Origin: a virus
Direction: 5' to 3' (one strand)
Virus record (IMG/VR): IMGVR_UViG_3300044949_001773
Location: 1-64,000 of that record
Length of the DNA: 64,000 nucleotides
How positions within the stretch are numbered: position 1 is the stretch's first letter; the number at the start of each line of letters is the position of its first letter. This document shows, piece by piece, positions 1-64,000 of this stretch. Under the pieces are notes generated by a model. That model made no database searches and was not told where the DNA came from. It saw only the letters and a program-made list of their open reading frames with translations. The translations under genes were made by a program, and so were the position numbers.

Positions 1-671
1 TTTCTATGTTTAATGATAAGAAAAAAGTAGTATTCTTTGATGAGTTTGATGGGACAACTAATGATGTGATGCTTTGTCTTCGTGGAGTGATTGAGCAACT
101 TCACAATAATGTATGCTTTATTTTTACCTGCAATAATCTTAATAAAATTATTGAACCAATTCAATCAAGGTGTGTTGTTCTTAAATATACTCCCATTCCA
201 AAGAATGAAAAACCTGAGTTGATGGTATCTATTTTTAATAGAATGTCTCACATTCTTGACGAGGAAAATATTGAATATGATAAAAAAGTTGTAGCAGAAC
301 TTATCAAAAACTATTTTCCAGATACAAGGCAACTACTCAATACTCTTCAAAGGTATTCTACAGGGGGAAAAATTGACTCTGGAATTCTTGCTACGTTCTC
401 TGATGTATCTGTAAATGAACTCATTAAAAACCTTAAAGAGAAAAACTTCACTGAAGTACGAAAGTGGGTGGTCTCCAACTTGGACAACGATTCTTCTGTC
501 ATTTTGCGCAGGGTTTATGACTCCCTTTATGATCATCTTGTCCCCTCTACTATCCCTTCTGCCGTTCTTATTATTGCTAAGTATCAATACCAAATTGCGT
601 TTGTTGCTGATCAGGAAATTAACCTCTTAGCAGCATTGACTGAAATTATGTGTGAGTGTGAGTTTCAATGA
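1..671 (+). CDS. 44: Sliding clamp loader large subunit gp44 (5' end cut off)
   Basis: AAA+ ATPase that, with gp62, loads the sliding clamp at primer-template junctions. The reading frame is already open at base 3, so the N-terminal part with the Walker A motif lies outside the window. Visible are the Walker B box (VVFFDEFDG), the sensor 1 region (FIFTCNN) and an SRC-type motif (IQSRCVVLKY), followed by the helical collar domain. The stop codon overlaps the next start (ATGA). Identification as gp44 rests on these motifs plus the gp62-regA-gp43 neighbours. Confidence 0.93.
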   Translation, partial: SMFNDKKKVVFFDEFDGTTNDVMLCLRGVIEQLHNNVCFIFTCNNLNKIIEPIQSRCVVLKYTPIPKNEKPELMVSIFNRMSHILDEENIEYDKKVVAELIKNYFPDTRQLLNTLQRYSTGGKIDSGILATFSDVSVNELIKNLKEKNFTEVRKWVVSNLDNDSSVILRRVYDSLYDHLVPSTIPSAVLIIAKYQYQIAFVADQEINLLAALTEIMCECEFQ

Positions 672-880
672 ATCCTTATAAAATTGATTATAAATCCCTT
701 AAAGAATATCCTATAAAAACTACTCCAGAAAACGTGAAAGAAGCAAATGAAGGTCTTTTTCGTGCTAAAATGACTCTTCCCGCAGCTGCCAAGCATTGTG
801 GTATGACTCAAAAAGAAATGAAATTGACTTTTTTTGAATACTTAAAATATCATAAACCAGACTATACTATTGGATCTTAA
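668..880 (+). CDS. Small conserved protein between gp44 and gp62
   Basis: A 70-residue basic protein whose start overlaps the gp44 stop, so it is probably translationally coupled. Residues 35-60 (AAAKHCGMTQKEMKLTFFEY) look like a short helix-turn-helix, but this is an inference. Function is unknown. Its place inside the clamp loader operon suggests a replication or regulatory accessory role. Confidence 0.75.
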   Translation: MNPYKIDYKSLKEYPIKTTPENVKEANEGLFRAKMTLPAAAKHCGMTQKEMKLTFFEYLKYHKPDYTIGS

Positions 881-886
881 TTGAAT

Positions 887-1255
887 ATGGAATTAAAAGA
901 CTGGTTAAATTCAATTAATTTTACAAAGGAAGATTGTTCAGAAAATATCAAAGATTATCCTCCATTTATTATTAATAAGTGTTTATCTGCGCATATTGAT
1001 TGTTTAATATTCTCAAATGAAATGAATATGAATCATCATATAGATAAAGACATGCAATATTCGTTTTATATAAATACAATTAGGAAAAAGAAGAGATTTT
1101 CTCCTTGGATCCGTAAAGATAAGGTCGCAGATTTGGAATGCGTTAAAAAATATTATGGATATAGTAATGAAAAGGCATTACAAGCTCTAAAAATTTTATC
1201 AAAAGAACAAATTAAATTTATTAAAGACAAACTTGATATTGGAGGATTAACATGA
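887..1255 (+). CDS. 62: Clamp loader small subunit gp62
   Basis: Small, non-ATPase subunit of the clamp loader. The 122-residue product is shorter than T4 gp62 but has the pattern I associate with cyanophage gp62: an N-terminal MELKDWLNSINF segment and a C-terminal block with RFSPWIRKDKVADL and YYGYSNEKALQALKILS. An in-frame TTG lies at 881, but the ATG at 887 fits the family start better. The last bases overlap regA. Confidence 0.85.
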   Translation: MELKDWLNSINFTKEDCSENIKDYPPFIINKCLSAHIDCLIFSNEMNMNHHIDKDMQYSFYINTIRKKKRFSPWIRKDKVADLECVKKYYGYSNEKALQALKILSKEQIKFIKDKLDIGGLT

Positions 1256-1692
1256 CTACTACGGTAGAACCTGAAGTGCATTGGTCACAAGATCAGATGG
1301 TTGAGGTGATTCTCAATGAACCTGATGATTTTTTGAAAGTTCGTGAGACTTTAACACGGATCGGGGTCGCTTCTAGAAAAGAAAAAAAATTATATCAATC
1401 TTGTCATATTCTTCATAAGCAAGGTAGATATTTCATTGTCCATTTTAAAGAACTTTTTGCTCTTGATGGAAAACACGCAAATCTGACCGTCAACGATGTT
1501 CAGCGCAGGAATAGAATTATCAGGCTTCTAGTTGATTGGGGATTGATTACTCTTGTTAATAATGATGAAGCCACTGATATTGCCCCATTAAATCAAATTA
1601 AAGTTATATCCTATAAAGATAAAGGTGATTGGGTGCTTGAGCAAAAGTATAATATTGGCAAAAAGGGGAAAGCAGTTCAGAAAGAAGAATGA
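1252..1692 (+). CDS. regA: RegA translational repressor of early genes
   Basis: RNA-binding protein that blocks translation of early mRNAs at their start sites. The 146-residue product aligns by eye with T4 RegA: PDDFLKVRETLTRIGVAS, LYQSCHILHKQGRYFIVHFKELF, LLVDWGLITLV and IKVISYKDKGDWVLEQKY, ending in YNIGKKG. It carries about ten extra residues at the N-terminus and a short charged tail. ATGA overlap with gp62 indicates coupled translation. Confidence 0.95.
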   Translation: MTTTVEPEVHWSQDQMVEVILNEPDDFLKVRETLTRIGVASRKEKKLYQSCHILHKQGRYFIVHFKELFALDGKHANLTVNDVQRRNRIIRLLVDWGLITLVNNDEATDIAPLNQIKVISYKDKGDWVLEQKYNIGKKGKAVQKEE

Positions 1693-1744
1693 ATAAATAA
1701 GTATGAGACTTTCGTGCGGTCTCTACAAAAGTTCGGAACACCCT

Positions 1745-1780
1745 AAAAAGAGGTTCGGTTTTTACCGTTCCTCTTTTTTT
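1745..1780 (+). terminator. Rho-independent terminator after regA
   Basis: An imperfect hairpin (AAAGAGG...CCTCTTT with an inner cggt/accg pairing) runs directly into a T7-8 tract. It closes the clamp loader-regA transcription unit. Confidence 0.75.
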
Positions 1781-1855
1781 CGTTTCTTGTATAATTAGTA
1801 TTGGATGCCGAAAGGGTCCACACAATACAAACTCGCTTTTAAAGGAGCTACAATA

Positions 1856-2290
1856 ATGACTAACCTAATGAAATATCAAGCTGCGGATCTTCCTGCTTTG
1901 CTGGAAAGAATTAATCGCAACACGATTGGTATGGATGAGTATTTTGATCGTATTTTTAAAATTCACGAAACAACTTCCAATTATCCTCCATATAACTTAG
2001 TTCAGGTAAGTAATGTAGAATCTAGACTTGAACTTGCACTTGCGGGATTTAAGAAAAAGGAGGTTTATGTCTATACGCAAGATGGAAAATTATATGTTGA
2101 AGGACAAAAGGATGATAAAGAATCTGATGCCAACTACGTCCATAAGGGATTGGCTAAACGATCTTTCAAGAGAGCATGGACAATGGCAGATGATACCGAA
2201 GTATCAGATGTATCCTTTGAAGATGGACTCCTCTCTATCAACTTGAAAAAAATTGTTCCTGACCATCATAAGCGTAAAGATTACTTATAA
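1856..2290 (+). CDS. hsp20: Small heat shock protein (Hsp20)
   Basis: An alpha-crystallin-type chaperone of 144 residues, common in T4-like cyanophages. The central beta-sandwich is visible (YNLVQVSNVESRLELALAGF, KLYVEGQKDD, KRSFKRAWTM) and ends in the GLLSINLKK strand. The start at 1856 is chosen because AAAGGAG precedes it at the right distance; a longer frame begins at 1805 without a good ribosome site. A TATAAT box at 1790-1795 may be its promoter -10. The gene stands alone between two terminators. Confidence 0.9.
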   Translation: MTNLMKYQAADLPALLERINRNTIGMDEYFDRIFKIHETTSNYPPYNLVQVSNVESRLELALAGFKKKEVYVYTQDGKLYVEGQKDDKESDANYVHKGLAKRSFKRAWTMADDTEVSDVSFEDGLLSINLKKIVPDHHKRKDYL

Positions 2291-2315
2291 ATATAATTGA
2301 ATATCGTCGGCGCAT

Positions 2316-2357
2316 GAGGAGCACCTGGCAAAATCCAGGTTGACTCCTCCTTTTTTT
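2316..2357 (+). terminator. Strong terminator after hsp20
   Basis: Nested stems GAGGAG/CTCCTC and ACCTGG/CCAGGT with a CAAAAT loop, followed by T7. A TATAAATA late-promoter box (2286-2293) lies just before it, so a late transcript starting there would stop almost at once. Confidence 0.85.
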
Positions 2358-2394
2358 ATGATAGAATATAGATTGAAGTAGTGTGTTGATTTAA

Positions 2395-2691
2395 ATGGCC
2401 ATAAAACTGATTAAATTGAAAAGTGGAGAAGACATTATAACAAATATTGAAGAGATGGTTATTGAAGACAAGACTGTAGGGTATTTTCTAACAAAACCAT
2501 GTTCAATAAAATTAAAAGAATATAATGATGAATCTGGTGAAAGGAAAGGTTATAAAATCCAATTATTTACATGGGTCCCTTTATCTAAAGATGAGGTTAT
2601 TCCAATTCCTTTGGATTGGACCATCACCATTGTTACTCCTGTAGAAGAGTTGCTAGAAATGTATACAAAAGACGTTCTTAAAAAGTCATGA
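2395..2691 (+). CDS. Sm-like small protein, paralogue A
   Basis: A 98-residue protein opening MAIKLIKLKSGEDIITNIEE, a strand pattern typical of small phage proteins with an Sm/Lsm-like barrel. It ends in a helix (VEELLEMYTKDVL). The next gene has the same layout, with the P-x-x-x-L-L-E-x-Y ending in common, so the two look like tandem duplicates. Just upstream of the DNA polymerase; function unknown. Confidence 0.8.
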   Translation: MAIKLIKLKSGEDIITNIEEMVIEDKTVGYFLTKPCSIKLKEYNDESGERKGYKIQLFTWVPLSKDEVIPIPLDWTITIVTPVEELLEMYTKDVLKKS

Positions 2692-2957
2692 TAAAAATTA
2701 TACTGTTAGTAAATAACATGTTACTGATATCTGGAATAGAAGAAATTCCCTCAGAACTTGGAGAGCCAGATTGTAAGTTAGTTAAACCATATTTGATAAA
2801 GTCTCCTCAAATTGAAGGATTGTCAAAAGTTTTAGAGCCATTCTTGATTGGCGTTACTGAGCAAGATTCTTTTATGATTAGTTCGGATAAAATCTTAACA
2901 TTATCCGAACCTACCACAACACTTCTTGAAAAATACCAAACTTTTACTAAAGAATGA
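2688..2957 (+). CDS. Sm-like small protein, paralogue B
   Basis: An 89-residue product overlapping the previous and following genes by 4 bp (ATGA). It repeats the plan of the upstream protein: a hydrophobic strand with SGIEEIPSE, a KPYLI strand, an IGVTEQDSFMIS hairpin and the TTLLEKYQ final helix. Function unknown; coupled to gp43. Confidence 0.8.
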   Translation: MIKIILLVNNMLLISGIEEIPSELGEPDCKLVKPYLIKSPQIEGLSKVLEPFLIGVTEQDSFMISSDKILTLSEPTTTLLEKYQTFTKE

Positions 2958-5449
2958 AATTTTATACAAATATCCAAATGATCGGAAATAAGTTTCTGGT
3001 TCGTGGTTATGACAATGGAAAACATGTAATGTTTAAGGATGAATTTTATCCAACACTTTATGTAAAATCTAATAAAGAAACAAAATATAAAAATCTTGAA
3101 GGAGATTTTGTAGAAGAAATAAAACCAGGAACTGTAACTGATTGTAGGGAGTTTTATAAAAAATATGAAAATGTTGATGGGTTTGAAATATATGGAAATG
3201 AAAGATATATTTACCAATACATATCCGAAAAATATCCAGAAGATGAAATTAAGTTTGATATTTCCAAAATCAAATTAGTTACTCTTGATATTGAGGTTGC
3301 TTCAGAAAATGGATTTCCAGATCCGAAGAATTGTGATGAAGAGATTCTTTTGATCTCGATTCAAGATTATACTACTAAAGAAATCATCACTTGGGGGGTA
3401 AAACCATTTGCTAACAAACAAAAAAATGTTAAATATATTCTTTGCGATTCGGAATATCATCTTTTAAACTGTTTTTTGAGTTATTGGGAAAATAATATTC
3501 CGGAAGTAGTCACAGGATGGAATATTCAATTTTATGATATACCTTATATTTGTGGGAGATTGGCTAGAGTTCTTGGTGAAAAAAGAATGAAGAGTTTCTC
3601 TCCTTGGGGATTAGTTACTCAGAAAGAAATTTTTCTCAATAACCGAAATCAAATTTGTTTTGATGTTGGTGGAATCACCCAACTGGATTATTTGGATTTG
3701 TATAAGAAATTTACATATACTGCCCAAGAATCTTATAGACTTGATCATATTGCATCTGTTGAACTTGGTCAGAAAAAATTAGATCACAGCGAATTTGATA
3801 CATTTAAAGATTTTTATTCCAAAGGTTGGCAAAAGTTTGTTGAATATAATATTATTGACGTTGAACTTGTTGACCGTCTAGAGGATAAAATGAAATTGAT
3901 TGAATTGGCAATTACTATGGCATATGACGCCAAAGTTAATTATGCCGATGTATTCTATCAAGTTCGCATGTGGGATACTATCATTTACAATTATTTGAAA
4001 GGCAAAAATATAGTCATTCCCCCAAAAGTAGATTCTTCAAAAGATGAAAAATATGCTGGAGCTTATGTAAAAGAACCTATTCCAGGACGTTATGATTGGG
4101 TTGTTAGTTTTGACTTAAATTCTTTGTATCCTCATTTGATTATGCAGTACAATATAAGTCCCGAAACTCTTTTAGAAAAAAGACATCCGACTATTAATGT
4201 AAGTAAAATTCTTAATAAAGAACTTTCCTTTGAAGATTATATCAATAATTCGATATGTGCTAATGGGGCAATGTATCGTAAAGATGTGCGTGGATTTTTG
4301 CCAGAGTTGATGGAAAAGATTTACAATGAACGTGTTATTTTTAAGAAGAAAATGCTTGCGGCTGAGCAAGAATATGAGAAAACAAAAAACAAAGAGTTGA
4401 TTAAAGAGATTTCGCGCTGTAATAATATTCAAATGGCACGTAAAATTCAACTTAACTCTGCTTATGGTGCTATTGGTAATCAATATTTTCGTTACTATAA
4501 ACTTGCGAATGCTGAGGCGATTACTCTTTCTGGCCAAGTATCAATTCAGTGGATTATGAATAAGATGAATTCTTATTTTAATAAAATTCTTAAGAGTGGA
4601 GACGTTGATTATGTTATTGCTTCAGACACTGATTCTCTTTATATTAATATGGGTCCTTTGGTTGAAACTATATTCAAAGGCAGAGAGAAAACTACTCAAA
4701 GCATTGTTTCGTTCCTTGATAAGATCTGTTCGGTGGAACTTGAAAAGTATATTGAAAGTTCTTACAAAGAATTGGCTGAGTATGTAAACGCATATGCTCA
4801 GAAAATGGTAATGAAAAGGGAATGTATTGCTGAACGTGGTATATGGACTGCGAAAAAGAGATACATTCTAAGTGTGTGGGATAGTGAGGGTGTTCGTTAT
4901 GAAGAGGCTAAACTAAAAATTAAAGGTATTGAGGCGATTAAATCATCCACTCCAGCACCATGTCGTAAAATGTTAAAAGAATCATTTAAAATTATGATGA
5001 GTGGGAGCGAAGATGACATGATTAATTTTATTGAATCGTGTCGTAAGGAATTTAAAAATCTTTCCCCAGAGGAAATTGCGTTTCCGAGAACAGTTTCCGA
5101 TGTTCAAAAATATTATTCGTCTTCTACAATATACAAAAAATCAACACCAATCCATGTTCGTGGAGCATTACTATTCAATCATTATATAAAAAATAATAAA
5201 TTGAATAGTAAATACTCACTAATTCAGAATGGGGAAAAGATTAAATTTGTTTTTTTGAAAACGCCAAATATTATTCACGAAAACATTATTTCCTTTATTC
5301 AAGAATTTCCAAAAGAACTTTCCCTTGACAAATACCTAGATTATGATTTACAATTTGAGAAAGCCTTTTTGGAACCCTTGAAAATTATTTTGGATTGTAT
5401 TAATTGGAATGTGGAAAAAACAACAAGCCTTGATTCATTTTTTCTATGA
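2954..5449 (+). CDS. 43: DNA polymerase gp43 (family B)
   Basis: Replicative polymerase with 3'-5' proofreading, 831 residues. Exonuclease motifs: LVTLDIEVASENG near residue 112 (D and E ligands) and VTGWNIQFYDIPYI near 182. Polymerase motifs: A DLNSLYPHLIM near 385, B KIQLNSAYGAIGNQ near 497, and C ASDTDSLYINM near 555 with the catalytic aspartates. The protein is complete, with no intein or split gene. It ends in a short hydrophobic LDSFFL tail suited to clamp binding (inference). Confidence 0.98.
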   Translation: MKFYTNIQMIGNKFLVRGYDNGKHVMFKDEFYPTLYVKSNKETKYKNLEGDFVEEIKPGTVTDCREFYKKYENVDGFEIYGNERYIYQYISEKYPEDEIKFDISKIKLVTLDIEVASENGFPDPKNCDEEILLISIQDYTTKEIITWGVKPFANKQKNVKYILCDSEYHLLNCFLSYWENNIPEVVTGWNIQFYDIPYICGRLARVLGEKRMKSFSPWGLVTQKEIFLNNRNQICFDVGGITQLDYLDLYKKFTYTAQESYRLDHIASVELGQKKLDHSEFDTFKDFYSKGWQKFVEYNIIDVELVDRLEDKMKLIELAITMAYDAKVNYADVFYQVRMWDTIIYNYLKGKNIVIPPKVDSSKDEKYAGAYVKEPIPGRYDWVVSFDLNSLYPHLIMQYNISPETLLEKRHPTINVSKILNKELSFEDYINNSICANGAMYRKDVRGFLPELMEKIYNERVIFKKKMLAAEQEYEKTKNKELIKEISRCNNIQMARKIQLNSAYGAIGNQYFRYYKLANAEAITLSGQVSIQWIMNKMNSYFNKILKSGDVDYVIASDTDSLYINMGPLVETIFKGREKTTQSIVSFLDKICSVELEKYIESSYKELAEYVNAYAQKMVMKRECIAERGIWTAKKRYILSVWDSEGVRYEEAKLKIKGIEAIKSSTPAPCRKMLKESFKIMMSGSEDDMINFIESCRKEFKNLSPEEIAFPRTVSDVQKYYSSSTIYKKSTPIHVRGALLFNHYIKNNKLNSKYSLIQNGEKIKFVFLKTPNIIHENIISFIQEFPKELSLDKYLDYDLQFEKAFLEPLKIILDCINWNVEKTTSLDSFFL

Positions 5450-5574
5450 TAAATTTACCAATAACTCTTAACGAATTGGACAAAATACTTTTTGCCTTAA
5501 AATATACTCAACCGAGCTTATATGCCAAGCTTTGGGCTTATAAAATAAACACTTTAACTGGAGATGAAAAATAA
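5446..5574 (+). CDS. 42-residue protein between gp43 and uvsX
   Basis: Starts with ATGA overlapping the gp43 stop and ends with TAATG overlapping the uvsX start, which strongly argues that it is translated. The product begins MINLPITLNELDKILFALKY and ends KINTLTGDEK. Function unknown. Confidence 0.75.
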   Translation: MINLPITLNELDKILFALKYTQPSLYAKLWAYKINTLTGDEK

Positions 5575-6590
5575 TGGATTTTCTTAAAGATATTGTAAAG
5601 GAAATAGGTGACGATTATACTAAATTAGCATCAGACATTGACGAAACAGAAACTTATGTTGATACGGGTTCATACATTTTTAATGCACTGGTCTCAGGTA
5701 GTATATTTGGCGGTGTATCTGGGAATAAGATTACTGCTATTGCTGGAGAGTCTTCTACTGGAAAGACTTTTTTCTCTCTCGCCGTGGTTAAGAACTTTCT
5801 TGATACTAATCCCGATGGTTACTGTCTCTACTTTGACACTGAGGCTGCTATCACTAAATCTCTTTTAGAAAGTCGTGGAGTTGACACATCTCGCTTAGTT
5901 GTTGTTAATGTTGTAACTATTGAAGATTTTCGTGGCAAGGCTCTTAAGGCAGTTGATATTTATCTTAAAAAACCTGTGGAGGAGCGCAAACCATGCATGT
6001 TTGTGCTAGACTCTTTAGGAATGCTTTCTACCGAAAAGGAAATTACTGATGCACTAAATGATAAGCAAGTTCGTGATATGACTAAATCTCAACTTGTTAA
6101 AGGTGCATTCCGAATGCTCACTCTTAAACTAGGTCAAGCAAATATCCCAATGATAGTTACTAATCATGTATATCAAGTTATTGGTTCATATGTTCCTACG
6201 CAAGAAATGGGTGGTGGGAGTGGCCTCAAGTATGCTGCTTCTAGTATTATTAGTCTTGGAAAGAAAAAAGAAAAAGATGGAACAGAAGTCATTGGAAATA
6301 TTATTAAGGCAAAGAGTCTCAAGTCGCGTTTAAGCAAAGAAAATAAAGAAGTTGAAGTTCGTTTGTATTATGATGAAAGGGGACTTGATAGATATTATGG
6401 ATTATTGGAACTTGGAGAGCTAGGTGGTCTTTGGAAGAATGTTGCCGGTCGTTATGAAATAAATGGAAAGAAAATTTATGGAAAACAAATCTTAGCAAAC
6501 CCTGAAGAATATTTTACGGAAGATATAATGCAAAAACTTGATGAAATTGCTAAAAAAGAGTTTTCTTATGGGTTAAAAAATGATAAATAA
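5574..6590 (+). CDS. uvsX: UvsX RecA-like recombinase
   Basis: Strand-exchange ATPase for recombination-dependent replication and repair, 338 residues. Walker A is GESSTGKTF (about residues 60-68), Walker B is CMFVLDSLGM (about 141-150), and the L2 region follows TNHVYQ. Length is slightly below T4 UvsX. Translationally coupled to the preceding mini-ORF by TAATG. Confidence 0.96.
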   Translation: MDFLKDIVKEIGDDYTKLASDIDETETYVDTGSYIFNALVSGSIFGGVSGNKITAIAGESSTGKTFFSLAVVKNFLDTNPDGYCLYFDTEAAITKSLLESRGVDTSRLVVVNVVTIEDFRGKALKAVDIYLKKPVEERKPCMFVLDSLGMLSTEKEITDALNDKQVRDMTKSQLVKGAFRMLTLKLGQANIPMIVTNHVYQVIGSYVPTQEMGGGSGLKYAASSIISLGKKKEKDGTEVIGNIIKAKSLKSRLSKENKEVEVRLYYDERGLDRYYGLLELGELGGLWKNVAGRYEINGKKIYGKQILANPEEYFTEDIMQKLDEIAKKEFSYGLKNDK

Positions 6591-6611
6591 GTATGGTTAA
6601 TAACCATACTT
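6582..6611 (+). promoter_or_regulatory. Late promoter box and perfect hairpin before the HNH gene
   Basis: GATAAATA (6582-6589) resembles the cyanophage late box. It runs into a near-perfect palindrome: 11-bp arms AAGTATGGTTA/TAACCATACTT with a single central base, 6589-6611. The hairpin ends three bases before the HNH start codon and has no T-run, so it is not a terminator. It could mask the start of translation in read-through mRNA, as described for hairpins in front of T4 homing endonuclease genes. Confidence 0.6.
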
Positions 6612-6614
6612 AAA

Positions 6615-7175
6615 ATGTTTGTAGATATACACCATATAATTCCAAAATATGAGGGTGGAACTGATCATCCATCTAACTTAGTAAAACTTCCTAGACGACT
6701 TCACCAAGAAGTTCATCATCGCCGTTGGCTTGTATATAATACAATTTCAGATTTGTATGCTTTTCAACTTCTTGGAGGAAATTTGACTGATGATGAGTTG
6801 TCTACAATATATGAGGATCAGGTTAAACGATGTAAAAGAGATCAAAAAAAGCTTACAGCTGCTAGACTAAACTCTGATAAATGGAGGCAATCTCATCAAA
6901 CTGAAGAATATAGACAGCGGAAAAGGGAGCAAAGTATTCTTTTAAATAAACTTGGAAAAATTAATTCTAAAGAAACTTCTAAACTTATAAGTGAAAGAAA
7001 AAAAGCGGTTAAAAATTATAATTCTAAGTATATTTTTGTTTATGGTAAAATATGGGAAGATGCTGTAAAATGTGTAGGAGCTGGAGAATCTATGGGATTG
7101 ACCGTAAGACAATTGAGATATAGGGCAAAAAATAAAAATTATCCAGACATATATTACATTGAACGTGAGGATTAA
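6615..7175 (+). CDS. HNH homing endonuclease, free-standing
   Basis: A 186-residue protein with the HNH core at its very N-terminus: DIHHIIPKYEGGTDHPSNLVKLPRRLH, then HQEVHH. The middle is a charged region (KWRQSHQTEEYRQRKREQS) typical of DNA-contacting modules of phage HNH enzymes. The C-terminus (GESMGLTVRQLRYRAKNKN) resembles a small NUMOD-like helix-turn-helix. It is inserted between uvsX and gp41, which are usually close together. It probably cuts the same site in phages that lack it. Confidence 0.85.
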   Translation: MFVDIHHIIPKYEGGTDHPSNLVKLPRRLHQEVHHRRWLVYNTISDLYAFQLLGGNLTDDELSTIYEDQVKRCKRDQKKLTAARLNSDKWRQSHQTEEYRQRKREQSILLNKLGKINSKETSKLISERKKAVKNYNSKYIFVYGKIWEDAVKCVGAGESMGLTVRQLRYRAKNKNYPDIYYIERED

Positions 7176-7177
7176 TT

Positions 7178-8551
7178 ATGGAGAAAGTTGAGTTTCTAAT
7201 TCTTAGAAACCTATTACATGATGAAGAATATTTAAGAAAAGTATTGCCATTCATTAAAAATGAATATTTTGAAGATTCTGACCAAAAAATAGTATTTGAA
7301 GAAATTTCAAAGTTTGTATTGGAATATAATAATATTCCTACTAAAGAAATATTATGTATTGAAATTGAAAAAAGAGTAGACATAAATGAAGATCAATTTA
7401 AAAAATTAATTCATTTAGTATCACATCTTGAAAGTATTGTAGTAGAAAAGAAGTGGTTATTGGATACTACAGAAAAATGGTGTCGTGATCGTGCCATTTA
7501 TCTGGCACTCATGGAATCTATTCATATTGCTGATGGTGATGATAAAAAATCACCAGATGCTATTCCTTCAATACTTCAAGATGCTCTTTCAGTAAGTTTT
7601 GATAATCATGTGGGTCATGATTATCTTGGGGATTATGAAAAACGTTATGAATCGTATCACAAAAAGGAAGAAAAAATTGAATTTGATCTTGAATACTTTA
7701 ACAAAATCACGAAAGGTGGTCTCCCTAACAAAACTCTTAACATCGCTCTTGCTGGTACGGGTGTCGGCAAGTCTTTATTCATGTGCCATGTGGCTAGCTC
7801 CGTCTTGCTCCAAGGGAGGAACGTTCTGTACATTACGTTGGAAATGGCAGAAGAACGTATTGCTGAAAGAATTGACGCAAATCTCTTAAATGTTCCAATT
7901 CAAGAGATTGTTGATCTGCCAAAACAAATGTTTGAAAACAAAGTAACAAACTTGGCAAAGAAAACTCAAGGAACTTTAATTATTAAAGAATATCCAACTG
8001 CTTCGGCGCATTCTGGGCACTTCAAATCTCTTCTTAATGAACTTTCTCTTAAAAAGTCATTTAAACCGGATATCATCTTTATCGACTATTTGAACATTTG
8101 TGCTTCCAGTAGGTATAAGGGAAATAGTAGTATTAACTCTTATACTTTTGTAAAGGCAATTGCCGAAGAACTTCGTGGACTTGCAGTGGAGTTTAATGTT
8201 CCTATTGTAAGTGCTACTCAGACAACTCGTTCTGGATATGGTTCTTCTGATGTGGAACTGACTGATACCTCGGAATCATTTGGTCTTCCTGCGACTGCTG
8301 ACCTAATGTTTGCTCTGATTTCTACGGAAGAACTTGAAGGACTTGGACAGATTCTTGTTAAACAACTTAAGAATCGTTATAATGACCCTACCATTCATAA
8401 GCGTTTTGTGATTGGTATTGATCGTGCTAAAATGCGTCTTTATGATTGCGAACAATCTGCTCAACAGGATATCCTTGACAACGGGAAAGATGAAGAGTAT
8501 GATTACGAAGAAAAGAAACCTAAAAAAACATTTGAGGGATTTAAATTCTGA
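7178..8551 (+). CDS. 41: Replicative DNA helicase gp41 (DnaB-like)
   Basis: Hexameric 5'-3' helicase of the primosome, 457 residues. N-terminal helical domain up to about residue 150. RecA-like motor with Walker A GTGVGKS near residue 193, LYITLEMAEERIAERI (motif H1a region), Walker B DIIFIDYLNI near 303, and PIVSATQTTRSG (H3). Acts with primase gp61 and loader gp59, both in this window. The end overlaps the next start by one base. Confidence 0.97.
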   Translation: MEKVEFLILRNLLHDEEYLRKVLPFIKNEYFEDSDQKIVFEEISKFVLEYNNIPTKEILCIEIEKRVDINEDQFKKLIHLVSHLESIVVEKKWLLDTTEKWCRDRAIYLALMESIHIADGDDKKSPDAIPSILQDALSVSFDNHVGHDYLGDYEKRYESYHKKEEKIEFDLEYFNKITKGGLPNKTLNIALAGTGVGKSLFMCHVASSVLLQGRNVLYITLEMAEERIAERIDANLLNVPIQEIVDLPKQMFENKVTNLAKKTQGTLIIKEYPTASAHSGHFKSLLNELSLKKSFKPDIIFIDYLNICASSRYKGNSSINSYTFVKAIAEELRGLAVEFNVPIVSATQTTRSGYGSSDVELTDTSESFGLPATADLMFALISTEELEGLGQILVKQLKNRYNDPTIHKRFVIGIDRAKMRLYDCEQSAQQDILDNGKDEEYDYEEKKPKKTFEGFKF

Positions 8552-8970
8552 TGACTGATAAAAAAGTAATTGATTCTGACAAATACATTGATTTTGTTCG
8601 TCAAACTACAAGCCCAGCAAGTAGCGATTTTGCTCAACTTCTTTCAAGAATGACTGAACTTGAAGCTCAACATGATGCCGATGTTCCTCGTCTTTTGACT
8701 GCTGCTCTTGGTATGAGTGCTGAAGCTGGGGAGTTTACTGAGGTGGTAAAAAAGATTATTCTCCAAGGTAAGCCTTATACTGAAGAAAATGTATTTCATA
8801 TGAAGCGTGAGCTTGGTGATATTTGTTGGTATATTGCTCAAGCTTGTATGGCACTTGGTACTAATTTCCGTGAAATTATGGAAATGAACTATGAGAAACT
8901 AAGTGCTCGTTACCCAGAGGGTGCATTTGATGTTTATCGTTCTGAAAATCGTGTGGAGGGAGATCTATGA
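8551..8970 (+). CDS. MazG-like NTP pyrophosphohydrolase
   Basis: A 139-residue all-alpha protein with the metal-binding pattern of MazG-type enzymes: LGMSAEAGEFTEVVKKI (ExxE) and KRELGDICWYIAQACMALG (ExxD). Such enzymes hydrolyse (d)NTPs or ppGpp-like nucleotides. It differs from the better known cyanophage MazG and sits in the replication operon right after gp41, so dNTP pool control is a fair guess. Substrate not known. Confidence 0.75.
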   Translation: MTDKKVIDSDKYIDFVRQTTSPASSDFAQLLSRMTELEAQHDADVPRLLTAALGMSAEAGEFTEVVKKIILQGKPYTEENVFHMKRELGDICWYIAQACMALGTNFREIMEMNYEKLSARYPEGAFDVYRSENRVEGDL

Positions 8971-9146
8971 CTAAAGAAAATCAAGTAACACTTAATATGA
9001 ATATTCGTACAGCAGCAGCAGTTCGTCAAGTTTTATTTGAATCTCAGAAAGGATATACGAATGATGTTACCACAGTACCTCCTCGTATTTTTGAAATTCG
9101 TGAAGTGATTGCTGATCTTGATGATAATATTGGAAAAGTTGTTTAA
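8967..9146 (+). CDS. 59-residue conserved protein
   Basis: ATGA overlap with the MazG-like gene. The product starts MTKENQVTLNMNIRTAAAVR and contains PPRIFEIREVIADLDDNIG. The helix-strand mix and the repeated Ala/Arg segment look like a folded small protein. Function unknown. It closes the replication operon, with a terminator 5 bp later. Confidence 0.7.
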   Translation: MTKENQVTLNMNIRTAAAVRQVLFESQKGYTNDVTTVPPRIFEIREVIADLDDNIGKVV

Positions 9147-9151
9147 TAACT

Positions 9152-9172
9152 GACCCTTCGGGGTCTTTTTTT
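9152..9172 (+). terminator. Terminator of the replication operon
   Basis: GACCC-TTCG-GGGTC hairpin with a stable tetraloop followed by T7. The T-run blends into the next late promoter. Confidence 0.9.
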
Positions 9173-9179
9173 ATAAATA
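9172..9179 (+). promoter_or_regulatory. Late promoter TATAAATA
   Basis: Perfect T4-type late box, 20 bp before the first gene of the virion cluster at 9200. It shares bases with the terminator T-run. Confidence 0.85.
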
Positions 9180-9199
9180 TCTAAAATACTCTTAGTTAG

Positions 9200-9697
9200 A
9201 TGAAGACATATTCGGAGTTTATTTTAGAAGCTGAAATTAAGTGGAATACCGCAAGATTGGGGGGAAGTGGTAAAAGTCCAGCAGATACGGCTAAGCAAAA
9301 ATTGACCAATGTATCAAAACAAATGACAGCTAGAGGCACTACTCCTCAACAAATGGTTAATATTGCTGGTAGGATCAAAAGAATGAAAGCTGGCATTGAT
9401 AAAGCTGATGAAAAGTTCAAAACAAAAGATCCAAGACCAGAAACTAGAGCAACTACTGCTCAACGAACTGGTAGAATGAGAGTCAATACCGGATATGCTT
9501 CTAAACCAGCAGACACTAGAGGAAGTACTGGGAGTCTTTCTGGAATTGCGTCTCCAGCAGGTGAGGGAAGTGGTAGTAGAGTTGCTGGAAGATATGGTGA
9601 TCTTAGAAAAGGTTCCTCAAATAATATTGGATCGACTCAAATTAATACTGGAAGAGGGTATACTGGAAGAAAATTTGGAAGGAGTGGTAATTTATAA
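9200..9697 (+). CDS. Predicted capsid-targeted internal protein
   Basis: A 165-residue basic, Gly/Ser/Arg-rich protein. The N-terminus MKTYSEFILE-A closely resembles the capsid-targeting peptide of T4 internal proteins and contains an I-x-E/A site matching the known gp21 protease consensus (L/I-x-E). The rest is low complexity with many basic residues (KFKTKDPRPETRATTAQRTG), suited to packing with DNA. Transcribed from a perfect late promoter. Function inside the head is inferred. Confidence 0.75.
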   Translation: MKTYSEFILEAEIKWNTARLGGSGKSPADTAKQKLTNVSKQMTARGTTPQQMVNIAGRIKRMKAGIDKADEKFKTKDPRPETRATTAQRTGRMRVNTGYASKPADTRGSTGSLSGIASPAGEGSGSRVAGRYGDLRKGSSNNIGSTQINTGRGYTGRKFGRSGNL

Positions 9698-9700
9698 ATA
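9693..9700 (+). promoter_or_regulatory. Late promoter TATAAATA
   Basis: Perfect late box overlapping the stop codon of the previous gene, 33 bp before the ORF at 9733. Confidence 0.8.
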
Positions 9701-9732
9701 TATTATAGAAATCAATTCAAAAAAGTAAGAAT

Positions 9733-11061
9733 ATGGATTCTTTACATGTTAGAAATTTGATGGAAGCTTATGTTTCTGTCTACGACGAAGACCTAAGACA
9801 AGAGTTGTCATATATTGATGAAGATCTTTCATTTGTTGATGATCTTTCTGACAATGAGCTTGTTCAAATCATGGAAGAGATTCTTTCGGAAGAGGAAGTA
9901 ACTCTCCAAGAATGTCTTGATATTTTTGAAGGAGAACTTCTAAGTGAAGCAAGAGTTGATATGGCTGCTCGTGCTAAAGCAAGAAGAGAGTATGCTGTAT
10001 CATCCGAAAAGTCTGCTAGTGAAGCAAGAAAAAGATCCGCATCAGCACAGGCCGCAGCAGAAAGAGAAAAAACAGCTGAGCGTGGAAGAGTTGCTAAAAA
10101 GCATGCAATGAAGAGACTTCAAGTTGCTGCTACCAAAGCTGGCAGAAACATTCAGGATAAGGCTCAGAAAGCAAAAACTTTAGGTGCTGGAGCAGCTTCA
10201 GCTGTTGCTGGTGGTGCTGCTGAAGTAGGACGTAAACTAAGTTCTGCTAAGGAAAAAATTAAAGGTTTCCTCAAAGGAGCTAAGAAGGCAGCTACAAAAG
10301 TAGTAGATAGAATTAGTGGAAAAGAGGCTAAGCGCACTGCAATTAAAAGAACTGCTTTCAATAAGAGAAAGGAAGAAAGGGCAGCAGCTTCTAAATCAAT
10401 GGCTAAAAGATCATTTGATAAGCCATCAAGTGAAGCTCCAAAATCAACATGGAGAGCTGGTGGCGAAAATGTAAAGCGTACTTTCCAATCTTCAGCTTCT
10501 TCATCTTCTTCTAAAACTTCTTCAAAGGAAGCTCCAAAATCAACATTGAAACCTAATGTTCCTGGAAGAAAGGAAAGGGTATCTGGTGGTGGTATTAAAT
10601 CAAAAACAGTATCTGCCAATAGTGGTGGTCCCTCCTCAACTGGTAGATTACTTCCTCCAGTAGGTGCTGCTTCAGCAACTCCATCAGGTAAGCCTAGAAG
10701 AGAATCTCAAAGAGAACTTGCTATGAGTAGAGCTAAATCTAGAGGAAGAAAACTTTTAAATCAGGGCGATTTTGATCTGTTTACTGATATGATTGCTGAA
10801 GAGCTCATGTTTGAAGGCTATGCTTCTAATCTTTGGGAAGCATATGATATCATCTTAGAAATGGATGATTTTGATCTTGATGATATTGTAGAAGCTTTTG
10901 AAGAGTATCTTGTTGAAGAAGTAGAAGGTGAAGATTATGTAGATGCTTATGATGTAGTTCTTCAGCATTTACTTGATGAAGGTTATGCTGATAGTGTTGA
11001 ATCTGCGGAATCAATCATGGCAAACATGAGTGAAGAGTGGAGAAGTAGCATTCTTGGCTGA
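9733..11061 (+). CDS. Large Ala/Lys/Ser-rich virion or prohead protein
   Basis: 442 residues in three parts. An acidic helical head (MDSLHVRNLMEAYVSVYDED), with an L-M-E/A site, covers residues 1-80. A long basic Ala/Lys/Ser-rich middle with repeated EAPKSTW and EAPKSTL segments covers about 80-340. The acidic helical tail has two related units (EELMFEGYASNLWEAYDIIL and HLLDEGYADSVESAESIM) and ends NMSEEWRSSIL. Late expressed. Looks like a scaffold-like or DNA-associated structural protein; no named family recognised. Confidence 0.75.
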   Translation: MDSLHVRNLMEAYVSVYDEDLRQELSYIDEDLSFVDDLSDNELVQIMEEILSEEEVTLQECLDIFEGELLSEARVDMAARAKARREYAVSSEKSASEARKRSASAQAAAEREKTAERGRVAKKHAMKRLQVAATKAGRNIQDKAQKAKTLGAGAASAVAGGAAEVGRKLSSAKEKIKGFLKGAKKAATKVVDRISGKEAKRTAIKRTAFNKRKEERAAASKSMAKRSFDKPSSEAPKSTWRAGGENVKRTFQSSASSSSSKTSSKEAPKSTLKPNVPGRKERVSGGGIKSKTVSANSGGPSSTGRLLPPVGAASATPSGKPRRESQRELAMSRAKSRGRKLLNQGDFDLFTDMIAEELMFEGYASNLWEAYDIILEMDDFDLDDIVEAFEEYLVEEVEGEDYVDAYDVVLQHLLDEGYADSVESAESIMANMSEEWRSSILG

Positions 11062-11085
11062 TAGTTAATTTCAATTTTATTCTTA

Positions 11086-11110
11086 AGAGGGCTACATGCC
11101 CTCTTTTTTT
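11086..11110 (+). terminator. Terminator
   Basis: AGAGGGC-TACAT-GCCCTCT perfect 7-bp stem followed by T7, ending the unit that begins at 9200. Confidence 0.9.
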
Positions 11111-11142
11111 ATATCTAAATAATTAATAAATCTAGGAGAAAA

Positions 11143-11577
11143 ATGCCTAGAAAATATAGTAAAATACCAAAGGGAAAGGTTCAATCTTTTTTAGTATCTC
11201 AAAGAGAAAAATTAGAGAAACAAAAAGAAGAAAAAACTAGAATTGAAATTATAAAAGAAAGGATAAAATTTCTAACTAATCCGGAAGATATAATGGTGGA
11301 AATCATTGATGTTTTAAAGGATGTTGAAATAATTCCAAATGTCGGTGATTATTATACCTTTATATACAATGCCAAGACACCAAATATAGTATATGATCAG
11401 CATCCATTAATAGCAACATTCTCTATTCATGAATGGGGATTTTCTGGGTTTAATTTTCACTGGAATAAAATGAGAAATTATACATGGCAAGAAGTTGCTG
11501 GAAATCTTCATGTAGTAAATAATGATGAAATAATTGAAATGAGAAATATTGATTATGCTAAATTTTTGAGGAAATGA
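11143..11577 (+). CDS. Conserved cyanophage protein, probably structural
   Basis: 144 residues, with a charged N-terminal helix (residues 15-50) and an aromatic C-terminal domain (GDYYTFIYNAKTPNIVYDQH, then HEWGFSGFNFHWNKMRNYTW). AGGAG lies 8 bp before the ATG. It sits among late virion genes. I recognise the aromatic core as recurrent in T4-like cyanophages, but no function is known to me. Confidence 0.75.
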   Translation: MPRKYSKIPKGKVQSFLVSQREKLEKQKEEKTRIEIIKERIKFLTNPEDIMVEIIDVLKDVEIIPNVGDYYTFIYNAKTPNIVYDQHPLIATFSIHEWGFSGFNFHWNKMRNYTWQEVAGNLHVVNNDEIIEMRNIDYAKFLRK

Positions 11578-11583
11578 TAATAA

Positions 11584-11591
11584 AATAAATA
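11584..11591 (+). promoter_or_regulatory. Late promoter AATAAATA
   Basis: Late-type box 20 bp before the start at 11612; a second copy at 11602-11609 is probably too close to the start to serve it. Confidence 0.6.
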
Positions 11592-11611
11592 AAGATATAT
11601 TAATAAATAAA

Positions 11612-12814
11612 ATGAAAAAATTCTCAATCTTTTTAAAAGAAGCATCATTATCTCAAGCATCTATTAAGGCCAAGCAGATGGGTCTTAAAGCAGATGGGCA
11701 TGGTGGATGGTACAATGCTCAGGGAGAATTTGTTGCGAAAACGATTGGGGGAGAGTTAAAATTTTATACCAAAGGACAAAAAGTTGGTGAAAAGGATGCT
11801 CCAAATGCTCGCAAACCGGTTGAAGCCGGTGCTCAAAAACAAGCGGCTGTTGTTCAGCAACCAACTTCAAAAAAAGAAACTCAAAAAACATCAAGAAAAC
11901 TGACAGTAGTTTTTGGAAAATTTAATCCTCCTTCAAAAGACCATAAGAAGATATTTGATTTTGCTAAAACGAAATCAGTGGGATCTGATTTTAAAATTTA
12001 TCCATCAAGATCTCAGGACCCAAAAGCAAATCCTATGGACCCTGATACTAAAATTAAATATATGAAAAAAATGTTCCCAGAGTATTCTGATTATATTATT
12101 AATGACGAAGAAACTGGAACTATTTTTGATGTTTTACAGTCTGCAGAAGCTGATGGTTATGGGCAAGTTTTGATTGTAGTTGGATCAGATAGAGTTGCTG
12201 AATTTAGATCGTTAGCAATTAAACATAATGGAAGTCTTTATAATTTTGATGATATTCAAGTGATTCCTGGAAGTGAAAAAGATATTGATTCAAACCGACC
12301 ATCTGAAAGTATGTCTGCTAAGATGCGTCAATCCGCATCAAAAGATGATTTTGCTACTTTTAAAACGGGTGTAACTAAAGAATTAACAGATAAGGACAAA
12401 GAGCAGTTGTATAAACTTGTCCGTAAAAATATGTCAGAGTCTTATGAATTATGGGAAATATCTCCAAAGTCTGATTATAGAAATTTAAGAGAAAACTATA
12501 TTAAAGAGCGTATATTTAAACTTGGATCAATTGTTGAAAATGTAAATACTGGCCTTATTGGCAAGATTATTCGTAGAGGAACAAATTATTTAATCTGTGT
12601 AACGGAAGATAACATTATGTTCAAATCTTGGATTACTGATGTTGTAGAAAAAAAACAATTTACAAATATTTCTGGTGTTTCTTCGGATCAAAGAAAGGTT
12701 GGAACAACATCACTTACTAAGTATGCTATGAAAATGGCCGGTGTTAATAGTATTAGAAATTTTATAAATAAGTATAAAGTAATAGACAGACATCATACTA
12801 ATGACGAAGTATAA
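11612..12814 (+). CDS. Capsid-targeted nucleotidyltransferase-like protein
   Basis: 400 residues. The N-terminus MKKFSIFLKE-A resembles the T4 capsid-targeting peptide with an L-x-E/A cleavage site. Residues about 95-270 form a cytidylyltransferase-like domain: TVVFGKFNPPSKDHKKIFDF (a HIGH-type motif with D-H), QVLIVVGSDRVAEF, and SMSAKMRQSASKDDF (like the IS-x-T-x-x-R motif of NadR/NadM enzymes). A C-terminal barrel follows (GSIVENVNTGLIGKIIRRGT). It may carry AMP or CMP transfer activity into the new host with the DNA. The domain call is firm; substrate and packaging are inferred. Confidence 0.75.
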   Translation: MKKFSIFLKEASLSQASIKAKQMGLKADGHGGWYNAQGEFVAKTIGGELKFYTKGQKVGEKDAPNARKPVEAGAQKQAAVVQQPTSKKETQKTSRKLTVVFGKFNPPSKDHKKIFDFAKTKSVGSDFKIYPSRSQDPKANPMDPDTKIKYMKKMFPEYSDYIINDEETGTIFDVLQSAEADGYGQVLIVVGSDRVAEFRSLAIKHNGSLYNFDDIQVIPGSEKDIDSNRPSESMSAKMRQSASKDDFATFKTGVTKELTDKDKEQLYKLVRKNMSESYELWEISPKSDYRNLRENYIKERIFKLGSIVENVNTGLIGKIIRRGTNYLICVTEDNIMFKSWITDVVEKKQFTNISGVSSDQRKVGTTSLTKYAMKMAGVNSIRNFINKYKVIDRHHTNDEV

Positions 12815-14363
12815 AACTATCACTCAAATTTATTTTGAGGAAATCGCTCTTTCAGAAGCAAAGAAAAAAGCAAAACTTGATCCAGTTGGTAAAGAAGATT
12901 CTGATATTGATAATGATGGGGTGGAAAACGACGAGAATGATAAGTATATAGAAAAACGCCGAGAAACAATTGGAAAGGCAATCTCAAAGAAAAATTCTAA
13001 AAAATGCGAAGAGTGTGGAAAATCTCCTTGTGAGTGTGAAGATGTGAATGAGGAGAAAAATGTTCATGGAGAAATTGAAGTTCCATCAAAAAATCTTTCT
13101 AAATTAATAAAAAAAGCAGTAAAAAGAATTGATACTGATGTAGATGGCGATGTGGATAAGAATGATCCAAGCGCTGGAGATTTTGGCGAATTTGTTCCAT
13201 CAGTTGATGGTAAAAAAAGAGTTTATACTGCTCTTAAAAATTCTTATGAATATTCAAATTGGAGAGAAGAACTTATAGAGGTAGTATCTTTAGTTGAAAA
13301 AAAAACTCAATCACCAAAAGTAAAAGAAGGAAATGTAAATAATTATTCTTCTTCAGTTGTCAATTTAAAGCCTCAGTTAAAAGAAGCTGTTGAAAACCTT
13401 GGGGGAGTTTTACTTGAAGCAGAAGAACTAGATAACGAACCTCAAGATATTTTTGAGAATGTAACTGATGCCGAAGTATATCTTTTAGATGATTATACAA
13501 TTAATTATGTTGTTGAGAATGTAATTTTTGATTTTCTTGATGAAGGCTATGATATTGATTATATTTGTGATTCTATTATGGAATCTGTAAATTATTCTTT
13601 GGAAGTTTTGAATGAGGCAACTGCTATGAGTTCTAGAGTTGGTGCTGCTGCTCATAATCGTGCTGCTCAAAGAGCAACTCAAAGAGCATCTAGAAGAGCT
13701 TCAAAGGCTAATAAGGTAGGTAATGCGGTGAATGCTGTAAAGAATTTAGTTAAAAGTGGTATAAAGGGAGCAGCTTATGGAACTGGCTACGTTGCTGGAG
13801 CTGGTGTAAGAGCAGCTAAAGGTGCGGTTAAAACTGCCGTAAAGGGAGCTGGATATGTTGCTGGAGCTGGTGTAAGAGCAGCTAAAGGAATTGGTTCACA
13901 AGCATCTACGGGGTATGCTGCTGGCCGTAAAAAGCAAGCGCAAAGTGGTTCTTCAACTACAGATACTTCAGACTCAACACAGTCTGCAGAAAGATTAAGT
14001 GGCTCTCAAACTCCTGCTTCTGGCAGGTATCGCTATGTTCGTCAAGAACCAAAGCAAAAAAATCTAGCTCAAAGATTTGGCGATGGTCTTAGAAGATTGG
14101 TGGCAAGAGGATTGAGATCGGCTTCTAGAGGATCAAGAAATCTTGCTAGAACTATTGATGTAAAGGAAACTTTTATTAATGAAAAGGCTGAAAGTGAGCA
14201 ACAACAAAAACTTTTTGGACTTGCTCTCTCAGTTAAGAGGGGAAAAACTCCAAGATCTGAAGTAAGTCCTGATGTTTTAAAAATTGTCGATTCAATGAGT
14301 GAAAAGGAAATTCGTAAATACGCGGGAACTCCTCATAAAGGAATTCCGAAAAAAAAAATTTGA
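12801..14363 (+). CDS. Large virion protein with Ca-type loops and a Cys cluster
   Basis: 520 residues. The N-terminal region includes a candidate protease site (ALSE-A). Residues 30-50 (DSDIDNDGVENDENDKY) and about 112-125 (DTDVDGDVDKND) look like calcium-binding loops; between them lies a CEECGKSPCEC cluster that could bind zinc. An acidic helical region and a basic Ala/Gly part follow, the latter with two identical 32-bp DNA units 66 bp apart (13791 and 13857). The frame ends early at a 10-A run; the next frame appears to continue the protein (see 14350). Confidence 0.75.
   Translation: MTKYKTITQIYFEEIALSEAKKKAKLDPVGKEDSDIDNDGVENDENDKYIEKRRETIGKAISKKNSKKCEECGKSPCECEDVNEEKNVHGEIEVPSKNLSKLIKKAVKRIDTDVDGDVDKNDPSAGDFGEFVPSVDGKKRVYTALKNSYEYSNWREELIEVVSLVEKKTQSPKVKEGNVNNYSSSVVNLKPQLKEAVENLGGVLLEAEELDNEPQDIFENVTDAEVYLLDDYTINYVVENVIFDFLDEGYDIDYICDSIMESVNYSLEVLNEATAMSSRVGAAAHNRAAQRATQRASRRASKANKVGNAVNAVKNLVKSGIKGAAYGTGYVAGAGVRAAKGAVKTAVKGAGYVAGAGVRAAKGIGSQASTGYAAGRKKQAQSGSSTTDTSDSTQSAERLSGSQTPASGRYRYVRQEPKQKNLAQRFGDGLRRLVARGLRSASRGSRNLARTIDVKETFINEKAESEQQQKLFGLALSVKRGKTPRSEVSPDVLKIVDSMSEKEIRKYAGTPHKGIPKKKI
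13791..13888 (+). repeat. Two 32-bp perfect direct repeats, 66-bp period
   Basis: The units at 13791-13822 and 13857-13888 encode VAGAGVRAAKG. They arose by in-frame duplication of a 22-residue block inside the virion protein. Confidence 0.9.
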
Positions 14364-14511
14364 AGAGCAAATAGAAGCAACAACTCCTGAGCAAATTGTT
14401 GCCAATCAAAAGTTAGCTGCTGCTCAAAAAATTGTTAATGCCGCAAATGAAAAAGCCTTGAGAAATAAAAAGCAGCAAATAACTAAACCTGAAAATAATA
14501 CTGCTTCTTGA
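14350..14511 (+). other. Out-of-frame 3' continuation of the virion protein
   Basis: After the A10 run at 14349-14358, the +1 frame stays open to 14511 and reads KKKFEEQIEATTPEQIVANQ, in the same basic/Ala style as the upstream protein. Losing one A would fuse both into one protein of about 570 residues. It has no convincing start of its own (an internal ATG at 14299 lacks a ribosome site). Explanations are transcriptional slippage, a real mutation, or a homopolymer error. Confidence 0.6.
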
Positions 14512-14517
14512 TAAATA
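14510..14517 (+). promoter_or_regulatory. Late promoter GATAAATA
   Basis: Late-type box 42 bp before the small ORF at 14559. Confidence 0.55.
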
Positions 14518-14558
14518 AAAAATCTAAATAGTTTTGAATCCATTATCCGGAGGTTATC

Positions 14559-14729
14559 ATGGGAGTATTAGTAGAGGTTGTAAAACCACTTCTTTTCGCA
14601 GCAATGAATTCTTGTCACACTAAGCGTCTTGTAGTAGAATTACTTGAGCGTTATGTGAATACTACTGACAATGATATTGATAATGTAATTGCGGGATCTG
14701 TAAGATCAGCACTTCTTAAGGGTTGCTGA
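14559..14729 (+). CDS. 56-residue protein
   Basis: Preceded by CCGGAGG, 6 bp before the ATG: a strong ribosome site. The product begins MGVLVEVVKPLLFAAMNSCH, then LVVELLERYVNTTDNDIDNV and a C-terminal SALLKGC. Compact helical protein; its own late promoter and terminator make it a single-gene unit, suggesting high expression. Function unknown. Confidence 0.75.
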   Translation: MGVLVEVVKPLLFAAMNSCHTKRLVVELLERYVNTTDNDIDNVIAGSVRSALLKGC

Positions 14730-14756
14730 TAAGCAAAAATATAAACAAAAATATAA

Positions 14757-14787
14757 GAGACCTTAAAATACAAGGTCTCTTTTTTTA
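14757..14787 (+). terminator. Terminator
   Basis: GAGACCTT/AAGGTCTC stem with a short A-rich loop and T7. Confidence 0.9.
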
Positions 14788-14793
14788 TAAATA
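14786..14793 (+). promoter_or_regulatory. Late promoter TATAAATA
   Basis: Perfect late box fused to the preceding T-run, 36 bp before the virion gene at 14830. Confidence 0.85.
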
Positions 14794-14829
14794 CTCATAG
14801 CAAATAATTTTTTTTTACGGAAGAAAGAC

Positions 14830-15651
14830 ATGGCACTCTGGGGAAATAACGATGCAGTAGGTGCTGGTGGTTTAGTATCGTTAGATTACACCACTGGCGT
14901 TGTTACTGGCAGTGGAACTACTTTTGGTCAAGTTGGAGCAGCTTCTACTGGTGATGTTATTAGATTTGGACTTCGTAATGGTACATATTTTGGTGATGCT
15001 GTAATTGTGGGCATCGCAAGCACTACTCAGTTGAGTATTGGTTCAACCGCTGGATTGAGTGGAGCATCAATTGCTTCAACATCATTTACTGTAAGTCAGC
15101 TTCCAAAATATACTGTAGTAGATAGTCATTATAGCGAAGTTAATACTACATATGATTCTTATGTATATGGCGTTTCTTCCGCTGAAGGAGAAGCTACACA
15201 TTTAACTACATACAATGCAACTCATGGTGGATGGGTTGGAGTAACAACATATATTGATGCTCACGGTAACTTAAGAACAAAGAATGAAGTTCTTGTTGCC
15301 ATGTCAAGCATTATTAATGATGCGGAAGATGACCAAGTATTCCCAGATAGAGTAATTACTATTCTCACTCAGCCCTCTAGTGTAGGTGTAGGAACGACTG
15401 CTCTTGCTACATTTACTGTTCTTGCTAGTGCCACACCAACTGGAGCTCTTTCCTATCAATGGCAATATTCCGCAAATGGAATTACTTATAACCCACTCAG
15501 TAATAATTCCACCTATTCCGGCGTAGCAACTAATAATCTTGTAGTGACTAATACTGACGATTCTTTAGATGGATATTCATACAGAGTTGTTGTTTCTGCG
15601 ACAGATGCGAGTAATGTAACATCTAATGCTGCTGTAATGACAGTTTCTTGA
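14830..15651 (+). CDS. Virion structural protein with C-terminal Ig-like domain
   Basis: 273 residues. The N-terminal two thirds (MALWGNNDAVGAGGLVSLDY, TGDVIRFGLRNGTYFGDAVI) are beta-rich and typical of cyanophage particle proteins. Residues from about 178 form an Ig-like sandwich (ITILTQPSSVGVGTTALATF, LSYQWQYSANG, SYRVVVSATDASNVTSNAAV). Ig-like domains on phage surfaces often bind carbohydrates weakly. Probably on the capsid or tail surface; exact place unknown. Confidence 0.8.
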   Translation: MALWGNNDAVGAGGLVSLDYTTGVVTGSGTTFGQVGAASTGDVIRFGLRNGTYFGDAVIVGIASTTQLSIGSTAGLSGASIASTSFTVSQLPKYTVVDSHYSEVNTTYDSYVYGVSSAEGEATHLTTYNATHGGWVGVTTYIDAHGNLRTKNEVLVAMSSIINDAEDDQVFPDRVITILTQPSSVGVGTTALATFTVLASATPTGALSYQWQYSANGITYNPLSNNSTYSGVATNNLVVTNTDDSLDGYSYRVVVSATDASNVTSNAAVMTVS

Positions 15652-15657
15652 TAATAT

Positions 15658-16044
15658 ATGATTTTTAATGAACTGAACGAAGATAACTTTCTTTTATTTG
15701 CGATTAAGAATTATGAAAACCCTCAATCAGTCACTAAAGAAGACTTTGAAAAGGATCTGAATAGATTCAAATATATTAAGAGATTATTGAGAAAATATAA
15801 AAAAGAAGGTGATCTTAAAACTCACCTTCTTTTGAACCATTTTATAATTCTTTACAATATATTTGGTGAGGCATCTACTCCAATGCTATTCTATAAGTTG
15901 GAATCTGAGTTGTGGTCTCCTTTAAAAACTTTTTTGTATGTTTTGGATAAAATACCAGAATATCCAAAAACTTTTTTAAATGAAATAGAAATAGATCAAT
16001 ATTGTCTAGATAAATTAAGAAAGATTTACAATGAAGAAGAGTAA
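15658..16044 (+). CDS. Conserved cyanophage protein, 128 residues
   Basis: Helical protein starting MIFNELNEDNFLLFAIKNYE and including FKYIKRLLRKYKKEGDLKTH and LLLNHFIILYNIFGEASTPM. The pattern recurs in T4-like phages of cyanobacteria. Function unknown. It overlaps the next ORF by 14 bp. Confidence 0.75.
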   Translation: MIFNELNEDNFLLFAIKNYENPQSVTKEDFEKDLNRFKYIKRLLRKYKKEGDLKTHLLLNHFIILYNIFGEASTPMLFYKLESELWSPLKTFLYVLDKIPEYPKTFLNEIEIDQYCLDKLRKIYNEEE

Positions 16045-16231
16045 AATAGACAGGTTAATTGAATCTGTAAGAAAATTAAAAGAGGAAGGGATTGCTATTG
16101 CAAATACAAGCAATTCTGATTCTTTGGGATTTGACCCAGAAACAGAAACACCTCCGGTAAAAAATAAAAAACGACGAATTTATATGAAGGGTATGAGATC
16201 CTGGTGGAAAAAACTATCAAATAATAAATAA
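16031..16231 (+). CDS. Conserved small basic protein, 66 residues
   Basis: Begins MKKSKIDRLIESVRKLKEEG and ends in a basic segment (KRRIYMKGMRSWWKKLSNNK). Coupled by overlap to the preceding gene. Possibly a virion component; not recognised further. Confidence 0.65.
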   Translation: MKKSKIDRLIESVRKLKEEGIAIANTSNSDSLGFDPETETPPVKNKKRRIYMKGMRSWWKKLSNNK

Positions 16232-16256
16232 TTCTAATAATGTGGCATTATGCCAG

Positions 16257-16361
16257 ATGAAAGGTAAGTCTGTAACTTATTATGATATTTTAAAGATTAC
16301 TAATTCGGTTATAAAGTGGACCGGCATCATAACTTACTTCTGTGTAAAAGAACCATACTGA
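16257..16361 (+). CDS. Possible 34-residue peptide
   Basis: MKGKSVTYYDILKITNSVIK... is open between two confirmed genes and follows an AATAAATA late-type box (16223-16230). No clear ribosome site. Real translation is uncertain. Confidence 0.3.
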   Translation: MKGKSVTYYDILKITNSVIKWTGIITYFCVKEPY

Positions 16362-16370
16362 TTTAAGAAA

Positions 16371-16760
16371 ATGCTGTTCGGAAAAGACAAAAGTAACATT
16401 GCTGTATTGGAATCTAAATTCCAAATATACGAAGATTTATCTAAAGAAATGTTGGATAAGTTGGAAAGGGCAGTTGCCACTATCGGTGATAATAGCAACA
16501 GAATATCACTGATACTTGAACGTCATGAAATGAGATTAGAACAGAGCGATAAAGCAGATGAAGCAATACTTAAACTAATTGAAAAGGTAGAACAACAAAT
16601 TAAGGATGTTGAATTAAAAGTAAGTAATCTATCTAGATTTCGTTGGATTGCTGTTGGAATCAGTCTAGCTTTAATTACCGTGATAGAATCCAATGCAATT
16701 TTTGCAAACTTCTTGACACCCAATCCATCTCCTGCTAAAGTTGATCAGTATAAAAATTAA
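16371..16760 (+). CDS. Coiled-coil protein with one membrane segment
   Basis: 129 residues. Residues 10-85 are charged heptad-like helix (LDKLERAVATIGDNSNRISL). Residues 91-110 (FRWIAVGISLALITVIESNA) form a likely membrane helix, followed by a short tail. Conserved position before the primase gene. Function unknown; a membrane-linked oligomer is the plain reading. Confidence 0.7.
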   Translation: MLFGKDKSNIAVLESKFQIYEDLSKEMLDKLERAVATIGDNSNRISLILERHEMRLEQSDKADEAILKLIEKVEQQIKDVELKVSNLSRFRWIAVGISLALITVIESNAIFANFLTPNPSPAKVDQYKN

Positions 16761-16766
16761 TTTATC

Positions 16767-17735
16767 ATGGACTTTGTTGATATTAAATATGTTAATTTGA
16801 TATCTTCTAAATTGTTAAAATTTAAAAAAATAAAAAATAATCTTTATAATTGCCGGTGCCCAATTTGCGGAGATTCTAAAAAAAATAAAAATAAAGCAAG
16901 AGGGTACTTTTACCAAGTAAAAAATAACACAAATTATAAATGCCATAACTGTGGAGTTAATATATCATTTAATAATTTTTTAAAGGAATTTGATTCATCT
17001 ACTTATAAGCAATATCAGCTTGATAAATTTAAAGAAGGTCATACTGGAAAAAACTTTTCGGTTGAAGAACCTAAATTTGAATTTCAGGTTCCAAAATTTA
17101 AACCAAAACTAGATTTATTAAAGGCTTCAGAAAATGAAGTATCCAGAAACTATCTAGAAAGTAGAAAACTAAACTCTTATAAATTTTATTACGCAGATAA
17201 ATTTAAATCGTGGACAAATTCCCTCAAAAAAGTCTTCGATGATACTAGTAAAGATGAACCTAGGATTGTTATTCCTCTGTTCTATCAAAATACTCTTGTG
17301 GGATTTCAGGGCAGATCACTTGGCCCAAGCAAGATCAAATACATTACCGTAATGCTTAATGATGACGCACCAAAAATCTACGGTCTCGATGAGATTGAAA
17401 AAAGTAAAACTGTCTACATCACAGAAGGTCCATTCGACTCAACTTTCATTCGCAACTCAATTGCTCTTTGCGGAGCTGATGGTGATGTTAGTAAGTGGGG
17501 TATTAGCGATTGTGTTTGGATTTATGATAACGAACCACGTAATGCGGAAATCCACGCAAGAATATCCCGTGCCATTAGTGGCGGACAAAAAGTTGTTATC
17601 TGGCCAACAACAATAAAAGAAAAAGATATTAATGATATGATTTTGTCTGGACTTGATGTTCAATCTGTGATAGAATCAAATACCTACTCAGGATTAGAAG
17701 CAAAACTTAAATTTACCACCTGGAAAAAAATATGA
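16767..17735 (+). CDS. 61: DNA primase gp61
   Basis: Primes lagging-strand synthesis with helicase gp41. 322 residues with an N-terminal zinc finger (CRCPICGDSKKNKN, then YKCHNCGVN) and a TOPRIM core (KTVYITEGPFDSTFIRNSIA with the catalytic Glu, and WIYDNEPRNAE). Its end overlaps nrdA by 4 bp. Confidence 0.95.
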   Translation: MDFVDIKYVNLISSKLLKFKKIKNNLYNCRCPICGDSKKNKNKARGYFYQVKNNTNYKCHNCGVNISFNNFLKEFDSSTYKQYQLDKFKEGHTGKNFSVEEPKFEFQVPKFKPKLDLLKASENEVSRNYLESRKLNSYKFYYADKFKSWTNSLKKVFDDTSKDEPRIVIPLFYQNTLVGFQGRSLGPSKIKYITVMLNDDAPKIYGLDEIEKSKTVYITEGPFDSTFIRNSIALCGADGDVSKWGISDCVWIYDNEPRNAEIHARISRAISGGQKVVIWPTTIKEKDINDMILSGLDVQSVIESNTYSGLEAKLKFTTWKKI

Positions 17736-20029
17736 GCAACGGAACAAAAGTACAAAAACGTGATGGAAGGATTGAATCTCTTGATCTTGATAAAATGCAT
17801 TTGATGGTTAATGAAGCATGTAAAGGACTTGCTGGGGTTTCTGCTAGTCAAGTAGAAATGACTTCTGGAATTCAATTTTATGATGGCATTTCTACCCAAG
17901 AAATTCAAGAAATTCTTATTCGTTCTGCTTCCGATTTAATTGATTTAGAGCATCCTAATTATCAGTATGTTGCAGCACGTCTTCTTCTATTTTCCGTTCG
18001 TAAACAGCTGTATGGAAAAATGAAAGAGCTTCCTCATCTTGAGCAGCACATTTATAATTGTGTTGCTCAAGAAGTTTATGATAATGATATTTTTACAAAA
18101 TACTCTAAAGAAGAAATTGAAAAAGCTAATAGTTTTATTGATCATGATCGTGACTTTCTGTTCACTTATGCTGGTCTACGTCAGGTAGTTGATAAGTACC
18201 TTGTGCAGGATAGGAGCAGTGGTGGTGTGTATGAAACCCCACAATTTATGTACATGATGATTGCTCTGACTATTTTTGCAGAGTATCCAAAAGAAACCCG
18301 TATGTCATATGTTAAGAGGTATTATGACGCAATCTCCAAACACAAAATCAACATTCCCACACCTATCATGGCAGGAGTGCGAACTCCACTTCGACAATTT
18401 GCTAGCTGTGTTCTTGTTGATGTTGATGACACCCTCGATTCTATCTTTAGCTCTGATATGGCAATTGGCCGGTACGTTGCACAAAGGGCGGGAATCGGCA
18501 TCAATGCTGGTAGAATCCGTGGCATCAACAGTAAGATCCGAGGTGGAGAAGTACAGCATACAGGCGTTGTCCCTTTCCTCAAGAAGTTTGAAGCAACTGT
18601 CCGATGCTGCACTCAAAATGGCATCCGTGGTGGATCAGCAACTGTCCACTTCCCAATCTGGCACCAAGAAATAGAAGATATTCTAGTTCTCAAAAACAAT
18701 AAAGGTACCGAAGACAATCGAGTTCGTAAACTTGATTACTCTATTCAAATTTCTAAGTTGTTTTATGAAAGGTTTATCAAAGATGAAGAGATTACTCTCT
18801 TCAGTCCCCATGACGTACCTGGACTTTATGATTCTTTCGGACTCGCTAGTTTTGACGATCTCTATGTTTCATATGAAAAGGATCCGTCCGTTCCGAAAAA
18901 AACTATTAAAGCACAGGAACTCATTCTCAGTCTCCTTAAGGAAAGGGCTGAAACAGGTCGTATCTATATCATGAACATTGATCATTGTAATTCTCATTCT
19001 TCTTTTAAAGATAAAGTTGAGATGAGCAATCTCTGCCAAGAAATTACTCTTCCAACTTATCCGATTCAACATATTGATGATACAAGTGGTGAGATTGCTC
19101 TTTGTATTCTTTCCGCAATTAATGTTGGTAAAGTAAAATCTGATGAAGAACTTGAAGAACTTTGTGACCTTTCTGTTCGTGGTTTGGATGAGTTGATTGA
19201 CTATCAGAAATACCCCGTAGCGGCTGCGGAGATCGCCACCAAGGCCCGTCGTTCTCTTGGTATAGGGTTTATTGGTCTTGCTCACTATTTGGCAAAACTT
19301 GGATTTAATTATGGAGATCAAAAAGCATGGGATGCTGTTCATGGACTTACTGAAGCATTTCAGTATTATCTACTAAAAGCATCCAATCAACTTGCTAAAG
19401 AAAAGGGTCATTGCGAATATTTTGGACGTACTAAGTATGCCGATGGAATTCTTCCAATTGACACTTATAAAAAAGATGTAGACGAAATTACCTCAGTTGG
19501 ATTGGATCATGATTGGGAAACTCTTAGAGCATCTATCTTGGAACATGGTCTCAGACACTCAACATTGTCCGCACAGATGCCATCGGAGAGCAGTTCCGTT
19601 GTGTCAAATGCAACTAATGGAATCGAGCCACCTAGAGATTACTTGTCCGTTAAGAAAAGTAAAAAAGGACCACTTAAGCAGATTGTTCCTCAGTATCATA
19701 CGCTCAAGAACAACTATACGCTTCTTTGGGATATGCCTAACAACACTGGCTATATTAATATTGTTGCTGTAATGCAGAAATTTTTTGATCAAGCGATTTC
19801 AGGTAATTGGAGTTACAATCCAGAAAACTATGAAAATAATGAGGTACCTACTTCAGTTATGGCAAATGACTTTTTGACTACATACAAATACGGGTGGAAA
19901 ACATCTTACTATCAAAATACATATGATATTAAGACTGATGAGGTAGTAGAAGAAAAGCCTAATCTTCAAGATTTGCTAAGTGAGTTAAGTTCAGTAGAGG
20001 AGGGAGAGTGTGAATCCTGCGCAGTTTGA
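17732..20029 (+). CDS. nrdA: Ribonucleotide reductase alpha subunit (class Ia)
   Basis: Reduces NDPs to dNDPs for phage DNA synthesis, 765 residues. An ATP-cone remnant (KVQKRDGRIESLDLDKMHLM) opens the protein. Active-site parts are visible: FASCVLVDVDD (first redox Cys), MSNLCQEITLP (N-x-C-x-E radical triad) and IALCILSAINVG (second Cys). The C-terminal CESC pair would accept electrons from glutaredoxin, which is also encoded here (51042). Overlaps gp61 and nrdB. Confidence 0.97.
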   Translation: MSNGTKVQKRDGRIESLDLDKMHLMVNEACKGLAGVSASQVEMTSGIQFYDGISTQEIQEILIRSASDLIDLEHPNYQYVAARLLLFSVRKQLYGKMKELPHLEQHIYNCVAQEVYDNDIFTKYSKEEIEKANSFIDHDRDFLFTYAGLRQVVDKYLVQDRSSGGVYETPQFMYMMIALTIFAEYPKETRMSYVKRYYDAISKHKINIPTPIMAGVRTPLRQFASCVLVDVDDTLDSIFSSDMAIGRYVAQRAGIGINAGRIRGINSKIRGGEVQHTGVVPFLKKFEATVRCCTQNGIRGGSATVHFPIWHQEIEDILVLKNNKGTEDNRVRKLDYSIQISKLFYERFIKDEEITLFSPHDVPGLYDSFGLASFDDLYVSYEKDPSVPKKTIKAQELILSLLKERAETGRIYIMNIDHCNSHSSFKDKVEMSNLCQEITLPTYPIQHIDDTSGEIALCILSAINVGKVKSDEELEELCDLSVRGLDELIDYQKYPVAAAEIATKARRSLGIGFIGLAHYLAKLGFNYGDQKAWDAVHGLTEAFQYYLLKASNQLAKEKGHCEYFGRTKYADGILPIDTYKKDVDEITSVGLDHDWETLRASILEHGLRHSTLSAQMPSESSSVVSNATNGIEPPRDYLSVKKSKKGPLKQIVPQYHTLKNNYTLLWDMPNNTGYINIVAVMQKFFDQAISGNWSYNPENYENNEVPTSVMANDFLTTYKYGWKTSYYQNTYDIKTDEVVEEKPNLQDLLSELSSVEEGECESCAV

Positions 20030-21206
20030 TTTTAAAACTTCTTCAATAGAAGAAACAAAAACAGATATTAAAGGAATGACAGTTTTTAATACGGAGCAAG
20101 TTAATACTAAAAAACAACCAATGTTTTTTGGAAAACCACTTGGAGTTCAACGATATGATTCATACAAATATCCTATTTTTGAAAAACTAACGACTCAGCA
20201 ACTAGGGTACTTCTGGAGACCTGAGGAGGTCTCCCTCCAGAAGGATCGTGGAGATTATCAAACACTTCGACCAGAACAAAAGCATATCTATACTTCTAAT
20301 CTAAAGTATCAGATCATGCTTGATTCTATTCAGGGTCGTGGTCCTGGTATGGCATTTATTCCATACTGCTCACTTCCTGAATTAGAAGCATGTATGGAAG
20401 TATGGGGATTTATGGAAATGATTCATTCACGCTCATACACCTATATTATTAAAAACGTCTATTCAGACCCAAGTGAGGTATTTGATAAGATTGTCACTGA
20501 TGAGCGTATTCTAGAGCGTGCTAAGAGCGTTACAGAGTCTTATGATGATTTTATTCAATCATCTCAACAATATGGTGCATCAGATACATGGTTACATAAA
20601 CTTGAAGGGGTATCATACGCAAAAGAAACGATTAATGATGTCAAAAGAAAACTCTACCGTGCCGTTGCTAACGTTAATATTTTGGAAGGTATACGCTTTT
20701 ATGTCTCGTTCGCTTGTTCTTTCGCTTTCGGCGAACTCAAGCTCATGGAAGGTTCTGCCAAGATTATCTCTCTCATCGCAAGAGACGAAAACCAACATTT
20801 AGCTATTACTCAGAATATTCTGAATAAGTGGCGTGATGGTGACGATCCAGAAATGAAGCAGATTATGAAAGAAGAAGAGGAATGGACATATGCTATGTTT
20901 GATCGTGCTGTAAATGAAGAAAAGCGATGGGCAGATTATCTGTTCAAGGATGGAAGTATGATTGGACTTAATGATAAACTTCTTCAGCAATATGTTGAAT
21001 GGATTGCAAATCGTAGGATTAAGGCAATTGGTCTTAAACCACAATATGATATTTCAGCAAATAATAATCCTCTTCCTTGGACTCAGCACTGGATTTCTTC
21101 TAAAGGTCTTCAGGTGGCACCACAAGAAACGGAAGTTGAGTCCTATGTAGTAGGAGGAATTAAACAAGATGTTACCAAAAATACTTTCGCAGGATTCCAA
21201 TTATGA
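20010..21206 (+). CDS. nrdB: Ribonucleotide reductase beta subunit
   Basis: Radical-generating diiron subunit, 398 residues. GTG start at 20010, behind a GAGGAGGGAGAG ribosome site and 20 bp inside the nrdA end. Metal-ligand helices: LEACMEVWGFMEMIHSRSYT and LIARDENQHLAITQ. The interaction tail ends VTKNTFAGFQL. Confidence 0.95.
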   Translation: MNPAQFDFKTSSIEETKTDIKGMTVFNTEQVNTKKQPMFFGKPLGVQRYDSYKYPIFEKLTTQQLGYFWRPEEVSLQKDRGDYQTLRPEQKHIYTSNLKYQIMLDSIQGRGPGMAFIPYCSLPELEACMEVWGFMEMIHSRSYTYIIKNVYSDPSEVFDKIVTDERILERAKSVTESYDDFIQSSQQYGASDTWLHKLEGVSYAKETINDVKRKLYRAVANVNILEGIRFYVSFACSFAFGELKLMEGSAKIISLIARDENQHLAITQNILNKWRDGDDPEMKQIMKEEEEWTYAMFDRAVNEEKRWADYLFKDGSMIGLNDKLLQQYVEWIANRRIKAIGLKPQYDISANNNPLPWTQHWISSKGLQVAPQETEVESYVVGGIKQDVTKNTFAGFQL

Positions 21207-21318
21207 TGAATGGTGCGAGCAGGAAATCCTAAACGCATATAAAGAAGCAGCAGAATGTGATGATTATTTGTTTGGAGATTATGACTATTGTAAAGAGTGG
21301 ATTGGTATAAGCACCTAA
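21169..21318 (+). CDS. 49-residue acidic protein overlapping nrdB
   Basis: Begins MLPKILSQDSNYDEWCEQEI, out of frame with nrdB, behind TAGGAGG (start 9 bp further on). Contains Cys and acidic-aromatic clusters (DDYLFGDYDYCKEW). A terminator follows. Function unknown. Confidence 0.6.
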   Translation: MLPKILSQDSNYDEWCEQEILNAYKEAAECDDYLFGDYDYCKEWIGIST

Positions 21319-21330
21319 AATATTATAGAT

Positions 21331-21355
21331 ATGGGAGAGTAATCTCCCATTTTTT
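21331..21355 (+). terminator. Terminator of the nrdAB unit
   Basis: ATGGGAGA-GTAA-TCTCCCAT perfect 8-bp stem with T5 directly before the next start codon. Confidence 0.9.
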
Positions 21356-21517
21356 ATGCCCAAAAATCAACTTAATAAAGAAGAACTTAAGGTTCGTGTT
21401 TTAAAATTAAAAGATAACCTTTATAAGGATCACATTCGCCCAGAAATGGATATGAAAGGATTAGCGCATAAATATCTGAACGAAGTTCTTGATATAATTG
21501 ATGAGTATAGATATTGA
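21356..21517 (+). CDS. 53-residue helical protein
   Basis: MPKNQLNKEELKVRVLKLKD... with a second helix HKYLNEVLDIIDEYRY. The ATG abuts the terminator T-run and the end overlaps the GIY-YIG gene. Function unknown. Confidence 0.6.
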   Translation: MPKNQLNKEELKVRVLKLKDNLYKDHIRPEMDMKGLAHKYLNEVLDIIDEYRY

Positions 21518-21947
21518 CTATGAAAATCCTTGGATCTATAATGGGGAACCTTTTACTAGTTCTGATATTGGGGACAATTTTGGTTTTGTTTATCTCATTG
21601 CCAATAAGCTCAACCAACGAAAATACATTGGTAGAAAATATCTTTGGCAGTTCAGAACACCAAAGGGTAAAAAAAGAAAAGTAAAATCTGAATCTGATTG
21701 GAAAAATTATTATGGATCTTGTCCGGAACTTAAAGACGATATTGTCAAATTTGGTAAACAAAATTTTAGTAGAACTATCCTATCATTACATAAAACAAAG
21801 GGCAAAACTAATTATGAAGAAACGAGACAGCTTTTCGTGAATAATGTTCTTTTAGAATCCCTTGACAACGGACAGCCAGCGTTCTATAATTCCAATGTCC
21901 TCTCCAGGTACTTCCGAAAAGATTATTTTAATCTTCTTGACGAGTAA
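21501..21947 (+). CDS. SegE-like GIY-YIG endonuclease
   Basis: 148 residues. The GIY-YIG core reads FGFVYLIANKLNQRKYIGRK near residue 27, followed by a basic KKRKVKSESDWKNYYGSC motif and LSLHKTKGKTNYEET. This matches the family often annotated as putative SegE-type endonuclease in T4-like cyanophages. It may be a mobile gene or a host-DNA nuclease. ATG at 21501 is chosen over an in-frame TTG three bases earlier. Confidence 0.8.
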   Translation: MSIDIDYENPWIYNGEPFTSSDIGDNFGFVYLIANKLNQRKYIGRKYLWQFRTPKGKKRKVKSESDWKNYYGSCPELKDDIVKFGKQNFSRTILSLHKTKGKTNYEETRQLFVNNVLLESLDNGQPAFYNSNVLSRYFRKDYFNLLDE

Positions 21948-21969
21948 TTTTTATCTTTCTTCTTAAAAA

Positions 21970-22317
21970 ATGAACATCTTTAACAGTTTTAAAAAAGTCA
22001 TTCAGTATGCTAAAGAAGGCTATGATGCTGGATATAACGGGTCAAATAGTAGTAATGTCAATGCTGTTAGTAATTTTAAGAAGATGAAGGATGAAAGTAA
22101 AAAAACTACAAATCTGGAAAAAACTACACTTGATAATTCTATGCCATTGACAACTGAAGAACTTGTTTCTAATATTTGCGATTGGTCTGTTGATTTAATT
22201 AATGATCCAAGTACTTCGCAAAAAAACGCAGAATCAATTTACAGTGAATTTGAAGAATGGATTGATCCGGAACATGATGAACTTGATATATTTTATTTGG
22301 ATCTTGACAAATCCTAA
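21970..22317 (+). CDS. Hypothetical protein, 115 residues
   Basis: MNIFNSFKKVIQYAKEGYDA start, low-complexity Asn/Ser/Lys middle, acidic end (EFEEWIDPEHDELDIFYLDL). No family recognised. A terminator follows. Confidence 0.6.
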   Translation: MNIFNSFKKVIQYAKEGYDAGYNGSNSSNVNAVSNFKKMKDESKKTTNLEKTTLDNSMPLTTEELVSNICDWSVDLINDPSTSQKNAESIYSEFEEWIDPEHDELDIFYLDLDKS

Positions 22318-22337
22318 ATATTAACTTATTATGTAAA

Positions 22338-22362
22338 ATCCCTATTATGAGTAGGGTTTTTT
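22338..22362 (+). terminator. Terminator
   Basis: CCCTA-TTATGAG-TAGGG stem with T6. Confidence 0.75.
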
Positions 22363-22390
22363 GTTATGAGATTTTGAGTGCGATTTAGAG

Positions 22391-22438
22391 CCGTGGGTGC
22401 TGCCCCTGAGAAGGGGAACTTCTCCTTTACCTATACGG
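22391..22438 (+). ncRNA. Candidate structured leader RNA before the RlpA-like gene
   Basis: An outer stem CCGTGGGT/ACCTATACGG (8 pairs, two bulged bases) encloses two mutually exclusive hairpins: CCCC/GGGG (22403-22416) and GAGAAG/CTTCTC (22408-22424). It ends 22 bases before the start codon. It may be a switch controlling translation of the secreted protein; family unknown to me. Confidence 0.45.
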
Positions 22439-22460
22439 ATGTAGAGTTCTATTAAAATTA

Positions 22461-22823
22461 ATGCTTTTTAAAACACTTTCAATTCTTGCTATTGCTACTG
22501 TAGGATTGGCACCCCTTCAAGCAAAAGCAGCGAGCGGATGTTCCCTCGCATCACATTATGGAATCGGTGATGGATATCACGGGCAGACAACTGCCAATGG
22601 CGAACGGTATAATGCTTATGGAAAATCAGTAGCACATCGTTGGCTTCCATTCGGAACAAAACTAAGAGTTACAAATCAATCTAATGGAAGATCAGTAATT
22701 GTGCGTGTAAATGATCGCGGTCCTTATATCGCGGGTAGAGACCTTGACCTTTCTTATGGTGCATTCTCTACTATTGCTTCACCAAGTCAAGGTGTTGCTA
22801 CAATTTGCTACTCGCGGGCATAA
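22461..22823 (+). CDS. Secreted RlpA-like double-psi beta-barrel protein
   Basis: 120 residues with a signal peptide (MLFKTLSILAIATVGLAPLQ, cleavage near AKA-A). The barrel motifs match RlpA: ASHYGIGDGYHGQTTANGER, VAHRWLPFGTKLRVTNQSNG and VRVNDRGPYIAGRDLDLSYG, keeping the His and Asp that RlpA lytic transglycosylases use. A role in peptidoglycan cutting or wall remodelling is likely. It is separate from the lysis genes at 41-42 kb. Confidence 0.85.
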   Translation: MLFKTLSILAIATVGLAPLQAKAASGCSLASHYGIGDGYHGQTTANGERYNAYGKSVAHRWLPFGTKLRVTNQSNGRSVIVRVNDRGPYIAGRDLDLSYGAFSTIASPSQGVATICYSRA

Positions 22824-22848
22824 GTGACTAAAAACTGAATAATAAATA

Positions 22849-22876
22849 GAGGAGAGCGATTGCTACTCCTTTTTTT
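22849..22876 (+). terminator. Terminator
   Basis: GAGGAG-AGC-GATT-GCT-CTCC hairpin (one bulged A) and T7, directly before the next start. An AATAAATA box lies at 22841-22848. Confidence 0.7.
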
Positions 22877-23371
22877 ATGTTTAATTTTAATTTTGGTAAG
22901 AAGAAGCCAGATAAGAAAAAAATAATAATCATAAGTATATTACTTTGCGGCATTGTAGCAACACTTTCACAATGCTCTGGAGTATCTGAAAATGTATTGT
23001 GGGATTTGTTGGACGAAATTCAAAGAAAATATTTCCCGCAAACTATTATTAATGAAATTATTATTCAAGATCCTAACAAAGTAGAAAGAAGAGTACATAG
23101 GGATGTTGATAATGCGATTAAAGAGTATGAACGCTTGACAAAAAATTCAGAACCTCCTATAATAACGTTACCTAAATTTATAGAATCTCCTTTGAATAAA
23201 AATTTGTGCTACACTGAGGAATGTCAATCTTTAGGCGGAGAAATGAGGCTTTGTGCTCCTTGGATTGATACCTGTAAGGACACTTCTGAAACTGGCCAAA
23301 GGTATTTGCCAGAAAATCAAAATTCTGTTAATGTAAGTGAGTGGTTGAGAAACGAACCACTTGAACCTTGA
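22877..23371 (+). CDS. Membrane-anchored hypothetical protein
   Basis: 164 residues. A basic N-terminus (KKKPDKKK) precedes a membrane helix at about 15-33 (IIIISILLCGIVATLSQC). The outside part has four Cys in two pairs (LCYTEECQS, LCAPWIDTCKD), consistent with disulphides in the periplasm. Function unknown. Confidence 0.65.
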   Translation: MFNFNFGKKKPDKKKIIIISILLCGIVATLSQCSGVSENVLWDLLDEIQRKYFPQTIINEIIIQDPNKVERRVHRDVDNAIKEYERLTKNSEPPIITLPKFIESPLNKNLCYTEECQSLGGEMRLCAPWIDTCKDTSETGQRYLPENQNSVNVSEWLRNEPLEP

Positions 23372-23385
23372 AAACTTAACATAAT

Positions 23386-23466
23386 GCCCCTGTGGTGAAA
23401 TGGTAAACACAGTTGACTCAAAATCAACCGCCTACGGGTTTGTCGGTTCAAATCCGACTGGGGGCA
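23386..23466 (+). tRNA. tRNA-Leu (CAA)
   Basis: Cloverleaf with acceptor GCCCCTG/TGGGGGC, anticodon stem GTTGA/TCAAC with loop CTCAAAA (anticodon CAA), a long variable arm (CGCCTACGGGTTTGT) and T-stem TCGGT. Decodes UUG. No encoded CCA. Confidence 0.93.
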
Positions 23467-23467
23467 C

Positions 23468-23500
23468 TTGACTATCATAGAATCTTGTTTTATAATAGTC
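23468..23500 (+). promoter_or_regulatory. Sigma-70-type promoter with dyad, abutting tRNA-Leu
   Basis: TTGACT (23468-23473), 17-bp spacer, TATAAT (23491-23496). GACTAT and ATAGTC (23470-23475, 23495-23500) form an inverted repeat across the promoter. Confidence 0.8.
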
Positions 23501-23508
23501 TTGTTCAA

Positions 23509-23596
23509 GCGAGTGAGACTTGGTAGTCAGAGAGGTCTTATAAACCTTTTCCGCCAGATTAGCGGCTTTGACCTGGTTCGAATCCAGGCACTCGTA
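23509..23596 (+). tRNA. Unusual class II tRNA with UAU anticodon
   Basis: Acceptor GCGAGTG/CACTCGT, T-arm CCTGG-TTCGAAT-CCAGG and a long variable stem (CCGC...GCGG) mark a class II tRNA (Leu/Ser/Tyr type). The anticodon stem AGGT/ACCT holds loop CTTATAA, so the anticodon is UAU (Ile AUA), not a Leu or Ser one. The D-arm is very short (GAC-TTGGTA-GTC). It is either a Leu tRNA with a changed anticodon or a decaying gene. Confidence 0.7.
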
Positions 23597-23600
23597 CCTT

Positions 23601-23673
23601 GCTCGTTTAGCCATCTGGTGAAGGTAGCGTTCTCATAAAGCGCCTCAGGAGAGTTCGATCCTCTCAACGAGCA
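23601..23673 (+). tRNA. tRNA-Met (CAU)
   Basis: Acceptor GCTCGTT/AACGAGC, anticodon loop CTCATAA (CAU), T-arm GAGAG-TTCGATC-CTCTC. CAU could also be the modified Ile2 tRNA; this cannot be settled from sequence alone. Confidence 0.9.
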
Positions 23674-23674
23674 C

Positions 23675-23707
23675 TTGACAATCTGAGATTTCTGCCTTAT
23701 GATTGTC
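23675..23707 (+). promoter_or_regulatory. Sigma-70-type promoter with dyad, abutting tRNA-Met
   Basis: TTGACA (23675-23680), 17 bp, TATGAT (23698-23703). GACAATC/GATTGTC inverted repeat at 23677-23683 and 23701-23707. Confidence 0.8.
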
Positions 23708-23715
23708 TTATAAAT

Positions 23716-23787
23716 GGTTCTGTTGCTTATTGGTTAAAGCCTACACCTTATAAGTGTAAGAAGAGAGTTCAATTCTCTCCAGAACCA
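23716..23787 (+). tRNA. tRNA-Ile (UAU)
   Basis: Acceptor GGTTCTG/CAGAACC, anticodon stem TACAC/GTGTA with loop CTTATAA (UAU), T-arm GAGAG...CTCTC. Class I; decodes the rare AUA codon. Confidence 0.88.
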
Positions 23788-23791
23788 CCTT

Positions 23792-23864
23792 GCCCGTGTA
23801 GTCCAGCGGAAGAGACAAACGACTTAAAATCGTTCCAGGGTCGGTTCGAATCCGACCACGGGTA
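23792..23864 (+). tRNA. Class I tRNA with UAA anticodon (Leu?)
   Basis: A clean 73-base cloverleaf: GCCCGTG/CACGGGT, D-stem GTC/GAC, anticodon stem AACGA/TCGTT with loop CTTAAAA (UAA), five-base variable loop, T-stem GTCGG/CCGAC, discriminator A. UAA would read the Leu codon UUA, but Leu tRNAs normally have a long variable arm. Its amino-acid identity is therefore open. Confidence 0.85.
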
Positions 23865-23865
23865 T

Positions 23866-23894
23866 TTGACAATCTTTGTCAAATATGATATAAA
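23866..23894 (+). promoter_or_regulatory. Sigma-70-type promoter abutting the UAA tRNA
   Basis: TTGACA (23866-23871), 17-bp spacer, TATAAA (23889-23894). Transcription would start near 23901, about 80 bases before tRNA-Arg. The leader between holds CAAAG/CTTTG and CCTCC/GGAGG pairings. Confidence 0.75.
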
Positions 23895-23979
23895 TTATCT
23901 TATGGGCATCAAAGGTCCAAACTTTGAGTAAGTCCTACCCCTCCTATGCCTCTCAACGATGCACAAACCTGGAGGCCTT

Positions 23980-24051
23980 GGGCTCATAGTTAAGCGGATA
24001 TAACTACCGCCTTCTAAGCGGTCGTCCCTGGTTCGATTCCAGGTGAGCCTG
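23980..24051 (+). tRNA. tRNA-Arg (UCU)
   Basis: Acceptor GGGCTCA/TGAGCCT, anticodon stem ACCGC/GCGGT with loop CTTCTAA (UCU), T-arm CCTGG-TTCGATT-CCAGG. Confidence 0.93.
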
Positions 24052-24093
24052 TTCTAACATTATGTTAGATTTTATAATTAACAAAAAATTGAT

Positions 24094-24276
24094 ATGCCTA
24101 AAAAACAAGTTGTAAACACTTCTTACGATCTTGGTTATTCTTCTAGAAATGAAAACCATGATACGATTCGTGACATTAGAATTAATTTTGAAAATCCTGA
24201 TGATGAGTTTCTCATGGAAAATTTGAACACCTGGCTTCGTGCTATTGGGGTTAATCTTGAAGTCATTCAAAAATAA
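24094..24276 (+). CDS. 60-residue conserved cyanophage protein
   Basis: MPKKQVVNTSYDLGYSSRNE start; C-terminal half NPDDEFLMENLNTWLRAIGV is the conserved part I recognise from other T4-like cyanophages. Lies inside the tRNA cluster. Function unknown. Confidence 0.7.
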   Translation: MPKKQVVNTSYDLGYSSRNENHDTIRDIRINFENPDDEFLMENLNTWLRAIGVNLEVIQK

Positions 24277-24284
24277 TATAAAAC

Positions 24285-24317
24285 TTGACAATTAAACTTA
24301 AATAGTTTATAATTGTC
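24285..24317 (+). promoter_or_regulatory. Consensus sigma-70 promoter with dyad, before tRNA-Gly
   Basis: TTGACA (24285-24290), 17 bp, TATAAT (24308-24313). GACAATT/AATTGTC inverted repeat at 24287-24293 and 24311-24317. Confidence 0.85.
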
Positions 24318-24323
24318 TTATAT

Positions 24324-24395
24324 GCGGGGTTAGTTCAGCGGTAGAACGCTATCCTTCCAAGTTAGATGTCGTCGGTTCGATTCCGATACCCCGCT
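24324..24395 (+). tRNA. tRNA-Gly (UCC)
   Basis: Acceptor GCGGGGT/ACCCCGC, loop CTTCCAA (UCC), T-arm GTCGG-TTCGATT-CCGAT. One mismatch in the anticodon stem (CTATC/GTTAG). Confidence 0.9.
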
Positions 24396-24509
24396 CTTGG
24401 AGTTTATCTCCATATATAAAAGTGATAGAGGGTAAGCCTCTGTTATATCCTTATGAGGTATATTACGCTTACTCCATCATAAACACACACAAACACACAA
24501 GGAGTAAAA

Positions 24510-24707
24510 ATGACACCTTACGAATTACGCTTTGAGATTTTTAAACAAGCATATGCCCATGCTAATGATGAATATTTTGCGAGATATAATATAGTTGATA
24601 ATCATAATAAGAATGCTGGAAGTAAATGGGAATATCCTTCATTTCCTTCTTATGAAAAGATTGAAGCACTTGCAGAGAAAATCAACAATTTTGTAAGTTC
24701 TAAGTGA
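24510..24707 (+). CDS. 65-residue conserved cyanophage protein
   Basis: MTPYELRFEIFKQAYAHAND... with a second half YPSFPSYEKIEALAEKINNF. AAGGAG 7 bp before the ATG. A frequently seen small protein of T4-like cyanophages; function unknown. Confidence 0.8.
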   Translation: MTPYELRFEIFKQAYAHANDEYFARYNIVDNHNKNAGSKWEYPSFPSYEKIEALAEKINNFVSSK

Positions 24708-24738
24708 TTTTATTGGGCGGAAACGCCCCTATTAGTAT

Positions 24739-24810
24739 TCCCCTGTAGCTCAGCGGTAGAGTCGTCGGCTGTTAACCGATTTGTCGCAAGTTCGAATCTT
24801 GCCGGGGGAG
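24739..24810 (+). tRNA. tRNA-Asn (GUU)
   Basis: Acceptor TCCCCTG/CGGGGGA, anticodon stem TCGGC/CGATT (mismatch at the inner pair) with loop TGTTAAC (GUU), T-arm GCAAG-TTCGAAT-CTTGC, discriminator G. Confidence 0.93.
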
Positions 24811-24960
24811 TTGGAAGGTCTGGAAATGTCTGGGTCTTCCATAAGAGTCGGGATCATCATATCCGACTCACTAAATCCTAAGTTTTCTTAGGTCGGGGAC
24901 TTGATCACCCCCGCTCGTTGCGGAGAGTGTCTTCCGCTGGTGATGGGCACTCATCACCTT
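24811..24960 (+). ncRNA. Candidate multi-hairpin RNA between tRNA-Asn and tRNA-Thr
   Basis: Five hairpins in 150 bases without an ORF: GGAAG/CTTCC (24813, 24836); GAGTCGG-GAT/ATCCGACTC, 9 pairs with one bulge (24845-24869); CCTAAG-TTTT-CTTAGG (24877-24892); CCGC/GCGG (24911-24923) or, instead, GCGGA/TCCGC (24920-24937); and GGTGATG/CATCACC (24939-24958). ATCACC at 24904-24909 can compete for GGTGAT, so two folds are possible. No known family recognised. Confidence 0.5.
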
Positions 24961-24962
24961 TC

Positions 24963-25035
24963 GCCCTTGTAGCTCAGTTGGTAGAGCACCGCTTTTGTAA
25001 AGCGGTTGTCGCAAGTTCAAGTCTTGTCGGGGGCT
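24963..25035 (+). tRNA. tRNA-Thr (UGU)
   Basis: Acceptor GCCCTTG/CGGGGGC, anticodon stem CCGCT/AGCGG with loop TTTGTAA (UGU), T-arm GCAAG-TTCAAGT-CTTGT. Confidence 0.93.
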
Positions 25036-25072
25036 TTTATAATGTAATAAATAAAGAAAATGATATGTCATC

Positions 25073-25330
25073 ATGGAAAATATTAAGGTAAGATGTAAGA
25101 ATTGTAATAGAGAGTTGGAAGGTCATCCTACAAAAACTGTAACTTGTGGGTGCTCAAACATGACTACAATAAGAGGGGAAAAAATAACAGCTATTGATCT
25201 TTCAAATGTTGTTATGTTGAATTCCTATAAAGAAAAAGTTAAAAAAACTTTTTTAACTAACGAAGATATTGCCTGGCAAGAAGCAAGAAGACAGCGCAAA
25301 GTTCGTAAATTGGACTTTGAAGTTCGTTGA
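25073..25330 (+). CDS. Zinc-ribbon-like small protein, 85 residues
   Basis: CKNCNRELEGH and TVTCGCSN provide four Cys near the N-terminus, compatible with a zinc ribbon. The C-terminus is basic (QEARRQRKVRKLDFEVR). An AATAAATA late-type box (25046-25053) lies 20 bp before the start. Conserved in cyanophages; possibly nucleic-acid binding. Confidence 0.75.
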   Translation: MENIKVRCKNCNRELEGHPTKTVTCGCSNMTTIRGEKITAIDLSNVVMLNSYKEKVKKTFLTNEDIAWQEARRQRKVRKLDFEVR

Positions 25331-25338
25331 TTAGAATT

Positions 25339-25421
25339 GGAAGGAGTCCGGTTGGTCGAGGACACCGCCTTGAAAGCGGCTGGGGGTAACACCTTCGCAG
25401 GTTCGATTCCTGTTCCTTCCG
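25339..25421 (+). tRNA. tRNA-Ser (UGA)
   Basis: Class II: acceptor GGAAGGA/TCCTTCC, loop CTTGAAA (UGA), long variable arm (GGGGGTAACACCTTC region), T-arm GCAGG-TTCGATT-CCTGT, discriminator G as usual for Ser. Confidence 0.94.
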
Positions 25422-25492
25422 TTACAATAGATACTAATTTAACATTTTGTTCAGATTTTTGTATAGTAGTGTTACAAAATGCTGACATTTGA

Positions 25493-25520
25493 TTGACATT
25501 GGAATTTCTTTGATTAGTAT
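25493..25520 (+). promoter_or_regulatory. Likely sigma-70 promoter
   Basis: TTGACA (25493-25498), 16-bp spacer, TAGTAT (25515-25520), 25 bp before the mini-ORF at 25546. The -10 is weak. Confidence 0.5.
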
Positions 25521-25545
25521 ATAGTAGTAATACGAATAATGTTTT

Positions 25546-25710
25546 ATGGACCAACACACCTACAATAATTGGGTCCGTATCAAAGAAACTTTCGAGTCTT
25601 CTGGAAATACAAATAATATGTTTTATAAAAGAGCTTGTGAAATAGTGAAGACTAGAAAGGATCCTATGGATAAGTTTTTCACTAGAATGGACGAGGAATT
25701 TTTTATTTGA
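25546..25710 (+). CDS. 54-residue protein
   Basis: MDQHTYNNWVRIKETFESSG... with a basic middle and DEEFFI end. First of a chain of tiny ORFs. Function unknown. Confidence 0.6.
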   Translation: MDQHTYNNWVRIKETFESSGNTNNMFYKRACEIVKTRKDPMDKFFTRMDEEFFI

Positions 25711-25719
25711 GGTATCTAT

Positions 25720-25911
25720 ATGACTCCAGAAGAAATTCGAGAAATGATTGATCAGTCTATAGCCGAGGCAATAAGAAAACATAATAGAAATGCCTCTATA
25801 ATTAGTATGTGTGTTGGTTGGGTAGTTCTTGCCTTGTTTGCTGAAGGTCTTTTAAGACTTGTTGGAGTAATACCGCCTTTATTGCCATGGCTGGACATTA
25901 CCCTGAAATAA
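25720..25911 (+). CDS. Small membrane protein, 63 residues
   Basis: N-terminal helix (TPEEIREMIDQSIAEAIRKH), then a hydrophobic stretch (ISMCVGWVVLALFAEGLLRL), so one membrane span. Overlaps the next ORF. Function unknown. Confidence 0.7.
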   Translation: MTPEEIREMIDQSIAEAIRKHNRNASIISMCVGWVVLALFAEGLLRLVGVIPPLLPWLDITLK

Positions 25912-26066
25912 TAGCTATTGTTTTTTTGCTGATATTTGCCTTTACAATGTTCTATCAGGGAACATGCATTATAAAAGGTAAAAGGGGTTATTCTATTAGA
26001 GATTATCTTAATCAAGATAGTACCAACATGCGTAAAAGGATAGAAGAATTATTAAAGGACAAATGA
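25887..26066 (+). CDS. Small membrane protein, 59 residues
   Basis: MAGHYPEIIAIVFLLIFAFT is a membrane helix; the tail is charged (NMRKRIEELLKDK). ATGA overlap with the next ORF suggests coupled translation. Confidence 0.6.
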   Translation: MAGHYPEIIAIVFLLIFAFTMFYQGTCIIKGKRGYSIRDYLNQDSTNMRKRIEELLKDK

Positions 26067-26200
26067 TCGTTTTAACCGAAGAGGATTTAAAAGAACTTCA
26101 AGAAAAAGTATTTAAGCAAAAAATGGTAGAATTATTTGAAGAACCATCTACTTATGAAGACGATTATGATGACGATGACGGACTGGTTGATTTTTATTGA
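26063..26200 (+). CDS. 45-residue acidic protein
   Basis: MIVLTEEDLKELQEKVFKQK followed by an Asp-rich end (YEDDYDDDDGLVDFY). Overlaps neighbours on both sides. Confidence 0.5.
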   Translation: MIVLTEEDLKELQEKVFKQKMVELFEEPSTYEDDYDDDDGLVDFY

Positions 26201-26282
26201 ATTTGCTTCGCACATGTTGTATATGCTTGTAGCGTTCATGTGTGGAGTAATTATTGGATATATAGTTGGAATTAGAAGTTGA
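26175..26282 (+). CDS. 35-residue membrane peptide
   Basis: MTDWLIFIEFASHMLYMLVA... almost wholly hydrophobic, ending GYIVGIRS. Overlaps the preceding ORF by 26 bp. Confidence 0.45.
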   Translation: MTDWLIFIEFASHMLYMLVAFMCGVIIGYIVGIRS

Positions 26283-26290
26283 GAAGTATT

Positions 26291-26380
26291 ATGAGTAATC
26301 TAGTATTTTCTACTTTTTGTATTTTTAGCCTAATCGTAATTCTTGTATTCTGGGGACTTCAAAACGCTTATCCACAATGA
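26291..26380 (+). CDS. 29-residue membrane peptide
   Basis: MSNLVFSTFCIFSLIVILVF followed by WGLQNAYPQ; the stop overlaps the next ATG (ATGA). Coupling supports translation. Confidence 0.5.
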   Translation: MSNLVFSTFCIFSLIVILVFWGLQNAYPQ

Positions 26381-26586
26381 AAGATTCTAAACATTTATGT
26401 TGGCATTTTGTAATGTCTTCTTTATCAAGAATATATGGAGTTAATAAAGTAAAAAATGAAGAAAAGTTTCATGCCTTCGCTTTAGAATGGTGTGATGAGC
26501 ATAATTATCATTGTAATATACATCTTGACAGTTTATCAAAAGTAGATGTATATTTTAAACAACAATACGAATCTTGGGAGCAATAA
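26377..26586 (+). CDS. 69-residue protein upstream of gnd
   Basis: MKDSKHLCWHFVMSSLSRIY with conserved-looking EWCDEHNYHCNIHLD. ATGA coupling to the previous peptide and immediate junction with gnd. Function unknown. Confidence 0.65.
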   Translation: MKDSKHLCWHFVMSSLSRIYGVNKVKNEEKFHAFALEWCDEHNYHCNIHLDSLSKVDVYFKQQYESWEQ

Positions 26587-27630
26587 ATGAAGGTAGGATT
26601 AATTGGTTTGGGGAGAATGGGAGAGGGAATGTCTCGTCGTATGATGAGTGCTGGTATTGAAGTTTGGGGTTATAGGAGGAACTATGAAAAAGCACAAGAA
26701 GCATATCAAAACGGATATGTTAATGGCATTACACCTTCTATTCAAAGCCTTGCTCAAGTAGTAAAACATACGCAGAGTGGAGTATCTGACAAATATGGAC
26801 CGGGAATTTTCCAGTTAGTAGTTCCTGCCGAAACAGTGGAGGAGACAATTAATGAGTTACTACGATATTGTGACGAAGGAGATATTATTATTGATCATGG
26901 CAATAGCAATTTTAAAGACAGTCGGAAGAGAGCAGAACGTCTGGCAAAACTTGGCATCCAATATATTGATTGCGGCACTAGCGGTGGTGTTTACGGTTTG
27001 GATCGTGGATACTGTCTTATGGTTGGTGGCGGAAGTACTGCGGTCGCCACTTGTGCGAGTATTTTTGATGCCCTCGCCCCAGGAATCAATGCTGCCTCAA
27101 GGACTCAATTTGACTCAGATGTAACATCCGCAGAGTTTGGGTGGTTACATTGTGGTGGTCCTGGAGCTGGACATTTTGTAAAGATGGTTCATAATGGTAT
27201 TGAGTATGGTATAATGCAGGCATATGCTGAGGGATTTAATATTATTAAAAACGCAAACGCAGGCGCAAAGTATGTCAGAGAAGGAGATGCTGAGGTTGCC
27301 CCAATGGCGGATCCCGAAAGTTATTGCTATGATATTGATGTTTCTGAGATTGCTGAGTTATGGCGTCGCGGTAGTGTTGTTGGTAGTTGGTTACTTGATC
27401 TTACTGCTGATGTGTTACGCCGCGATCCTGAACTTAAACAGTTCTCTGGAGGCGTATCCGATAGTGGTGAGGGTCGCTGGACAGTTACTGCCGCTGTGGA
27501 TTTGGGGGTTCCCGCTCCTGTCATTACCACTGCTCTTTATGAAAGATTTAATTCTCGCGGTTTGGGTGCTTTCGCGTCCAAAGTTCTAAATGGGATGAGA
27601 TTTATGTTTGGGGGTCATCATGTTAGGTAA
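26587..27630 (+). CDS. gnd: 6-phosphogluconate dehydrogenase (decarboxylating)
   Basis: Oxidative pentose phosphate enzyme that yields NADPH and ribulose-5-P. 347 residues, the short Gnd type. Rossmann motif MKVGLIGLGRMGEGMSRRM, substrate loop DCGTSGGVYGLDRGYCLMVG, catalytic GGPGAGHFVKMVHNGIEYGI. A typical cyanophage auxiliary gene that would supply reducing power and pentose for dNTPs during infection. Confidence 0.96.
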   Translation: MKVGLIGLGRMGEGMSRRMMSAGIEVWGYRRNYEKAQEAYQNGYVNGITPSIQSLAQVVKHTQSGVSDKYGPGIFQLVVPAETVEETINELLRYCDEGDIIIDHGNSNFKDSRKRAERLAKLGIQYIDCGTSGGVYGLDRGYCLMVGGGSTAVATCASIFDALAPGINAASRTQFDSDVTSAEFGWLHCGGPGAGHFVKMVHNGIEYGIMQAYAEGFNIIKNANAGAKYVREGDAEVAPMADPESYCYDIDVSEIAELWRRGSVVGSWLLDLTADVLRRDPELKQFSGGVSDSGEGRWTVTAAVDLGVPAPVITTALYERFNSRGLGAFASKVLNGMRFMFGGHHVR

Positions 27631-27739
27631 AATATTGTTGTTGGTTTCAATCCCATTTTCTTTAATAACACTTTACTTTGGAACTCGTTGTGGATATTAT
27701 GATTCTGATGATTACTATGGAAATGGCACATCACACTAA
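27620..27739 (+). CDS. 39-residue membrane peptide
   Basis: MLGKILLLVSIPFSLITLYF then a polar GTRCGYYDSDDYYGN tail. Starts inside the end of gnd. Confidence 0.5.
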   Translation: MLGKILLLVSIPFSLITLYFGTRCGYYDSDDYYGNGTSH

Positions 27740-27857
27740 TTTTATTTTTCAAATAGTAGAATTACTTGCTGCAAATCCATTTTTCCTTTTTCTCTGTGGG
27801 TGTGGGTTGACAATCGTACCATTTGCTGGTATTATGTTTATACATAGAGATAAGTAA
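27699..27857 (+). CDS. Small membrane protein, up to 52 residues
   Basis: Hydrophobic IVELLAANPFFLFLCGCGLT segment; stop codon one base before tRNA-Pro. Three in-frame ATGs (27699, 27708, 27717) make the start uncertain. Confidence 0.45.
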   Translation: MILMITMEMAHHTNFIFQIVELLAANPFFLFLCGCGLTIVPFAGIMFIHRDK

Positions 27858-27929
27858 CGGGGTGTAAGTCAGCGGTAGACGGCTTGCTTTGGGAGCAAGA
27901 AGACACTGGTTCGATCCCAGTCACCCCGA
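27858..27929 (+). tRNA. tRNA-Pro (UGG)
   Basis: Acceptor CGGGGTG/CACCCCG, anticodon stem CTTGC/GCAAG with loop TTTGGGA (UGG), T-arm CTGG-TTCGATC-CCAG. Confidence 0.92.
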
Positions 27930-27944
27930 CTCATAAAATATTTT

Positions 27945-28178
27945 ATGAAAATGAATCAAGAATTAAACGAACTTCAATCATTTACAATAGAAGAATTTCA
28001 ATTAAATTTTGACAATTTAATGAATAGAGTCGAGGAAGGCGAATCATTTATTATTACAAGCAAGGATGGAAATGCTGTAATAGTTCCATATAAAGAAATT
28101 GTTGATATATGCGAAGATGCAAATGTGGATTTTGAAGAAATAATTAAAATCCATACCGATCATGAAGAAGGTTCTTGA
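27945..28178 (+). CDS. Phd/YefM-like orphan antitoxin
   Basis: 77 residues. The segment FDNLMNRVEEGESFIITSKD plus GNAVIVPYKE matches the DNA-binding fold of Phd/YefM antitoxins. The C-terminus IKIHTDHEEGS replaces the toxin-binding tail. No toxin gene follows. May act as a repressor or block a host toxin during infection. Confidence 0.7.
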   Translation: MKMNQELNELQSFTIEEFQLNFDNLMNRVEEGESFIITSKDGNAVIVPYKEIVDICEDANVDFEEIIKIHTDHEEGS

Positions 28179-28199
28179 GACACTATCAAAATTGTCCAC

Positions 28200-28228
28200 T
28201 TGACATCTTCATATTAACCCCTTATAAT
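28200..28228 (+). promoter_or_regulatory. Perfect sigma-70 consensus promoter
   Basis: TTGACA (28200-28205), 17-bp spacer, TATAAT (28223-28228), 22 bp before the ORF at 28251. An early-expression signal for host polymerase. Confidence 0.9.
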
Positions 28229-28250
28229 ACTAAGGTCAACATTTAAAACA

Positions 28251-28466
28251 ATGACACTTACTTCTAAATTCAAAAAAGATATTCAAACCCTTCGTGGTGC
28301 TGCCAATGGTGAATTTTACCTTGATGTGAAAAATCCAAAACTTTTTAAAAAAGTTGTTAGGTACTATGAAAATAATGGAGTAGTATTTTCTGGAGATCCT
28401 GAAGATGATTATGAAATGCTGATTGATTATCTTTATGAAGACTTAGAAATGTCTGAAGTTGCTTGA
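28251..28466 (+). CDS. 71-residue conserved cyanophage protein
   Basis: MTLTSKFKKDIQTLRGAANG with FKKVVRYYENNGVVFSGDPE and an acidic end. Read from the strongest promoter seen in this window, so probably abundant early. Function unknown. Confidence 0.75.
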   Translation: MTLTSKFKKDIQTLRGAANGEFYLDVKNPKLFKKVVRYYENNGVVFSGDPEDDYEMLIDYLYEDLEMSEVA

Positions 28467-28670
28467 TTTAAGACATGGAGAGTCTATAAAAACCCTGGTC
28501 GGAAGCGTTTCCCCTTCTTTAGTCACGGAGAGACTTTAAAAGTACTGGTGGAGTCAAATATGACCCTGTTAGGTTTCTTGCCTTTCCTTAAAAGGCAAGT
28601 GGTGCGGATGGAGATTACTCCCGCCGAGTTTCCAATTTTCTCGTAATCAAAATTGGTGGCGAGCCTGAGT
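28467..28670 (+). ncRNA. Candidate structured RNA upstream of the glycan cassette
   Basis: About 200 bases without a normal gene. Two near-repeats (GGAGAGTCTATAAAAACC and GGAGAGACTTTAAAAGTA), a 9-bp hairpin CTTGCCTTT/AAAGGCAAG (28577-28599) and an 8-bp hairpin CCAATTTT/AAAATTGG (28632-28656) flanked by CGCC/GGCG. A 28-codon ORF (28560-28646, MTLLGFLPFLKRQVV...) with GGAG in front lies across both hairpins. A terminator follows. Placement before an NDP-sugar epimerase recalls the cis-regulatory wcaG motif of cyanophages, but a match is not shown. Confidence 0.5.
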
Positions 28671-28676
28671 TACATA

Positions 28677-28705
28677 AGAGGGGTTTACATGACCCCTCTT
28701 TTTTT
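28677..28705 (+). terminator. Terminator
   Basis: AGAGGGG-TTTACATGA-CCCCTCT stem with T6-7. A TATAAT (28707-28712) right behind it may restart transcription for the epimerase. Confidence 0.9.
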
Positions 28706-28737
28706 GTATAATATATAATAGGAGTTTAATGTAATCT

Positions 28738-29781
28738 ATGAGTGATTATAAGAAAACAGCACTTGTGCTTGGTGCTGGTGGCTTTATCGGAAGTCATATG
28801 GTAAAAAGACTTCGTTCTGAAGGATATTGGGTACGTGGAGTTGATCTTAAACGTCCTGAATTCTCTGAAACCAAAGCGCATGAATTTATTCAGGGAGACC
28901 TGCGAGACATAAATTTTGTAAGTAAATGTATTAAATATGCTGGACCGTTCAATAACTTCTATACATCTATTGTAGATAAATTTCTTGAACCATTTGATGA
29001 AATCTATCAGTTTGCTGCTGATATGGGAGGAGCTGGATTTGTTTTTACTGGAGATAATGATGCGGATATTATGCATAATTCCGTCACAATTAATCTCAAT
29101 GTATTAGAGTCTCAAAAAAAGTGGAATGATTTTAAAGGCGTAAATAAAACCAAAATTTTCTATTCTGGATCTGCTTGTATGTATCCAGAGTATAATCAAC
29201 TTGACCCGGATAATCCAGATTGTCGTGAAGAATCAGCATATCCCGCAGCACCCGATTCTGAATATGGTTGGGAGAAATTGTTCTCAGAGCGGTTGTTTTT
29301 CGCTTATCATCGTAATTATGGGATCCCTGTTCGGGTTGCTCGGTACCATAATATCTTTGGACCAGAAGGAACTTGGGAAGGTGGTAGAGAAAAAGCACCA
29401 GCAGCAATCTGTCGTAAAGTGGCATATCTTCCCAAAGAGGGCGGAGTGATTGAAGTTTGGGGTGATGGAAAGCAAACAAGATCATTTTTATACATTGATG
29501 AGTGTATAGAGGCTACCCGAAGATTAATGGATAGTGATTTTATTGGTCCAATTAACATTGGATCTGAAGAAATGGTCACTATAAATGAGCTTGTTGATAC
29601 TGCGGCTAAAGTAGCCGGAAAAGAGGTAAAGAAAAATCATATTGATGGACCTCTTGGTGTTCGTGGTCGCAATTCTAATAATGATTTGATTCGTGAAAAA
29701 TTGGGTTGGGATTATTCACAAACACTTGAAGAAGGTATTCTTAAAACTTACAATTGGATTTTGGAGCAAATGAAGAAATGA
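28738..29781 (+). CDS. GDP-mannose 3,5-epimerase-like NDP-sugar epimerase
   Basis: 347-residue short-chain dehydrogenase/epimerase. NAD-binding LVLGAGGFIGSHMVKRL, catalytic SACMYPE...YGWEK (Tyr-x-x-x-Lys), and the signature FGPEGTWEGGREKAPAA, strongly like GDP-mannose 3,5-epimerases, which make GDP-L-galactose. Opens a cassette of methyltransferases and glycosyltransferases, so it probably supplies a sugar donor to them. Confidence 0.88.
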   Translation: MSDYKKTALVLGAGGFIGSHMVKRLRSEGYWVRGVDLKRPEFSETKAHEFIQGDLRDINFVSKCIKYAGPFNNFYTSIVDKFLEPFDEIYQFAADMGGAGFVFTGDNDADIMHNSVTINLNVLESQKKWNDFKGVNKTKIFYSGSACMYPEYNQLDPDNPDCREESAYPAAPDSEYGWEKLFSERLFFAYHRNYGIPVRVARYHNIFGPEGTWEGGREKAPAAICRKVAYLPKEGGVIEVWGDGKQTRSFLYIDECIEATRRLMDSDFIGPINIGSEEMVTINELVDTAAKVAGKEVKKNHIDGPLGVRGRNSNNDLIREKLGWDYSQTLEEGILKTYNWILEQMKK

Positions 29782-30350
29782 CTCAAAAAAAACTTACTTT
29801 TTCTGAAAGATATTTGGAAGGTGGATATAATACTGATAAGTATCAATTGGGATATTATGAACATTTTTATGAAAAGAATTTTAAAAAATATTTGAAGAAG
29901 CCAATTAATATTTTGGAGATTGGAATTAGAGGTGGTGGATCTATTGAAATATGGAGAGATCATTTTCATCCAGATTCAAATGTTTATGGAGGAGAGATTG
30001 AAAACTTTACTCCTATTGAAAACACAACATGTTATAAAATGGACATGTATTCTCAAGAAGCTTTGAATTTGTTTGAAGATTCTTATTTTGATATTGTAAT
30101 TGATGATGGGCCTCATACATATGAATCATTCGTATCTGTAATAACCAAATACTACTCTAAGATTAAAAAAGGAGGAATTCTAGTCGTTGAAGATGTGATT
30201 GATACCGCTTGGGTAGATCCTTTAATTTCTTTGTCTAACTCTATAGGATATTCTAAATCCGAATATTTTAATATGTCTGGTAAACAGAAATATCAAGATT
30301 TGTTGGATCGTTGGAAAGATGGATTATATATTTTAAAACTTACTAAGTAA
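29778..30350 (+). CDS. Class I SAM-dependent methyltransferase A
   Basis: 190 residues from the ATG overlapping the epimerase stop. Motifs ILEIGIRGGGSIEIWRDHF (SAM loop) and FDIVIDDGPHTYES, of the macrocin O-methyltransferase/cephalosporin hydroxylase type. Likely methylates a sugar or glycan of the cassette product (inference). Confidence 0.75.
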   Translation: MTQKKLTFSERYLEGGYNTDKYQLGYYEHFYEKNFKKYLKKPINILEIGIRGGGSIEIWRDHFHPDSNVYGGEIENFTPIENTTCYKMDMYSQEALNLFEDSYFDIVIDDGPHTYESFVSVITKYYSKIKKGGILVVEDVIDTAWVDPLISLSNSIGYSKSEYFNMSGKQKYQDLLDRWKDGLYILKLTK

Positions 30351-30351
30351 T

Positions 30352-30945
30352 ATGGCACACAGTACTCAACAAGATTTTATCTCATATGTTAGGGGTAAGT
30401 TTCCCGATTTCTTTAAGAATAAAAAAGTTTTGGAAGTTGGAAGTCTGGATATTAATGGCAGCATGAGATCATTTTTTTCTGAATGTGAATATATTGGTAT
30501 AGATGTTGGTGAGGGAAATGGTGTAGATGTAGTTTGCCAAGGTCAAGAATATGATGCTCCCGATCAATCTTTTGATGTATGTGCATCTGGAGAATGTTTT
30601 GAGCATAATCCATATTGGGCAGAGACGTTTTCAAATATGGTGAGGATGTGTAAGTCTGGTGGATTAGTATTTTTTACATGCGCAACAACTGGGAGAAAAG
30701 AGCATGGTACTACTAAATCTGATGTGGAATCATCTCCATTGACTGTAGAAATTGGGTGGGATTATTATAGGAACCTTGATGAAAATGATTTTAGATACTC
30801 TTTTGAAGAATCTTTTGACGATATATTTGAAGAGTATGAATTTCATAGCACAGAAGATTATGATAATCCCACTGAGTTTATTAAAAATATGAGAACTTAT
30901 ATTACTCCTTGCGAAGACCTTTATTTTTGGGGAATTAAAAAATGA
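30352..30945 (+). CDS. Class I SAM-dependent methyltransferase B
   Basis: 197 residues. VLEVGSLDINGSMRSFF is the SAM-binding loop; SFDVCASGECFEHNPYW and GGLVFFTCATTGRKEHGT follow in the usual order. Starts one base after the previous stop. Substrate unknown, glycan likely. Confidence 0.8.
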   Translation: MAHSTQQDFISYVRGKFPDFFKNKKVLEVGSLDINGSMRSFFSECEYIGIDVGEGNGVDVVCQGQEYDAPDQSFDVCASGECFEHNPYWAETFSNMVRMCKSGGLVFFTCATTGRKEHGTTKSDVESSPLTVEIGWDYYRNLDENDFRYSFEESFDDIFEEYEFHSTEDYDNPTEFIKNMRTYITPCEDLYFWGIKK

Positions 30946-30963
30946 ACTTACAAAATAACAAAA

Positions 30964-31911
30964 ATGAACTTAATTGATGGAGTAAAAATTTCTGATCTTT
31001 GTGATTATTCTTTTGGAGATCAGTCTGGTAAATTTGGAAATGTTTTTGGCCATTTTATGAAATCGGCAAATCTTTTAAATTTAGAATTTGTTGAAAAGGT
31101 TTTATTGAATAATAAAAAGTATATGACACTTTTTATTGATAATATACGATTGTATAAAAGAGATATAGAAAAAGTAAAACCAGAAGATAAATCATATGTC
31201 AACTCTTTAATGGAGAAAAATGATCTCTTAAGTTTATGTTCTAATTTTCCCAATACTAACTTTATTATCTTTACAAATTTAGAAGATACTCCAATTGATG
31301 AGTTTATTTTTGAAAAAATACCAGAGAATGTATTGAGTATTAATGCAGTAAATGCTTTAAGCTTTGGTGGAAAAGTGAATCCAATTCCTTATGGTCTTCA
31401 AAGAAAGTTGAATCATAGTGACAACAGAAGCGAAATTCTTTTAGAATTTATGTCTCATAATAATTGCCAGATAGAACAACTTCTTTATGTAAATCATAGC
31501 GTTAATACAAATGTTGAAGAAAGGTCTGGGATAAATGAATTATTTTTGGACAAGTCTTGGGCAGAGGTTGAAGTTAAATCAGTCAATTATATTGAATATC
31601 TTTCTTCATTAGAAAAATCTAAATTTATGATATGTCCGATGGGGAATGCTGTAGATTGTCATCGTAATTGGGAATGTCTTTATATGAAAAGAGTTCCTGT
31701 TATGAGAAAAAATGAATATTTGGAATATCTTATGAAAGACTATCCTGTTCTTTTTGTAAATGATTATTCAGAAATTACTGAAGAACTTTTGATTTCAAAC
31801 GAACATCTTTTCGATGAAATTCAAGAATTTGATCTTAATAAATTGGACGTACTTAATTTTTATGATAGAATAGTTAAAAATACAATCAAAAATAATGATA
31901 AATCTGCCTGA
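30964..31911 (+). CDS. Exostosin-like glycosyltransferase
   Basis: 315 residues. The C-terminal block KFMICPMGNAVDCHRNWECL, then YMKRVPVMRKNE, is the donor-binding pattern seen in exostosin-type transferases, where a conserved Glu sits before a variable-allocation loop. Overlaps the next gene by 17 bp. Confidence 0.65.
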   Translation: MNLIDGVKISDLCDYSFGDQSGKFGNVFGHFMKSANLLNLEFVEKVLLNNKKYMTLFIDNIRLYKRDIEKVKPEDKSYVNSLMEKNDLLSLCSNFPNTNFIIFTNLEDTPIDEFIFEKIPENVLSINAVNALSFGGKVNPIPYGLQRKLNHSDNRSEILLEFMSHNNCQIEQLLYVNHSVNTNVEERSGINELFLDKSWAEVEVKSVNYIEYLSSLEKSKFMICPMGNAVDCHRNWECLYMKRVPVMRKNEYLEYLMKDYPVLFVNDYSEITEELLISNEHLFDEIQEFDLNKLDVLNFYDRIVKNTIKNNDKSA

Positions 31912-32569
31912 TATAACTCTTATTTGCATTTCTTCAGTAAATCTTCCTCAAACCTATTTTGCTTTTCGCAAAAGTGTTAAAGGTATTAATTTCGGTGCGG
32001 TAAAATTAGTTACTCATGAAAAGCCAAATGATTTGCCAGATTTTATTGAATACTCTGAAGGATACAAAATTAATAATATTAACGAGTACAGTTATTATTG
32101 TATTTACAATTTAACAAATCATGTTGATACTTCCCATTGTTTATTAATACAAGCTGATGGATTTGTCATTAATCCTGAAAAATGGGATAATTCCTGGTTA
32201 GATTATGATTATATTGGAGCACCTTGGGAATATACTGAAAATGCTTATGTTGATCCTTTTGGCAATCATCAAAGAGTTGGAAATGGTGGATTTAGTTTAA
32301 GAAGCAAAAAATTACTGGATGTTCCTAAAAATGAATATGTGGAATGGAACGTTAATCAAGGTGATTTTTACAAGCACATGAACGCGAATAATTTCGCAGA
32401 AGATGGAAATATCTGTGTTCACAATAGGCATATATACGAAAGATGTGGATGTAAATTTGCTCCAATAGAAGTTGCGGCCAAATTTGCTCACGAAAAACCT
32501 ATCAAAGAAACTGAGGGAATAGTCCCCTTTGGATTTCATTATCATTTACCAAAAAATACAAAATTATGA
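31895..32569 (+). CDS. DUF5672-type glycosyltransferase
   Basis: 224 residues. HCLLIQADGFVINPEKW and DYIGAPWEYTENAY with VGNGGFSLRSKKLL are the family hallmarks. Member of the glycan cassette; acceptor not known. ATGA overlap with the fucosyltransferase gene. Confidence 0.8.
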   Translation: MINLPDITLICISSVNLPQTYFAFRKSVKGINFGAVKLVTHEKPNDLPDFIEYSEGYKINNINEYSYYCIYNLTNHVDTSHCLLIQADGFVINPEKWDNSWLDYDYIGAPWEYTENAYVDPFGNHQRVGNGGFSLRSKKLLDVPKNEYVEWNVNQGDFYKHMNANNFAEDGNICVHNRHIYERCGCKFAPIEVAAKFAHEKPIKETEGIVPFGFHYHLPKNTKL

Positions 32570-33354
32570 TTGGATTTAATCACATTGGTCGTCATGGACG
32601 GCTTGGAAATCAAATGTTTCAATATGCGGCACTTAGGGGAATTTCGGAATTAAAGGGATATGAGTTCTGTATTCCAGAGTCTAATTTTAAAAATGAATGG
32701 GAAGATCATCAATTATTTGAGGCATTTACTCTTAATAATTTAAAAAACAAAAAATTTCTATCGGCCAATTATTATCAAGAAAAGCAATTTAATTATTCTC
32801 AAGAATATATTGATGAGTGTCCTGATAATGTAAATTTATTTGGGTATTTTCAAACTGAAAAATACTTTTCGCATATTTCAGATAGTATTCGTGAAGATTT
32901 TACATTTAAAGATGAAATTTTAAATCCTTGTAAAGAAGCTTTTGATTTTGATCAAGTAATTTCTTTACATGTCAGACGAACTGATTATATTGAAAAATCG
33001 GATGATCATCCATTATGTCCAATGAAATATTATGAAAAAGCACTATCTGAATTTGATCAAACTCTTCCGGTTCTTATTTTTTCAGATGATGTTGAATGGT
33101 GTAAAAATCAAGAAATTTTTAAACCGGATAGATTTATGATTTCGGAATCTGGTTGGAACTTGGTTGATATGTGCTTAATGTCAATGTGTACTCATCATAT
33201 TATTGCAAATTCTTCGTTCTCTTGGTGGGGAGCTTGGTTATCTGGATCAAACGATGTCATTGCCCCTTCAAAATGGTTTGGTGATTCTGGATATACTTCA
33301 ACTCATAATACTGATGATATTGTACCTGAACGGTGGAGAAAAATAAATGTTTGA
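32566..33354 (+). CDS. Alpha-1,2-fucosyltransferase-like (GT11)
   Basis: 262 residues. GRLGNQMFQYAALRG (N-terminal signature), VISLHVRRTDYIEK (H-x-R-R-x-D GDP-fucose site) and IIANSSFSWWGAWLSG are diagnostic for GT11. Uses GDP-fucose, which must come from the host because no fucose synthesis genes are seen here. Confidence 0.92.
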   Translation: MIGFNHIGRHGRLGNQMFQYAALRGISELKGYEFCIPESNFKNEWEDHQLFEAFTLNNLKNKKFLSANYYQEKQFNYSQEYIDECPDNVNLFGYFQTEKYFSHISDSIREDFTFKDEILNPCKEAFDFDQVISLHVRRTDYIEKSDDHPLCPMKYYEKALSEFDQTLPVLIFSDDVEWCKNQEIFKPDRFMISESGWNLVDMCLMSMCTHHIIANSSFSWWGAWLSGSNDVIAPSKWFGDSGYTSTHNTDDIVPERWRKINV

Positions 33355-35038
33355 TATATCAATTGCTATACCGACATATGATAGGGGAAAAAATGGTGTT
33401 TTATGGCTCAGAGAGCTTTTTGATTCTTTGAAAACACAATCATTTAAAAATTTTGATATTTGTGTTTCTGATCAAAGTAAAAATGATCTTAATTTAAATA
33501 TTTGCTTAGAATATCTACATGAATTGAATATTAAACATGTATACAATAATGAGTCTGGAATTTGTAATAATATTAATAACGCAATAAAAAATTGTTCTTC
33601 AAAAATAGTTAAAATATTATTCTCTGATGACTTTATATTTGATGAAAATTATCTTGAATCTGTATTAAATGAATTTAAAAATACAAACAAACGCTGGTTA
33701 GTTTCTGCTTGTAATCATACTGATGGAATTAATCATTATCGAGATTTTTATCCAAAATGGAATGAAAATATTATTATCAATAACACCTATAGTTCTCCAT
33801 CCTCAATTTCTGTGGTCAAAGAATACTTTGAAGAATTTGATAATAATTTGAAAATGCTATTGGATACTGATTTTTATTATAGGATGTACCATATTCATGG
33901 AGAACCAATTTATTTAAATGCGGTAAAAGTTTCAAATAGAGAGCATGATCAAAGAATAAGTTCGGTTATGCAGTCTAGCGATGATTATCAAGAAGTATTA
34001 AAAAAAGAAATAGAGTATTGTTATACAAAGAATCAAAAAATTTATTTTGAGTATCTTAAAAACCAGTCTAAGATATCTGAGTATTATCTAAACTATAAAA
34101 TTGATAGATGTGGTCCTCCTTGGTTTGGTGCTTGTATTTCTTGGATAACTGCCATGTATTCTTTAGCTCTTATTAATGGAGCAAAATTTTATATGGCAGA
34201 TAATGATAATTGGAGAATGGTTTCTGAATCTGAACCTCATAGGAATTGGCACAACTATTTTGAGTCATTTGAACTTTCTGAATGGAAAGAATCTGAAAAT
34301 GATTTGGGTACTGGTCAATATTCTATTAGATTTGAAGATAAGCTTTTTAAACAGCTTGGAAGAAAAACGGAAAGTGGTAAAGAAGATCAAACTATTATCG
34401 GAAATCCTCTGACATTTTGTCCTGAAGAATTTTCTAATCCAAATTTAACTCCAGAGCAAAATCTTTCTTTGTTCAAATCTTACTGCCTCAAAGAAGTGTA
34501 TAAGCCAAAAAAAGAATATATTGGATTATCTGATCAACTATTGAATGGAATTGGGGATTATATCTCGGTACATATTAGGAGAGGAGATAAAGTTAAAACA
34601 TATTTAAAAGAGGGTAACTTTATACCAACCTCAGTATATTTTGATAGCTGCGTTTCTATATCGGAAAATACGGAAATCAAAAATATTTTTGTCTGTTCCG
34701 ATTCTGATGAAGCAATTCAAGAATTTATAGAATGTAACCAATCTAGTGGATCTTGGTTTAATATTATGTATGATAAAAATGAATCAAGGCATGATGGTTA
34801 TCCGTATAAAATATTGATGGGCGAAATAAGTGAATGTGAAAATTCTAAAAATGAAATGATAACCGCATTTAAAAATATTGAAATATTAACAAAATCTTCG
34901 TATATGGTCGGAACTCCTTCTTCTTGGTTTTTTAGAATTGCTCAACTTCTTAGAATTTCTCCCTATAATGTACATGGAAATTGTATCAATGTGGAAGAAG
35001 GAAAAGAAACTTATTTGCCAACATTTTATCATTGCTGA
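33347..35038 (+). CDS. Two-domain enzyme: GT2 plus fucosyltransferase-like
   Basis: 563 residues. N-terminal GT2 domain (residues 1-230): ISIAIPTYDRGKNGVLWLRE, VKILFSDDFIFDE (metal DxD-type region). C-terminal half (about 240-560) is fucosyltransferase-like: YISVHIRRGDKVKTYLKEGN, NIFVCSDSDEA and YMVGTPSSWFFRIAQLL. One chain could add two sugars in succession. No sign of an artificial join. Confidence 0.75.
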   Translation: MFDISIAIPTYDRGKNGVLWLRELFDSLKTQSFKNFDICVSDQSKNDLNLNICLEYLHELNIKHVYNNESGICNNINNAIKNCSSKIVKILFSDDFIFDENYLESVLNEFKNTNKRWLVSACNHTDGINHYRDFYPKWNENIIINNTYSSPSSISVVKEYFEEFDNNLKMLLDTDFYYRMYHIHGEPIYLNAVKVSNREHDQRISSVMQSSDDYQEVLKKEIEYCYTKNQKIYFEYLKNQSKISEYYLNYKIDRCGPPWFGACISWITAMYSLALINGAKFYMADNDNWRMVSESEPHRNWHNYFESFELSEWKESENDLGTGQYSIRFEDKLFKQLGRKTESGKEDQTIIGNPLTFCPEEFSNPNLTPEQNLSLFKSYCLKEVYKPKKEYIGLSDQLLNGIGDYISVHIRRGDKVKTYLKEGNFIPTSVYFDSCVSISENTEIKNIFVCSDSDEAIQEFIECNQSSGSWFNIMYDKNESRHDGYPYKILMGEISECENSKNEMITAFKNIEILTKSSYMVGTPSSWFFRIAQLLRISPYNVHGNCINVEEGKETYLPTFYHC

Positions 35039-35040
35039 TT

Positions 35041-35856
35041 ATGATAGATTTAACTAATTCCACTTTTATAATCCCTATAAGAATAGAAAGTGACGATAGG
35101 CTAAGAAATGTAATAACTACTTTATGCTATTTGCTATCAAATTTTAATACAAATATTATTATTAAAGAGGTTGATAGTAAATCTATATTTTTAGATTCTG
35201 CTCTCCCTCAGATAGAAGAATTTTGTGAAAGGAAAATTGATATTAATCATATTTTTGAAAAATCTGATGATCCTTCATTTCATAGACAAAGGGTCTTAAA
35301 TGATATGCTTATGGAAGTTGAAACTGATATTGTGATCAATTATGATTGTGATATATTACTTCCTAAAAAATCGTACATAGACGCTTACGATATGATTTCA
35401 TCTGGTAATTTTGATTTAGTGTATCCTTATGGAGATGGGATTTATCAAAAACAAATTTTTGCTACCGATGAATTGGTATCTGACTTTTTAAATAACGATT
35501 TTGATTTTAATATTCTGGAAAAAAGATCAAAGGATTATGATGCCAAATATGGATTCTGTCAGTTCTTTAATAAACGGGTTTACATTGATGGCGGCATGGA
35601 GAATGAAAATTTTGTAGCATACGCTCCAGAAGACGTTGAAAGATACTATAGATTTGATAAGTTGGGATATTCTATAGGTAGAATTGACTCAACAGTTTAT
35701 CATTTAGAGCATGTAAGAACTCATAATTCTTGGTTTAATAATCCATTTATGCAATCTAATAATGAAGAATGGGATATAATTCAAAAGATGGATTCTGATA
35801 CTTTAAGAAATTATATTTTAAACCTACCATATTATAGGAGAAGAATATATGGATAA
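35041..35856 (+). CDS. GT-A family glycosyltransferase
   Basis: 271 residues from ATG 35041 (a longer frame begins inside the previous gene). STFIIPIRIESDDRLRNVIT opens the fold; NYDCDILLPKKSYIDA carries the D-x-D metal site, and FVAYAPEDVERYYRFDKLGY resembles the C-terminal galactosyltransferase region. Eight-base overlap with the next gene. Confidence 0.8.
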   Translation: MIDLTNSTFIIPIRIESDDRLRNVITTLCYLLSNFNTNIIIKEVDSKSIFLDSALPQIEEFCERKIDINHIFEKSDDPSFHRQRVLNDMLMEVETDIVINYDCDILLPKKSYIDAYDMISSGNFDLVYPYGDGIYQKQIFATDELVSDFLNNDFDFNILEKRSKDYDAKYGFCQFFNKRVYIDGGMENENFVAYAPEDVERYYRFDKLGYSIGRIDSTVYHLEHVRTHNSWFNNPFMQSNNEEWDIIQKMDSDTLRNYILNLPYYRRRIYG

Positions 35857-36646
35857 AAACAAATCAACTTATAAATTAAAAAATTTTGGCCCAGTTTATT
35901 GTTTGAATCTTGATGATCAACCTGAAAGATGGGAGTATATGGAAAATCAATTTAAATATTGGGAAATAGAAAACTATACTCGCATTTCTGGTTATGATGG
36001 TAGAAATGATGATCTGAGTGATATTATTAAAGGAAGGTATCCTGAAATGATGTCATCTGGAGAAATTGGATGTACTACATCTCATCTAAAAGCAATCAAA
36101 TACTGGTATGAAACTAGTGATTCTCCGTATGCTATAATTATGGAGGATGATTGTAATTTGGATATTGTAAAATACTGGAATTTTACTTGGTCAGATTTTA
36201 TATCAAGAGCGCCTTATGCTTGGGATGTAATCCAGTTGGCAATTATTTGCACTGGTAATATTATTGTCCCAATTCATACTAGATTTGTAAATGATTTTTC
36301 TACGGCATGTTATGTAATAACAAGGCATCATGCTGAGAAATTATTAAAATATCATATTCGTGGTGACAAATATAAACTTGATAATGGAGTTAAACCTCGT
36401 CCAGTTGCTGATGATTTGATTTATAATTCGGGAATGACTTATGCTGTCCCACTATTATTATATAAAATTGAATTGGGGTCTTCAATACATCCTGATCATA
36501 TTGATACATTTCACAGAAGTAGTCATGATGGAATACTTAATTTTTGGAAACAAAATGGCCCTGATTTGACTATAGAACAAATAACAAATTTTGATCCTTA
36601 TCTTGGTCGGGTTTCCGATCCTTCTCCCTTAGTAGAGAGTACTTGA
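35849..36646 (+). CDS. GT25-type glycosyltransferase (LPS family)
   Basis: 265 residues. VYCLNLDDQPERWEYMENQF, GEIGCTTSHLKAIKYW and YAIIMEDDCNLD (D-x-D-like) are the GT25 pattern. Last gene of the cassette. Such enzymes build LPS or protein-linked glycans. Confidence 0.85.
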   Translation: MDKNKSTYKLKNFGPVYCLNLDDQPERWEYMENQFKYWEIENYTRISGYDGRNDDLSDIIKGRYPEMMSSGEIGCTTSHLKAIKYWYETSDSPYAIIMEDDCNLDIVKYWNFTWSDFISRAPYAWDVIQLAIICTGNIIVPIHTRFVNDFSTACYVITRHHAEKLLKYHIRGDKYKLDNGVKPRPVADDLIYNSGMTYAVPLLLYKIELGSSIHPDHIDTFHRSSHDGILNFWKQNGPDLTIEQITNFDPYLGRVSDPSPLVEST

Positions 36647-36671
36647 CAATTCTTAAAGTCTCTACTACACT
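36643..36671 (+). promoter_or_regulatory. Sigma-70-like promoter before the porin
   Basis: TTGACA (36643-36648), 17 bp, TACACT (36666-36671), overlapping the GT25 stop. A second -10-like TATAGT is at 36718-36723, closer to the porin start. Confidence 0.65.
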
Positions 36672-36681
36672 AAATAAGTAC

Positions 36682-36713
36682 TTAAGAATTCTGTTGTAAT
36701 TCTTAATCTTTTT
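36682..36713 (+). terminator. AT-rich hairpin, possible terminator or attenuator
   Basis: TTAAGAATT (36682-36690) pairs with AATTCTTAA (36698-36706), then TCTTTTT. An identical AATTCTTAA also lies at 36649-36657, so the 5' arm has two possible partners. Confidence 0.45.
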
Positions 36714-36738
36714 GTCCTATAGTACAAACAAAGAATTT

Positions 36739-38211
36739 ATGAAATTTTTTCAACAACTGATGCTTGCACCTGTTGCTCTCGGAATGGTTGCTCCTGTTGC
36801 TGCGAATGCCGCAGACCTTAATATGGCAGCAGTCAATCAGTACTCTTCAGAACAGGTTACAAGCGTCGCACAATTTTCTGATGTCCAACCTACAGACTGG
36901 GCATATCAGGCACTCAGCAACCTCGTAGAGCGTTATGGTTGCGTTGCTGGTTATCCTAACGGCACATTTGGTGGTGGTAAAGCGATGACTCGTTATGAGG
37001 CAGCAGCACTTCTGAATGCTTGCCTTGATCGTGTGACTGAAGTTACTGATGAACTGAAGCGTCTTCAGGCAGAATTTGCACAAGAACTTGCTGTTCTTCG
37101 TGGTCGTGTAGAAAAACTAGAAGCACAAGTCACTACACTTGAGGCACAACAGTTCTCCACGACTACTAAACTTCGTGGTGAAGCAAACTTCGTAATCGGT
37201 GGTGTTGATAACTACCAGACCAAAGATGGTGATATCACTCACACCGCATTCAACTATGATCTGCGTCTGAACCTGGATACTTCGTTTACTGGTAAGGATC
37301 TTCTTCGTACTCGTCTGCGTTCATCTAACTTCAGCAGCAATCCTTTTGGTTCTAGTTCTTCAATTTTCAAACTGGACAAAGCAGACAACACTGTAAGTGA
37401 AGTTGGTAATAACGTAGTTATCGACCGTCTGTACTACTCATTCCCTGTGTTCAATAACACTACCACTCTTACTGCTGGTGCTCTGGTTCGTAATACTGAA
37501 ATCGCTTGGATTCCTTCGGCATATGAATCCAAGATTCTTGATTTCTTCCAAGTAGCAGGTGCTCCTGGGGTTTATAACAAGGCAGTTGGTTCTGGTTTCG
37601 GTATCCAATACGGTAAGAAGACAGGTCTTGTTGCTGGTTTAAACTACGTTGCTCAAAACGGTAGCGATAGTGCAACTGGTGAATTTGACCGTTCTGGCGC
37701 TCTCAATACCCTGGCACAAATCGGTTATCGTGGTACTAACTGGGGTGCTGCATTTGGTTACCGTTATGGTACTGAAGGCACCCGTGTCCGTACCTATAAC
37801 GGTCTGAACGGTGCTTCTGGTACTCTGGTTCCTGGTCAAACCTCTAACGGTTATGCTATCAACGCATACTGGCAACCCACTCAATCTGGTTGGGTTCCCT
37901 CCATCTCTGGTGGTTACGGTTGGAACACTGTAAGTGGCGCCCAAAGTGATGCTACTAACAGTCAGTCCTGGTTTGCTGGTCTAACTTGGGATGATGTATT
38001 TGTTGATGGCAACTCTGCTGGTGTTGCTATCGGTCAGGCACCTACTGGAGAAAATCTTGAGAAGTCCACTCTTCTTGAAATCTTCTACAAGTATCAAGTG
38101 TCTGATAACATCAGCATCACTCCTGCTATCATCTATGGTAGCGACAACCAACGTCTTGCTGGTAACTCCTCTAATTGGGGAGGAGTGGTGCAAACCACCT
38201 TCAAGTTCTGA
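36739..38211 (+). CDS. Cyanobacterial-type outer membrane porin (SLH plus OprB barrel)
   Basis: 490 residues. Signal peptide MKFFQQLMLAPVALGMVAPV with ANA-A cleavage; SLH domain SDVQPTDWAYQALSNLVERY...GYPNGTFGGGKAMTRYEAAA (about 50-105); coiled coil (about 110-150); then a beta-barrel with alternating strands ending in TTFKF (C-terminal Phe of outer membrane proteins). It resembles the major Synechococcus porins. Codon choice is richer in C/G third positions than the neighbouring glycan genes, pointing to recent host origin. It would change permeability of the infected cell. Confidence 0.9.
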   Translation: MKFFQQLMLAPVALGMVAPVAANAADLNMAAVNQYSSEQVTSVAQFSDVQPTDWAYQALSNLVERYGCVAGYPNGTFGGGKAMTRYEAAALLNACLDRVTEVTDELKRLQAEFAQELAVLRGRVEKLEAQVTTLEAQQFSTTTKLRGEANFVIGGVDNYQTKDGDITHTAFNYDLRLNLDTSFTGKDLLRTRLRSSNFSSNPFGSSSSIFKLDKADNTVSEVGNNVVIDRLYYSFPVFNNTTTLTAGALVRNTEIAWIPSAYESKILDFFQVAGAPGVYNKAVGSGFGIQYGKKTGLVAGLNYVAQNGSDSATGEFDRSGALNTLAQIGYRGTNWGAAFGYRYGTEGTRVRTYNGLNGASGTLVPGQTSNGYAINAYWQPTQSGWVPSISGGYGWNTVSGAQSDATNSQSWFAGLTWDDVFVDGNSAGVAIGQAPTGENLEKSTLLEIFYKYQVSDNISITPAIIYGSDNQRLAGNSSNWGGVVQTTFKF

Positions 38212-38235
38212 TAAACTACTCATAACTTGAGTGAA

Positions 38236-38260
38236 GGCACCCCTTTTTGGGGTGTTTTTT
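38236..38260 (+). terminator. Terminator after the porin
   Basis: CACCCC-TTTTT-GGGGTG with T6. Confidence 0.92.
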
Positions 38261-38276
38261 ATTAGGCAATCAAAAC

Positions 38277-38321
38277 CTTAACCAAATCTTAGTGGACTTT
38301 AAGATGGTCTTCTGATATTAT
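38277..38321 (+). promoter_or_regulatory. Pho-box-like repeats and -10 before pstS
   Basis: CTTAACC (38277-38283) and CTTAGTG (38288-38294) are 11 bp apart; a third, weaker copy CTTTAAG follows (38297-38303). TATTAT (38316-38321) sits where a -10 is expected. Tandem CTTAACC-type repeats at 11-bp steps are the host PhoB site of cyanobacteria, so this gene is probably induced by phosphate stress through the host regulator. Confidence 0.65.
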
Positions 38322-38357
38322 TGATCATGAAGTCAATTCACTTCCAAAAAACTTTTT

Positions 38358-39320
38358 ATGAAACTTAAACAAATTTTTGCTGTTGGTCTAGTTGCTGCTC
38401 CTACTGCTGCTCTTTCTGGGCCTACTATTAATGGTGCAGGTGCTACTTTCCCTGCTCCAATTTATCAACGATGGTTCCAAGATTATGCACGAACTACTGG
38501 GAATAGGGTTAATTATCAGTCCGTTGGTTCTGGTGCTGGTGTTCGTCAATTCATTGCGGGCACAGTTAACTTCGGGGCAAGCGACGAATCAATCTCAGAA
38601 TCAGACGCTGCCAAAGTAAAGCGTGGTGTCGTTCAAATTCCTATGGTGGGTGGAACGATTGCTGTCGCTTATAACAAACCTGGATGCTCTCTGAAACTGA
38701 CTCAGAAGCAAACTGTAGATATTTTTTCTGGTCGCATTAAGGATTGGAAAGCACTTGGATGTGCTGCTGGTCCTATTCGTACCGTATATCGTGCAGATGG
38801 TTCTGGAACCACTTATGCATTTACTAATTCCCTAGATGCTTTTGGTGGATGGAAAGCAGGTGTAGGTAAGTCTGTAAAGTGGTCTACTGGTATTGGTGCT
38901 AAAGGTAATGAAGGTGTTTCTGGTAGTATTCGCCAAACGCCAGGTTCCATCGGTTATGTGAACACTGGATTTGTAAAGGCAAACAAACTCCAAGCAGCAG
39001 CGATCCAAAATAAGGCAGGTAAGTTCGTTCTTCCTACTGCTGCTTCTGGTTCTGCCGCACTGAATGGCATTAAACTGGATGCAAATCTTGCGGGAGAAAA
39101 TCCAAATCCTGCTGGAGCAACTGCATATCCAATTTCAACTCTGACTTGGGTTCTTGCGTATAAGACTGGTAATGGTGCTAATGCCGATGCCATTCGTAAA
39201 GCACTCAACTATGCTTTAAGCACTAAGGCACAATCACTTGCCGATGATCTTGGATATGTGCCTTTGAGTGGGTCTATTCTTAACCGAGCACGAATCGCCG
39301 TAAACCGAATCGGTCAGTAA
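38358..39320 (+). CDS. pstS: Phosphate-binding protein PstS
   Basis: Periplasmic phosphate receptor for the host Pst ABC transporter, 320 residues. Signal peptide MKLKQIFAVGLVAAPTAALS; phosphate-site motifs INGAGATFPAPIYQRWF, SVGSGAGVRQFIAG, FGASDE and ADGSGTTYAFTN. A known cyanophage auxiliary gene. No pstCAB follows, so it relies on the host transporter. Confidence 0.96.
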   Translation: MKLKQIFAVGLVAAPTAALSGPTINGAGATFPAPIYQRWFQDYARTTGNRVNYQSVGSGAGVRQFIAGTVNFGASDESISESDAAKVKRGVVQIPMVGGTIAVAYNKPGCSLKLTQKQTVDIFSGRIKDWKALGCAAGPIRTVYRADGSGTTYAFTNSLDAFGGWKAGVGKSVKWSTGIGAKGNEGVSGSIRQTPGSIGYVNTGFVKANKLQAAAIQNKAGKFVLPTAASGSAALNGIKLDANLAGENPNPAGATAYPISTLTWVLAYKTGNGANADAIRKALNYALSTKAQSLADDLGYVPLSGSILNRARIAVNRIGQ

Positions 39321-39351
39321 ATCCTAACAAAATTAAGTATAAATTACTACT

Positions 39352-39377
39352 AGGGGTGCTTGACACCCCTTTCTTTT
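39352..39377 (+). terminator. Terminator of pstS, sharing bases with the next promoter
   Basis: AGGGGTG-CTTGA-CACCCCT then TTCTTTTT. The loop and 3' arm contain the TTGACA of the following promoter. Confidence 0.85.
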
Positions 39378-39388
39378 TGCTATATAAT
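39360..39388 (+). promoter_or_regulatory. Perfect sigma-70 promoter of the hli unit
   Basis: TTGACA (39360-39365), 17 bp, TATAAT (39383-39388), 28 bp before the hli start. Confidence 0.92.
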
Positions 39389-39415
39389 TGTGTAACAATT
39401 CGTAATAAAACGAAA

Positions 39416-39625
39416 ATGACTGTAACAACTAATGATCGTGGACAACAAAATATGTGGGCAATTGAACCGCCTGTTTACATTTCTGATGAAGACGCAAAAA
39501 AGTACGGGATGAAGAGTTATGCTGAACGAGCCGAATCTGCTAATGGTCGCTGGGCTATGCTTGGGATCGTGGCTGGTTTTATCTCTTACGCATTGACTGG
39601 CCATCTGTTTTTTGGTGTAATCTGA
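39416..39625 (+). CDS. hli: High-light-inducible protein 1
   Basis: 69 residues from ATG 39416; the longer frame from 39356 would begin upstream of the promoter's start site. Carries the chlorophyll-binding helix AESANGRWAMLGIVAGFISY (E-x-x-N-G-R-x-A-M-x-G). Protects the photosystems from excess light during infection. Single membrane span. Confidence 0.95.
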   Translation: MTVTTNDRGQQNMWAIEPPVYISDEDAKKYGMKSYAERAESANGRWAMLGIVAGFISYALTGHLFFGVI

Positions 39626-39628
39626 GAC

Positions 39629-39657
39629 TTGACAATGACTTCACTTTTCCTTACAAT
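39629..39657 (+). promoter_or_regulatory. Sigma-70 promoter before petF
   Basis: TTGACA (39629-39634), 17 bp, TACAAT (39652-39657). It overlaps the mini-ORF at 39635, so that ORF would need a transcript from the upstream promoter. Confidence 0.75.
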
Positions 39658-39721
39658 AACATCTGTTGCCTTTTTTATTTTACTGGCAGCATCTGTAGAA
39701 AAACTTTGTGAGACTTACTAA
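39635..39721 (+). CDS. 28-residue membrane peptide
   Basis: [20 protein letters not shown]...; TAATG overlap with petF. No clear ribosome site. Confidence 0.4.
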
Positions 39722-40014
39722 TGACTGTTTTTAACATCACTCTTCAATCTCCCGATGGCACTGAAACTACTATTGAGTGCCCTGATGACCAATACATTCT
39801 CGAAGCTGCTGAAGAAGCAGGTGTAGATCTTCCTTCTTCATGTAAAGCTGGTGCTTGCTCTGCTTGTGCTGGTAAACTGATCAGCGGCACTGTAGATAAT
39901 GAGGAACAATCGTTCCTTGATGATGACCAACTCGCTGACGGTTGGGTGCTCACCTGTGTGGCATATCCCACTAGCGATTGTGTCATCTTGACTGAACAGG
40001 AAGAGAACCTGTGA
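39721..40014 (+). CDS. petF: Plant-type [2Fe-2S] ferredoxin
   Basis: 97 residues with cluster ligands [13 protein letters not shown] and the fourth Cys in LTCVAYP. Electron carrier from photosystem I; in the phage setting it may feed ribonucleotide reductase or other reductases. GTGA overlap with the next gene. Confidence 0.96.
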
Positions 40015-40223
40015 GCGCTAATATGTTAGGGCAATTTAACCTTGCCCTTCAAGAGTTGATTGATAGCGGTGTCTGGGATCGAGATGTAGAACTAGAAGTT
40101 AAGATCGCAGGCACTCTTAAGAATGATAAGTTTATTGTTATTAAACCGATTAAAGAAAGAATGGTCTGCAACCCAGACCCAGAATTAAAACAAAAACATT
40201 TATATCAAGGAGAAAAGAAATGA
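40011..40223 (+). CDS. 70-residue conserved protein
   Basis: [20 protein letters not shown], then [20 protein letters not shown]. The GTG at 40011 overlaps the petF stop; an ATG at 40023 is the alternative start. The end overlaps the second hli. Function unknown. Confidence 0.65.
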
Positions 40224-40339
40224 ACAAAATTTTTACTGAAACCGCAGAACGTTGGAATGGGCGACTGGCAATGCTGGGATTTGTAATTGCGGTTGGGACT
40301 TATCTTACTACTGGACAAGTAATTCCTGGTGTATTTTGA
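40220..40339 (+). CDS. hli: High-light-inducible protein 2
   Basis: 39 residues: the helix ETAERWNGRLAMLGFVIAVG with the E-x-x-N-G-R-x-A-M-x-G motif and little else. Strong AAGGAG site. Shorter than the first copy (about the minimal Hli size). Confidence 0.93.
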   Translation: MNKIFTETAERWNGRLAMLGFVIAVGTYLTTGQVIPGVF

Positions 40340-40350
40340 TGGAGGTTTCT

Positions 40351-40878
40351 ATGCGTAAAGAAGGATATCAAGTTCCTCAAGTGGAATTTGTATTTCGGGA
40401 GAATGGTGAATTTGTAAATCGTACATCATCTGAACTTTTTGATGGGAAGCGCGTTGTCATTTTTAGTCTGCCTGGTGCTTTCACTCCTACTTGCAGTGCC
40501 TATCAGTTACCTGGATTCGAAGAGAAATACGAAGACTTTATTGGTAGTGGCATCGACGCTATTTACTGCATCTCTGTTAATGATGGGTTTGTAATGAATG
40601 CTTGGGGACAAGATCAAAACATTAAGAATATTCAACTCATCCCTGATGGCAATGCATATTTCACTCGTTCTATGGGACAACTAGTAATGAAGTCCAATCT
40701 TGGTTTCGGTGAGCGTTCTTGGCGTTATGCTGCTGTGATTGATAATGGTATGATTGAAAAACTGTTTGAAGAACCGGGTAAATGTGATAACGCAAAAGAA
40801 GACCCTTATGGAGAAACGTCTCCAGAAAAAGTTCTTGAATATGTAAAGTCTACTGTTCGTGAACCAGTAGCAGTATGA
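40351..40878 (+). CDS. Peroxiredoxin (Prx5/type II-like)
   Basis: 175 residues from ATG 40351, chosen because GGAGG lies 5 bp before it; the frame is open further up, into hli. Catalytic motif PGAFTPTCSAYQLPGFEEKY with the peroxidatic Cys, then CISVNDGFVMNAWGQD. Removes peroxides made by photosynthesis under infection stress. Confidence 0.9.
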   Translation: MRKEGYQVPQVEFVFRENGEFVNRTSSELFDGKRVVIFSLPGAFTPTCSAYQLPGFEEKYEDFIGSGIDAIYCISVNDGFVMNAWGQDQNIKNIQLIPDGNAYFTRSMGQLVMKSNLGFGERSWRYAAVIDNGMIEKLFEEPGKCDNAKEDPYGETSPEKVLEYVKSTVREPVAV

Positions 40879-40880
40879 GT

Positions 40881-40908
40881 AAAGGAGGGTTATTAACCCT
40901 CCTTTTTT
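40881..40908 (+). terminator. Terminator of the hli-petF-prx unit
   Basis: AAAGGAGGGTTA/TAACCCTCCTTT with T6; stem of ten or more pairs. Confidence 0.93.
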
Positions 40909-40916
40909 AATAAATA
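40909..40916 (+). promoter_or_regulatory. Late promoter AATAAATA for the lysis genes
   Basis: Late-type box fused to the T-run, 21 bp before the C39-like gene. Confidence 0.65.
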
Positions 40917-40936
40917 TAGTACAGGGTTTGGATACT

Positions 40937-41638
40937 ATGATGCTTATAGACCTTCATAACTTTTTTAAATATTACGACGAAAAAAATCCAAAACATATTG
41001 CTGCCGTAGAGCAATTTGAAAAAGATTTGCTTTTGAAAGCCCAAGAGCTGATGCAGGATGATGCTAACTGGGTGAAAATTTTTAGAACTAAAGAAGATAA
41101 ACCGCAAGCAACTATTTTACCTGTTCCCTTTTATCCACAAACAGATAATTATAGGGATGCGAACAGAACTTGTAACTCTTCTGCTTGTGCGATGTGCCTT
41201 GAGTATTTCAAACCCGGTACCCTAAAAGGACCTAAAGGCGATGATGCCTATGTACAAAAAGTTTTTTCAATCGGCGACACAACTGATCACTTGGTTCAGA
41301 CCAAGGTTCTTGCGTCATACGGTATTAAATCCAGTTTTTCCTACAGCCTTTCTTTTGCTGATCTTGATAGAGAGCTTGCCGCTGGTAGACCTGTTGTTAT
41401 TGGTATTCTTCATCGCGGCCCTTTATCTAACCCCACCGGAGGGCACATGGTAGTTGTAATTGGTAAGACTCCATCTGGAGATTATGTTGTCAACGATCCT
41501 TATGGTTCGTTGAATGATGGATATACTGGTTCGGTAAATAATGGTAAGAGTGTTGTATACAAGCGTAGTGAGCTTTCTCGTAGATGGGTTCCTGGGGTCA
41601 ATGATGGATGGGGTAGAATTTTTGAAGTAAAAAAGTAG
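40937..41638 (+). CDS. C39-like peptidase, upstream part of a frameshifted endolysin
   Basis: 233 residues. Catalytic Cys region PFYPQTDNYRDANRTCNSSA, His in GGHMVVVIGKTPSGDYVVND and the final DPYG. C39-like domains cut peptides, including peptidoglycan cross-links in phage lysins. ATG at 40937 is used (in-frame TTG at 40928 is the alternative). The stop at 41636 comes directly after a slippery A AAA AAG, and -1 slippage would fuse it to the lysozyme domain. Confidence 0.85.
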   Translation: MMLIDLHNFFKYYDEKNPKHIAAVEQFEKDLLLKAQELMQDDANWVKIFRTKEDKPQATILPVPFYPQTDNYRDANRTCNSSACAMCLEYFKPGTLKGPKGDDAYVQKVFSIGDTTDHLVQTKVLASYGIKSSFSYSLSFADLDRELAAGRPVVIGILHRGPLSNPTGGHMVVVIGKTPSGDYVVNDPYGSLNDGYTGSVNNGKSVVYKRSELSRRWVPGVNDGWGRIFEVKK

Positions 41639-41680
41639 AGTCAACGCCACAATCTAAAATCCCTCAATGTGGCGTTGATT
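41629..41680 (+). promoter_or_regulatory. Probable programmed -1 frameshift signal
   Basis: Slippery heptamer A AAA AAG (41629-41635) in the correct phase (GTA AAA AAG TAG), five-base spacer that includes the stop, then a perfect 11-bp stem TCAACGCCACA/TGTGGCGTTGA (41641-41651, 41668-41678) with a 16-base loop. This is the dnaX-type arrangement. After -1 slippage reading continues GTA GAG TCA into the lysozyme frame. Confidence 0.8.
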
Positions 41681-42117
41681 TAATAAAAGAATTCGAGGGA
41701 TGTCATTTAAATGCTTATCCTGACCCATTGACTGGAGGACTTCCGATCACAATTGGCTGGGGTTCTACTAAAGATTTTAACGGAACTTCATTTAAACTTG
41801 GAAGAAAAATAACTCAAGAATATGCTGACAAATTATTAATGTTTGACCTTGAGCAAAGATTTCTTCCTTCACTGCAAAAAATCCCACACTGGAATGAGAT
41901 GACAGATGGAAAAAGAGGCGCTTTGCTCAGCTTTGCTTATAATCTTGGTGCCGGTTTTTACGGTGGCGATAACTTTAATACTATTACTAAACGCTTGAAG
42001 AATAAAGAATGGAACTTAGTTCCCGATGCGTTATATCTATACAGAAATCCTGGTTCAAATGTAGAAGCAGGACTTTCTCGTAGAAGAATTGCTGAAGGAA
42101 AACTTTGGAATTCTTAA
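41635..42117 (+). CDS. GH24 lysozyme domain, reached only by -1 frameshift
   Basis: 160 residues (VESTPQSKIPQCGVDLIKEF...). T4-lysozyme-type catalytic parts: Glu in KEFEGC, Asp eight residues on in YPDP, and Thr in PITIGWGS. The frame has no ATG, GTG or TTG before the catalytic Glu; the only usual start, TTG 41728, lies after it. So the active enzyme is expected as a 393-residue peptidase-muramidase fusion. It would cut peptidoglycan at two bond types. Confidence 0.8.
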   Translation, partial: VESTPQSKIPQCGVDLIKEFEGCHLNAYPDPLTGGLPITIGWGSTKDFNGTSFKLGRKITQEYADKLLMFDLEQRFLPSLQKIPHWNEMTDGKRGALLSFAYNLGAGFYGGDNFNTITKRLKNKEWNLVPDALYLYRNPGSNVEAGLSRRRIAEGKLWNS

Positions 42118-42446
42118 TCGCTATCTTCTACTCTTGTTCTTAGTGCAATTACTGTAGTAAGAATAGTTAATAAAGTTTCATACCCTCTTCTTTCAGATTC
42201 TTTGCAATCTAAAGGTGGAGGGTTTTTTAATTTTCCATTTGCGTTTGCTTGGTTCATAGAACCTGGAAGCATAAAATTACATGAAATAAAATTTACTCCA
42301 ACAAATGTAATTATGGCACAGCAGATAATGAAGATTAATTTATTCAATAATGAACCGTGCTTTTTTCCTACCTCTTTTGGCAGGTCTTCTAATGAATCTG
42401 ATGACTTCTGCTGGTTGTCTTTTTGGTTGAGGTCTTCTTCCTTCAT
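42114..42446 (-). CDS. Small membrane protein next to the lysin (holin or spanin candidate)
   Basis: 110 residues on the minus strand, with AAGGAG before the start. Polar N-terminus (KEEDLNQKDNQQKSSDSLED), one membrane helix (LLNKLIFIICCAIITFVGVN), then a Cys and a C-terminal amphipathic segment (GYETLLTILTTVIALRTRVE). Its position, tail-to-tail with the lysozyme, fits a lysis membrane protein, but this is inference. Confidence 0.6.
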   Translation of the reverse strand: MKEEDLNQKDNQQKSSDSLEDLPKEVGKKHGSLLNKLIFIICCAIITFVGVNFISCNFMLPGSMNQANANGKLKNPPPLDCKESERRGYETLLTILTTVIALRTRVEDSD

Positions 42447-42510
42447 TGAATACTCCTTCGTTAGTTATTAATCTCATAACTAATACTCCAAGGAGAAGTG
42501 TGGATTTCAT
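42340..42510 (-). CDS. 56-residue Arg-rich protein overlapping the membrane gene
   Basis: MKSTLLLGVLVMRLITNEGV then a strongly basic tail (KRQPAEVIRFIRRPAKRGRK). Out of frame with the 42446-42114 gene over more than 100 bp, with its own CAGGAAAG ribosome site. Nested two-frame genes recall Rz/Rz1 but the composition differs. Confidence 0.5.
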   Translation of the reverse strand: MKSTLLLGVLVMRLITNEGVFNEGRRPQPKRQPAEVIRFIRRPAKRGRKKARFIIE

Positions 42511-42698
42511 TTTCTTTCCTGTTTATGGATCCAAGTTTTAAGTTCGTGTAAATAATTTCTCAACATGTCCGCTTTTTCTAAATGCCATTTATCACCACTC
42601 TTGAAGTACTCTTGAGTGTGATTGTCAATTGCTTTTAGTGTGTTATGTATGGGGGCATTCCAAGGTTCTCTTATTGGAGTATTCCATTCCCTAGGCAT
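42507..42698 (-). CDS. 63-residue minus-strand protein
   Basis: MPREWNTPIREPWNAPIHNT then LKAIDNHTQEYFKSGDKWHL and a helical MLRNYLHELKTWIHKQERK end. The end overlaps the next minus ORF by 4 bp. Function unknown. Confidence 0.6.
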   Translation of the reverse strand: MPREWNTPIREPWNAPIHNTLKAIDNHTQEYFKSGDKWHLEKADMLRNYLHELKTWIHKQERK

Positions 42699-42719
42699 TT
42701 GCGGGAAAGCAGTTTTAAT

Positions 42720-42727
42720 TATTTATC
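42720..42727 (-). promoter_or_regulatory. Late promoter GATAAATA, minus strand
   Basis: Box reading leftwards, 22 bp before the minus-strand start at 42698; divergent with the plus-strand box at 42741. Confidence 0.6.
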
Positions 42728-42740
42728 CGATTAGGTAAAT

Positions 42741-42748
42741 AATAAATA
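42741..42748 (+). promoter_or_regulatory. Late promoter AATAAATA
   Basis: 24 bp before the virion gene at 42772. Confidence 0.6.
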
Positions 42749-42771
42749 TAATTATAAGCCCAATAAGAGAT

Positions 42772-43107
42772 ATGAAATCTTATACTCAATTTATTTCGGA
42801 AAGTGTAAATATATCTGGAAATGCTTCTGTTGGTACTATCATTGTAAATGGACCATCAGAACAAGATGTTTCCCCAATCGGAGAGCAATTTTGTGCCGAT
42901 TTTGTTTGGGAAGGAAACATTTATCGGGTCAAATTTAACTCAGATTCTAATAGAATTCCCACAAGAGAAGAATTGTCTGAGCAGATTCAAGGACAATATC
43001 CTGGAGCAATAGTACATAACATTTATCCATTTATAGAAACTAACAGTCGCTATAAAATGGAAGATATAAAAAGATATCACCCATCAAAACTAGAGTGGAT
43101 TAACTGA
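42772..43107 (+). CDS. Predicted capsid-targeted protein, 111 residues
   Basis: N-terminus MKSYTQFISE-S resembles the T4 capsid-targeting peptide with an I-x-E cleavage site. The remainder contains FCADFVWEGNIYRVKFNSDS and RIPTREELSEQIQGQYPGAI, a small mixed fold. Late promoter in front. Role in the virion unknown. Confidence 0.65.
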   Translation: MKSYTQFISESVNISGNASVGTIIVNGPSEQDVSPIGEQFCADFVWEGNIYRVKFNSDSNRIPTREELSEQIQGQYPGAIVHNIYPFIETNSRYKMEDIKRYHPSKLEWIN

Positions 43108-43109
43108 TA

Positions 43110-44414
43110 ATGGCTATTTGGAATAAGATTGATCAAGATTATTTAAATCAAGAAAGAAGTCTCTTTGAAGTTTATATGCGTGCCGACAGGCATGGAGTCA
43201 TTTATGATGAGCTGGGGCAGGGTTTTAGTGGAGATTTATTTGGAAGATTAAAAACATCACAACCTTATACTCTTTTTGATTCATCTCATAGATATTCTCA
43301 GGATGGAGATTTTAGTGATGTTATTCTTGGAGCTGGATCTACTGTAGGAATTATTACAGCGCAAAGCACAGCAACCTTAAGTATTGGAACAACTGCCGGA
43401 TGCTCTTATATTCGTGAAAGTAAAAGAGTATTTTCATATCAACCGGGAAAGTCTTTACAAGTTCTTCAAACATTTGTTTTTAATCCCGCAAAGGAAAATT
43501 TAGTACAAAGGGCCGGATACGCATCATCCGAAAATGGTATAATGTTGGAACTTGATGGTTCTCAGCTTAATATTATCAAAAGAACTGCAATTTCTGGAGT
43601 TGGAACAACTGTAACAGTTCCACAAGCTGAATGGAATTTAGATACTCTTGATGGAACTGGATTCAGTACAAGTAATCCAAGTGGTATTGAACTAGACATA
43701 TCTAAAGCGCAAATTCTTTTCACAGAATATGAGTGGTTAGGAGTTGGTTCTGTTAGAGTTGGATTTGCGATCGATGGGAAGTTTATTCCTGTCCATCAAT
43801 TTAATCATGCTAATCATATAGAGTCTACCTATATGACAGCAGCAACCCTTCCAATTCGTTATGAAATTTTGAATACAGGAATTACCACGTCTTCTTCTAC
43901 AATGAAGCAGATTTGTGTTTCTGTGATTTCTAATGGTGGTTATGAAAGATTGACGAGGAGAGATGTGGCAAGAACAACAACAACAGTTTCTGTAGGGTCT
44001 ACGTCTTTTGTTCCTTTGATAAGTATTCGACTCACTCCAGGAAGAGAAGACGCAATTATTCTTCCAAAGTCTTTTTCATTTTTAGGAAGTTCTGCGAATA
44101 CATCAATTTTAGAAGTCGCTTGGATTCGAAATGGAACTGTTAATGCAGAAAATTGGCAAACCTTAACTGGAACACCAAATGCTCAACTGAATACTGATGC
44201 GACTACGATTACTGGGGGAACTATTATCTTGAATGATTTTGTTTCTTCTGCGAATAAATCGGCCACGCCATTAAATGTAGAAAGTACTTATAACTGGGAT
44301 TTACAATTGGGGAGAACACAAGCAAAGGTGAGTGATACGATTACATTAGCAGCAAGAGCAATTACTGGTGGTGCCGATTGTATTGGATCTATTACTCTTT
44401 ATGATTTAACTTAA
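43110..44414 (+). CDS. Virion structural protein, fibre-associated
   Basis: 434 residues starting MAIWNKIDQDYLNQERSLFE, two bases after the previous stop. Beta-rich, with conserved-looking YQPGKSLQVLQTFVFNPAKE and FAIDGKFIPVHQFNHAN. The pattern recurs in large cyanophage virion proteins. Probably part of a tail fibre or capsid appendage; not named further. Confidence 0.75.
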   Translation: MAIWNKIDQDYLNQERSLFEVYMRADRHGVIYDELGQGFSGDLFGRLKTSQPYTLFDSSHRYSQDGDFSDVILGAGSTVGIITAQSTATLSIGTTAGCSYIRESKRVFSYQPGKSLQVLQTFVFNPAKENLVQRAGYASSENGIMLELDGSQLNIIKRTAISGVGTTVTVPQAEWNLDTLDGTGFSTSNPSGIELDISKAQILFTEYEWLGVGSVRVGFAIDGKFIPVHQFNHANHIESTYMTAATLPIRYEILNTGITTSSSTMKQICVSVISNGGYERLTRRDVARTTTTVSVGSTSFVPLISIRLTPGREDAIILPKSFSFLGSSANTSILEVAWIRNGTVNAENWQTLTGTPNAQLNTDATTITGGTIILNDFVSSANKSATPLNVESTYNWDLQLGRTQAKVSDTITLAARAITGGADCIGSITLYDLT

Positions 44415-44429
44415 TCTACAATCCAAATA

Positions 44430-44437
44430 CATAAATA
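44430..44437 (+). promoter_or_regulatory. Late promoter CATAAATA
   Basis: 25 bp before the fibre gene at 44462. Confidence 0.6.
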
Positions 44438-44461
44438 TTATTAAAAACAAGATATCTTAAT

Positions 44462-45766
44462 ATGTCTAAGCAAATTGTAAATATTGGCTCAGCTCCAAAT
44501 GATGGAACAGGAGACTCTATAAGAGTCGGAATGAATAAAATTAATTTAAATTTTAATGAGATTTATTCCGCTATTGGTAATGGAACAAATGTAAGTGATA
44601 TTCAAATATCTAATGCCTCTGCTTCTGGAAATGGGTCAATAGGATATGCGAATAGAACTCTTACGTTTACGCCGCCGGATTTATCTGGTTATTTGACATC
44701 TGTTCAAGCATCTAATTTAAATTCTATTTCTATTAATGCTTTATCTGACGTTGATACTGTTTCAAGTGCTCCATCTAATGGTCAGGCACTGGTATGGAGT
44801 ACAAATAAATGGGTTCCTCAAACTATTTCATCTGGTGGTGGGTCTGGAATTGGTATCAGCTATAGTGATTTAAGTGTAAGTTATTCTGCGGCTTCAGGAG
44901 TAGGTACACTTACATATAATAATACTAATGGAACCTTTACCTTTGCTCCTGCTGATTTCTCTGGATATTTAACTGGCATTGGGACAATTAGTGGGCATAC
45001 TGATGTTCAGGTAAGCAATCCTCAAGTTGGTGAAGTATTAAAGTGGGACGGGGTTAATTGGGTTAATGGCACAGATTCTACCGGAACAGGAGGGGGAGGT
45101 GGAATTGCGGGAGTAACAGTTTTAGATAGTGGTAGTAGTGTAGGAACTTCTGCAACTTTTGATTTTGGATCTAATTTGACTGCTACTCTGTCAAGTGGAA
45201 CTGTGACAATTAATGCTACAGATACAAATACTACTTACAGTCAATCTGCAGTTTCTTCTGGATCAAATGTCAATCTAAGATTGTCTGGTTCTGATTCGGT
45301 AAATGATGACATTTTAGTTACCGCCGGAACTAATATTTCAATCAGTAATGTAACTGCTGCTGGATTTACTGTAAATTCTTCGGCATATTCAAGAACAACA
45401 GGAAATGCTACGACAGCATCTATTGGTGTTGGTCAGGCTGCTGATTTGGCAATTAGTGCTGCTAAGACTTACGTGTTGTATTCTGTTCAAACTAATTATC
45501 CTGCTTGGGTCACATTATATGTTGATACTGCTAGCAGAACTGCTGATGCAAGTAGATTAGAAAATACAGATCCGCTTCCTGGTTCTGGAGTAATTGCTGA
45601 AGTTATTACTACTTCTGGTAATTTAACACAATTAATTACTCCAGGAACTATTGGATTTAATAATGATGGAACACCATCAGCTAATGTTTATGCCAAAGTT
45701 GTTAATAAAGATTCTCAATCTAGAGCAATTCAAGTGACTCTTAAGTACCTTAAGTTAGAGGACTGA
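44462..45766 (+). CDS. Tail fibre-like protein with repeats
   Basis: 434 residues. Opens QIVNIGSAPNDGTGDSIRVG, a common start of phage fibre proteins. Contains two related units ending in PDLSGYL and ADFSGYLTG (DNA around 44670 and 44955), a Gly-rich hinge (GTGGGGGIAG) and a Ser/Thr-rich beta region. Likely host-recognition fibre. Confidence 0.75.
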   Translation: MSKQIVNIGSAPNDGTGDSIRVGMNKINLNFNEIYSAIGNGTNVSDIQISNASASGNGSIGYANRTLTFTPPDLSGYLTSVQASNLNSISINALSDVDTVSSAPSNGQALVWSTNKWVPQTISSGGGSGIGISYSDLSVSYSAASGVGTLTYNNTNGTFTFAPADFSGYLTGIGTISGHTDVQVSNPQVGEVLKWDGVNWVNGTDSTGTGGGGGIAGVTVLDSGSSVGTSATFDFGSNLTATLSSGTVTINATDTNTTYSQSAVSSGSNVNLRLSGSDSVNDDILVTAGTNISISNVTAAGFTVNSSAYSRTTGNATTASIGVGQAADLAISAAKTYVLYSVQTNYPAWVTLYVDTASRTADASRLENTDPLPGSGVIAEVITTSGNLTQLITPGTIGFNNDGTPSANVYAKVVNKDSQSRAIQVTLKYLKLED

Positions 45767-45769
45767 TAA

Positions 45770-47554
45770 ATGTCAGAACTTAAAGAATATATTGTAACTC
45801 TTCATCGTCATGAAGACCTTGAAGGTTTTTATGAGGACATGGAGACTCCTGGTGGAAATCTGTACATTCCCGATAGAGAAGTAGAAATTCGTGCTAGAAG
45901 AGAAACGAGTAGAAACACTCATTATATGCTTAGTGAAGATGAGGTAATGATTCTTAGAGAGGATCCAAGAGTTTGGGATGTTGAATATTTTGACCAATTT
46001 GAAAAGAGAAATTTTCAACCTTTTAGAGACATAACCTCAACACAATGGAGTAAAGTATGGGAAACTCATACTGAAGGTGATATAAACTGGGCACTTTTGA
46101 GATGTACAGAAGGGACAAATAGATCAAACTGGGGAAGTGATGGAACAACTACTGTTTCTGGCACTGCAGTTTTAACTAGCACTGGAAAAAATGTTGATGT
46201 TGTTATTTTGGATACTGGCCACGGCGATCCAAATAGTCCAGAATTTGCTGTAAATACTGATGGAACTGGAGGAAGTAGATATGTACAGTACAATTGGTTT
46301 CAACATGCTTCCAATGCTACTGGAGGTATAAAAGCAAATCAAACTTATACGTATCCAACTAATACGACTACTGGGTCTAGTTTATATAACTTCAATGAGG
46401 CAACAGCTTTAGACCATAATCATGCGTATCATGTAACAGGAACAGCGTGTGGAAATACTTTAGGATGGGCAAGAGATTCTAATATATATGGATTTGATAT
46501 AAATGGTATTTTTGGTGATGGTAGTTATGTTCAAGCTTACATATTTGATTTTATAAAGCAATTTCATATTAATAAGTCAATAAATCCTGATACTGGAATA
46601 AAAAATCCAACTATAGTAAATTGTAGTTTTGGTGATTTTTATAACGTTCCTGTAGCATCTATTACATCAATTAATTATAGAGGTGCTACATACAGTGCTT
46701 CTACTTATGGATCTGATGCTGGTAAGTTTACTAAAGAAGATTTAGAAAAATACGGTATTGTAAGATTTCAAGGAACAACTACTGCAAATATTTTGAAAGT
46801 ATCTGCGTCACATTCTGCTGATATTTTAGATTGTATTAATGCTGGTGTAATTTTTGTCGGTGCTTCTGGAAACGATTATTATAAAATTGATGTAAGCACT
46901 GGTATTGATTATAATAACTATGTAACTTGGAATGGTGTTAATTATTATTATCACAGAGGATCTTTTGGGGCTGCTCATAATTGTGTTTGTGTATCAAATG
47001 TCGCAAATCAAGTAAGTCAAGAAAGGGCGCATAGAATTCAAACTGGACCGAGAATAGATGTTTTTGCTCCCGGTGTAGCAATTATGTCCACCGTTCATAC
47101 TGAATTATATTATTATGATGGAGTCACTCCTCCAGATGGATTTGTTACTTATGGAACGACAAATGACACTAGACCAAATGGTAAAAAATTAGCCAAGTGG
47201 TCCTTTACCGGTGAGGGTGCAACAAGTATGTCAACCCCCCAAGTTACTGGAGTTTTGGCATGTTTATTGGAACATTATCCAAGAATGACGCAACAAGATT
47301 GTAAAGATTGGATTATTAATAATGCTAAATTAAATCAAATAGGTGGGATTACTGCTGATGCCGCTGATCCTATTTACACCACTCCTGGCAACCCTAACGT
47401 AAATTGGTTAGATGATGAATCTTTATATGGGGCGGAAAATAGATACTTATATTATAAAAAGCAAAGAGAAACTCAAGGATATGTAACTGCTCAACTTACT
47501 AATAATGTAAGAAAAACATCAGGTATGATGTTCCCCAGAAGAAGACATATTTGA
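45770..47554 (+). CDS. Subtilisin-like serine protease (S8) of the virion
   Basis: 594 residues with the full catalytic set: Asp in VDVVILDTGHGD (about 145), His in HNHAYHVTGTACG (about 220), the oxyanion Asn in VIFVGASGNDYY (about 365), and Ser in GATSMSTPQVTGVLACLLE (about 485). No signal peptide; starts 3 bp after the fibre gene under late control, so it is probably part of the particle or a maturation protease. An N-terminal propeptide-like part (EEYIV-type fold) covers residues 1-80. Confidence 0.88.
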   Translation: MSELKEYIVTLHRHEDLEGFYEDMETPGGNLYIPDREVEIRARRETSRNTHYMLSEDEVMILREDPRVWDVEYFDQFEKRNFQPFRDITSTQWSKVWETHTEGDINWALLRCTEGTNRSNWGSDGTTTVSGTAVLTSTGKNVDVVILDTGHGDPNSPEFAVNTDGTGGSRYVQYNWFQHASNATGGIKANQTYTYPTNTTTGSSLYNFNEATALDHNHAYHVTGTACGNTLGWARDSNIYGFDINGIFGDGSYVQAYIFDFIKQFHINKSINPDTGIKNPTIVNCSFGDFYNVPVASITSINYRGATYSASTYGSDAGKFTKEDLEKYGIVRFQGTTTANILKVSASHSADILDCINAGVIFVGASGNDYYKIDVSTGIDYNNYVTWNGVNYYYHRGSFGAAHNCVCVSNVANQVSQERAHRIQTGPRIDVFAPGVAIMSTVHTELYYYDGVTPPDGFVTYGTTNDTRPNGKKLAKWSFTGEGATSMSTPQVTGVLACLLEHYPRMTQQDCKDWIINNAKLNQIGGITADAADPIYTTPGNPNVNWLDDESLYGAENRYLYYKKQRETQGYVTAQLTNNVRKTSGMMFPRRRHI

Positions 47555-47577
47555 ATTTCTGATCAGTGATTTTTCAG

Positions 47578-47602
47578 AGCCCCCTTGACAGGGGGCTTTT
47601 TT
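47578..47602 (+). terminator. Strong terminator
   Basis: AGCCCCC-TTGACA-GGGGGCT perfect 7-bp stem plus T6. Confidence 0.95.
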
Positions 47603-47610
47603 AGTGCTAT

Positions 47611-47618
47611 TATAAATA
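47611..47618 (+). promoter_or_regulatory. Late promoter TATAAATA upstream of psbA
   Basis: Perfect late box 167 bp before the psbA start; would give a long psbA leader. Confidence 0.75.
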
Positions 47619-47674
47619 GGTAAACAAATGTTACGAAATCAACATATTTCTTAACATTTACCCTCTTCCTAACC

Positions 47675-47739
47675 GAGACCTATGGGGAGGTAAAACACAG
47701 TCTCTCATACCCACACTGGAGGGTGGTGTGGGATATAAT
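47675..47739 (+). promoter_or_regulatory. psbA leader: hairpins and TATAAT
   Basis: GAGAC/GTCTC (47675-47704) encloses ACCT/AGGT; then CCCACAC/GTGTGGG (47710-47732). TATAAT follows at 47734-47739, suitable as an early psbA -10 although no clear -35 is seen. Structured psbA leaders (PhotoRC motifs) are known in marine cyanobacteria and phages; identity not tested. Confidence 0.45.
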
Positions 47740-47784
47740 GTACTCGTTCAGTTCCCCCTGAGCATTACTTACCCTTTAACGAAA

Positions 47785-49125
47785 ATGACTGCTTCTATTG
47801 CTTCACGCCGTTCTGGCGAAAACCTCTGGGAACAATTCTGTTCCTGGATAACTTCAACTGATAACCGTCTTTATGTCGGTTGGTTCGGAGTCCTTATGAT
47901 TCCTTGTTTGCTTGCTGCAACAACATGTTTCATTATCGCATTCATCGGTGCTCCTCCTGTGGACATTGATGGCATTCGTGAACCCGTTGCTGGTTCACTT
48001 ATGTACGGAAATAACATCATCTCTGGTGCTGTTGTTCCTTCGTCCAACGCAATTGGACTGCACTTTTATCCTATCTGGGAAGCCGCCTCTCTGGATGAGT
48101 GGCTCTACAACGGTGGTCCTTTCCAACTGGTTGTGTTCCACTTCCTGATTGGTATCTATGCTTACATGGGTCGTGAGTGGGAACTTTCCTACCGCCTAGG
48201 TATGCGTCCTTGGATCTGTGTTGCTTACAGCGCACCTGTTGCTGCTGCTTCTGCTGTATTCCTGGTCTATCCTTTCGGTCAAGGTTCTTTCTCTGATGCG
48301 ATGCCTCTGGGTATTTCTGGTACGTTCAACTATATGCTTGTGTTCCAGGCAGAGCACAATATCCTGATGCACCCCTTCCATATGCTTGGAGTTGCTGGTG
48401 TGTTCGGTGGATCTCTTGCATCAGCCATGCATGGATCTCTCGTGACTTCTTCTTTGGTTCGTGAAACAACCGAAAACGAAAGTCAAAATTACGGATACAA
48501 GTTCGGTCAAGAAGAAGAGACTTATAACATCGTTGCTGCTCACGGTTATTTCGGTCGCCTTATTTTCCAATATGCTTCCTTTAATAACTCACGTTCACTG
48601 CACTTCTTCCTTGCTGCATGGCCCGTTGTAGGCATCTGGTTCACTGCTCTTGGTGTTTCTACGATGGCTTTTAATCTCAATGGTTTTAATTTCAATCAGA
48701 GCATTATGAGTTCTGAAGGTAAAGTTATTAACACTTGGGCTGATGTTCTGAACCGTGCTGGTCTCGGCATGGAAGTGATGCACGAAAGGAACGCTAGATT
48801 TGTTGGTGTTCTTGCCTAGTAATAGGCATTAGTAAAATCGGGTTAAACGGGGAAACTCTCTATGAGACAATCCCGTACCAAGTCAGAAAGGGTTTAAGTT
48901 TTCTGAAAGGTCTAACGACTAGGTGGTGAGTCCCAACAATAATCCACCCACGAATGCCCGACTCCTTAATAAACATAAGGATGAAGAGATAGTCTGAACT
49001 TACTGGCGACAGTAAGAAGTAAAGAATAAAGAGTCTTTACGGTAACATAATTGCACAATTTCCCTCTTGACCTTGCTAGCGTAGAAGCAACTCCTGTTGC
49101 TCTTACTGCTCCTACAATTGGTTAA
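47785..49125 (+). CDS. psbA: Photosystem II D1 protein, split by an intron
   Basis: Exon 1 47785-48795 (337 codons) and exon 2 49054-49125 ([20 protein letters not shown]..., stop 49123) give a 360-residue D1, the normal length. ATG at 47785 fits the family ([18 protein letters not shown]). Fully conserved quinone and chlorophyll regions, with [12 protein letters not shown] (Glu at the position usually numbered 130, as in the high-light D1 form). Without splicing translation stops at 48819 and the Mn-cluster ligands of the tail (His337, Asp342, Ala344) are lost. Keeps photosynthesis going during infection. Confidence 0.95.
48796..49053 (+). other. Group I intron in psbA
   Basis: 258 bases between exon codons for Ala336 and His337. 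5' exon ends in T and the intron ends in G, as group I introns require. Core elements: an R-like CTAACGACTAGG (48912-48923) and an S-like AAGAGATAGTCTG (48984-48996). No ORF inside. Group I introns in cyanophage psbA have been described (for example S-PM2); the exact borders here are my inference from restoring the D1 reading frame. Confidence 0.9.
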
Positions 49126-49140
49126 GATGTGATATAATTA

Positions 49141-49164
49141 AGAGACCTTCGGGTCTCTTTTTTT
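49141..49164 (+). terminator. Terminator after psbA
   Basis: AGAGACC-TTCG-GGTCTCT with T7. Confidence 0.95.
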
Positions 49165-49171
49165 ATAAATA
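49164..49171 (+). promoter_or_regulatory. Late promoter TATAAATA
   Basis: Perfect late box fused to the terminator T-run, 13 bp before the endonuclease start. Confidence 0.8.
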
Positions 49172-49184
49172 GTTATGGAAAGTT

Positions 49185-49775
49185 ATGAGCAACCTTATGG
49201 ACTTGCATAATCTGGTAATAACTGAATGTAAAAGAAGAGGGTTGGAATTAATCCACCTACCAGAAAAACTTGTTCGTCGTTCTACTGATGTGATTGTAAG
49301 ATGCCCTTGTACGGGTCAACGAAATATGAGTATAAGAAACTTTATTGTTACTTATGAGAAAGGTGGAGAGGCATTCTGCTGTAAGAGAAAATCAAAAGTT
49401 GGAAAAAATAATCCTGCATTTGGAAAACCAACTTGGAATGCTGGAACTGTTGGTGTATCAAAGAGTTATGGATTTTTTGGTTTTAAAGAAGAATGGTCTG
49501 ATAGAGAAGATTACTTATACTTTATTGAGACCATTTATGGAACTTATAAGATAGGAAGGTCTTTTCACGGAATAAAATATCGTTTTACAGAAACTATAAA
49601 GGAACTTGGTGAATGGAAAGCAACTCATAAAGAAGTATTTGATTGTGAGAGATATATTTTGGATACATATAAGCAGTATCAAAAAAAGATTGATGGTATA
49701 ATTGGTGGGTCTGAACATTTCACAAAAGAACTACCAATAAAAGAAATTATAGAATATGCAAATAGTTGTTTGTAG
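49185..49775 (+). CDS. GIY-YIG-type homing endonuclease next to the psbA intron
   Basis: 196 residues. N-terminal region with a Cys pair (RCPCTG) and CCKRKSKVGKNNPAFGKPTW (a NUMOD-like DNA-binding repeat). C-terminal catalytic-type core YLYFIETIYGTYKIGRSFHG (Y-x-Y-F...Y-x-I-G-R-S) and later Glu in DCERYIL. Lies 60 bp after psbA exon 2. By analogy with S-PM2, where a free-standing enzyme next to the psbA intron helps spread it, this gene probably makes the intron mobile. Confidence 0.75.
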   Translation: MSNLMDLHNLVITECKRRGLELIHLPEKLVRRSTDVIVRCPCTGQRNMSIRNFIVTYEKGGEAFCCKRKSKVGKNNPAFGKPTWNAGTVGVSKSYGFFGFKEEWSDREDYLYFIETIYGTYKIGRSFHGIKYRFTETIKELGEWKATHKEVFDCERYILDTYKQYQKKIDGIIGGSEHFTKELPIKEIIEYANSCL

Positions 49776-49783
49776 TAAAACCA

Positions 49784-49903
49784 ATGTCTCATAATAATCA
49801 ACACGAACCTATGCCGAACTGGGTGATCTGGGCAGGCGTAGGTATGATGGTATTCACAGTTCTTGTGTTTGTTTTATTCACTCTTGGAGTAATTTATGGA
49901 TAA
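49784..49903 (+). CDS. 39-residue membrane protein
   Basis: MSHNNQHEPMPNWVIWAGVG then a hydrophobic MMVFTVLVFVLFTLGVIYG. One span. Function unknown. Confidence 0.6.
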   Translation: MSHNNQHEPMPNWVIWAGVGMMVFTVLVFVLFTLGVIYG

Positions 49904-49909
49904 GTGAAA

Positions 49910-49917
49910 GATAAATA
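49910..49917 (+). promoter_or_regulatory. Late promoter GATAAATA
   Basis: 21 bp before the gene at 49938. Confidence 0.6.
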
Positions 49918-49937
49918 ATCAAAAAGTATTAATATAA

Positions 49938-50282
49938 ATGAAGACATTTAACCAATTTATATTAGAATCTAAGTCTAGAAATTATCAACACTCTGGGGAT
50001 GATTCATATAGGTCAATGCATGATCCAGAAAGTGGAGTGACATTTAATAGTTTCAAAGGGGATAATAATACTCATCATGTTTCATTTGATTCTGATGAAA
50101 CTAAAGATCCAAAAACAAGAAGAAGAAATGCTTTAAGAGCAAGAGAAATGGGAAAAGAATTTATTAAACAGCACCCAAAAGGATCTACTATAGAAGTCAG
50201 TCCTAATAGTGAAAAATTGAGGAAAATTTATGTCAAGCATGGATTTTCTGATACTCGTCCTTTCATGAGATTACAGAGATAA
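49938..50282 (+). CDS. Capsid-targeted GNAT-like small protein
   Basis: 114 residues. N-terminus MKTFNQFILE-S matches the capsid-targeting peptide pattern with an I-x-E site. The C-terminal half, AREMGKEFIKQHPKGSTIEV followed by NSEKLRKIYVKHGF, resembles the end of acetyltransferase (GNAT) domains, where N...A..LY...GF is conserved. The full acetyl-CoA site is not evident, so activity is uncertain. Confidence 0.65.
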   Translation: MKTFNQFILESKSRNYQHSGDDSYRSMHDPESGVTFNSFKGDNNTHHVSFDSDETKDPKTRRRNALRAREMGKEFIKQHPKGSTIEVSPNSEKLRKIYVKHGFSDTRPFMRLQR

Positions 50283-50283
50283 A

Positions 50284-50358
50284 ATGCTATTAATTCTCAC
50301 ATTCTTCATAATCTTCGGTTTCTTTATGTTTATAATGTCCATAACACAAGATCTATGA
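50284..50358 (+). CDS. 24-residue membrane peptide
   Basis: MLLILTFFIIFGFFMFIMSI..., with ATGA overlap into the next ORF. Translation uncertain. Confidence 0.35.
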   Translation: MLLILTFFIIFGFFMFIMSITQDL

Positions 50359-50495
50359 TATCGTCCACAACTCCATATAAACTGGCAGAAATTATTCGTG
50401 ATACTTGGCCTGGTCTTTACAATCCACTAAAACCATCTTATAATAACCAAAAGGACACTCATAATGAACGAATATTGGATAGTAAAAAGCCATAA
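50355..50495 (+). CDS. 46-residue protein
   Basis: MISSTTPYKLAEIIRDTWPG... overlaps the preceding stop by 4 bp and the next ORF by 32 bp. The first 30 residues look protein-like; the overlap makes it doubtful. Confidence 0.4.
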   Translation: MISSTTPYKLAEIIRDTWPGLYNPLKPSYNNQKDTHNERILDSKKP

Positions 50496-50736
50496 AACTG
50501 GAAGAGTTATTGCACATTGCGGTGATATCAATGATGCTATTATGATGGTAAGTTTTGACCCTCATAATAGATCTTATAGTCGTCACCGTTTTCTTAGTGA
50601 CCAAGTGATTGATGTTTTTTCTACAACAGATAAACAACTTCCCGGTCAAATTGGATTACCTTCTGGAAAAATAGAACAACTTAATTCCTATATGGAAAAA
50701 CTTCCTGAAGGTGTTGGTGATCCAATAATAGTATGA
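50464..50736 (+). CDS. 90-residue conserved cyanophage protein
   Basis: MNEYWIVKSHKTGRVIAHCG, then INDAIMMVSFDPHNRSY: a small alpha/beta protein widespread in T4-like cyanophages. Function unknown. ATGA overlap with the next gene. Confidence 0.8.
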   Translation: MNEYWIVKSHKTGRVIAHCGDINDAIMMVSFDPHNRSYSRHRFLSDQVIDVFSTTDKQLPGQIGLPSGKIEQLNSYMEKLPEGVGDPIIV

Positions 50737-50930
50737 ATCATAGAAAACATAAGCAAGCGAGAAATCAAAAGAAGAAAAAGATGTATACTCCCGAGGGATA
50801 TCTTCTAGATCCTCCAGATGCCGTTTGTCCACATTGTGGAAAAAAGAATAAACCTTGTTCTTATGTAAATAGTTTAAGTCGTTCTTGGGCGAGAAATGCT
50901 TGTGCTAAAAAGAATTCAAAACTTTCTTGA
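50733..50930 (+). CDS. Small zinc-finger-like protein, 65 residues
   Basis: Very basic N-terminus (NHRKHKQARNQKKKK), then AVCPHCGKKNKPC as a metal-binding knuckle. May bind nucleic acid. Function unknown. Confidence 0.65.
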   Translation: MNHRKHKQARNQKKKKMYTPEGYLLDPPDAVCPHCGKKNKPCSYVNSLSRSWARNACAKKNSKLS

Positions 50931-51041
50931 AAGAGATCAAGACATTACAGTGTATGATGAGTGGCATTATATTTACATCACTATAAAAGAACTCATTAAA
51001 ATCTTAATCACTAAATAAAAACAATAACAATTTATTTTTAT

Positions 51042-51278
51042 ATGAAATTTACAATTTATTCAAAGGATGGATGTCCGTATTGCACTAAAGTTCAACAAGT
51101 GCTAGAATTGACAGAACTTCAGCATGTAGTCTATAAACTTGGCGTTGATTTTACCCGTGAAGAATTTTATTCTGAATTTGGACAAGGATCAACATTCCCT
51201 CAAGTTATTGTAGATGAAAAACATATTGGAGGATGTACGGATACGGTTCAATATCTCAAGGAGCAGAATCTAGTTTAA
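51042..51278 (+). CDS. Glutaredoxin
   Basis: 78 residues with active site SKDGCPYCTKVQQVL, cis-Pro in TFPQVIVDEKHIGGCTD. Likely electron donor for the phage NrdAB. TAATG overlap with the next gene. Confidence 0.95.
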   Translation: MKFTIYSKDGCPYCTKVQQVLELTELQHVVYKLGVDFTREEFYSEFGQGSTFPQVIVDEKHIGGCTDTVQYLKEQNLV

Positions 51279-51643
51279 TGGACAATAATTTCTACGAGGT
51301 CTATTACGATGTTGAGCGAGCAATTGATTTGGCATTTGATGGACATTTTGTTCTAAAATTTTATGATTATCTGAAGATCAAAAATGCCAAAAAGAAAGAA
51401 GTTGATGAGTTTATTGAAAGTAAAACTGCCGAAAATATCAATAATGTAGTATTGGATCTTGAAGAATATTTAAAAGGAGGATCTGACGAAGAGCATAAAC
51501 AGTTAAGGGAAGCCTATGGATTTGTATCAAAACCAGAAGCCAGAAAAATAAAAAATTATCTTTTTAATATTTTACAAGATGCGTCGAGATATAGTAAAGA
51601 AAAAAGACCGGGAAGAAAACCCAAACAGGTTTCAAATAAATAA
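51278..51643 (+). CDS. 121-residue conserved cyanophage protein
   Basis: Start ATG 51278 overlaps the glutaredoxin stop. Helical: DVERAIDLAFDGHFVLKFYD, ENINNVVLDLEEYLKGGSDE, ARKIKNYLFNILQDASRY and a basic tail. Recurrent in these phages; function unknown. Confidence 0.8.
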   Translation: MDNNFYEVYYDVERAIDLAFDGHFVLKFYDYLKIKNAKKKEVDEFIESKTAENINNVVLDLEEYLKGGSDEEHKQLREAYGFVSKPEARKIKNYLFNILQDASRYSKEKRPGRKPKQVSNK

Positions 51644-51656
51644 AGGTGTGGAGTTA

Positions 51657-51785
51657 ATGCTCCGAAATAAAAATAAAAAGGGAGAAGAACAGCAAACCAA
51701 CTTTAAAGTTGAATTTGGAAAAATGATCTCTCTTTTTAAATGGGAGTTTCATTTTCTGTTTAATTTTTCAATATTAAACAAATAA
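51657..51785 (+). CDS. 42-residue conserved protein
   Basis: ATG 51657 with GGAG before it; product NKNKKGEEQQTNFKVEFGKM then ISLFKWEFHFLFNF. The upstream in-frame extension overlaps the previous gene and is not used. Confidence 0.6.
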   Translation: MLRNKNKKGEEQQTNFKVEFGKMISLFKWEFHFLFNFSILNK

Positions 51786-51803
51786 ACTCTCGGAGGTAAT
51801 CTC

Positions 51804-52034
51804 ATGGAATCTGCTTTTATGGTCTCATTTGCTATAATGCTCACTATACTATTTTTTTTAGTTGGTGGAGTTATTGGTTGGTTAGCTAATAGGCATCTTA
51901 TAGAAACATCTCCAAAGTTTATGCATCCTGAATTTATGGATGAGAATGGGAATATAATTCCTGACGAAATACTTGCTGTACGATTCGAAAATGACTATGA
52001 CGACTACGACTACGAAAACGAAGAAGAAGACTGA
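51804..52034 (+). CDS. Small membrane protein, 76 residues
   Basis: GGAGG ribosome site. One membrane helix (MVSFAIMLTILFFLVGGVIG) then an acidic tail (NDYDDYDYENEEED). Conserved in cyanophages; function unknown. Confidence 0.75.
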   Translation: MESAFMVSFAIMLTILFFLVGGVIGWLANRHLIETSPKFMHPEFMDENGNIIPDEILAVRFENDYDDYDYENEEED

Positions 52035-52590
52035 TACTGTAAATGATCAAATAACGATCCCGGATCTTCCTCCAAATCCTTTTATCTTTGAAGTATTGGA
52101 GCTTGCATCTAAGCAAAGAACAAATACTAAAAAAGTTGAGGTTCTTAAAAAATACGAAGATCCTTCTATTAAATCAATTTTTATCTGGAATTTTGATGAA
52201 AGTGTAATTACTTTACTTCCACCTGGAGATGTTCCTTATGCTTCTACTGATGAGCAGACTTCTTACAGTGGGACTTTAAGTGAAAAAATTAATGATGCTG
52301 TTTCTAAGATGAGTGAACTTAGAAGCAGTTCTTTGGGATCTTCTGATCAAGGAAGATCATCTATTAGATCAGAATACAGAATGTTTTATAATTTTATAAA
52401 AGGTGGTAATGATACTCTTAGTTCTTTAAGAAGAGAGACTATGTTTATCAACATTCTTCAAGGACTTCATCCTAAAGAAGCGGAGATTTTAGTTCTTGTG
52501 AAAGATAAAAGGTTGACGGATAAGTATAAAATTTCTTTTGAGATTGTAAAGGAATCCTATCCAGATATTACTTGGGGAAACCGTTCATGA
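51991..52590 (+). CDS. Conserved cyanophage protein (DUF6433-like)
   Basis: About 199 residues from ATG 51991. Thr/Lys-rich start, then FIFEVLELASKQRTNTKKVE, SIFIWNFDESVITLLPPGDV, and LSSLRRETMFINILQGLHPK with AEILVLVKDKRLTDKYKISF. Strongly conserved family of T4-like cyanophages without a known role. Overlaps its neighbours on both sides. Confidence 0.8.
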   Translation: MTMTTTTTKTKKKTDTVNDQITIPDLPPNPFIFEVLELASKQRTNTKKVEVLKKYEDPSIKSIFIWNFDESVITLLPPGDVPYASTDEQTSYSGTLSEKINDAVSKMSELRSSSLGSSDQGRSSIRSEYRMFYNFIKGGNDTLSSLRRETMFINILQGLHPKEAEILVLVKDKRLTDKYKISFEIVKESYPDITWGNRS

Positions 52591-52922
52591 GTGTTGTTCT
52601 GGAGAAACCTATGGCGAAATATGATGGACCAAAAATCAATCCAACTCCTTCGGAGTATGGATGTGAGGTCCTTTTAGAAAAAACTACTTTAGATAAAGTA
52701 AAAGATCCATCATACCCCAAAGATGCTCATATTGTAAAATATGTAGTAAATAACGAAGAACATATGGATCTTTGTAGAAGTGGTAAGATGGTCAATATAT
52801 TTGATTTCTACTACGATAAGTATGGACCAAACTCTGTCCGAAGTATTGAATGGGGATATGGAAAACTAAATCCAAAATTATGGGGGTATAAAGCTCCTAG
52901 TAGCAAGGGGAGAAAAAAGTGA
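52587..52922 (+). CDS. 111-residue conserved protein
   Basis: From ATG 52587 (ATGA overlap): SVVLEKPMAKYDGPKINPTP, DLCRSGKMVNIFDFYYDKYG and a basic tail. Family of cyanophages, function unknown. Confidence 0.7.
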   Translation: MSVVLEKPMAKYDGPKINPTPSEYGCEVLLEKTTLDKVKDPSYPKDAHIVKYVVNNEEHMDLCRSGKMVNIFDFYYDKYGPNSVRSIEWGYGKLNPKLWGYKAPSSKGRKK

Positions 52923-53137
52923 ATAAGGGATTTGGTAAAAACAAAAAAAAATTTAAAAATCTGGAAAATATAAACGATGAGCTTTCTGTTGTAAAAGTAA
53001 ATTACAATGAAGTAGATGTTATACTAAAGAAATATAAAAAATTAAGAAAGTATATGAATACTTCTATTTTTGAAATAAAAACCATGGACGGAACTGAAAC
53101 TATTATAAATGATTTATTAGCTGAAAATAATGACTAA
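52919..53137 (+). CDS. 72-residue protein
   Basis: GTG start overlapping the preceding stop (GTGA). Lys-rich start, DELSVVKVNYNEVDVILKKY helix. Immediately followed by speD. Function unknown. Confidence 0.6.
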   Translation: MNKGFGKNKKKFKNLENINDELSVVKVNYNEVDVILKKYKKLRKYMNTSIFEIKTMDGTETIINDLLAENND

Positions 53138-53464
53138 ATGGGAAAACATTATCTTTTAAACCTTTACGGTTGTTCTTTTGTTCTTTTAAACGACGAAAAA
53201 GCTTTAATAGATTTGCTTGAAAATGCAGCAATAGCTAGTGGAGCAAATGTGATTCAAACAATCTCAAAAAAGTTTGATCCTCAGGGAGTTACTGTAATTT
53301 GCTTATTGTCAGAAAGTCATATAAGCATTCATACTTGGCCTGAAGATGGAAAAGCCGCTGTAGATGTATATACCTGCGGTGATTGTAATCCAAAAATTGG
53401 ATGTGATATGATTATCCATCAACTTTACGCTCAAAATCACACTTTAAGTTATATTGAAAGGTGA
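53138..53464 (+). CDS. speD: S-adenosylmethionine decarboxylase
   Basis: Provides the aminopropyl donor for spermidine. 108 residues, bacterial SpeD type. LLSESHISIHTWPE holds the Ser that becomes the pyruvoyl group after Glu-Ser cleavage; AAVDVYTCGDCNP holds the catalytic Cys. A known cyanophage gene. Polyamines may help pack DNA. Confidence 0.95.
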   Translation: MGKHYLLNLYGCSFVLLNDEKALIDLLENAAIASGANVIQTISKKFDPQGVTVICLLSESHISIHTWPEDGKAAVDVYTCGDCNPKIGCDMIIHQLYAQNHTLSYIER

Positions 53465-53494
53465 ATGCTAAATAATCTTATCTGGAGAACACAT

Positions 53495-53812
53495 ATGCTT
53501 TCTACACAATATAGACTTCGCCTTGAGGAAATTTGCGATAAAATTTCAAAAGGAGAATCTGTTGAACTAAGCGATATGATTTGGGTAGAAAAACTCGCAA
53601 AAGCAAATAGATCTGCCGCTACTATTTTGAGACAGGCAAGACGAAGAGCTTCTAATCCTAATATGCAAGAGGGTAGCCTGGATCATTTTATGAACGCCTT
53701 AGATCTTGGTGATCCGGATCCATCTAATCATAAGACTGGATTTCAAGGTCCTGATGATATTTTAGATTTCTTTACCCAAGATAAGCCGGACGATTGGAGA
53801 CAAAGAGATTAA
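53495..53812 (+). CDS. 105-residue conserved cyanophage protein
   Basis: ATG 53495 with GGAG before it. YRLRLEEICDKISKGESVEL, DMIWVEKLAKANRSAATILR, LDLGDPDPSNHKTGFQGPDD and a RDWRQRD-like end. Recurrent, function unknown. Confidence 0.8.
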   Translation: MLSTQYRLRLEEICDKISKGESVELSDMIWVEKLAKANRSAATILRQARRRASNPNMQEGSLDHFMNALDLGDPDPSNHKTGFQGPDDILDFFTQDKPDDWRQRD

Positions 53813-53838
53813 AATTGTAACAAAAGTTACAAAAGTAC

Positions 53839-53868
53839 TTGACTATATAATCTGAATGGGTCTATAGT
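53839..53868 (+). promoter_or_regulatory. Promoter of the riboswitch-peptide unit
   Basis: TTGACT (53839-53844), 18-bp spacer, TATAGT (53863-53868); transcription would begin just before the riboswitch-like element. Confidence 0.7.
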
Positions 53869-53875
53869 GACCTCA

Positions 53876-53924
53876 CGTTCATCCCACATGGGACGGAAGT
53901 AAGCCGACTCGGAACGGATCGTTC
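53876..53924 (+). ncRNA. Glutamine-riboswitch-like element (glnA/Downstream-peptide type)
   Basis: CGTTCATCCC...GGGACGGAAGTA matches the remembered consensus of the glnA and Downstream-peptide RNAs of marine cyanobacteria and their phages. P1 pairs CGTTC (53876-53880) with GAACG (53912-53916); P2 pairs TCCC/GGGA. A second CGTTC (53920-53924), five bases before the small ORF, can compete for GAACG, giving an obvious on/off switch. Confidence 0.8.
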
Positions 53925-53928
53925 ATCT

Positions 53929-54084
53929 ATGGAAACACTTTTATTGACTTGTTTGCAGGCGCAATTTATGATTGCCCGGGTAGATATGAATAAAAATATT
54001 ACTCCTAAAATTAGGAACGATATTGTTTGGGAAATTAAACAAGTTACTAAAAAAGGTTGTTTCCAAGACGCAAAAGCCGACTGA
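53929..54084 (+). CDS. Downstream peptide of the riboswitch, 51 residues
   Basis: METLLLTCLQAQFMIARVDM, then NITPKIRNDIVWEIKQVTKK, ending DAKAD. This type of peptide (xTLLLTCxQAQ...) is the small ORF that defines the Downstream-peptide riboswitch setting. Function unknown; likely tied to nitrogen status. Confidence 0.8.
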   Translation: METLLLTCLQAQFMIARVDMNKNITPKIRNDIVWEIKQVTKKGCFQDAKAD

Positions 54085-54124
54085 AGGAACGCTCTTTAAC
54101 CTAAAAAACTAAGGAGAAAACCTA

Positions 54125-54262
54125 ATGTCTAAAGTAGTATATCGCGGTGTTGAGTATGATACTCAAAAGCGTTTAGAGTATCAACATCAAATGATGCAGC
54201 AACCACAACAATACAACGAAACTTATCGTGGAGTTAAGTTTGTAAAGGAGGGACATAAGTGA
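54125..54262 (+). CDS. DUF4278-type small protein
   Basis: 45 residues with two Y-R-G motifs (VVYRGVEYDTQ and ETYRGVKF), the signature of this cyanobacterial family. AAGGAG before the start. Function unknown. Confidence 0.75.
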   Translation: MSKVVYRGVEYDTQKRLEYQHQMMQQPQQYNETYRGVKFVKEGHK

Positions 54263-54360
54263 TGAAAAAACTTAACGTCCTTCAATTAATAAAAGAGCAA
54301 AAACAAAAAGAAGACCGTCGTTATCAGGCACAACTAGCACAGTTAGTTGGGTCAAAATAA
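54262..54360 (+). CDS. 32-residue basic peptide
   Basis: MKKLNVLQLIKEQKQKEDRR, ending AQLAQLVGSK. ATG overlaps the previous TGA. Resembles small cyanobacterial peptides near such riboswitches (recollection, not checked). Confidence 0.55.
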   Translation: MKKLNVLQLIKEQKQKEDRRYQAQLAQLVGSK

Positions 54361-54443
54361 TGATAATTATTGCACAAATTACAATAGCTTCTGCTGCAAC
54401 TATTGCTTTATTGTCATTATATATTCAGTGGTTATATAAGTAA
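54360..54443 (+). CDS. 27-residue membrane peptide
   Basis: MIIIAQITIASAATIALLSL...; TAATG overlaps on both sides support coupled translation. Confidence 0.5.
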   Translation: MIIIAQITIASAATIALLSLYIQWLYK

Positions 54444-54610
54444 TGGATTACCATTACCACTGGGATGATATGGATAAGAATAGCAGAGATCCTGCTTGTT
54501 ATCAATTAACATATCGAGGATGTAAATACTGGTCTTGTTACAGAATACATTTACGAGAGTGGTTTGAACAAATTTTGGATATTGATCCAATTTATAACAA
54601 GAGGGGTTGA
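54443..54610 (+). CDS. 55-residue protein with a Y-R-G motif
   Basis: MDYHYHWDDMDKNSRDPACY then QLTYRGCKYWSCYR, again DUF4278-like, plus an amphipathic end. TAATG-coupled. The stop lies inside the following terminator. Confidence 0.55.
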   Translation: MDYHYHWDDMDKNSRDPACYQLTYRGCKYWSCYRIHLREWFEQILDIDPIYNKRG

Positions 54611-54627
54611 CGATCCCTCTTTTTTTA
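54600..54627 (+). terminator. Terminator of the peptide operon
   Basis: AGAGGG/CCCTCT stem and T7, overlapping the last codons of the preceding ORF. Confidence 0.85.
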
Positions 54628-54656
54628 TGTAAAATGAAAAAAGAAATCTATGAGTA

Positions 54657-54833
54657 ATGAATCAACAAAAAGTAAATTTAATAATTCAAAACATTGAAAC
54701 CTTATTGGATTTGTTAAAACTTGAAGTGAAAGATCCTCTTCATGAGGAGTCAGATAACATTATTAAATTGGGAGACTTAATAAAAGGTCCAATAGATGAT
54801 TATGAACCAAACTATTATGAGGAAGAAGACTAA
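54657..54833 (+). CDS. 58-residue protein
   Basis: MNQQKVNLIIQNIETLLDLL, acidic C-terminus (NYYEEED); TAATG coupling to the next gene. Function unknown. Confidence 0.6.
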   Translation: MNQQKVNLIIQNIETLLDLLKLEVKDPLHEESDNIIKLGDLIKGPIDDYEPNYYEEED

Positions 54834-55021
54834 TGTATGAAGAATTAACAGCATTTGAAAGAGCACTTGCTCGATTTGGAGATAAAGTTCAATATATTGT
54901 TGGGCTTGAAATATCAAATAAAATGAATCCCGAAATGGCGTATCAAGAGATTAAAGATATGATGAGGGAACTTAAAAAACTTCGTAAAAAAGAAAAGAAT
55001 AGTTGGGAGGCTGCAGAATGA
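54833..55021 (+). CDS. 62-residue conserved cyanophage protein
   Basis: MYEELTAFERALARFGDKVQ, YIVGLEISNKMNPEMAYQEI and a Lys-rich helix. Conserved before thyX in such phages. ATGA overlap with thyX. Confidence 0.75.
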   Translation: MYEELTAFERALARFGDKVQYIVGLEISNKMNPEMAYQEIKDMMRELKKLRKKEKNSWEAAE

Positions 55022-55770
55022 AACCAATTAAAGCAAAAGATCTTCTTGAAATCGATAAAAATCTTGAAGTCGTAATGCTTCAATGCTATACACTTCCTGA
55101 GCAAGTAATTTATCAGGCAGGAAAATGCGATTATTCAGAAACCCCTATTCATGATCAAAAAATTCCTTTTCCATCAGAATGCGGTAAGTGGGTAGTAGAC
55201 CGTCTCTTAAGCAACGAGAAAGGGCACTGGGGGCCTCTGGAACACCCCTCAATCACATTTTCTGTTTCTGGGTATGTTCATAACGTAATCGTTCAAGCAA
55301 GGACTCATAGAGTGGGTGTTAGCTTTGATGTTCAATCTCAAAGGTATACTGGAAAAAGAGTTGTTAAAGTTGCGAATGGAGAATTGAATCCTGAAGATGT
55401 TTTCTATGTACGTCCTCCTGGATTTTACACAAATCGTTACGGTAAAAAATATGATTGGACTGAAGAAGATTATCGGGATGAATTGAATTGGATTTTGGAA
55501 GGTTGTAAACGATACGCAGTAAAATATGAGAAAGGAATGTGCGAAGAGCACATTCGTGATTATCTCGCTCAAGCAATTCGTCAAAATTTTGTAGTTTCAT
55601 TTAATCTTCGTTCAGTCTTGCATTTGATGGATTTAAGAGCAAAAATGGATGCTCAACTTGAAATTCAAGCTCTATGTGAACAACTTGCTCCTCATCTTGA
55701 AAAATGGTCTCCAAATGTTTGGAAATATTATGAGGAAAAACGCCTACATAAAGCTAGGTTGTCTCCTTAA
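55018..55770 (+). CDS. thyX: FAD-dependent thymidylate synthase
   Basis: Makes dTMP from dUMP with NADPH and methylene-THF. 250 residues from ATG 55018 (a longer frame starts inside the previous gene). ThyX motif near residue 100: ARTHRVGVSFDVQSQRYTG (R-H-R-x7-S type), plus WGPLEHPSITF before it and SLRSVLHLMDLRAKMDAQLE after. Works with NrdAB in dNTP supply. Confidence 0.95.
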   Translation: MKPIKAKDLLEIDKNLEVVMLQCYTLPEQVIYQAGKCDYSETPIHDQKIPFPSECGKWVVDRLLSNEKGHWGPLEHPSITFSVSGYVHNVIVQARTHRVGVSFDVQSQRYTGKRVVKVANGELNPEDVFYVRPPGFYTNRYGKKYDWTEEDYRDELNWILEGCKRYAVKYEKGMCEEHIRDYLAQAIRQNFVVSFNLRSVLHLMDLRAKMDAQLEIQALCEQLAPHLEKWSPNVWKYYEEKRLHKARLSP

Positions 55771-55774
55771 ATAA

Positions 55775-55933
55775 ATGAAGACTTACTGTGTTAAAGATCA
55801 TTTAACCGGACATGTATTTAAAGTTCTTTTTTCAGAAAAAGAACTTCATGACTTTTTAGAAAAGTACCCTGATATTAAAGAATGCGTTGATTGCATAGAG
55901 TGTGAAGATGCTCCTTCACTTTATATAGAATAA
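55775..55933 (+). CDS. 52-residue acidic protein with Cys pairs
   Basis: MKTYCVKDHLTGHVFKVLFS..., C-terminal CVDCIECEDAPSLYIE. May bind a metal. Function unknown. Confidence 0.55.
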   Translation: MKTYCVKDHLTGHVFKVLFSEKELHDFLEKYPDIKECVDCIECEDAPSLYIE

Positions 55934-55936
55934 ATA
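55929..55936 (+). promoter_or_regulatory. Late-type promoter AATAAATA
   Basis: 24 bp before the gene at 55960. Confidence 0.5.
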
Positions 55937-55959
55937 TTACAAAATATTAAAGAATCTTG

Positions 55960-56202
55960 ATGGCAATTTACCCTATTATTAACAAAGATACTGGCGAAAC
56001 TAAAACTATAGAAATGAGTGTTCATGAAATTACACAATGGTATATTGACAATCCTGATTGGAAACGAGATTGGTCTCAAGGATGTGCCACTCCTGGAGAA
56101 GTCGGAGAGTGGAAAGATAAATTAGTCCAAAAACATCCTGGGTGGAATGATGTTTTGCGAAAAGCATCACAAGCCCCAAAATCTCAAGTAAAACCAATCT
56201 GA
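55960..56202 (+). CDS. 80-residue conserved cyanophage protein
   Basis: ATG 55960 (in-frame TTG just before). AIYPIINKDTGETKTIEMSV then DWSQGCATPGEVGEWKDKLV and HPGWNDVLRKASQAP. Conserved ahead of phoH. Function unknown. Confidence 0.75.
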   Translation: MAIYPIINKDTGETKTIEMSVHEITQWYIDNPDWKRDWSQGCATPGEVGEWKDKLVQKHPGWNDVLRKASQAPKSQVKPI

Positions 56203-56207
56203 ACGAT

Positions 56208-56963
56208 ATGCCAAAAAGAAAAAGAGACACATCACCAATCGTCCCATTTGGAATGAGTAACCGACAGATGAAAAGAAAAAAACCAATTAATCTTGATGTA
56301 ATCAAGGAAATTGAACCTCTTACAGATAATCAGGAAAGATTATTTGAACGTTACAGATTGGATCAAAACATAGTTGCTTATGGGTGTGCTGGAACCGGAA
56401 AAACTTTTATTACTCTTTACAATGCCCTAAAAGATGTTTTAAATGAAAGAACACCTTACGAAAAAATTTATATCGTTAGGTCTTTGGTAGCAACCAGAGA
56501 AATTGGATTTCTTCCTGGAGATCATGAGGATAAATCTTCTCTTTATCAAATTCCTTATAAGAATATGGTAAAGCATATGTTTGAGATGCCTACTGATACT
56601 GATTTTGAAATGCTTTATGGCAACCTTAAAACTCAAGGCACTATTAGTTTCTGGAGCACTTCATTTATTCGTGGTACTACTTTAGATAACGCAATTATTA
56701 TTGTAGATGAATTTCAAAATCTTAACTTCCACGAACTAGATTCAATTATTACTCGTGTTGGAGAAAATAGTAAGATTATGTTCTGCGGAGATGCCATGCA
56801 GAGTGATTTGGTAAAAACCAACGAAAAGAATGGTATTGTTGATTTTATGAAGATCTTGCGTATTATGCCATCTTTTGATATAATTGAGTTTCAACCAGAA
56901 GACATTGTTCGTTCTGGTCTATGTAAAGAATATATTATTGCTAAGCACGAACTGAATCTGTAA
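56208..56963 (+). CDS. phoH: PhoH-like ATPase
   Basis: 251 residues. Basic N-terminal tail, then Walker A YGCAGTGKTFITLYNAL, VRSLVATREIGFLPGDHEDK and Walker B NAIIIVDEFQNLNFHE with GDAMQSDL. A signature gene of marine phages; suspected RNA-related helicase/ATPase. One-base overlap with the next gene. Confidence 0.95.
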   Translation: MPKRKRDTSPIVPFGMSNRQMKRKKPINLDVIKEIEPLTDNQERLFERYRLDQNIVAYGCAGTGKTFITLYNALKDVLNERTPYEKIYIVRSLVATREIGFLPGDHEDKSSLYQIPYKNMVKHMFEMPTDTDFEMLYGNLKTQGTISFWSTSFIRGTTLDNAIIIVDEFQNLNFHELDSIITRVGENSKIMFCGDAMQSDLVKTNEKNGIVDFMKILRIMPSFDIIEFQPEDIVRSGLCKEYIIAKHELNL

Positions 56964-57652
56964 TGTTTAATCATGTAAATTTAGATCTTCCTAAACTTCA
57001 AAGAGAAGTAATTGATGGGGTTCGCTATTATAAGATCGGAGATAACTCCGATCCATTTAGAGCCGTATCAATTACTTCCGTTATTAGTCATTATAATAAA
57101 GAAATTTTTGAGAAGTGGAGAAAAAGAGTCGGTAATGAAGAAGCCGATAAAATTACTAGACAAGCGACTAGTAGGGGGACAGATGCTCATACTCTAATTG
57201 AGTATCATCTTTTGAACAAAGATCTTCCTCAAGTTCAGCCAATTTCTGAGTACTTATTTAAAATTGCTAAACCGGAGTTAAATCGTATAAATAATATTTA
57301 CTCCCTTGAAGGTTCTCTCTACAGTGAATTCTTTGGAATCGCCGGAACTGTTGATTGTATCGCAGAATTTGATGGAGAACTATCAATAGTAGATTTTAAA
57401 ACATCAAAAAGTCCTAAACCAAGAGATTGGATTGAACATTATTTCGTACAGTGTTGTGCGTATGCTTGCATGTTACATGAATTAACCGGGTTGTCGGTTA
57501 AGAAATTTGTTATTATTATGACATGCTTAAATGGAGAAGTTGTCGTTTATGAAGAAAGGGACAAAGAAAAATATATTCGTCTTTTGACAAAATATATTAA
57601 AAAGTTTGTACAAGATAAACTAATCTCAAATGACAACAGAAATAAAAACTAA
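56963..57652 (+). CDS. PD-(D/E)XK exonuclease, MGME1/RecB-like
   Basis: 229 residues. SRGTDAHTLIEYHLL supplies the first acidic site; GIAGTVDCIAEFDGELSIVD followed by FKTS is the D...(D/E)xK core; YFVQCCAYACMLHELTG follows as the QxxxY helix. Likely acts on DNA ends in recombination or host DNA breakdown. Overlaps gp33 by 23 bp. Confidence 0.88.
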   Translation: MFNHVNLDLPKLQREVIDGVRYYKIGDNSDPFRAVSITSVISHYNKEIFEKWRKRVGNEEADKITRQATSRGTDAHTLIEYHLLNKDLPQVQPISEYLFKIAKPELNRINNIYSLEGSLYSEFFGIAGTVDCIAEFDGELSIVDFKTSKSPKPRDWIEHYFVQCCAYACMLHELTGLSVKKFVIIMTCLNGEVVVYEERDKEKYIRLLTKYIKKFVQDKLISNDNRNKN

Positions 57653-57899
57653 ATTACAAGATGAATTTGATAAAAAATTTATGTGCTCTGAAAAATTTGC
57701 TCGTGATATTGAAGACATTGTAAAAAATGATGAAGATATGGACTATATTAGTGCCATAGTTTATTATTGTGATATTAACAGTATTGATGTTGAGTCCGTA
57801 CCAAAACTAATATCAAAACCACTTAAAGAAAAAATTAAGTGGAACGCAATGGAATTAAATTTTCTTAAAAAAACATCTAGAGCTAAACTTCCTATTTGA
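57630..57899 (+). CDS. 33: Late transcription coactivator gp33
   Basis: 89 residues. Bridges RNA polymerase and the sliding clamp to activate late promoters. FARDIEDIVKNDEDMDYISA, SVPKLISKPLKEKIKWNAME and LKKTSRAKLPI match the cyanophage gp33 pattern. The hydrophobic C-terminus would be the clamp-binding end. Fits the many NATAAATA boxes here. Confidence 0.88.
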   Translation: MTTEIKTKLQDEFDKKFMCSEKFARDIEDIVKNDEDMDYISAIVYYCDINSIDVESVPKLISKPLKEKIKWNAMELNFLKKTSRAKLPI

Positions 57900-58505
57900 A
57901 TGATTAAAATGACTCCGATTGAAGTCTATAAGACTTATGTATCTTTGAAAAATCATTTTACTAAACTTGATTATGATTACATAAAATATAATGGGAAAGT
58001 CAGGGCCAGTGAAAGTTCTTTTTATAAAAGAAAAGATAGGTTTTGGTTTGAAAAGTTAAGTAGGCAGAAAAAGGATGAGGAGATTGTAAATTTCTTCATC
58101 TCTAATTTTGCGTTAATTGATGATCCTCAGCAAGTCTGGATCGGAGAAATAATTAAAAATGGGGAAGATAATTATAAAGAATGGCAAAAAAGAATTCAAT
58201 CTCTATCTTACTTTTTCCGAGAAGAGATTGAAACTACATTTTTAAATGAAAATTTTGATAATGTATTTTATATTTCTGGATCAAAGCATCCTAAAATTTT
58301 AAAATTATTTTTGTCTAAAAAGGTTTCATTAGAAACACTAATTATCCTTGATAAAATTTTAGGATACAAAAATAACTTTGATGCTAAACTTAAAGATCCT
58401 ATTTGGGAATTGGTTTCAAATAAAATATACAAATACTCCCCATTTCTAAATATTGATATCTCAAAATACAAAGAGATATTAAAACAAACGGTAATACCTA
58501 AATGA
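57900..58505 (+). CDS. 59: Helicase loader gp59
   Basis: 201 residues. Loads gp41 on gp32-coated DNA. Resembles T4 gp59 in YDYIKYNGKVRASESSFYKR, RFWFEKLSRQKKDEEIVNFF, ISNFALIDDPQQVWIGEI and VSLETLIILDKILGY. ATGA overlap with the next gene. Confidence 0.92.
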   Translation: MIKMTPIEVYKTYVSLKNHFTKLDYDYIKYNGKVRASESSFYKRKDRFWFEKLSRQKKDEEIVNFFISNFALIDDPQQVWIGEIIKNGEDNYKEWQKRIQSLSYFFREEIETTFLNENFDNVFYISGSKHPKILKLFLSKKVSLETLIILDKILGYKNNFDAKLKDPIWELVSNKIYKYSPFLNIDISKYKEILKQTVIPK

Positions 58506-58834
58506 AATTTTTTGATTCTGAAATAGTAAAAAAAGAGCTTGAGGAAATACAATTTCTTCAAGAAAGAATTTATAACAAAATTTTCTCCCTTTCTTCTATG
58601 GACAGGGAAGAAAAATTAGATCATATACAAACGCTACAAGATTTGTTGGAACGTCAAAAAATTCTTTATACAAGATTGAAACTTTCCGACGATGAAGAGG
58701 CAATCCGAATCAGAAAAAAAATAGAAGAATCAGCCATGACTATGGGTATGCCGGAAAATTTTGATATGAATGTCGTTTTCAATAATATGAGCAATATTAT
58801 TGAAACTATGAAAAACACCATAGAGAGGGCTTGA
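58502..58834 (+). CDS. DUF1825-like protein
   Basis: 110 residues, MKFFDSEIVKKELEEIQFLQ start and a helical bundle (LQDLLERQKILYTRLKLSDD). Members of this family occur in cyanobacteria and their phages. Function unknown. Its end holds the -35 of the gp32 promoter. Confidence 0.75.
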   Translation: MKFFDSEIVKKELEEIQFLQERIYNKIFSLSSMDREEKLDHIQTLQDLLERQKILYTRLKLSDDEEAIRIRKKIEESAMTMGMPENFDMNVVFNNMSNIIETMKNTIERA

Positions 58835-58859
58835 CATCCCTTCTTCGCTTTGCTAAGAT
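58831..58859 (+). promoter_or_regulatory. Sigma-70 promoter of gp32
   Basis: TTGACA (58831-58836), 17 bp, TAAGAT (58854-58859), 47 bp before the start of gp32. Allows extra gp32 beyond operon read-through. Confidence 0.8.
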
Positions 58860-58905
58860 AAAGTCGTCCCAAAGGCCAAATACTAAAATCTAAAGAGGTA
58901 ATCTA

Positions 58906-59874
58906 ATGTCTTTTGAAAATCTTAAAAAGCAATCCCGTCTTGGATCTCTGACTAGTAAATTAGTCAAGGAAGTTGAAAAGATGAGTTCCAACTCCAGTTC
59001 ATCTGATGATCGTCTATGGAAGCCAGAGATGGACAAAACTGGAAACGGATTTGCTGTTGTTCGTTTTCTTCCGGCTCCAGAGGGAGAAGATCTGCCATGG
59101 GTAAAACTGTATAGTCATGCATTTCAAGGACCTGGTGGATGGTATATTGAAAATTCTCTGACAACTATTAATCAAAAAGATCCAGTTTCAGAGTATAATC
59201 GTGAACTCTGGAATACTGGCAACGAAAAGGATAAAGATACAGTTCGCAAGCAAAAGCGTAAACTATCGTTCTACAGCAATATCTATGTTGTAAAGGATCC
59301 TGCCAATCCTCATAACGAAGGAAAGGTATTTCTATTCAAGTATGGTAAAAAGATCTTTGATAAGATCATGGAAGCCATGCAACCAGAGTTTGAAGATGAA
59401 ACTCCAATCAATCCTTTTGATTTTTGGCAAGGTGCTAATTTCAAAATCAAAATCGTAAAGAAAGATGGTTATTGGAATTATGACAAATCCGAGTTTGGTT
59501 CTATTGAACCTCTTCTGGATGACGACGATGCTCTAGAATCACTTTGGAAAAAGGAGTATTCTCTAAGTGCTCTAATCGCAGATGATCAGTTCAAGTCTTA
59601 TGATGATCTTGAGAAGCGTCTCAAGTATGTTCTCGGTCAAAAAGAATCAGCTCGTAAATCATCAATTTCTGAGGAGGATGAATACGAAGAGTATACTGAA
59701 TCACAAAGTTCAACCAAGAATGTAATGGATGAACTAGAGGAATCGTATATTAAGAGCAAAACACCTCCTGTTCCAGAGAACCTGAAAAAAGAACTAAATG
59801 CTCTGAGTTCAGATGTTGATGAGGATGAAGATGATGCTTTATCTTACTTCTCTAAGCTAGTTGATATGGATTGA
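58906..59874 (+). CDS. 32: Single-stranded DNA-binding protein gp32
   Basis: 322 residues. Basic N-terminal LAST-like region (FENLKKQSRLGSLTSKLVKE) for cooperative binding, core with GNGFAVVRFLPAPEGEDLPW and DPANPHNEGKVFLFKYGKKI, and the acidic tail (SSDVDEDEDDALSYFSKLVD) that contacts gp59 and other replisome proteins. AAGAGG ribosome site. Confidence 0.96.
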   Translation: MSFENLKKQSRLGSLTSKLVKEVEKMSSNSSSSDDRLWKPEMDKTGNGFAVVRFLPAPEGEDLPWVKLYSHAFQGPGGWYIENSLTTINQKDPVSEYNRELWNTGNEKDKDTVRKQKRKLSFYSNIYVVKDPANPHNEGKVFLFKYGKKIFDKIMEAMQPEFEDETPINPFDFWQGANFKIKIVKKDGYWNYDKSEFGSIEPLLDDDDALESLWKKEYSLSALIADDQFKSYDDLEKRLKYVLGQKESARKSSISEEDEYEEYTESQSSTKNVMDELEESYIKSKTPPVPENLKKELNALSSDVDEDEDDALSYFSKLVDMD

Positions 59875-60888
59875 TCACTGATATAATCTAATATTATCAG
59901 CTCTTTTTAAGGTTTCGGACACATATTGTTCGGAACCTTTTTTATAGGTCATAATTTCATCCATATCATTAAAGACGATATTTAGGTATTGTCTTTTTAG
60001 GATATAGATATTTCTTTTTTCATTTTCCAATTCAGATTCATATTGATAGTTTGTAATTGGAGTTAAAAAAGTATTTGATGATATTCTTTCAACCAATCCT
60101 AACGAATTATCAAGATACTCGTAATAATATTGATTTGTTGATATATCTTCTCCGCTTGGAAAAAACTCTACATACTCATTTCCAGTCAATTCTATAATTA
60201 TGTCCTCACTAGATGAATAGTTTACTTCATACTTAATGGTTGAAACTTTACCACTAGAGTAATCTTCATTTATAGAGTTGACTACAAAGTTGCCATTAAA
60301 TATTGAATTATCAACACCAGAAACGGTAAACTCACTCTGAACTCTTATTCCATCTATTGGAGTCAAAAATGAGATTTCAATCAAATTACTATCTGATCTG
60401 TAAATGATTGAAACAATATTCTTTTCTCTTCTTGTGGATATGAAGTTTCCGCTTTCTCTCCAATTTGTATTAATTTTTATTCCAGAATTCAATACAATTT
60501 CTCCTCTAGAATTTCTAACTTCCTCTGTTTCATAATGATGAATACCTGAATATAGATTTTCGTAAGTATCATATTTTTCAAGCATTAAAGAATCAAAAAT
60601 ATTTTGAGGAAGTGGCCATTCATTCTGTATATTTAATATATTGTTTGATAATAAAATGACCCAATCTAAAGTCGCATCTCCATAGACTTTATATGCAACA
60701 TTATCTGGTCTATCATCACCCACAATAGAATACTTTTCAAAGTATGATAAGTTTTGAAAAATATCTTCCCTTAACTTTCCTCTTTTAAATAAGTTTTTTA
60801 CAGCTACATAATCAGAAATACTTTTTGAATTTTTATCTCTACTGACATATTCAAAATTAGGTAGTTGTCTGAAATACGGATTTGCCAT
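59875..60888 (-). CDS. 53: Baseplate wedge protein gp53
   Basis: 337 residues. FRQLPNFEYVSRD start, NLFKRGKLREDIFQNLSYFE, GDDRPDNVAYKVYGDATLDW with VILLSNNIL, typical of gp53; C-terminal LKRQYLNIVFNDMDEIMTYK. Helps close the baseplate wedge. Stop codon abuts the gp32 stop. Two bases separate it from gp48. Confidence 0.9.
   Translation of the reverse strand: MANPYFRQLPNFEYVSRDKNSKSISDYVAVKNLFKRGKLREDIFQNLSYFEKYSIVGDDRPDNVAYKVYGDATLDWVILLSNNILNIQNEWPLPQNIFDSLMLEKYDTYENLYSGIHHYETEEVRNSRGEIVLNSGIKINTNWRESGNFISTRREKNIVSIIYRSDSNLIEISFLTPIDGIRVQSEFTVSGVDNSIFNGNFVVNSINEDYSSGKVSTIKYEVNYSSSEDIIIELTGNEYVEFFPSGEDISTNQYYYEYLDNSLGLVERISSNTFLTPITNYQYESELENEKRNIYILKRQYLNIVFNDMDEIMTYKKGSEQYVSETLKRADNIRLYQ
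59909..59944 (+). terminator. gp32 terminator inside the antisense gp53 gene
   Basis: AAGGTTTCGGAC/GTTCGGAACCTT, 12 pairs with two G-U, 7-base loop, then T5-6. It works for plus-strand gp32 mRNA but lies in the 3' coding end of gp53. Confidence 0.8.
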
Positions 60889-60890
60889 TT

Positions 60891-62141
60891 TTAGTAACCC
60901 ATTGTTGAAGTGTCTGTATCGTCAAAATCTGTATTATAAATTGGTTCTAATTCTGAGAATGTTAATGATAGTTGATAAGAAGTCATTGAACCATCCTGAT
61001 ATGTCATATAATTTTGGCCAGGAGTATAATCAACATTTAAACTTGTTAATGCACACATTTTTATTTTATTCAAGAATGGGTGCTGATTGCCTGTTTTTCC
61101 AAAAATATATTTCAATTTAAATACGCTCGGAGTTTTTAAAAATAAATTAGTATCTTTGACTGCTGCCATATTCCTCTTAAGTAAGAGTATTATATTTTTA
61201 ATTTCAGCAGCTTCTTCATTATCTCTTGGAGTCATTAAATAATTATAAGAAAAAGATCTTAAATTTGGACCACCAAATAATAGTTCTAGATTTGGATTGA
61301 CTACCAATCCACTATTTCTTGTTACTAGATTTGCGCCAACAGCTTGTCCGGCAAAATATTGAATAATATAATTTTTTAAATCGTTATTTCCAGCAGCTTG
61401 TCCTCCCGCATTTAATACATTATCAATAAATTGGGTGGCAGCCTGCATATAATTTCCAGTACTTATGCTTTGAATTGCCTGTCCCGCTTGACCAGCAAAA
61501 AATGTTTGAATTGGATTTAATGAATCGGGTCCCCAATTAACACTATTGGCTTCCGAAATTCCAGGTTGCATTGGTAGGGTTATTGTTTCCTTTGCTGATT
61601 TTATTCTATTATCCACTGATTCTGGAGAAAAAAATGTATTCGGATCTGTAAAATTTGCCGAATTCTTTCCAACAGGCACATACTCATATCTGGTTATCTG
61701 TAAATAATCGTAACCATTATTTACTTTTAATGGATACCTATAATTACTTTTATCGCTTGATATTGGATTAGTTCCAGATGCTGGATTTTGTGTAGACCCA
61801 GACTGCTGACTTCCAGCTTCTGAATTTTCACTAGTAATTCCATTTCCAATTATTCCTGGAGTAAATATATTTTCTTGCCAGAATTTATTTCTTACATCTG
61901 CTGGAAGGTCATTTATTATGCTAGTAGTATTTTGGGTGAGATCATATGAATAATTTTTTAAAAATGATTCAGTATTTGAACCATCTTTAAACACTGTATC
62001 TGATTTTACATCCCAAACATTGTTGGAGGAATTCCATTCAGTAAAGGTAGATTCTCCTACTTTAGATACTCTTGGAGACTCTAAATTATCATAGCCAGCT
62101 ATTTCAAGTAAATTTCCTCCGACTATTGTTCTTTTTGCCAT
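60891..62141 (-). CDS. 48: Baseplate tail tube cap gp48
   Basis: 416 residues. The C-terminal signature VDYTPGQNYMTYQDGSMTSY then QLSLTFSELEPIYNTDFDD is characteristic of gp48. A Gln/Ala-rich variable middle (QTFFAGQAGQAIQS) differs from T4. Links the baseplate hub to the tail tube. Confidence 0.88.
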   Translation of the reverse strand: MAKRTIVGGNLLEIAGYDNLESPRVSKVGESTFTEWNSSNNVWDVKSDTVFKDGSNTESFLKNYSYDLTQNTTSIINDLPADVRNKFWQENIFTPGIIGNGITSENSEAGSQQSGSTQNPASGTNPISSDKSNYRYPLKVNNGYDYLQITRYEYVPVGKNSANFTDPNTFFSPESVDNRIKSAKETITLPMQPGISEANSVNWGPDSLNPIQTFFAGQAGQAIQSISTGNYMQAATQFIDNVLNAGGQAAGNNDLKNYIIQYFAGQAVGANLVTRNSGLVVNPNLELLFGGPNLRSFSYNYLMTPRDNEEAAEIKNIILLLKRNMAAVKDTNLFLKTPSVFKLKYIFGKTGNQHPFLNKIKMCALTSLNVDYTPGQNYMTYQDGSMTSYQLSLTFSELEPIYNTDFDDTDTSTMGY

Positions 62142-62172
62142 TAAAATGACCTATTAATAGTTACTTTTTTAG

Positions 62173-62180
62173 TATTTATT
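62173..62180 (-). promoter_or_regulatory. Late promoter AATAAATA, minus strand
   Basis: 32 bp before gp48, overlapping the end of gp4. Confidence 0.6.
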
Positions 62181-62619
62181 TGATTCCCAGTTCATCTTCT
62201 GTAATAATCTTAAATTCTATTAATCTATCATCGCACCATTCTTTTGCTGCATTCCATTTCGCTTGATTTACAGCATAAGTTTTTGCTTCATAAAGATAAT
62301 TTTTAGTAGTTCTTGATTTCTTTACTGGCGGCACTGTTTGCTTTTTTGGCTTGACTTCAATTACATAAGTTTTTATTTGTCCACTTGATTCTTTAACTTT
62401 AATAATAAAATCTGGAAAGTACTTATGAACTCTTCCATCAACCGGCGACTTATATGGAATAAAGAATTCTTCAGAACCCCAAGAAATTATATTCTCATTC
62501 AAATCGCACCAATGACAAAATTTTCTCTCCCAACTACTTCTACAAATAATATTATTTGGATCGCCTGTATATTTTTTTGGATTTGATGGTTTGTATTTTG
62601 ATTTTAGACTTTCCGCCAT
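62176..62619 (-). CDS. 4: Head completion protein gp4
   Basis: 147 residues. CRSSWERKFCHWCDLNENII, SWGSEEFFIPYKSPVDGRVH, KYFPDFIIKVKESSGQIKTY and VIEVKPKKQTVPP match gp4, a restriction-nuclease-like fold (Glu, Asp and E-x-K). Needed before tails join heads. Confidence 0.92.
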   Translation of the reverse strand: MAESLKSKYKPSNPKKYTGDPNNIICRSSWERKFCHWCDLNENIISWGSEEFFIPYKSPVDGRVHKYFPDFIIKVKESSGQIKTYVIEVKPKKQTVPPVKKSRTTKNYLYEAKTYAVNQAKWNAAKEWCDDRLIEFKIITEDELGIK

Positions 62620-62641
62620 ACATAATATATAAACTAAAAGA

Positions 62642-62649
62642 TATTTATA
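62642..62649 (-). promoter_or_regulatory. Late promoter TATAAATA, minus strand
   Basis: Perfect box reading leftwards, 22 bp before gp4. It overlaps the region just upstream of the plus-strand gene at 62651. Confidence 0.7.
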
Positions 62650-62650
62650 A

Positions 62651-63505
62651 ATGTCTGCTGGAAACCCTAGAAGTTATACCGTAAGTGAATTAAAAACTAG
62701 ATTTCTTAATATTGCTCAAAATTCAATATACCATATTAAGTTTGGTGTGCCACCTTCTGTAAGTTCTTTTTTATCAACTAGAAGCATAAGCTTTCAAAAT
62801 ATTTCTAATATTGAACTTCTTTGTTCTGAAACTGCTTTGCCAGGAACATCTTTAGCTACACATGAAGCTACAAATGATTATCATGGCGTCACTGAAAAAA
62901 TGGCATATAGGAGAATGTATGATGATACGATTGATTTGACTTTTTATGTGGATAGGGATTATAGAGTCATTGAGTTTTTTGATAGTTGGATTGATTATAT
63001 AACAGGACAAGGTACGACATTTTCTAAAGAAGAATACAAAGAAAAAACAGCTTACTATAGGATGAATTACCCTGAAACGTATAAGAGTGATATATTTTTA
63101 ATGAAATATGAAAAAGATTATGGACAATCCATGCAATACACGTTTGTAAATTCTTTTCCTATTAATATCATCTCAACTCCAATAAACTATGAAGCTAGTC
63201 AATTATTAAAATGTACCGTATCATTTTCTTATATTAGATATGTAAGAGAAAGAAAAGGTACAAGCTTTACTGGAACCATTCCCAATCCAAAATCTCCAGG
63301 AATAACTGAATTTAATTCTTTTGATTTTTGGAGAAAATCGCCGATTGTGCAAGATTTTGATTATAGTAAATTAGAAAAAGTACTTTCTAATGAGTATTAT
63401 AATAATGGAATTTTAAGACTATACAAAGAAGGAAATATTGATTTTAGACAAACTTTCGGAGACCCTCTTCAAGATGCCACAAACTTTGGACGCGGTATTG
63501 GGTAA
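62651..63505 (+). CDS. Baseplate tail tube initiator (gp54-like)
   Basis: 284 residues. LLCSETALPGTSLATHEATN then DDTIDLTFYVDRDYRVIEFF and DSWIDYITG are shared by tail-tube-fold proteins (gp19, gp54, gp48). Placement between gp4/gp48 and a hub assembly gene favours gp54 over the tube protein, which is shorter. The T4 number is inferred from context. Confidence 0.7.
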   Translation: MSAGNPRSYTVSELKTRFLNIAQNSIYHIKFGVPPSVSSFLSTRSISFQNISNIELLCSETALPGTSLATHEATNDYHGVTEKMAYRRMYDDTIDLTFYVDRDYRVIEFFDSWIDYITGQGTTFSKEEYKEKTAYYRMNYPETYKSDIFLMKYEKDYGQSMQYTFVNSFPINIISTPINYEASQLLKCTVSFSYIRYVRERKGTSFTGTIPNPKSPGITEFNSFDFWRKSPIVQDFDYSKLEKVLSNEYYNNGILRLYKEGNIDFRQTFGDPLQDATNFGRGIG

Positions 63506-63511
63506 TAAATA
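63504..63511 (+). promoter_or_regulatory. Late promoter AATAAATA
   Basis: Overlaps the previous stop codon, 27 bp before the gene at 63538. Confidence 0.55.
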
Positions 63512-63537
63512 TTAATAACTGATTTTTTTGAGAGATC

Positions 63538-64000
63538 ATGCCTTTACCAACCATTGCGACTCCTACTTATGAACTTGAGTTGCCATCCACAGGAAAAACG
63601 ATTAAATATAGACCATTCCTAGTAAAAGAAGAAAAACTTTTAGTTTTAGCACTAGAATCGGAAGACATTAAAGAGATTTCTAATGCTATTACTGCTGTAT
63701 TGAAATCTTGTATTCAGACAAAGGGCGTAAAGGTAGAGACTTTACCCACATTTGATATTGAATTTTTATTTTTAAATATTCGCGCCAAATCTGTTGGTGA
63801 AGAAATTGAAGTTAATATTACAGCGCCTGATGATAATCAAACACAGGTTTTAGTAAAACTTAATGTTGATGATATAAAAGTACAGAAGAGTAAAAACCAT
63901 AATAAAACAATAAAACTTGATGATAGTCTAATGATGGACATGAAATACCCATCATTAGATCAATTCATTAAAAACAACTTTGACTTTACGGGAACTTCTT
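63538..64000 (+). CDS. Baseplate hub assembly protein (gp26-like), 3' end cut off
   Basis: 154 codons visible. PLPTIATPTYELELPSTGKT, IKYRPFLVKEEKLLVLALES, ITAVLKSCIQTKGVKVETLP and FDIEFLFLNIRAKSVGEEIE match the T4 baseplate protein family that includes gp26. The frame is open at the window edge. Confidence 0.75.
   Translation, partial: MPLPTIATPTYELELPSTGKTIKYRPFLVKEEKLLVLALESEDIKEISNAITAVLKSCIQTKGVKVETLPTFDIEFLFLNIRAKSVGEEIEVNITAPDDNQTQVLVKLNVDDIKVQKSKNHNKTIKLDDSLMMDMKYPSLDQFIKNNFDFTGTS

Follow-up and report, generated by a model that had tools for sequence, protein, structure and literature searches.

The window analysed here, a stretch of 64,000 nucleotides, is part of a 131.8 kb IMG/VR viral contig and carries a marine cyanophage gene for a T4-GC190-type nucleotidyltransferase. 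The borders of the domains of its product follow from conservation in 65 relatives and from an AlphaFold model. The features discussed below, all of them on the plus strand, are:

9200..9697, plus strand: small protein with the same type of leader (MKTYSEFILEA), upstream of the nucleotidyltransferase gene; weak match to the PHROG 'internal head protein'
11143..11577, plus strand: upstream neighbour, gp2-like 'DNA end protector' (PHROG 429, E 1e-18)
11612..12814, plus strand: T4-GC190-type virion nucleotidyltransferase gene, assigned by PHROG 395 profile and homologues (ATG at 11612; 400 amino acids plus stop)
11612..11641, plus strand: T4-type capsid-targeting leader MKKFSIFLKE (residues 1–10), assigned by family conservation and T4 IPIII mutagenesis
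11645..11785, plus strand: GHG module (residues 12–58), also present in virion kinases and in S-CREM2 gp12 / PHROG 3561
11786..11893, plus strand: variable linker (residues 59–94), of low confidence (pLDDT 30–60 over residues 50–90)
11894..12445, plus strand: HIGH-type nucleotidyltransferase domain (residues 95–278; pLDDT near 90 for most of the domain)
11912..11944, plus strand: motif I, FGKFNPPSKDH, in place of the family consensus FGRFNPPTTGH (Asp for Gly110; His111 retained)
12002..12052, plus strand: PSRSQDPKANPMDPDTK, with the invariant R133, N140-P141 and K147
12176..12193, plus strand: VVGSDR motif (residues 189–194)
12311..12328, plus strand: degenerate ISxTxxR-type motif MSAKMR (SASKxR in the family; R239 kept, Ser234 and Ser236 replaced)
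12473..12649, plus strand: C-terminal SH3/KOW-like beta domain (about residues 288–346), followed by a short tail

Elsewhere in the window, a cluster of ten tRNA genes, two of them for tRNA-Ile(TAT), lies between 23386 and 27930.

Judged by homology, the open reading frame is a member of the T4-GC190 / PHROG 395 family. It matches the profile of PHROG 395 ('cytidyltransferase') with an E-value of 1e-80, and homologues occur in 533 phage records, almost all from T4-like cyanophages; in 379 of these records at least 80% of the protein is covered, as expected of full-length homology. The closest homologue, ORF91 of Synechococcus phage S-SCSM1 (QFG06348), is 52% identical. The Pfam family CTP_transf_like scores 19.2 bits against the protein, just below its cut-off of 21, and 21.1 bits, just above it, in a six-frame search. 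T4-GC190, under the name 'cytitidyltransferase', belongs to a set of 25 cyanophage core genes defined over 16 genomes (PMC3037559), and a literature search found no paper joining that name with cyanophage. The three strings on which an earlier note had based its reading of an injected nucleotidyltransferase, GKFNPPSKDHKKIF (from residue 102), VVGSDR (189–194) and SAKMRQ (235–240), are all present, and the profile match, the 533 records and the predicted nucleotidyltransferase fold argue against their being there by chance. The same note had placed the enzyme directly after the leader, which does not hold: the 45-residue GHG module and the variable linker separate the two. The SH3/KOW-like domain at the other end of the protein is a small gene of its own (GC534) in Syn1 and S-PM2. 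These PHROG 4808 / T4-GC534 proteins (S-PM2 p144 and Syn1_162), which correspond to the SH3/KOW-like domain of the GC190 family, have been deposited as 'ribonucleotide reductase alpha subunit' or 'NrdB', names that look wrong.

The first ten residues of the protein resemble the capsid-targeting sequence of the T4 internal protein IPIII. In IPIII, the first ten residues suffice for packaging, with residues 4 and 7 mainly involved in targeting and residues 8 and 10 in processing (PMC9026906). The window leader agrees with IPIII at these four positions, holding large hydrophobic residues at 4 and 7, a hydrophobic residue at 8 and Glu at 10, and it shares with IPIII its length and the predicted cut after Glu10, whereas the mature proteins are unrelated; packaging of the window protein is predicted from its leader and from the virions of relatives. 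Among 100 non-redundant relatives, the same positions are almost fixed (F4 in 95%, F7 in 99%, L, I or F at 8 in 100%, and E10 in 99%; Phe or Leu occupies position 4 in 99–100%), while positions 3, 5, 6 and 9 are variable. By analogy with T4, a protease of the gp21 type is predicted to cleave after E10, so that the mature protein would start at A11. Such a protease was found in S-SCSM1, P-SSM2 and Syn9; the window contig, which is incomplete, gave no match to gp21, gp23 or the head-gene cluster. The leader pattern opens 4 of the 157 open reading frames of the whole contig, against 0.0025 expected from composition, and chance occurrence was rejected. Two further small proteins of the window have T4-type capsid-targeting starts, MKSYTQFISES (42772–43107, PHROG 1742) and MKTFNQFILES (49938–50282). 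A literature search for capsid targeting in cyanophages returned only a review on T4.

Several relatives of the protein have been detected in virions, namely T4-GC190 itself in S-SM1 (PMC3037559) and its homologues in S-SCSM1 (PMC9602691), S-SZBM1 (PMC9146016) and S-CREM2 (PMC10665884). The S-SM1 protein carries the leader; the S-PM2 homologue, which is fused to DUF6267 and leaderless, was not detected in virions (PMC3037559). As an outside test of the leader as a rule, two phages with published virion lists, S-CREM2 and S-SCSM1, were scanned. Five coding sequences of S-CREM2 open with the leader: gp6 (a SAM hydrolase), gp13 and gp136 (both hypotheticals), gp14 (a kinase) and gp154 (the cytidylyltransferase). 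All five are virion proteins, compared with 52 of 219 proteins detected by mass spectrometry (P = 6.5e-4), and the result holds without gp154 (4/4, P about 0.003). In S-SCSM1, the leader is carried by the NMNAT, which was detected in virions, and by ORF30, MKTFKQFMSESVNISG, a small protein similar to the two last-named ones of the window, with a looser leader, that is not among the detected proteins. The SAM hydrolase gp6 (locus L428, 3837–5081; leader MKDFDSFLEE) could counter restriction at DNA entry.

The authors of two of these proteomic studies pointed out that virion detection could reflect carry-over (PMC9602691, PMC10665884), and a cytoplasmic late enzyme, whose likeness to leader-bearing proteins and presence in virions were coincidence or carry-over, would fit that caution. 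Such an enzyme would not account for the position-specific conservation of the leader in the family, the presence of all five S-CREM2 leader proteins in virions, or the contrast between S-SM1 and S-PM2, and we consider this reading highly improbable. The window protein is instead very probably packaged by means of its T4-type leader, and that part of the earlier note is strongly supported by the match to the key residues of IPIII and the homologues found in virions. Its delivery into the host, for which the likeness to T4 Alt and the T4 internal proteins argues, seems likely.

The GHG module next to the leader recurs in other proteins of cluster C cyanophages (profile E-values between 6e-20 and 6e-6 for a search size of 10,000). 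The S-CREM2 kinase gp14 has two copies, as do the kinases of S-N03 and S-H34, S-CRM01 g128 and g130 have a single one, and the module is also present in the family of S-CREM2 gp12, S-H34 gp182 and S-N03 (PHROG 3561); loci of cyanophage kinases with the module and of S-CREM2 gp12 are L422:2560–4827, L425:612–2636, L423:2449–4509, L424:160–2625 and L428:7704–10313. In several of these proteins the module is preceded by a leader-like segment, and gp12 and gp14 of S-CREM2 were detected in virions by mass spectrometry. The latter, an APH-like kinase, combines the leader VKRFDAFLTE with two GHG modules, joined to a kinase where the window protein has a nucleotidyltransferase. S-CREM2 gp12, a large protein, was deposited as Cas9-like; since it gave no Pfam or PDB sequence match, the name nuclease is avoided for it. 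Records of the Synechococcus phage ACG-2014f, of about 133–141 kb, hold two GHG-module genes close together, one the nucleotidyltransferase and the other a hypothetical, a possible duplication. Together, the leader and the GHG module are read here as a putative delivery cassette.

Structure prediction bears out the nucleotidyltransferase fold that the earlier note expected. The model of the protein contains the Rossmann-like fold of NadD, PPAT and NadM, and its catalytic domain is, as modelled, a HIGH-type nucleotidyltransferase. VIA-align Z-scores over about 150–160 residues are nevertheless tied (PPAT 13.5, NadD 13.4, NadM 12.6). The protein has no NCBIfam family at E-values up to 1, the curated NMNAT cut-off not being reached. 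Searches of PDB sequences gave no match with the single sequence, and only marginal NMNAT matches with a profile (E 0.87 and above). Owing to the tie and to the lack of an NCBIfam match, the substrate is not readable from fold or sequence, and a call made from the fold alone was rejected. The catalytic domain shares with NadD, NadM and NadR the fold and the order of the motifs, but it is only about 10–15% identical to them and two of its motifs are degenerate.

That the protein is a fully active NMN or NaMN adenylyltransferase, injected to raise host NAD at once, was the suggestion of the earlier note, although it was not new, since two papers of 2022–2023 had proposed that the virion brings in an NMNAT that acts on host NAD (PMC9602691, PMC10665884). 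Besides this published annotation, the nearest Foldseek matches, which are to NadD (E 1e-4), the resemblance of GRFNPxTxGH to NadM and NadR, and the hhalign comparison with E. coli NadD, CoaD and NadR, in which NadR is best over the N-terminal motif only, all point in that direction, although the hhalign comparison did not decide between the substrates. Against it stand the tied Z-scores, the missing NCBIfam match and the loss of Gly110 and of Ser234/Ser236 in the window copy, so that a role in NMN/NAD metabolism or in nucleotidylating a host target is not established, and a fully active injected NMNAT is distinctly unlikely. Family members with intact motifs would most likely transfer an adenylyl group to a small phosphorylated compound, for which NMN or NaMN is one candidate.

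The active site of the window copy departs from that of its family. Of the three NadM/NadR-like key motifs named in the earlier note, the strings are there, but two of them are degenerate: the (H/T)xGH motif reads SKDH, with His kept and Gly changed to Asp, and the ISxTxxR-type motif, SASKxR in the family, reads MSAKMR, with R239 and K237 kept and Ser234/Ser236 shifted or lost. The family consensus runs FGRFNPPTTGH ... GxDR ... SASKxR, and leaderless homologues of the Syn1 type hold FGRFQPPTTGH ... GSDR ... ISGTKMR, all intact. S-SCSM1 ORF91, annotated as 'NMNAT, virion protein', shares with the window protein the full-length architecture of leader, GHG module, nucleotidyltransferase and C-terminal domain, and differs from it in keeping TVGH and SASKMR.

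Erosion of this kind is found in other members of the family. Of 95 non-redundant leader-bearing rows, 12 have lost Gly110. These losses amount to five changes on a tree from which the motif columns had been left out, at least four of them forced by supported branches, and the window copy belongs to a supported clade made up of seven eroded rows. Among nucleotidyltransferase columns conserved in intact rows, the eroded rows deviate at 23–24%; the corresponding figures are 0% for the leader, 0.6% for the GHG module, 4.6% for the SH3/KOW-like domain and 1.4% for the tail. In 12/12 eroded rows the identity of the nucleotidyltransferase to intact rows falls below the expectation from the C-terminal domain. 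When the columns of the ligand motifs were compared with the remaining conserved columns by permutation, the difference did not reach significance (p = 0.09), because the relaxation spans the whole nucleotidyltransferase domain and is not limited to the motifs. A linked loss of Gly110 and the SASK motif gave three changes in the same direction, none in the opposite and one without change, too few independent pairs for significance. Erosion thus appears, from these alignments, to have arisen at least four times and to be confined to the catalytic domain, while the leader and the flanking domains are conserved.

The eroded domain remains under purifying selection (dN/dS about 0.1–0.3), and H111, R133, K147, R194 and R239 are all retained in the window copy; both observations argue against a decaying gene. 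The window copy would therefore be a pseudo-enzyme or else an enzyme whose chemistry has changed. For the same reasons, activity on a changed substrate is possible. NAD synthesis by this copy is doubtful. No second nucleotidyltransferase was found in the incomplete window contig. Catalytic erosion with retention of the leader and flanks would also suit a structural or scaffolding head protein with a borrowed fold that never acts in the host, and in S-SZBM1 virions the abundance of the homologue is low, like that of the prohead core and protease (0.26 versus 0.19–0.30, last column of Table 1; PMC9146016). This purely structural role is improbable, given the complete and strongly conserved active site of most family members and the existence of leaderless stand-alone homologues.

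A further proposition arises from the genes that accompany intact copies, which commonly adjoin DUF6267. This domain (PF19782, T4-GC71; locus L259, 4001–5200, Syn1_160 and S-CAM9 gp150) lies directly upstream of the nucleotidyltransferase gene in Syn9, S-RIM2, P-SSM4, S-CAM9, P-RSM6, S-SM1 and Syn1; the two are fused in PHROG 455 and partly so in S-PM2. In S-PM2 p141/p142 (locus L084, 6755–8534), DUF6267 appears split over two open reading frames, the second of them fused to the nucleotidyltransferase. The DUF6267 profile holds invariant KWDG, EG and K/R motifs. Foldseek alone did not identify its model (pLDDT 86), while VIA re-alignment gave the Naegleria RNA ligase as best match (Z 8.9 over 184 residues), followed by REL1 and T4 Rnl2, so the modelled fold resembles that of RNA ligases. 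No paper on DUF6267 was found in a literature search. Stretches resembling PD-(D/E)XK are seen by eye a little upstream of the nucleotidyltransferase in three loci (L083:7121–7798, L085:5297–6796 and L252:2914–3972), and S-SCSM1 ORF90 (PHROG 1462), from such a PD-(D/E)XK-like neighbourhood, is a virion protein.

The nucleotidyltransferase could accordingly be the catalytic partner of DUF6267 in nucleic-acid repair or end modification, for example by resupplying or using an adenylylated intermediate, and its site would decay where DUF6267 has moved or been lost. The adjacency or fusion of the two, the match to RNA ligases with the invariant KWDG, and the finding that DUF6267 is adjacent in none of the 18 eroded loci whose upstream sequence extends far enough, but in 237 intact loci, are in keeping with this partnership; that contrast is a lead only, given that the loci were gathered by DUF6267 searches, which biases the sample, and that the count ignores phylogeny. 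No DUF6267 was found in the incomplete window contig. Moreover, most leader-bearing relatives of the window protein have intact motifs without an adjacent DUF6267, and S-SCSM1 keeps a diverged DUF6267 elsewhere. We regard the partnership as unlikely, although it retains some weight.

The explanation that we favour, and consider probable as a whole, is that of a virion-cargo protein of a T4-like cyanophage, in which a T4-type leader serves packaging and an eroded nucleotidyltransferase is kept for binding or delivery. Residues 1–10 would bind the prohead core, a gp21-type prohead protease would clip the protein after Glu10, and the mature protein would remain enclosed in the head together with the DNA and would reach the cyanobacterium at infection, as T4 Alt and the internal proteins do. 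The cargo would be made up of three parts, the GHG module common to other virion enzymes, the HIGH-type nucleotidyltransferase and the SH3/KOW-like domain. Because its active site is eroded, catalysis by the window copy is most likely weak, altered or absent. T4 Alt, a packaged and injected ADP-ribosyltransferase, offers a working analogy as a head-packaged enzyme with an N-terminal propeptide, which in Alt is 7 residues long (PMC9026906), but its fold and chemistry are different. The broader proposal, that cyanophages load unrelated proteins (the nucleotidyltransferase, the APH-like kinase and PHROG 3561) through a transferable cassette of leader and GHG module, and that the delivered nucleotidyltransferase is a pseudo-enzyme kept for binding in several lineages, including that of the window, is put forward tentatively, at slightly less than an even chance.

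New in the present analysis are the test of the leader rule against proteomics, the shared GHG module and the repeated erosion of the active site. T4-GC190 is a core gene of T4-like cyanophages that has been seen in virions for 15 years with no role assigned. A recognisable leader provides a sequence rule for which proteins these cyanophages carry into the host, by which published virion lists can be split into cargo and carry-over, and it nominates further cargo candidates, such as the SAM hydrolase, the kinases and small unknown proteins. Finally, because the active site has been lost repeatedly while the leader was kept, the family lends itself to a clean comparison of catalysis and binding as the mode of action of the delivered protein.

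Follow-up and report, generated by a model that had tools for sequence, protein, structure and literature searches.

The inverted repeats that overlie promoters of this tRNA array are probably RNA hairpins which occupy the inter-tRNA spacers of this cyanophage, have sigma-70 promoters overlaid on them and keep read-through precursors separable and shielded. Their hairpin structure, selection, strand and placement are well supported, and we infer for them a role in tRNA processing. The window, that is, the whole stretch of 64,000 nucleotides analysed, is part of an IMG/VR virus record of 131,809 bases whose kin are T4-like cyanophages. The named records closest to it are S-SRM01, S-T4 and DSL-LC03.

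Promoters and hairpins of the tRNA array

All four sigma-70 promoters with 17-bp spacers that the original prediction placed in the cluster were present (23468, 23675, 23866 and 24285; Table 1). As it also stated, three −35 boxes lie near a tRNA 3′ end, those at 23468, 23675 and 23866 starting 0–1 nt past the upstream tRNA. Three sites matched the sigma-70 hexamers at 11–12 of 12 positions and the fourth had TTGACA-17-TATAAA; the promoter scan took only −10 boxes ending in T, and the promoter at 23866 was read from the letters. The three dyads described between the −35 and the bases just past the −10 were all found in place and exceeded chance, with three exact occurrences and one with a single mismatch of TTGACNNTN15TATNATNGTC in the window versus 0.06 expected from 100 shuffles. 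In this geometry, hereafter type A, bases 2–8 pair with bases 26–32 (first T of TTGACA = 0), the 3′ arm being made of the final three −10 bases and four discriminator bases. The stem of the first site (23468) has six pairs because the seventh is a C-A mismatch. The type A dyad is absent from the fourth promoter, which carries TTTGACAA-TCT-TTGTCAAA instead. Directly upstream of the type A copy at 24285 there is no tRNA, and in two related loci (L041 and L070) the same 33-mer lies right next to a tRNA. A hairpin was also looked for in the tRNA-Thr trailer of the window and none was found.

Table 1. Positions of the tRNA array, promoters and hairpins in the window.
Feature	Position	Strand	Elements and context	RNA fold	z
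tRNA array	23386..25035	+	9 of 10 ARAGORN tRNA genes; tenth at 27858-27930; encoded CCA in none		
Promoter-hairpin type A, TTGACT-17-TATAAT	23468..23500	+	arms 23470-23475 / 23495-23500, inner stem; tRNA-Leu(CAA) to tRNA-Ile(UAU)	−9.1 kcal/mol	−2.8
Promoter-hairpin type A, TTGACA-17-TATGAT	23675..23707	+	arms 23677-23683 / 23701-23707; tRNA-Met(CAU) to tRNA-Ile(UAU)	−11.0 kcal/mol	−4.2
Promoter with hairpin type B, TTGACA-17-TATAAA	23865..23894	+	after tRNA-Leu(UAA); hairpin 23865-23883 overlaps −35 (23866-23871), wholly upstream of −10 (23889-23894)	−7.2 (23865-23900)	−3.3
Trailer hairpin without type A promoter	24053..24069	+	after tRNA-Arg(UCU)	−5.4	−3.1
Promoter-hairpin type A, TTGACA-17-TATAAT	24285..24317	+	arms 24287-24293 / 24311-24317; short open frame, then hairpin, then tRNA-Gly(UCC)	−8.7	−3.9
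Trailer hairpin, promoter absent	24398..24412	+	after tRNA-Gly(UCC)	−6.1	−2.5
Trailer hairpin	24812..24841	+	after tRNA-Asn(GUU)	−13.8	
Trailer hairpin, weak	27931..27948	+	after tRNA-Pro(UGG)	−4.1	

One more tRNA-like gene, which ARAGORN did not report, lies at 25339–25420 (+). It reached 44 bits with the Rfam tRNA-Sec model, whose cut-off is 47, and by eye it reads as a tRNA-Ser with anticodon TGA. In addition, a hairpin element GAGTCGG-GATCATCATAT-CCGACTC is located at about 24846–24872, and slightly changed copies of it occur in spacers of L174, L087 and L186; its loop is conserved, in contrast to the variable spacer hairpins.

Hairpins in the spacers of related arrays

Spacers without a promoter also contained hairpins. 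Among the matches listed, the promoter-free spacers of up to 60 nt between tRNAs (n=63, all loci pooled) had a mean z of −3.27, and the arms of such hairpins are unrelated, with no common sequence. CCA-less arrays were then separated by the presence of cyanophage genes, a label given by tblastn hits of at least three queries from this window plus ten named-phage loci and not by phylogeny. In those with cyanophage genes, a hairpin adjoining the upstream tRNA was found in 49/49 spacers of 18–50 nt (18% when shuffled) and in 47/51 spacers of 51–150 nt (45% when shuffled), among the matches listed. When all CCA-less arrays were taken, the figure for the 87 listed spacers of 18–50 nt was 91% versus 17% in shuffled sequences. 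The 3′ end of each tRNA and its CCA status were set by acceptor-stem fit, and a stem counted as a hairpin at an energy cut-off of −5, a value chosen once −4 and −3 had been tried. With −3, hairpins were counted in 92% of the CCA-less spacers of up to 50 nt (30% shuffled) and in 50% of the 8 CCA spacers (27% shuffled), again among the matches listed.

The spacers of CCA-less arrays with cyanophage genes measured either 0–6 nt or at least 19 nt, with 3/226 in between; for lengths of 7–18 nt this compares with 37/129 in CCA-encoding arrays (p=4e-15, among the matches listed). Stems started 0–4 nt past the upstream tRNA, in a search window of at most 4 nt, and most often ended 4–6 nt before the next one. 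Named cyanophage isolates had the hairpin in 10/11 spacers of 18–150 nt, the exception being the 39-nt promoter spacer of DSL-LC02. Where a tRNA was followed by other sequence, the isolates had it in 15/47 cases; metagenome cyanophages had it in 77/155 of the listed cases in which protein genes or other long sequence followed (18% shuffled for both). Because hairpins are much scarcer in such positions, the rule is one of inter-tRNA spacers and is weaker elsewhere.

No hairpin excess was detected in CCA-encoding phage arrays among the matches listed, a contrast in which phage lineage is a confounder. The CCA-less arrays that had no cyanophage genes showed the hairpin in 18/23 spacers of 18–50 nt and, at longer spacings, in 24/36 (53% shuffled) and 38/94 (35% shuffled), among the matches listed. 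Some of them (L149, L194, L203-L205 and L208) had none. The absence of CCA as the only cause was rejected, because these arrays are mixed and several are hairpin-free. A host origin was considered as well; the 20 tRNA flanks taken from two Cyanobium genomes showed no excess (50% versus 68% shuffled).

Promoter overlays and covariation of their arms

Related promoters were collected by two scans of viral contigs. The first was seeded on the dyad pattern with pairs 5-29 and 8-26 left free, and gave at least 126 matches in the fetched loci. Among the matches listed, these two positions paired in 39/41 and 35/41 of the tRNA-adjacent sites and in 19/85 and 35/85 of the sites elsewhere. The second scan used a tRNA plus a promoter as its only seed and provided a dyad-neutral set, formed by L130-L223 and 20 earlier loci from its listing.

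Two kinds of overlay were distinguished. In promoter-bearing spacers of about 40 nt the hairpin spans from the −35 to the discriminator (type A), and in longer ones its overlap is usually confined to the −35 and the hairpin stops short of the −10 (type B), as in S-SRM01 and S-SKS1; the isolate S-SKS1 has type A spacers too. Among the matches listed, 27 dyad-neutral promoters stood in CCA-less spacers of 33–46 nt: 23 were type A, 2 type B and 2 just short (L186 and L081, each with 5/7 strict pairs). The 65 dyad-neutral promoters listed for longer or open-ended CCA-less contexts comprised 6 of type A and 30 of type B; the other 29 belonged to neither type, and several of these were on contigs without cyanophage genes. 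CCA-encoding arrays contributed four listed promoters, with type A in none (p=0.002 for type A) and a loose type B count of 1.

For the covariation analysis, 36 compact CCA-less sites among the matches listed gave an alignment of 33 distinct sites, 23 of them dyad-neutral. Two compact type B sites were omitted and L041 was swapped for the identical copy of the window; sequences were dereplicated and the statistics ignore kinship. The claim that the arms change together held in this comparison. In the 33 distinct type A sites from the matches listed, 98.3% of the arm cells were paired versus 89.8% in shuffled alignments, and covariation was 0.285 versus 0.119, a value that 0/500 shuffles reached in statistics that ignore kinship. 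Cells changed on both sides numbered 21 against 6.4 in shuffles. Four of five pair-counting measures were reached by 0/500 shuffles, and the count of pairs with two-sided change by 7/500; three pairs carry changes on both sides. When the registers were slid as a control, pairing fell far below that of the true register. Compensatory changes are, with kinship ignored, above the controls, as in a covarying RNA.

The dyad-neutral sites alone, among the matches listed, formed pair 8-26 in 21/23 cases, as high as in 0/2000 shuffles, and p=0.04 was obtained for each of pairs 5-29 and 3-31. The fourth base of the −10 also tracks base 8, since C8 was accompanied by TATGAT in 16/19 sites and T8 by TATAAT in 14/16 (among the matches listed). 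In L186 the −35 itself is altered to TTGCCA and its partner is altered to match. These promoter letters change in matched pairs because the promoter is written inside the hairpin. The outer bases GAC/GTC were nearly invariant in the alignment, and the inner stem has two registers and weak covariation.

Intact promoters without the dyad, which had been named beforehand as the observation that would speak against it, were found in part of the relatives, both in longer spacers (L198, L210, L142 and L064) and in one 39-nt spacer (DSL-LC02). Because they occur, the dyad is unnecessary for promoter function; they therefore argue against an operator required by every such promoter and not against an RNA role.

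In L121 (3605-3670) and in similar Thr-Gly, Lys-Gly and Asn-Gly spacers, a type B promoter is followed by a common leader with CCGTGTGAAGGAAGT or TTGTGTGAAGGAAG and then by tRNA-Gly; in some of these spacers a GGGAG-loop-CTCCC stem comes after this leader.

Folding of the transcribed strand

Of the spacers compared, 88 folded more stably as the transcribed strand and 36 as its complement (p=8e-10, among the matches listed), a preference characteristic of structured RNA. The CCA arrays had no significant strand bias (21 versus 12, p=0.62, among the matches listed). Within the stems G-U exceeded A-C combinations by 28:12 (p=0.017). When the region 23601–23788 was folded together with both flanking tRNAs, the spacer hairpin was predicted to be kept and both cloverleaves to form. 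Furthermore, predicted pairs between spacer and flanking tRNAs were 2.2 in real versus 10.4 in shuffled sequences, the real value being lower in 44/49 spacers. GNRA and UNCG loops gave counts of 11 versus 1 and 2 versus 0, which are small and were not relied on.

Alternative explanations

The original prediction offered an operator or an RNA stem, and it is the second that these data favour: hairpins occur in promoter-free spacers, the folding is better for the transcribed strand, and the sequence varies with pairing kept. As an operator, the dyad from −35 to discriminator would be bound by a dimeric repressor of phage or host that blocks the tRNA promoters. It does cover exactly the region contacted by RNA polymerase, like other sigma-70 promoters with an operator dyad over −35 and −10, and the near fixity of GAC/GTC in type A would fit. 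However, recognition by a single repressor should hold the arm sequence constant, and in these sites the sequences differ while the arms stay complementary: three pairs of the alignment change on both sides, promoter-free arms differ, and the arms of type B have another sequence and length and stand elsewhere with respect to the −10. The strand bias and the dyad-free promoters at other tRNAs of relatives also stand against it, and we consider an operator unlikely.

That the hairpin is an intrinsic terminator, ending the upstream transcription unit ahead of the next promoter, is improbable. Its position directly after tRNA genes and before promoters would suit that function, but many of the hairpins stand between two tRNAs and are accompanied by no new promoter, and a GC-rich stem followed by a U-tract was not what we found. 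The 8 nt after the stem contained 2.97 T versus 2.58 expected from the flank, five or more T occurred in only 18/173, and in type A the bases after the 3′ arm are mostly TCAT or TTAT.

A cruciform in the DNA, driven by supercoiling and tuning initiation at the promoter, would equally conserve complementarity and not sequence. The strand asymmetry of stability and of G-U pairs and the presence of hairpins without promoters are against it, and short arms would make cruciform extrusion unlikely, which leaves this reading a very low probability. We give hardly any credence to a neutral by-product, in which duplicated promoter modules and AT-rich composition would yield dyads by chance and common descent: type A sites do share ancestry and the GTCT[TC]AT context repeats, but the dinucleotide shuffles, the slid registers, the three pairs changed on both sides and the unrelated arms of promoter-free spacers contradict it. 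Finally, integron attC sites are read by their recombinase as folded single-stranded DNA, and by analogy each tRNA with its hairpin might be a cassette moved in this way; hairpins of unrelated sequence do flank the tRNA genes and tRNA order varies among relatives, but the strand bias fits RNA and the type A hairpin goes with the tRNA that lies downstream of it (Arg, Gly or Leu), as expected of a promoter, so that recombination sites seem scarcely credible.

A possible role in tRNA processing

In the preferred reading, that of RNA spacer hairpins, the hairpin in a read-through transcript would stop the spacer from pairing with the tRNAs, would leave RNase E no AU-rich single-stranded landing site, and would hold off 3′ exonucleases until both of its edges have been cleaved by RNase Z and RNase P, enzymes for which it would provide short linkers. 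The promoter would give a second transcript, starting about 2–8 nt upstream of the mature 5′ end of the tRNA, provided that initiation takes place at the conserved A found 7 nt 3′ of the −10 in 34/36 related sites (among the matches listed). The dyad could act only in read-through RNA, because RNA initiated at the promoter would start past the hairpin.

The tRNAs of coliphage T4 are made as multi-tRNA precursors. The T4 cluster (NC_000866) resembles the window in its tandem phage tRNA genes and T4-like genome, but its spacers measure 0–10 nt and are free of hairpins, and CCA is encoded in several of its tRNAs; a stem does occur farther on, after the tRNA with the Met anticodon. RNase Z, RNase P and RNase E are all present in cyanobacteria (PMC10989914), and a cut at the tRNA/hairpin junction would be expected because RNase Z is present and the phage tRNAs lack CCA. 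The same source describes E. coli RNase E as preferring AU-rich single strands, the cyanobacterial enzyme likewise, and the host RNase E gene as up-regulated in one cyanophage infection (PMC10989914). The accessible part of its treatment of bacterial maturation by RNase Z and CCA addition mentions no conserved hairpin directly after the tRNA, for which we infer a role here.

Other structured RNAs are found in T4-like cyanophages, some beside tRNAs (manA in L186). Each of manA, wcaG and PhotoRC-II is one motif for which Rfam has a dedicated model (PMC2864571), unlike the spacer hairpins of the window, which have no common sequence. Within phage tRNA arrays, matches to cyano_tmRNA, together with permuted tmRNA, and to manA RNA were obtained at L186 1705-1955, L189 3973-4204 and L186 2452-2659. 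An abiF RNA was identified at 23940–23976 (+) of the window, in the spacer that precedes tRNA-Arg; it scored 47.6 bits with Rfam RF03085, whose cut-off is 37. The element is also present in S-SRM01 (L121 3043-3079), and its core sequence in L017, L040, L049, L070 and L141. One report states that an abiF RNA neutralises the AbiF toxin (PMC12373285), and another reports an abiF RNA in cyanophage S-CREM1 (PMC9964418). A search of this virus record for an Abi_2 protein (PF07751) found none, and the orphan copy could be an anti-abortive-infection decoy.

Among titles and abstract openings of the open-access literature, no description of hairpins in phage tRNA spacers was found. The words promoter and hairpin are absent from the main text of the S-CREM1 non-coding RNA paper (PMC9964418), and the accessible part of a 2010 comparison of T4-like cyanophages mentions promoter prediction and not hairpins. 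What we describe looks like an undescribed rule for how a virus keeps its tRNAs apart for processing. As a tentative generalization, cyanophage arrays may follow a spacing code in which single-stranded linkers do not exceed about 6 nt and every spacer above that length is a self-contained hairpin, which would make these hairpins a new class of tRNA-processing and insulation element whose −35 and −10 bases evolve under both RNA pairing and polymerase binding. If true, this would offer a clear example from nature of two superimposed codes, the −35 and −10 letters of a promoter covarying because an RNA hairpin has to be encoded in the same DNA. For dense CCA-less tRNA arrays it points to a simple design rule, and in environmental viruses it could aid in finding tRNA arrays and promoters that lack annotation. 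It also suggests a testable reason how phages with large tRNA sets may keep their precursors processable while the RNA decay enzymes of the host are active.

Follow-up and report, generated by a model that had tools for sequence, protein, structure and literature searches.

Discussion of cyanophage phosphate genes, such as pstS and phoA, usually starts at the periplasm and moves inward. In phage P-SSM2 pstS is reported to be controlled by the host PhoB (PMC10976474), and porins have been described as limiting for the entry of phosphate into Synechococcus (PMC7250820). Many cyanophages also encode the small outer-membrane barrel Phage_OMP/DUF680 (PF24653). Its loss through mutation is reported for phage adapting, in nutrient-replete conditions, to a single Synechococcus host (PMC6224464), and in samples from the Sargasso Sea (BATS) it is reported to be over-represented along with PstS (PMC3686209). 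Among larger barrels, a viral OmpL porin is thought to have been captured as a set with glnK-amtB from a bacterium (PMC8115048), and OmpM1 of Veillonella is described as both a tether and a channel (PMC10628300).

The window analysed here is a stretch of 64,000 nucleotides from an IMG/VR virus contig of 131,809 bases, which carries tRNAs and psbA and whose T4-like gp43 is closest to that of S-SRM01 (76%); the record is that of a T4-like cyanophage. An open frame of 5354 codons with repeated TSITATSIAT-type motifs (G000:C1:106246-122310) probably encodes a giant tail-fibre-like protein. The gene under study encodes a porin that is ordinary by family, yet old and phage-owned, and that lies in a replaceable outer-membrane slot; the locus suggests that the phage supplies the outer-membrane step of phosphate acquisition too.

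The porin, its gene and the flanking control elements

The porin gene runs on the plus strand from an ATG at 36739 to a TGA at 38211 and encodes a complete protein of 490 residues with a C-terminal phenylalanine; an in-frame TTG lies upstream at 36712, and the aligned relatives begin at the same MKFF/MKLK. The frame is not a chance one, since relatives are encoded in 293 of 295 pattern-matched IMG/VR stretches, the best 80 being 85–95% identical over their best segment. The product is a SomB-type porin, as indicated by a full-length match to the NCBIfam profile por_somb (NF033921; profile positions 1–485 of 485, 299.2 bits, cut-off 100) and by Pfam matches above the cut-off to SLH (PF00395; residues 46–89, E = 1.9e-9, 37.8 bits) and OprB (PF04966; residues 105–467, E = 2.3e-14, 54 bits). 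A putative signal peptide (MKFFQQLMLAPVALGMVAPVAANAA, residues 1–25), read by eye, is followed by the SLH domain (approximately residues 46–89), a coiled coil (85–137) and a 16-strand barrel (142–489). In the AlphaFold2 model (mean pLDDT 70.9) the coiled coil is a helix, and the strands of the barrel are joined by short turns at one end and by long loops at the other; the SLH part is poorly modelled, as residues 1–81 mostly have a pLDDT below 50. The best structural match of the model is OprB (4gey; Z = 26.1, r.m.s.d. 3.3 over 314 residues), and OmpM1 (8bym; Z = 21.5) has the same SLH–stalk–barrel plan, its SLH and stalk also being matched by the corresponding profile of the porin (E = 6.5e-21). 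A fold search of BFVD returned only distant viral barrels and an SLH protein of S-PM2, no PHROGs family matched the porin, and PF24653 was absent both from the porin and from the whole 131,809-base record. The original prediction of a phage-encoded SLH/OprB-type porin, with complete signal peptide, SLH domain, coiled coil, β-barrel and terminal phenylalanine, is in agreement with these results, as is its placement next to pstS.

Upstream lies a gene for a family 25 glycosyltransferase (GT25; 35849–36646, plus strand) and downstream, on the same strand, are pstS, encoding the periplasmic phosphate-binding protein (38358–39320), and the high-light-inducible gene hli (39416–39625); pstS starts 146 nt 3' of the porin. 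A motif scan placed a candidate sigma70-like promoter (TTGACA, 17 nt, TACACT; 10/12) before the porin at 36643–36671 on the plus strand; such a site is weak alone, the scan having found ten where 6.5 were expected, and TTGAC occurs between −125 and −60 in 43 of 59 phage porin leaders. TAAATA-like motifs, which we take to be late-promoter-like, are found in 51 of the 59. The leader also contains a hairpin-forming stretch (TTAAGAATT...AATTCTTAA; 36682–36707, plus strand), and other phages have hairpins of different sequence at the same place; a strong leader RNA structure was nevertheless discarded, given the modest folding z-scores (median −1.4, and −0.5 in the window). Across the 59 leaders (36672–36738 in the window) the hairpin is followed by a recurring TGTC(C/G)TxTAG(T/A)AC element.

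In the gap between the two genes, a terminator-like hairpin with a T run (38238–38260, plus strand) was read from the sequence, having been missed by the scan, and is followed by Pho-box-like repeats 5' of pstS (CTTAACCA-AAT-CTTAGTGG..., 38277–38304, plus strand), a motif that recurs in relatives. Control of pstS by the Pho system, as originally proposed, is plausible in view of the CTTAACCA-AAT-CTTAGTGG motif at 38277–38295, but the triple-repeat score of the window is not significant; triple repeats at p <= 0.02 were found in 12 of 70 pstS leaders and in one of 59 porin leaders. Since the porin has its own sigma70-like promoter, no significant Pho box and a terminator-like hairpin separating it from pstS, co-regulation of the two genes is not evident, and they look like separate transcription units, a layout that a constitutive porin and a phosphate-tuned pstS would fit. 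Two sub-gathering Rfam matches on 36400–39700 (SraG and a CRISPR repeat model), the only ones obtained, were taken as chance. Between pstS and hli, at 39352–39388, a terminator-like hairpin and a perfect TTGACA-17-TATAAT promoter occupy overlapping sequence.

Ancestry and selection

Recent capture from a Synechococcus host, part of the original prediction, was rejected. The phylogeny with host porins, suggested in that prediction as a check, places the porin deep within phage genes, the placement it had named as contrary to its view. One clade of the first tree takes in 33 phage representatives; when more divergent phages were included, 20 of 23 representatives fell in the main clade, which has a long stem and a support of 100/100, obtained again with wider host sampling. 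The phage porins have a mean pairwise identity of 89%. The best host matches, from 79 host genome loci, are about 57–58% identical, the best host barrel is about 59–60% identical to that of the window, and the host barrels sampled reach at most about 60–65%. The porin is also syntenic in dozens of phage contigs. It has been long domesticated by these viruses, in which it forms one old clade. Among isolates, S-SRM01 provides the sole full-length match, S-CREM1 and S-PM2 having only short SLH relatives. In the tree with wider host sampling, the phage clade was not placed nearer to pstS-linked or to futA-linked host porins. Codon use is indeed unlike that of the adjacent glycan genes, as had been noted (GC3 0.347, against 0.185 in the preceding GT25 gene), but it resembles that of the phage's own psbA (0.410), these two being the second and first of 99 ORFs of at least 100 residues; the high GC3 is therefore no argument for recent transfer.

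The porin is under strong purifying selection, extracellular loops included: dN/dS, calculated for 1200 random pairs from 80 phage sequences, is 0.14 overall, about 0.10 in the strands and SLH domain (SLH 0.103) and 0.165 in the outer loops. Barrels have also been exchanged, to judge from four loci (L199, L224, L318 and L205) with SLH/coil regions 78–88% identical to that of the window and barrels only 47–48% identical; the barrels of the three that were compared with hosts are 60–64% identical to other host paralogues. The phage SLH module thus appears to be paired also with other host-type barrels, of at least two further types. The SLH/coil region is equally close to hosts and to other phages and so does not reveal where that part came from. 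Barrel-only trees reject a common origin for all phage barrels (p-AU 4.7e-42, for minor barrel types singled out after the tree had been seen and with a test that shares the model's long-branch risk). L191, L192, L221, S-CREM1 (L002) and S-PM2 (L003) encode proteins of about 280–293 residues in which the SLH domain is accompanied by a small, barrel-like C-terminal part without a match to any Pfam barrel family. In eight loci (L031, L032, L035, L037, L041, L042, L043 and L055) the porin leader lies directly 3' of an apparent tRNA 3' end, as if the gene had moved there.

A replaceable slot and its pairing with pstS

The order of genes in the slot is glycosyltransferase, porin, optionally pstS, and hli; in other cyanophages the position is held by the unrelated small barrel DUF680. 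Of 80 GT25 loci, 69 are followed by hli, and the 11 without it were set aside from the slot count. A porin-family gene occupies 48 of the 69 slots (21 with and 27 without pstS), and 21 slots, three of them with pstS, have no porin. Included in the 48 are three 293-residue forms that combine SLH with a small barrel (L191, L192 and L221), three other barrel types (L199, L205 and L224) and a gene split into two frames (L164); the short SLH protein can be regarded as a third type of occupant. The gaps of eight of the 21 porin-less slots were read (L204, L217, L222, L225, L229, L238, L241 and L242), and six hold a DUF680-type ORF, L229 another gene and L204 almost nothing; L223, a locus without hli, has two DUF680 ORFs 5' of pstS. 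These assignments are confirmed by the PF24653 profile in L222, L238, L223 and L311, the other DUF680 slot calls being by eye. In L182 and L200 the slot is empty, and the same-named contigs (L042 and L033, respectively) hold a porin elsewhere. Most of the porin-carrying phage contigs are, we assume, of freshwater or estuarine origin; S-SRM01 comes from a reservoir.

DUF680 was matched in 450 phage records, for which 461 Synechococcus-, Cyanophage- or Prochlorococcus-named records with gp43, a list that differs from the DUF680 list, offer a rough comparison. In a sample of 32 hand-chosen records, many of which may be fragments, PF24653 was above the cut-off in none of the 29 with a por_somb match (porin or SLH-barrel), while the remaining three, picked for porin absence, had two matches each. 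The lone sub-threshold match (G009) overlaps the leader of the G009 porin itself. Of 191 full-length phage porins, 13 begin with a DUF680 leader fused to them in frame: their leaders align with those of DUF680 at scores of 84–95, whereas no other phage porin scores above 41 and no host porin above 45. The alignment takes in the DUF680 mature start GPYVES, directly followed by the porin sequence QVTSI, and the profile support is by itself weak (E = 0.0005 to 0.036). The simplest reading of these fusions would be recombination inside the slot. The porin of the window has no DUF680-type leader.

Among close relatives, a porin lies upstream in 71 of 72 scorable pstS loci, 65 of them within 700 nt (80 loci, less six cut too close upstream and two without an intact pstS ORF; near-identical contigs are counted separately). 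In the sole exception, L311, DUF680 is upstream. DUF680 is annotated directly 5' of pstS in the isolates S-SM1, S-SSM7 and Syn19, and in P-SSM2 this position holds a 357-nt ORF called DUF680 in a second P-SSM2 record; it is not directly 5' of pstS in P-SSM4. This pairing is seen in marine cyanophages, with DUF680 and pstS in one place in 65 records, to be set against 100 records in which pstS was matched, 79 of them named as cyanophages. In hosts, four of 79 porin loci hold pstS, and in all four it directly follows a sister-group porin (L087, L088, L089 and L097; gaps of 87–212 nt); the iron gene futA lies directly downstream of the sister porins of L085, L086 and L090, and a family-wide search of 300 genomes returned further porin–pstS/futA pairs. 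Freshwater Cyanobium/Synechococcus porins of one group are thus found directly 5' of pstS or futA, an adjacency from which the substrate of a picocyanobacterial porin might be predicted by simple genomic means. Cyanophage pstS genes form three separate groups in the pstS tree, and in every group some members adjoin a gene for an outer-membrane barrel. Capture of porin and pstS as a block from a host pair found no support, as the host sister clade of phage pstS mixes porin-linked and unlinked genes; unlinked host pstS genes reach a slightly higher identity to phage pstS than linked ones. Phage, pstS-linked and futA-linked porins are not told apart by the net charge of the barrel, of the strands or of loop 3, so the substrate is unreadable from charge.

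Possible roles of the porin and comparison with known systems

The reading that we favour, with a little more confidence than doubt, is that the gene provides a virus-encoded porin and outer-membrane tether that maintains or raises the entry of small nutrients, chiefly phosphate, and that it has taken over the slot of DUF680. The infected cell would export the SomB-type porin to its outer membrane, where it would link the membrane to the cell wall by means of its SLH domain and coiled-coil stalk, and form a diffusion pore with its 16-strand barrel; phosphate entering the periplasm through this pore could then be bound by the phage PstS encoded by the next gene. In freshwater and estuarine cyanomyophages of this group, the porin would have replaced DUF680 in a fixed slot. 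Expression during infection, insertion, tethering, pore activity and the phosphate substrate are steps that we infer. A long-domesticated pore protein at the place where marine relatives encode a smaller, different barrel suggests that the virus remodels the outer membrane of its host, probably to ease the entry of phosphate. Main support for a nutrient role comes from the repeated pairing of barrel and binding protein, taken with the published porin-limited entry of phosphate into Synechococcus; the original suggestion of raised nutrient entry is strengthened by the host porin–pstS/futA pairs and the near-constant pairing in phages. Against phosphate entry, 27 of the 48 slot porins are without pstS and the S-SRM01 porin is not adjacent to it, which means that the porin can occur independently of PstS; DUF680, a family of 122 positions, is too small for an obvious pore; and the NCBI family is named 'iron uptake porin'. 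A broader proposal, put forward tentatively and with doubt prevailing, is that a cyanomyophage barrel slot with interchangeable unrelated barrels, together with repeatedly acquired pstS, constitutes a viral route by which phosphate crosses the outer membrane into the periplasm, the first step of uptake thereby passing to the virus.

The persistence of the porin where pstS is absent would also be expected if the surface, rather than the pore, mattered, with barrel and LPS-type glycosyltransferases altering the cell surface and blocking superinfection by competitors, so that any barrel would fit. The slot borders a glycan gene cluster, it accepts unrelated barrels (DUF680 and the 293-residue SLH protein with its small barrel), and at least two further host barrel types lie behind the phage-type SLH module; we nevertheless consider such remodelling unlikely, since the extracellular loops are conserved among phages rather than diversifying (dN/dS 0.165) and the tie to pstS in both phages and hosts is left unexplained. 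For the replacement of a host receptor porin, with a block of superinfection, as originally suggested, these results weigh neither way: the loops are under purifying selection, though barrels have been exchanged. A contribution to envelope integrity, in which SLH tether and barrel keep the outer membrane attached to the wall for as long as a protracted infection lasts, or adjust when lysis occurs, the pore being incidental, would agree with the SLH domain being among the most conserved parts and with its retention in short relatives with a small barrel; SLH/OprB proteins of Synechocystis are reported to affect vesicle release, one being essential (PMC8707739), and OmpM1 acts as tether as well as channel (PMC10628300). 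Yet the usual occupant of the slot, DUF680, has no SLH domain and tethering predicts no link to pstS or futA, which makes this role improbable. That the porin admits the iron needed by photosynthetic proteins synthesized at a late stage of infection seems very improbable, the constant phage partner being pstS (of the two partner genes, the phage survey covered pstS), despite the name of NF033921, the sister host porins directly 5' of futA in L085, L086, L090 and other genomes, a phage clade not separated in the tree from the futA-linked group, and the petF and hli genes that follow in the phage. With this locus, the widespread and unexplained DUF680/PhCOG173 gains a functional partner, being replaceable by a full porin, and this replacement offers a direct way into asking what DUF680 does.

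The window porin resembles the cyanobacterial SomB porins (NF033921; Slr1841/Slr1908 type) over its full length, with SLH domain, coiled coil, OprB-type barrel and terminal phenylalanine, but is phage-encoded and belongs to its own clade. The 'porin' of the freshwater isolate S-SRM01 (QPX48248.1) is an orthologue from the same phage clade, 72% identical, but lies outside this slot and has no adjacent pstS; a term search of the main text of PMC8557907 found no mention of porin or outer membrane, and the phrase 'phage-encoded porin' was not met in our literature search, to which this statement is confined. OmpM1 (8bym) shares the SLH domain, stalk and 16-strand porin, but is bacterial and only about 15–17% identical in structural alignment. 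The viral OmpL of marine viral contigs is likewise virus-encoded beside a nutrient-transport gene, whereas its locus is described as concerning ammonium, a presumed Bacteroidetes host and a different porin family (PMC8115048). Phage_OMP/DUF680 (PF24653, PHROG 417, PhCOG173) has in common with the window porin a signal peptide, an outer-membrane barrel, the slot and the pairing with pstS; it is, however, a small single barrel with no SLH domain, not homologous over its length, and its common ground in sequence with the phage porins is the leader found in 13 of 191 of them.
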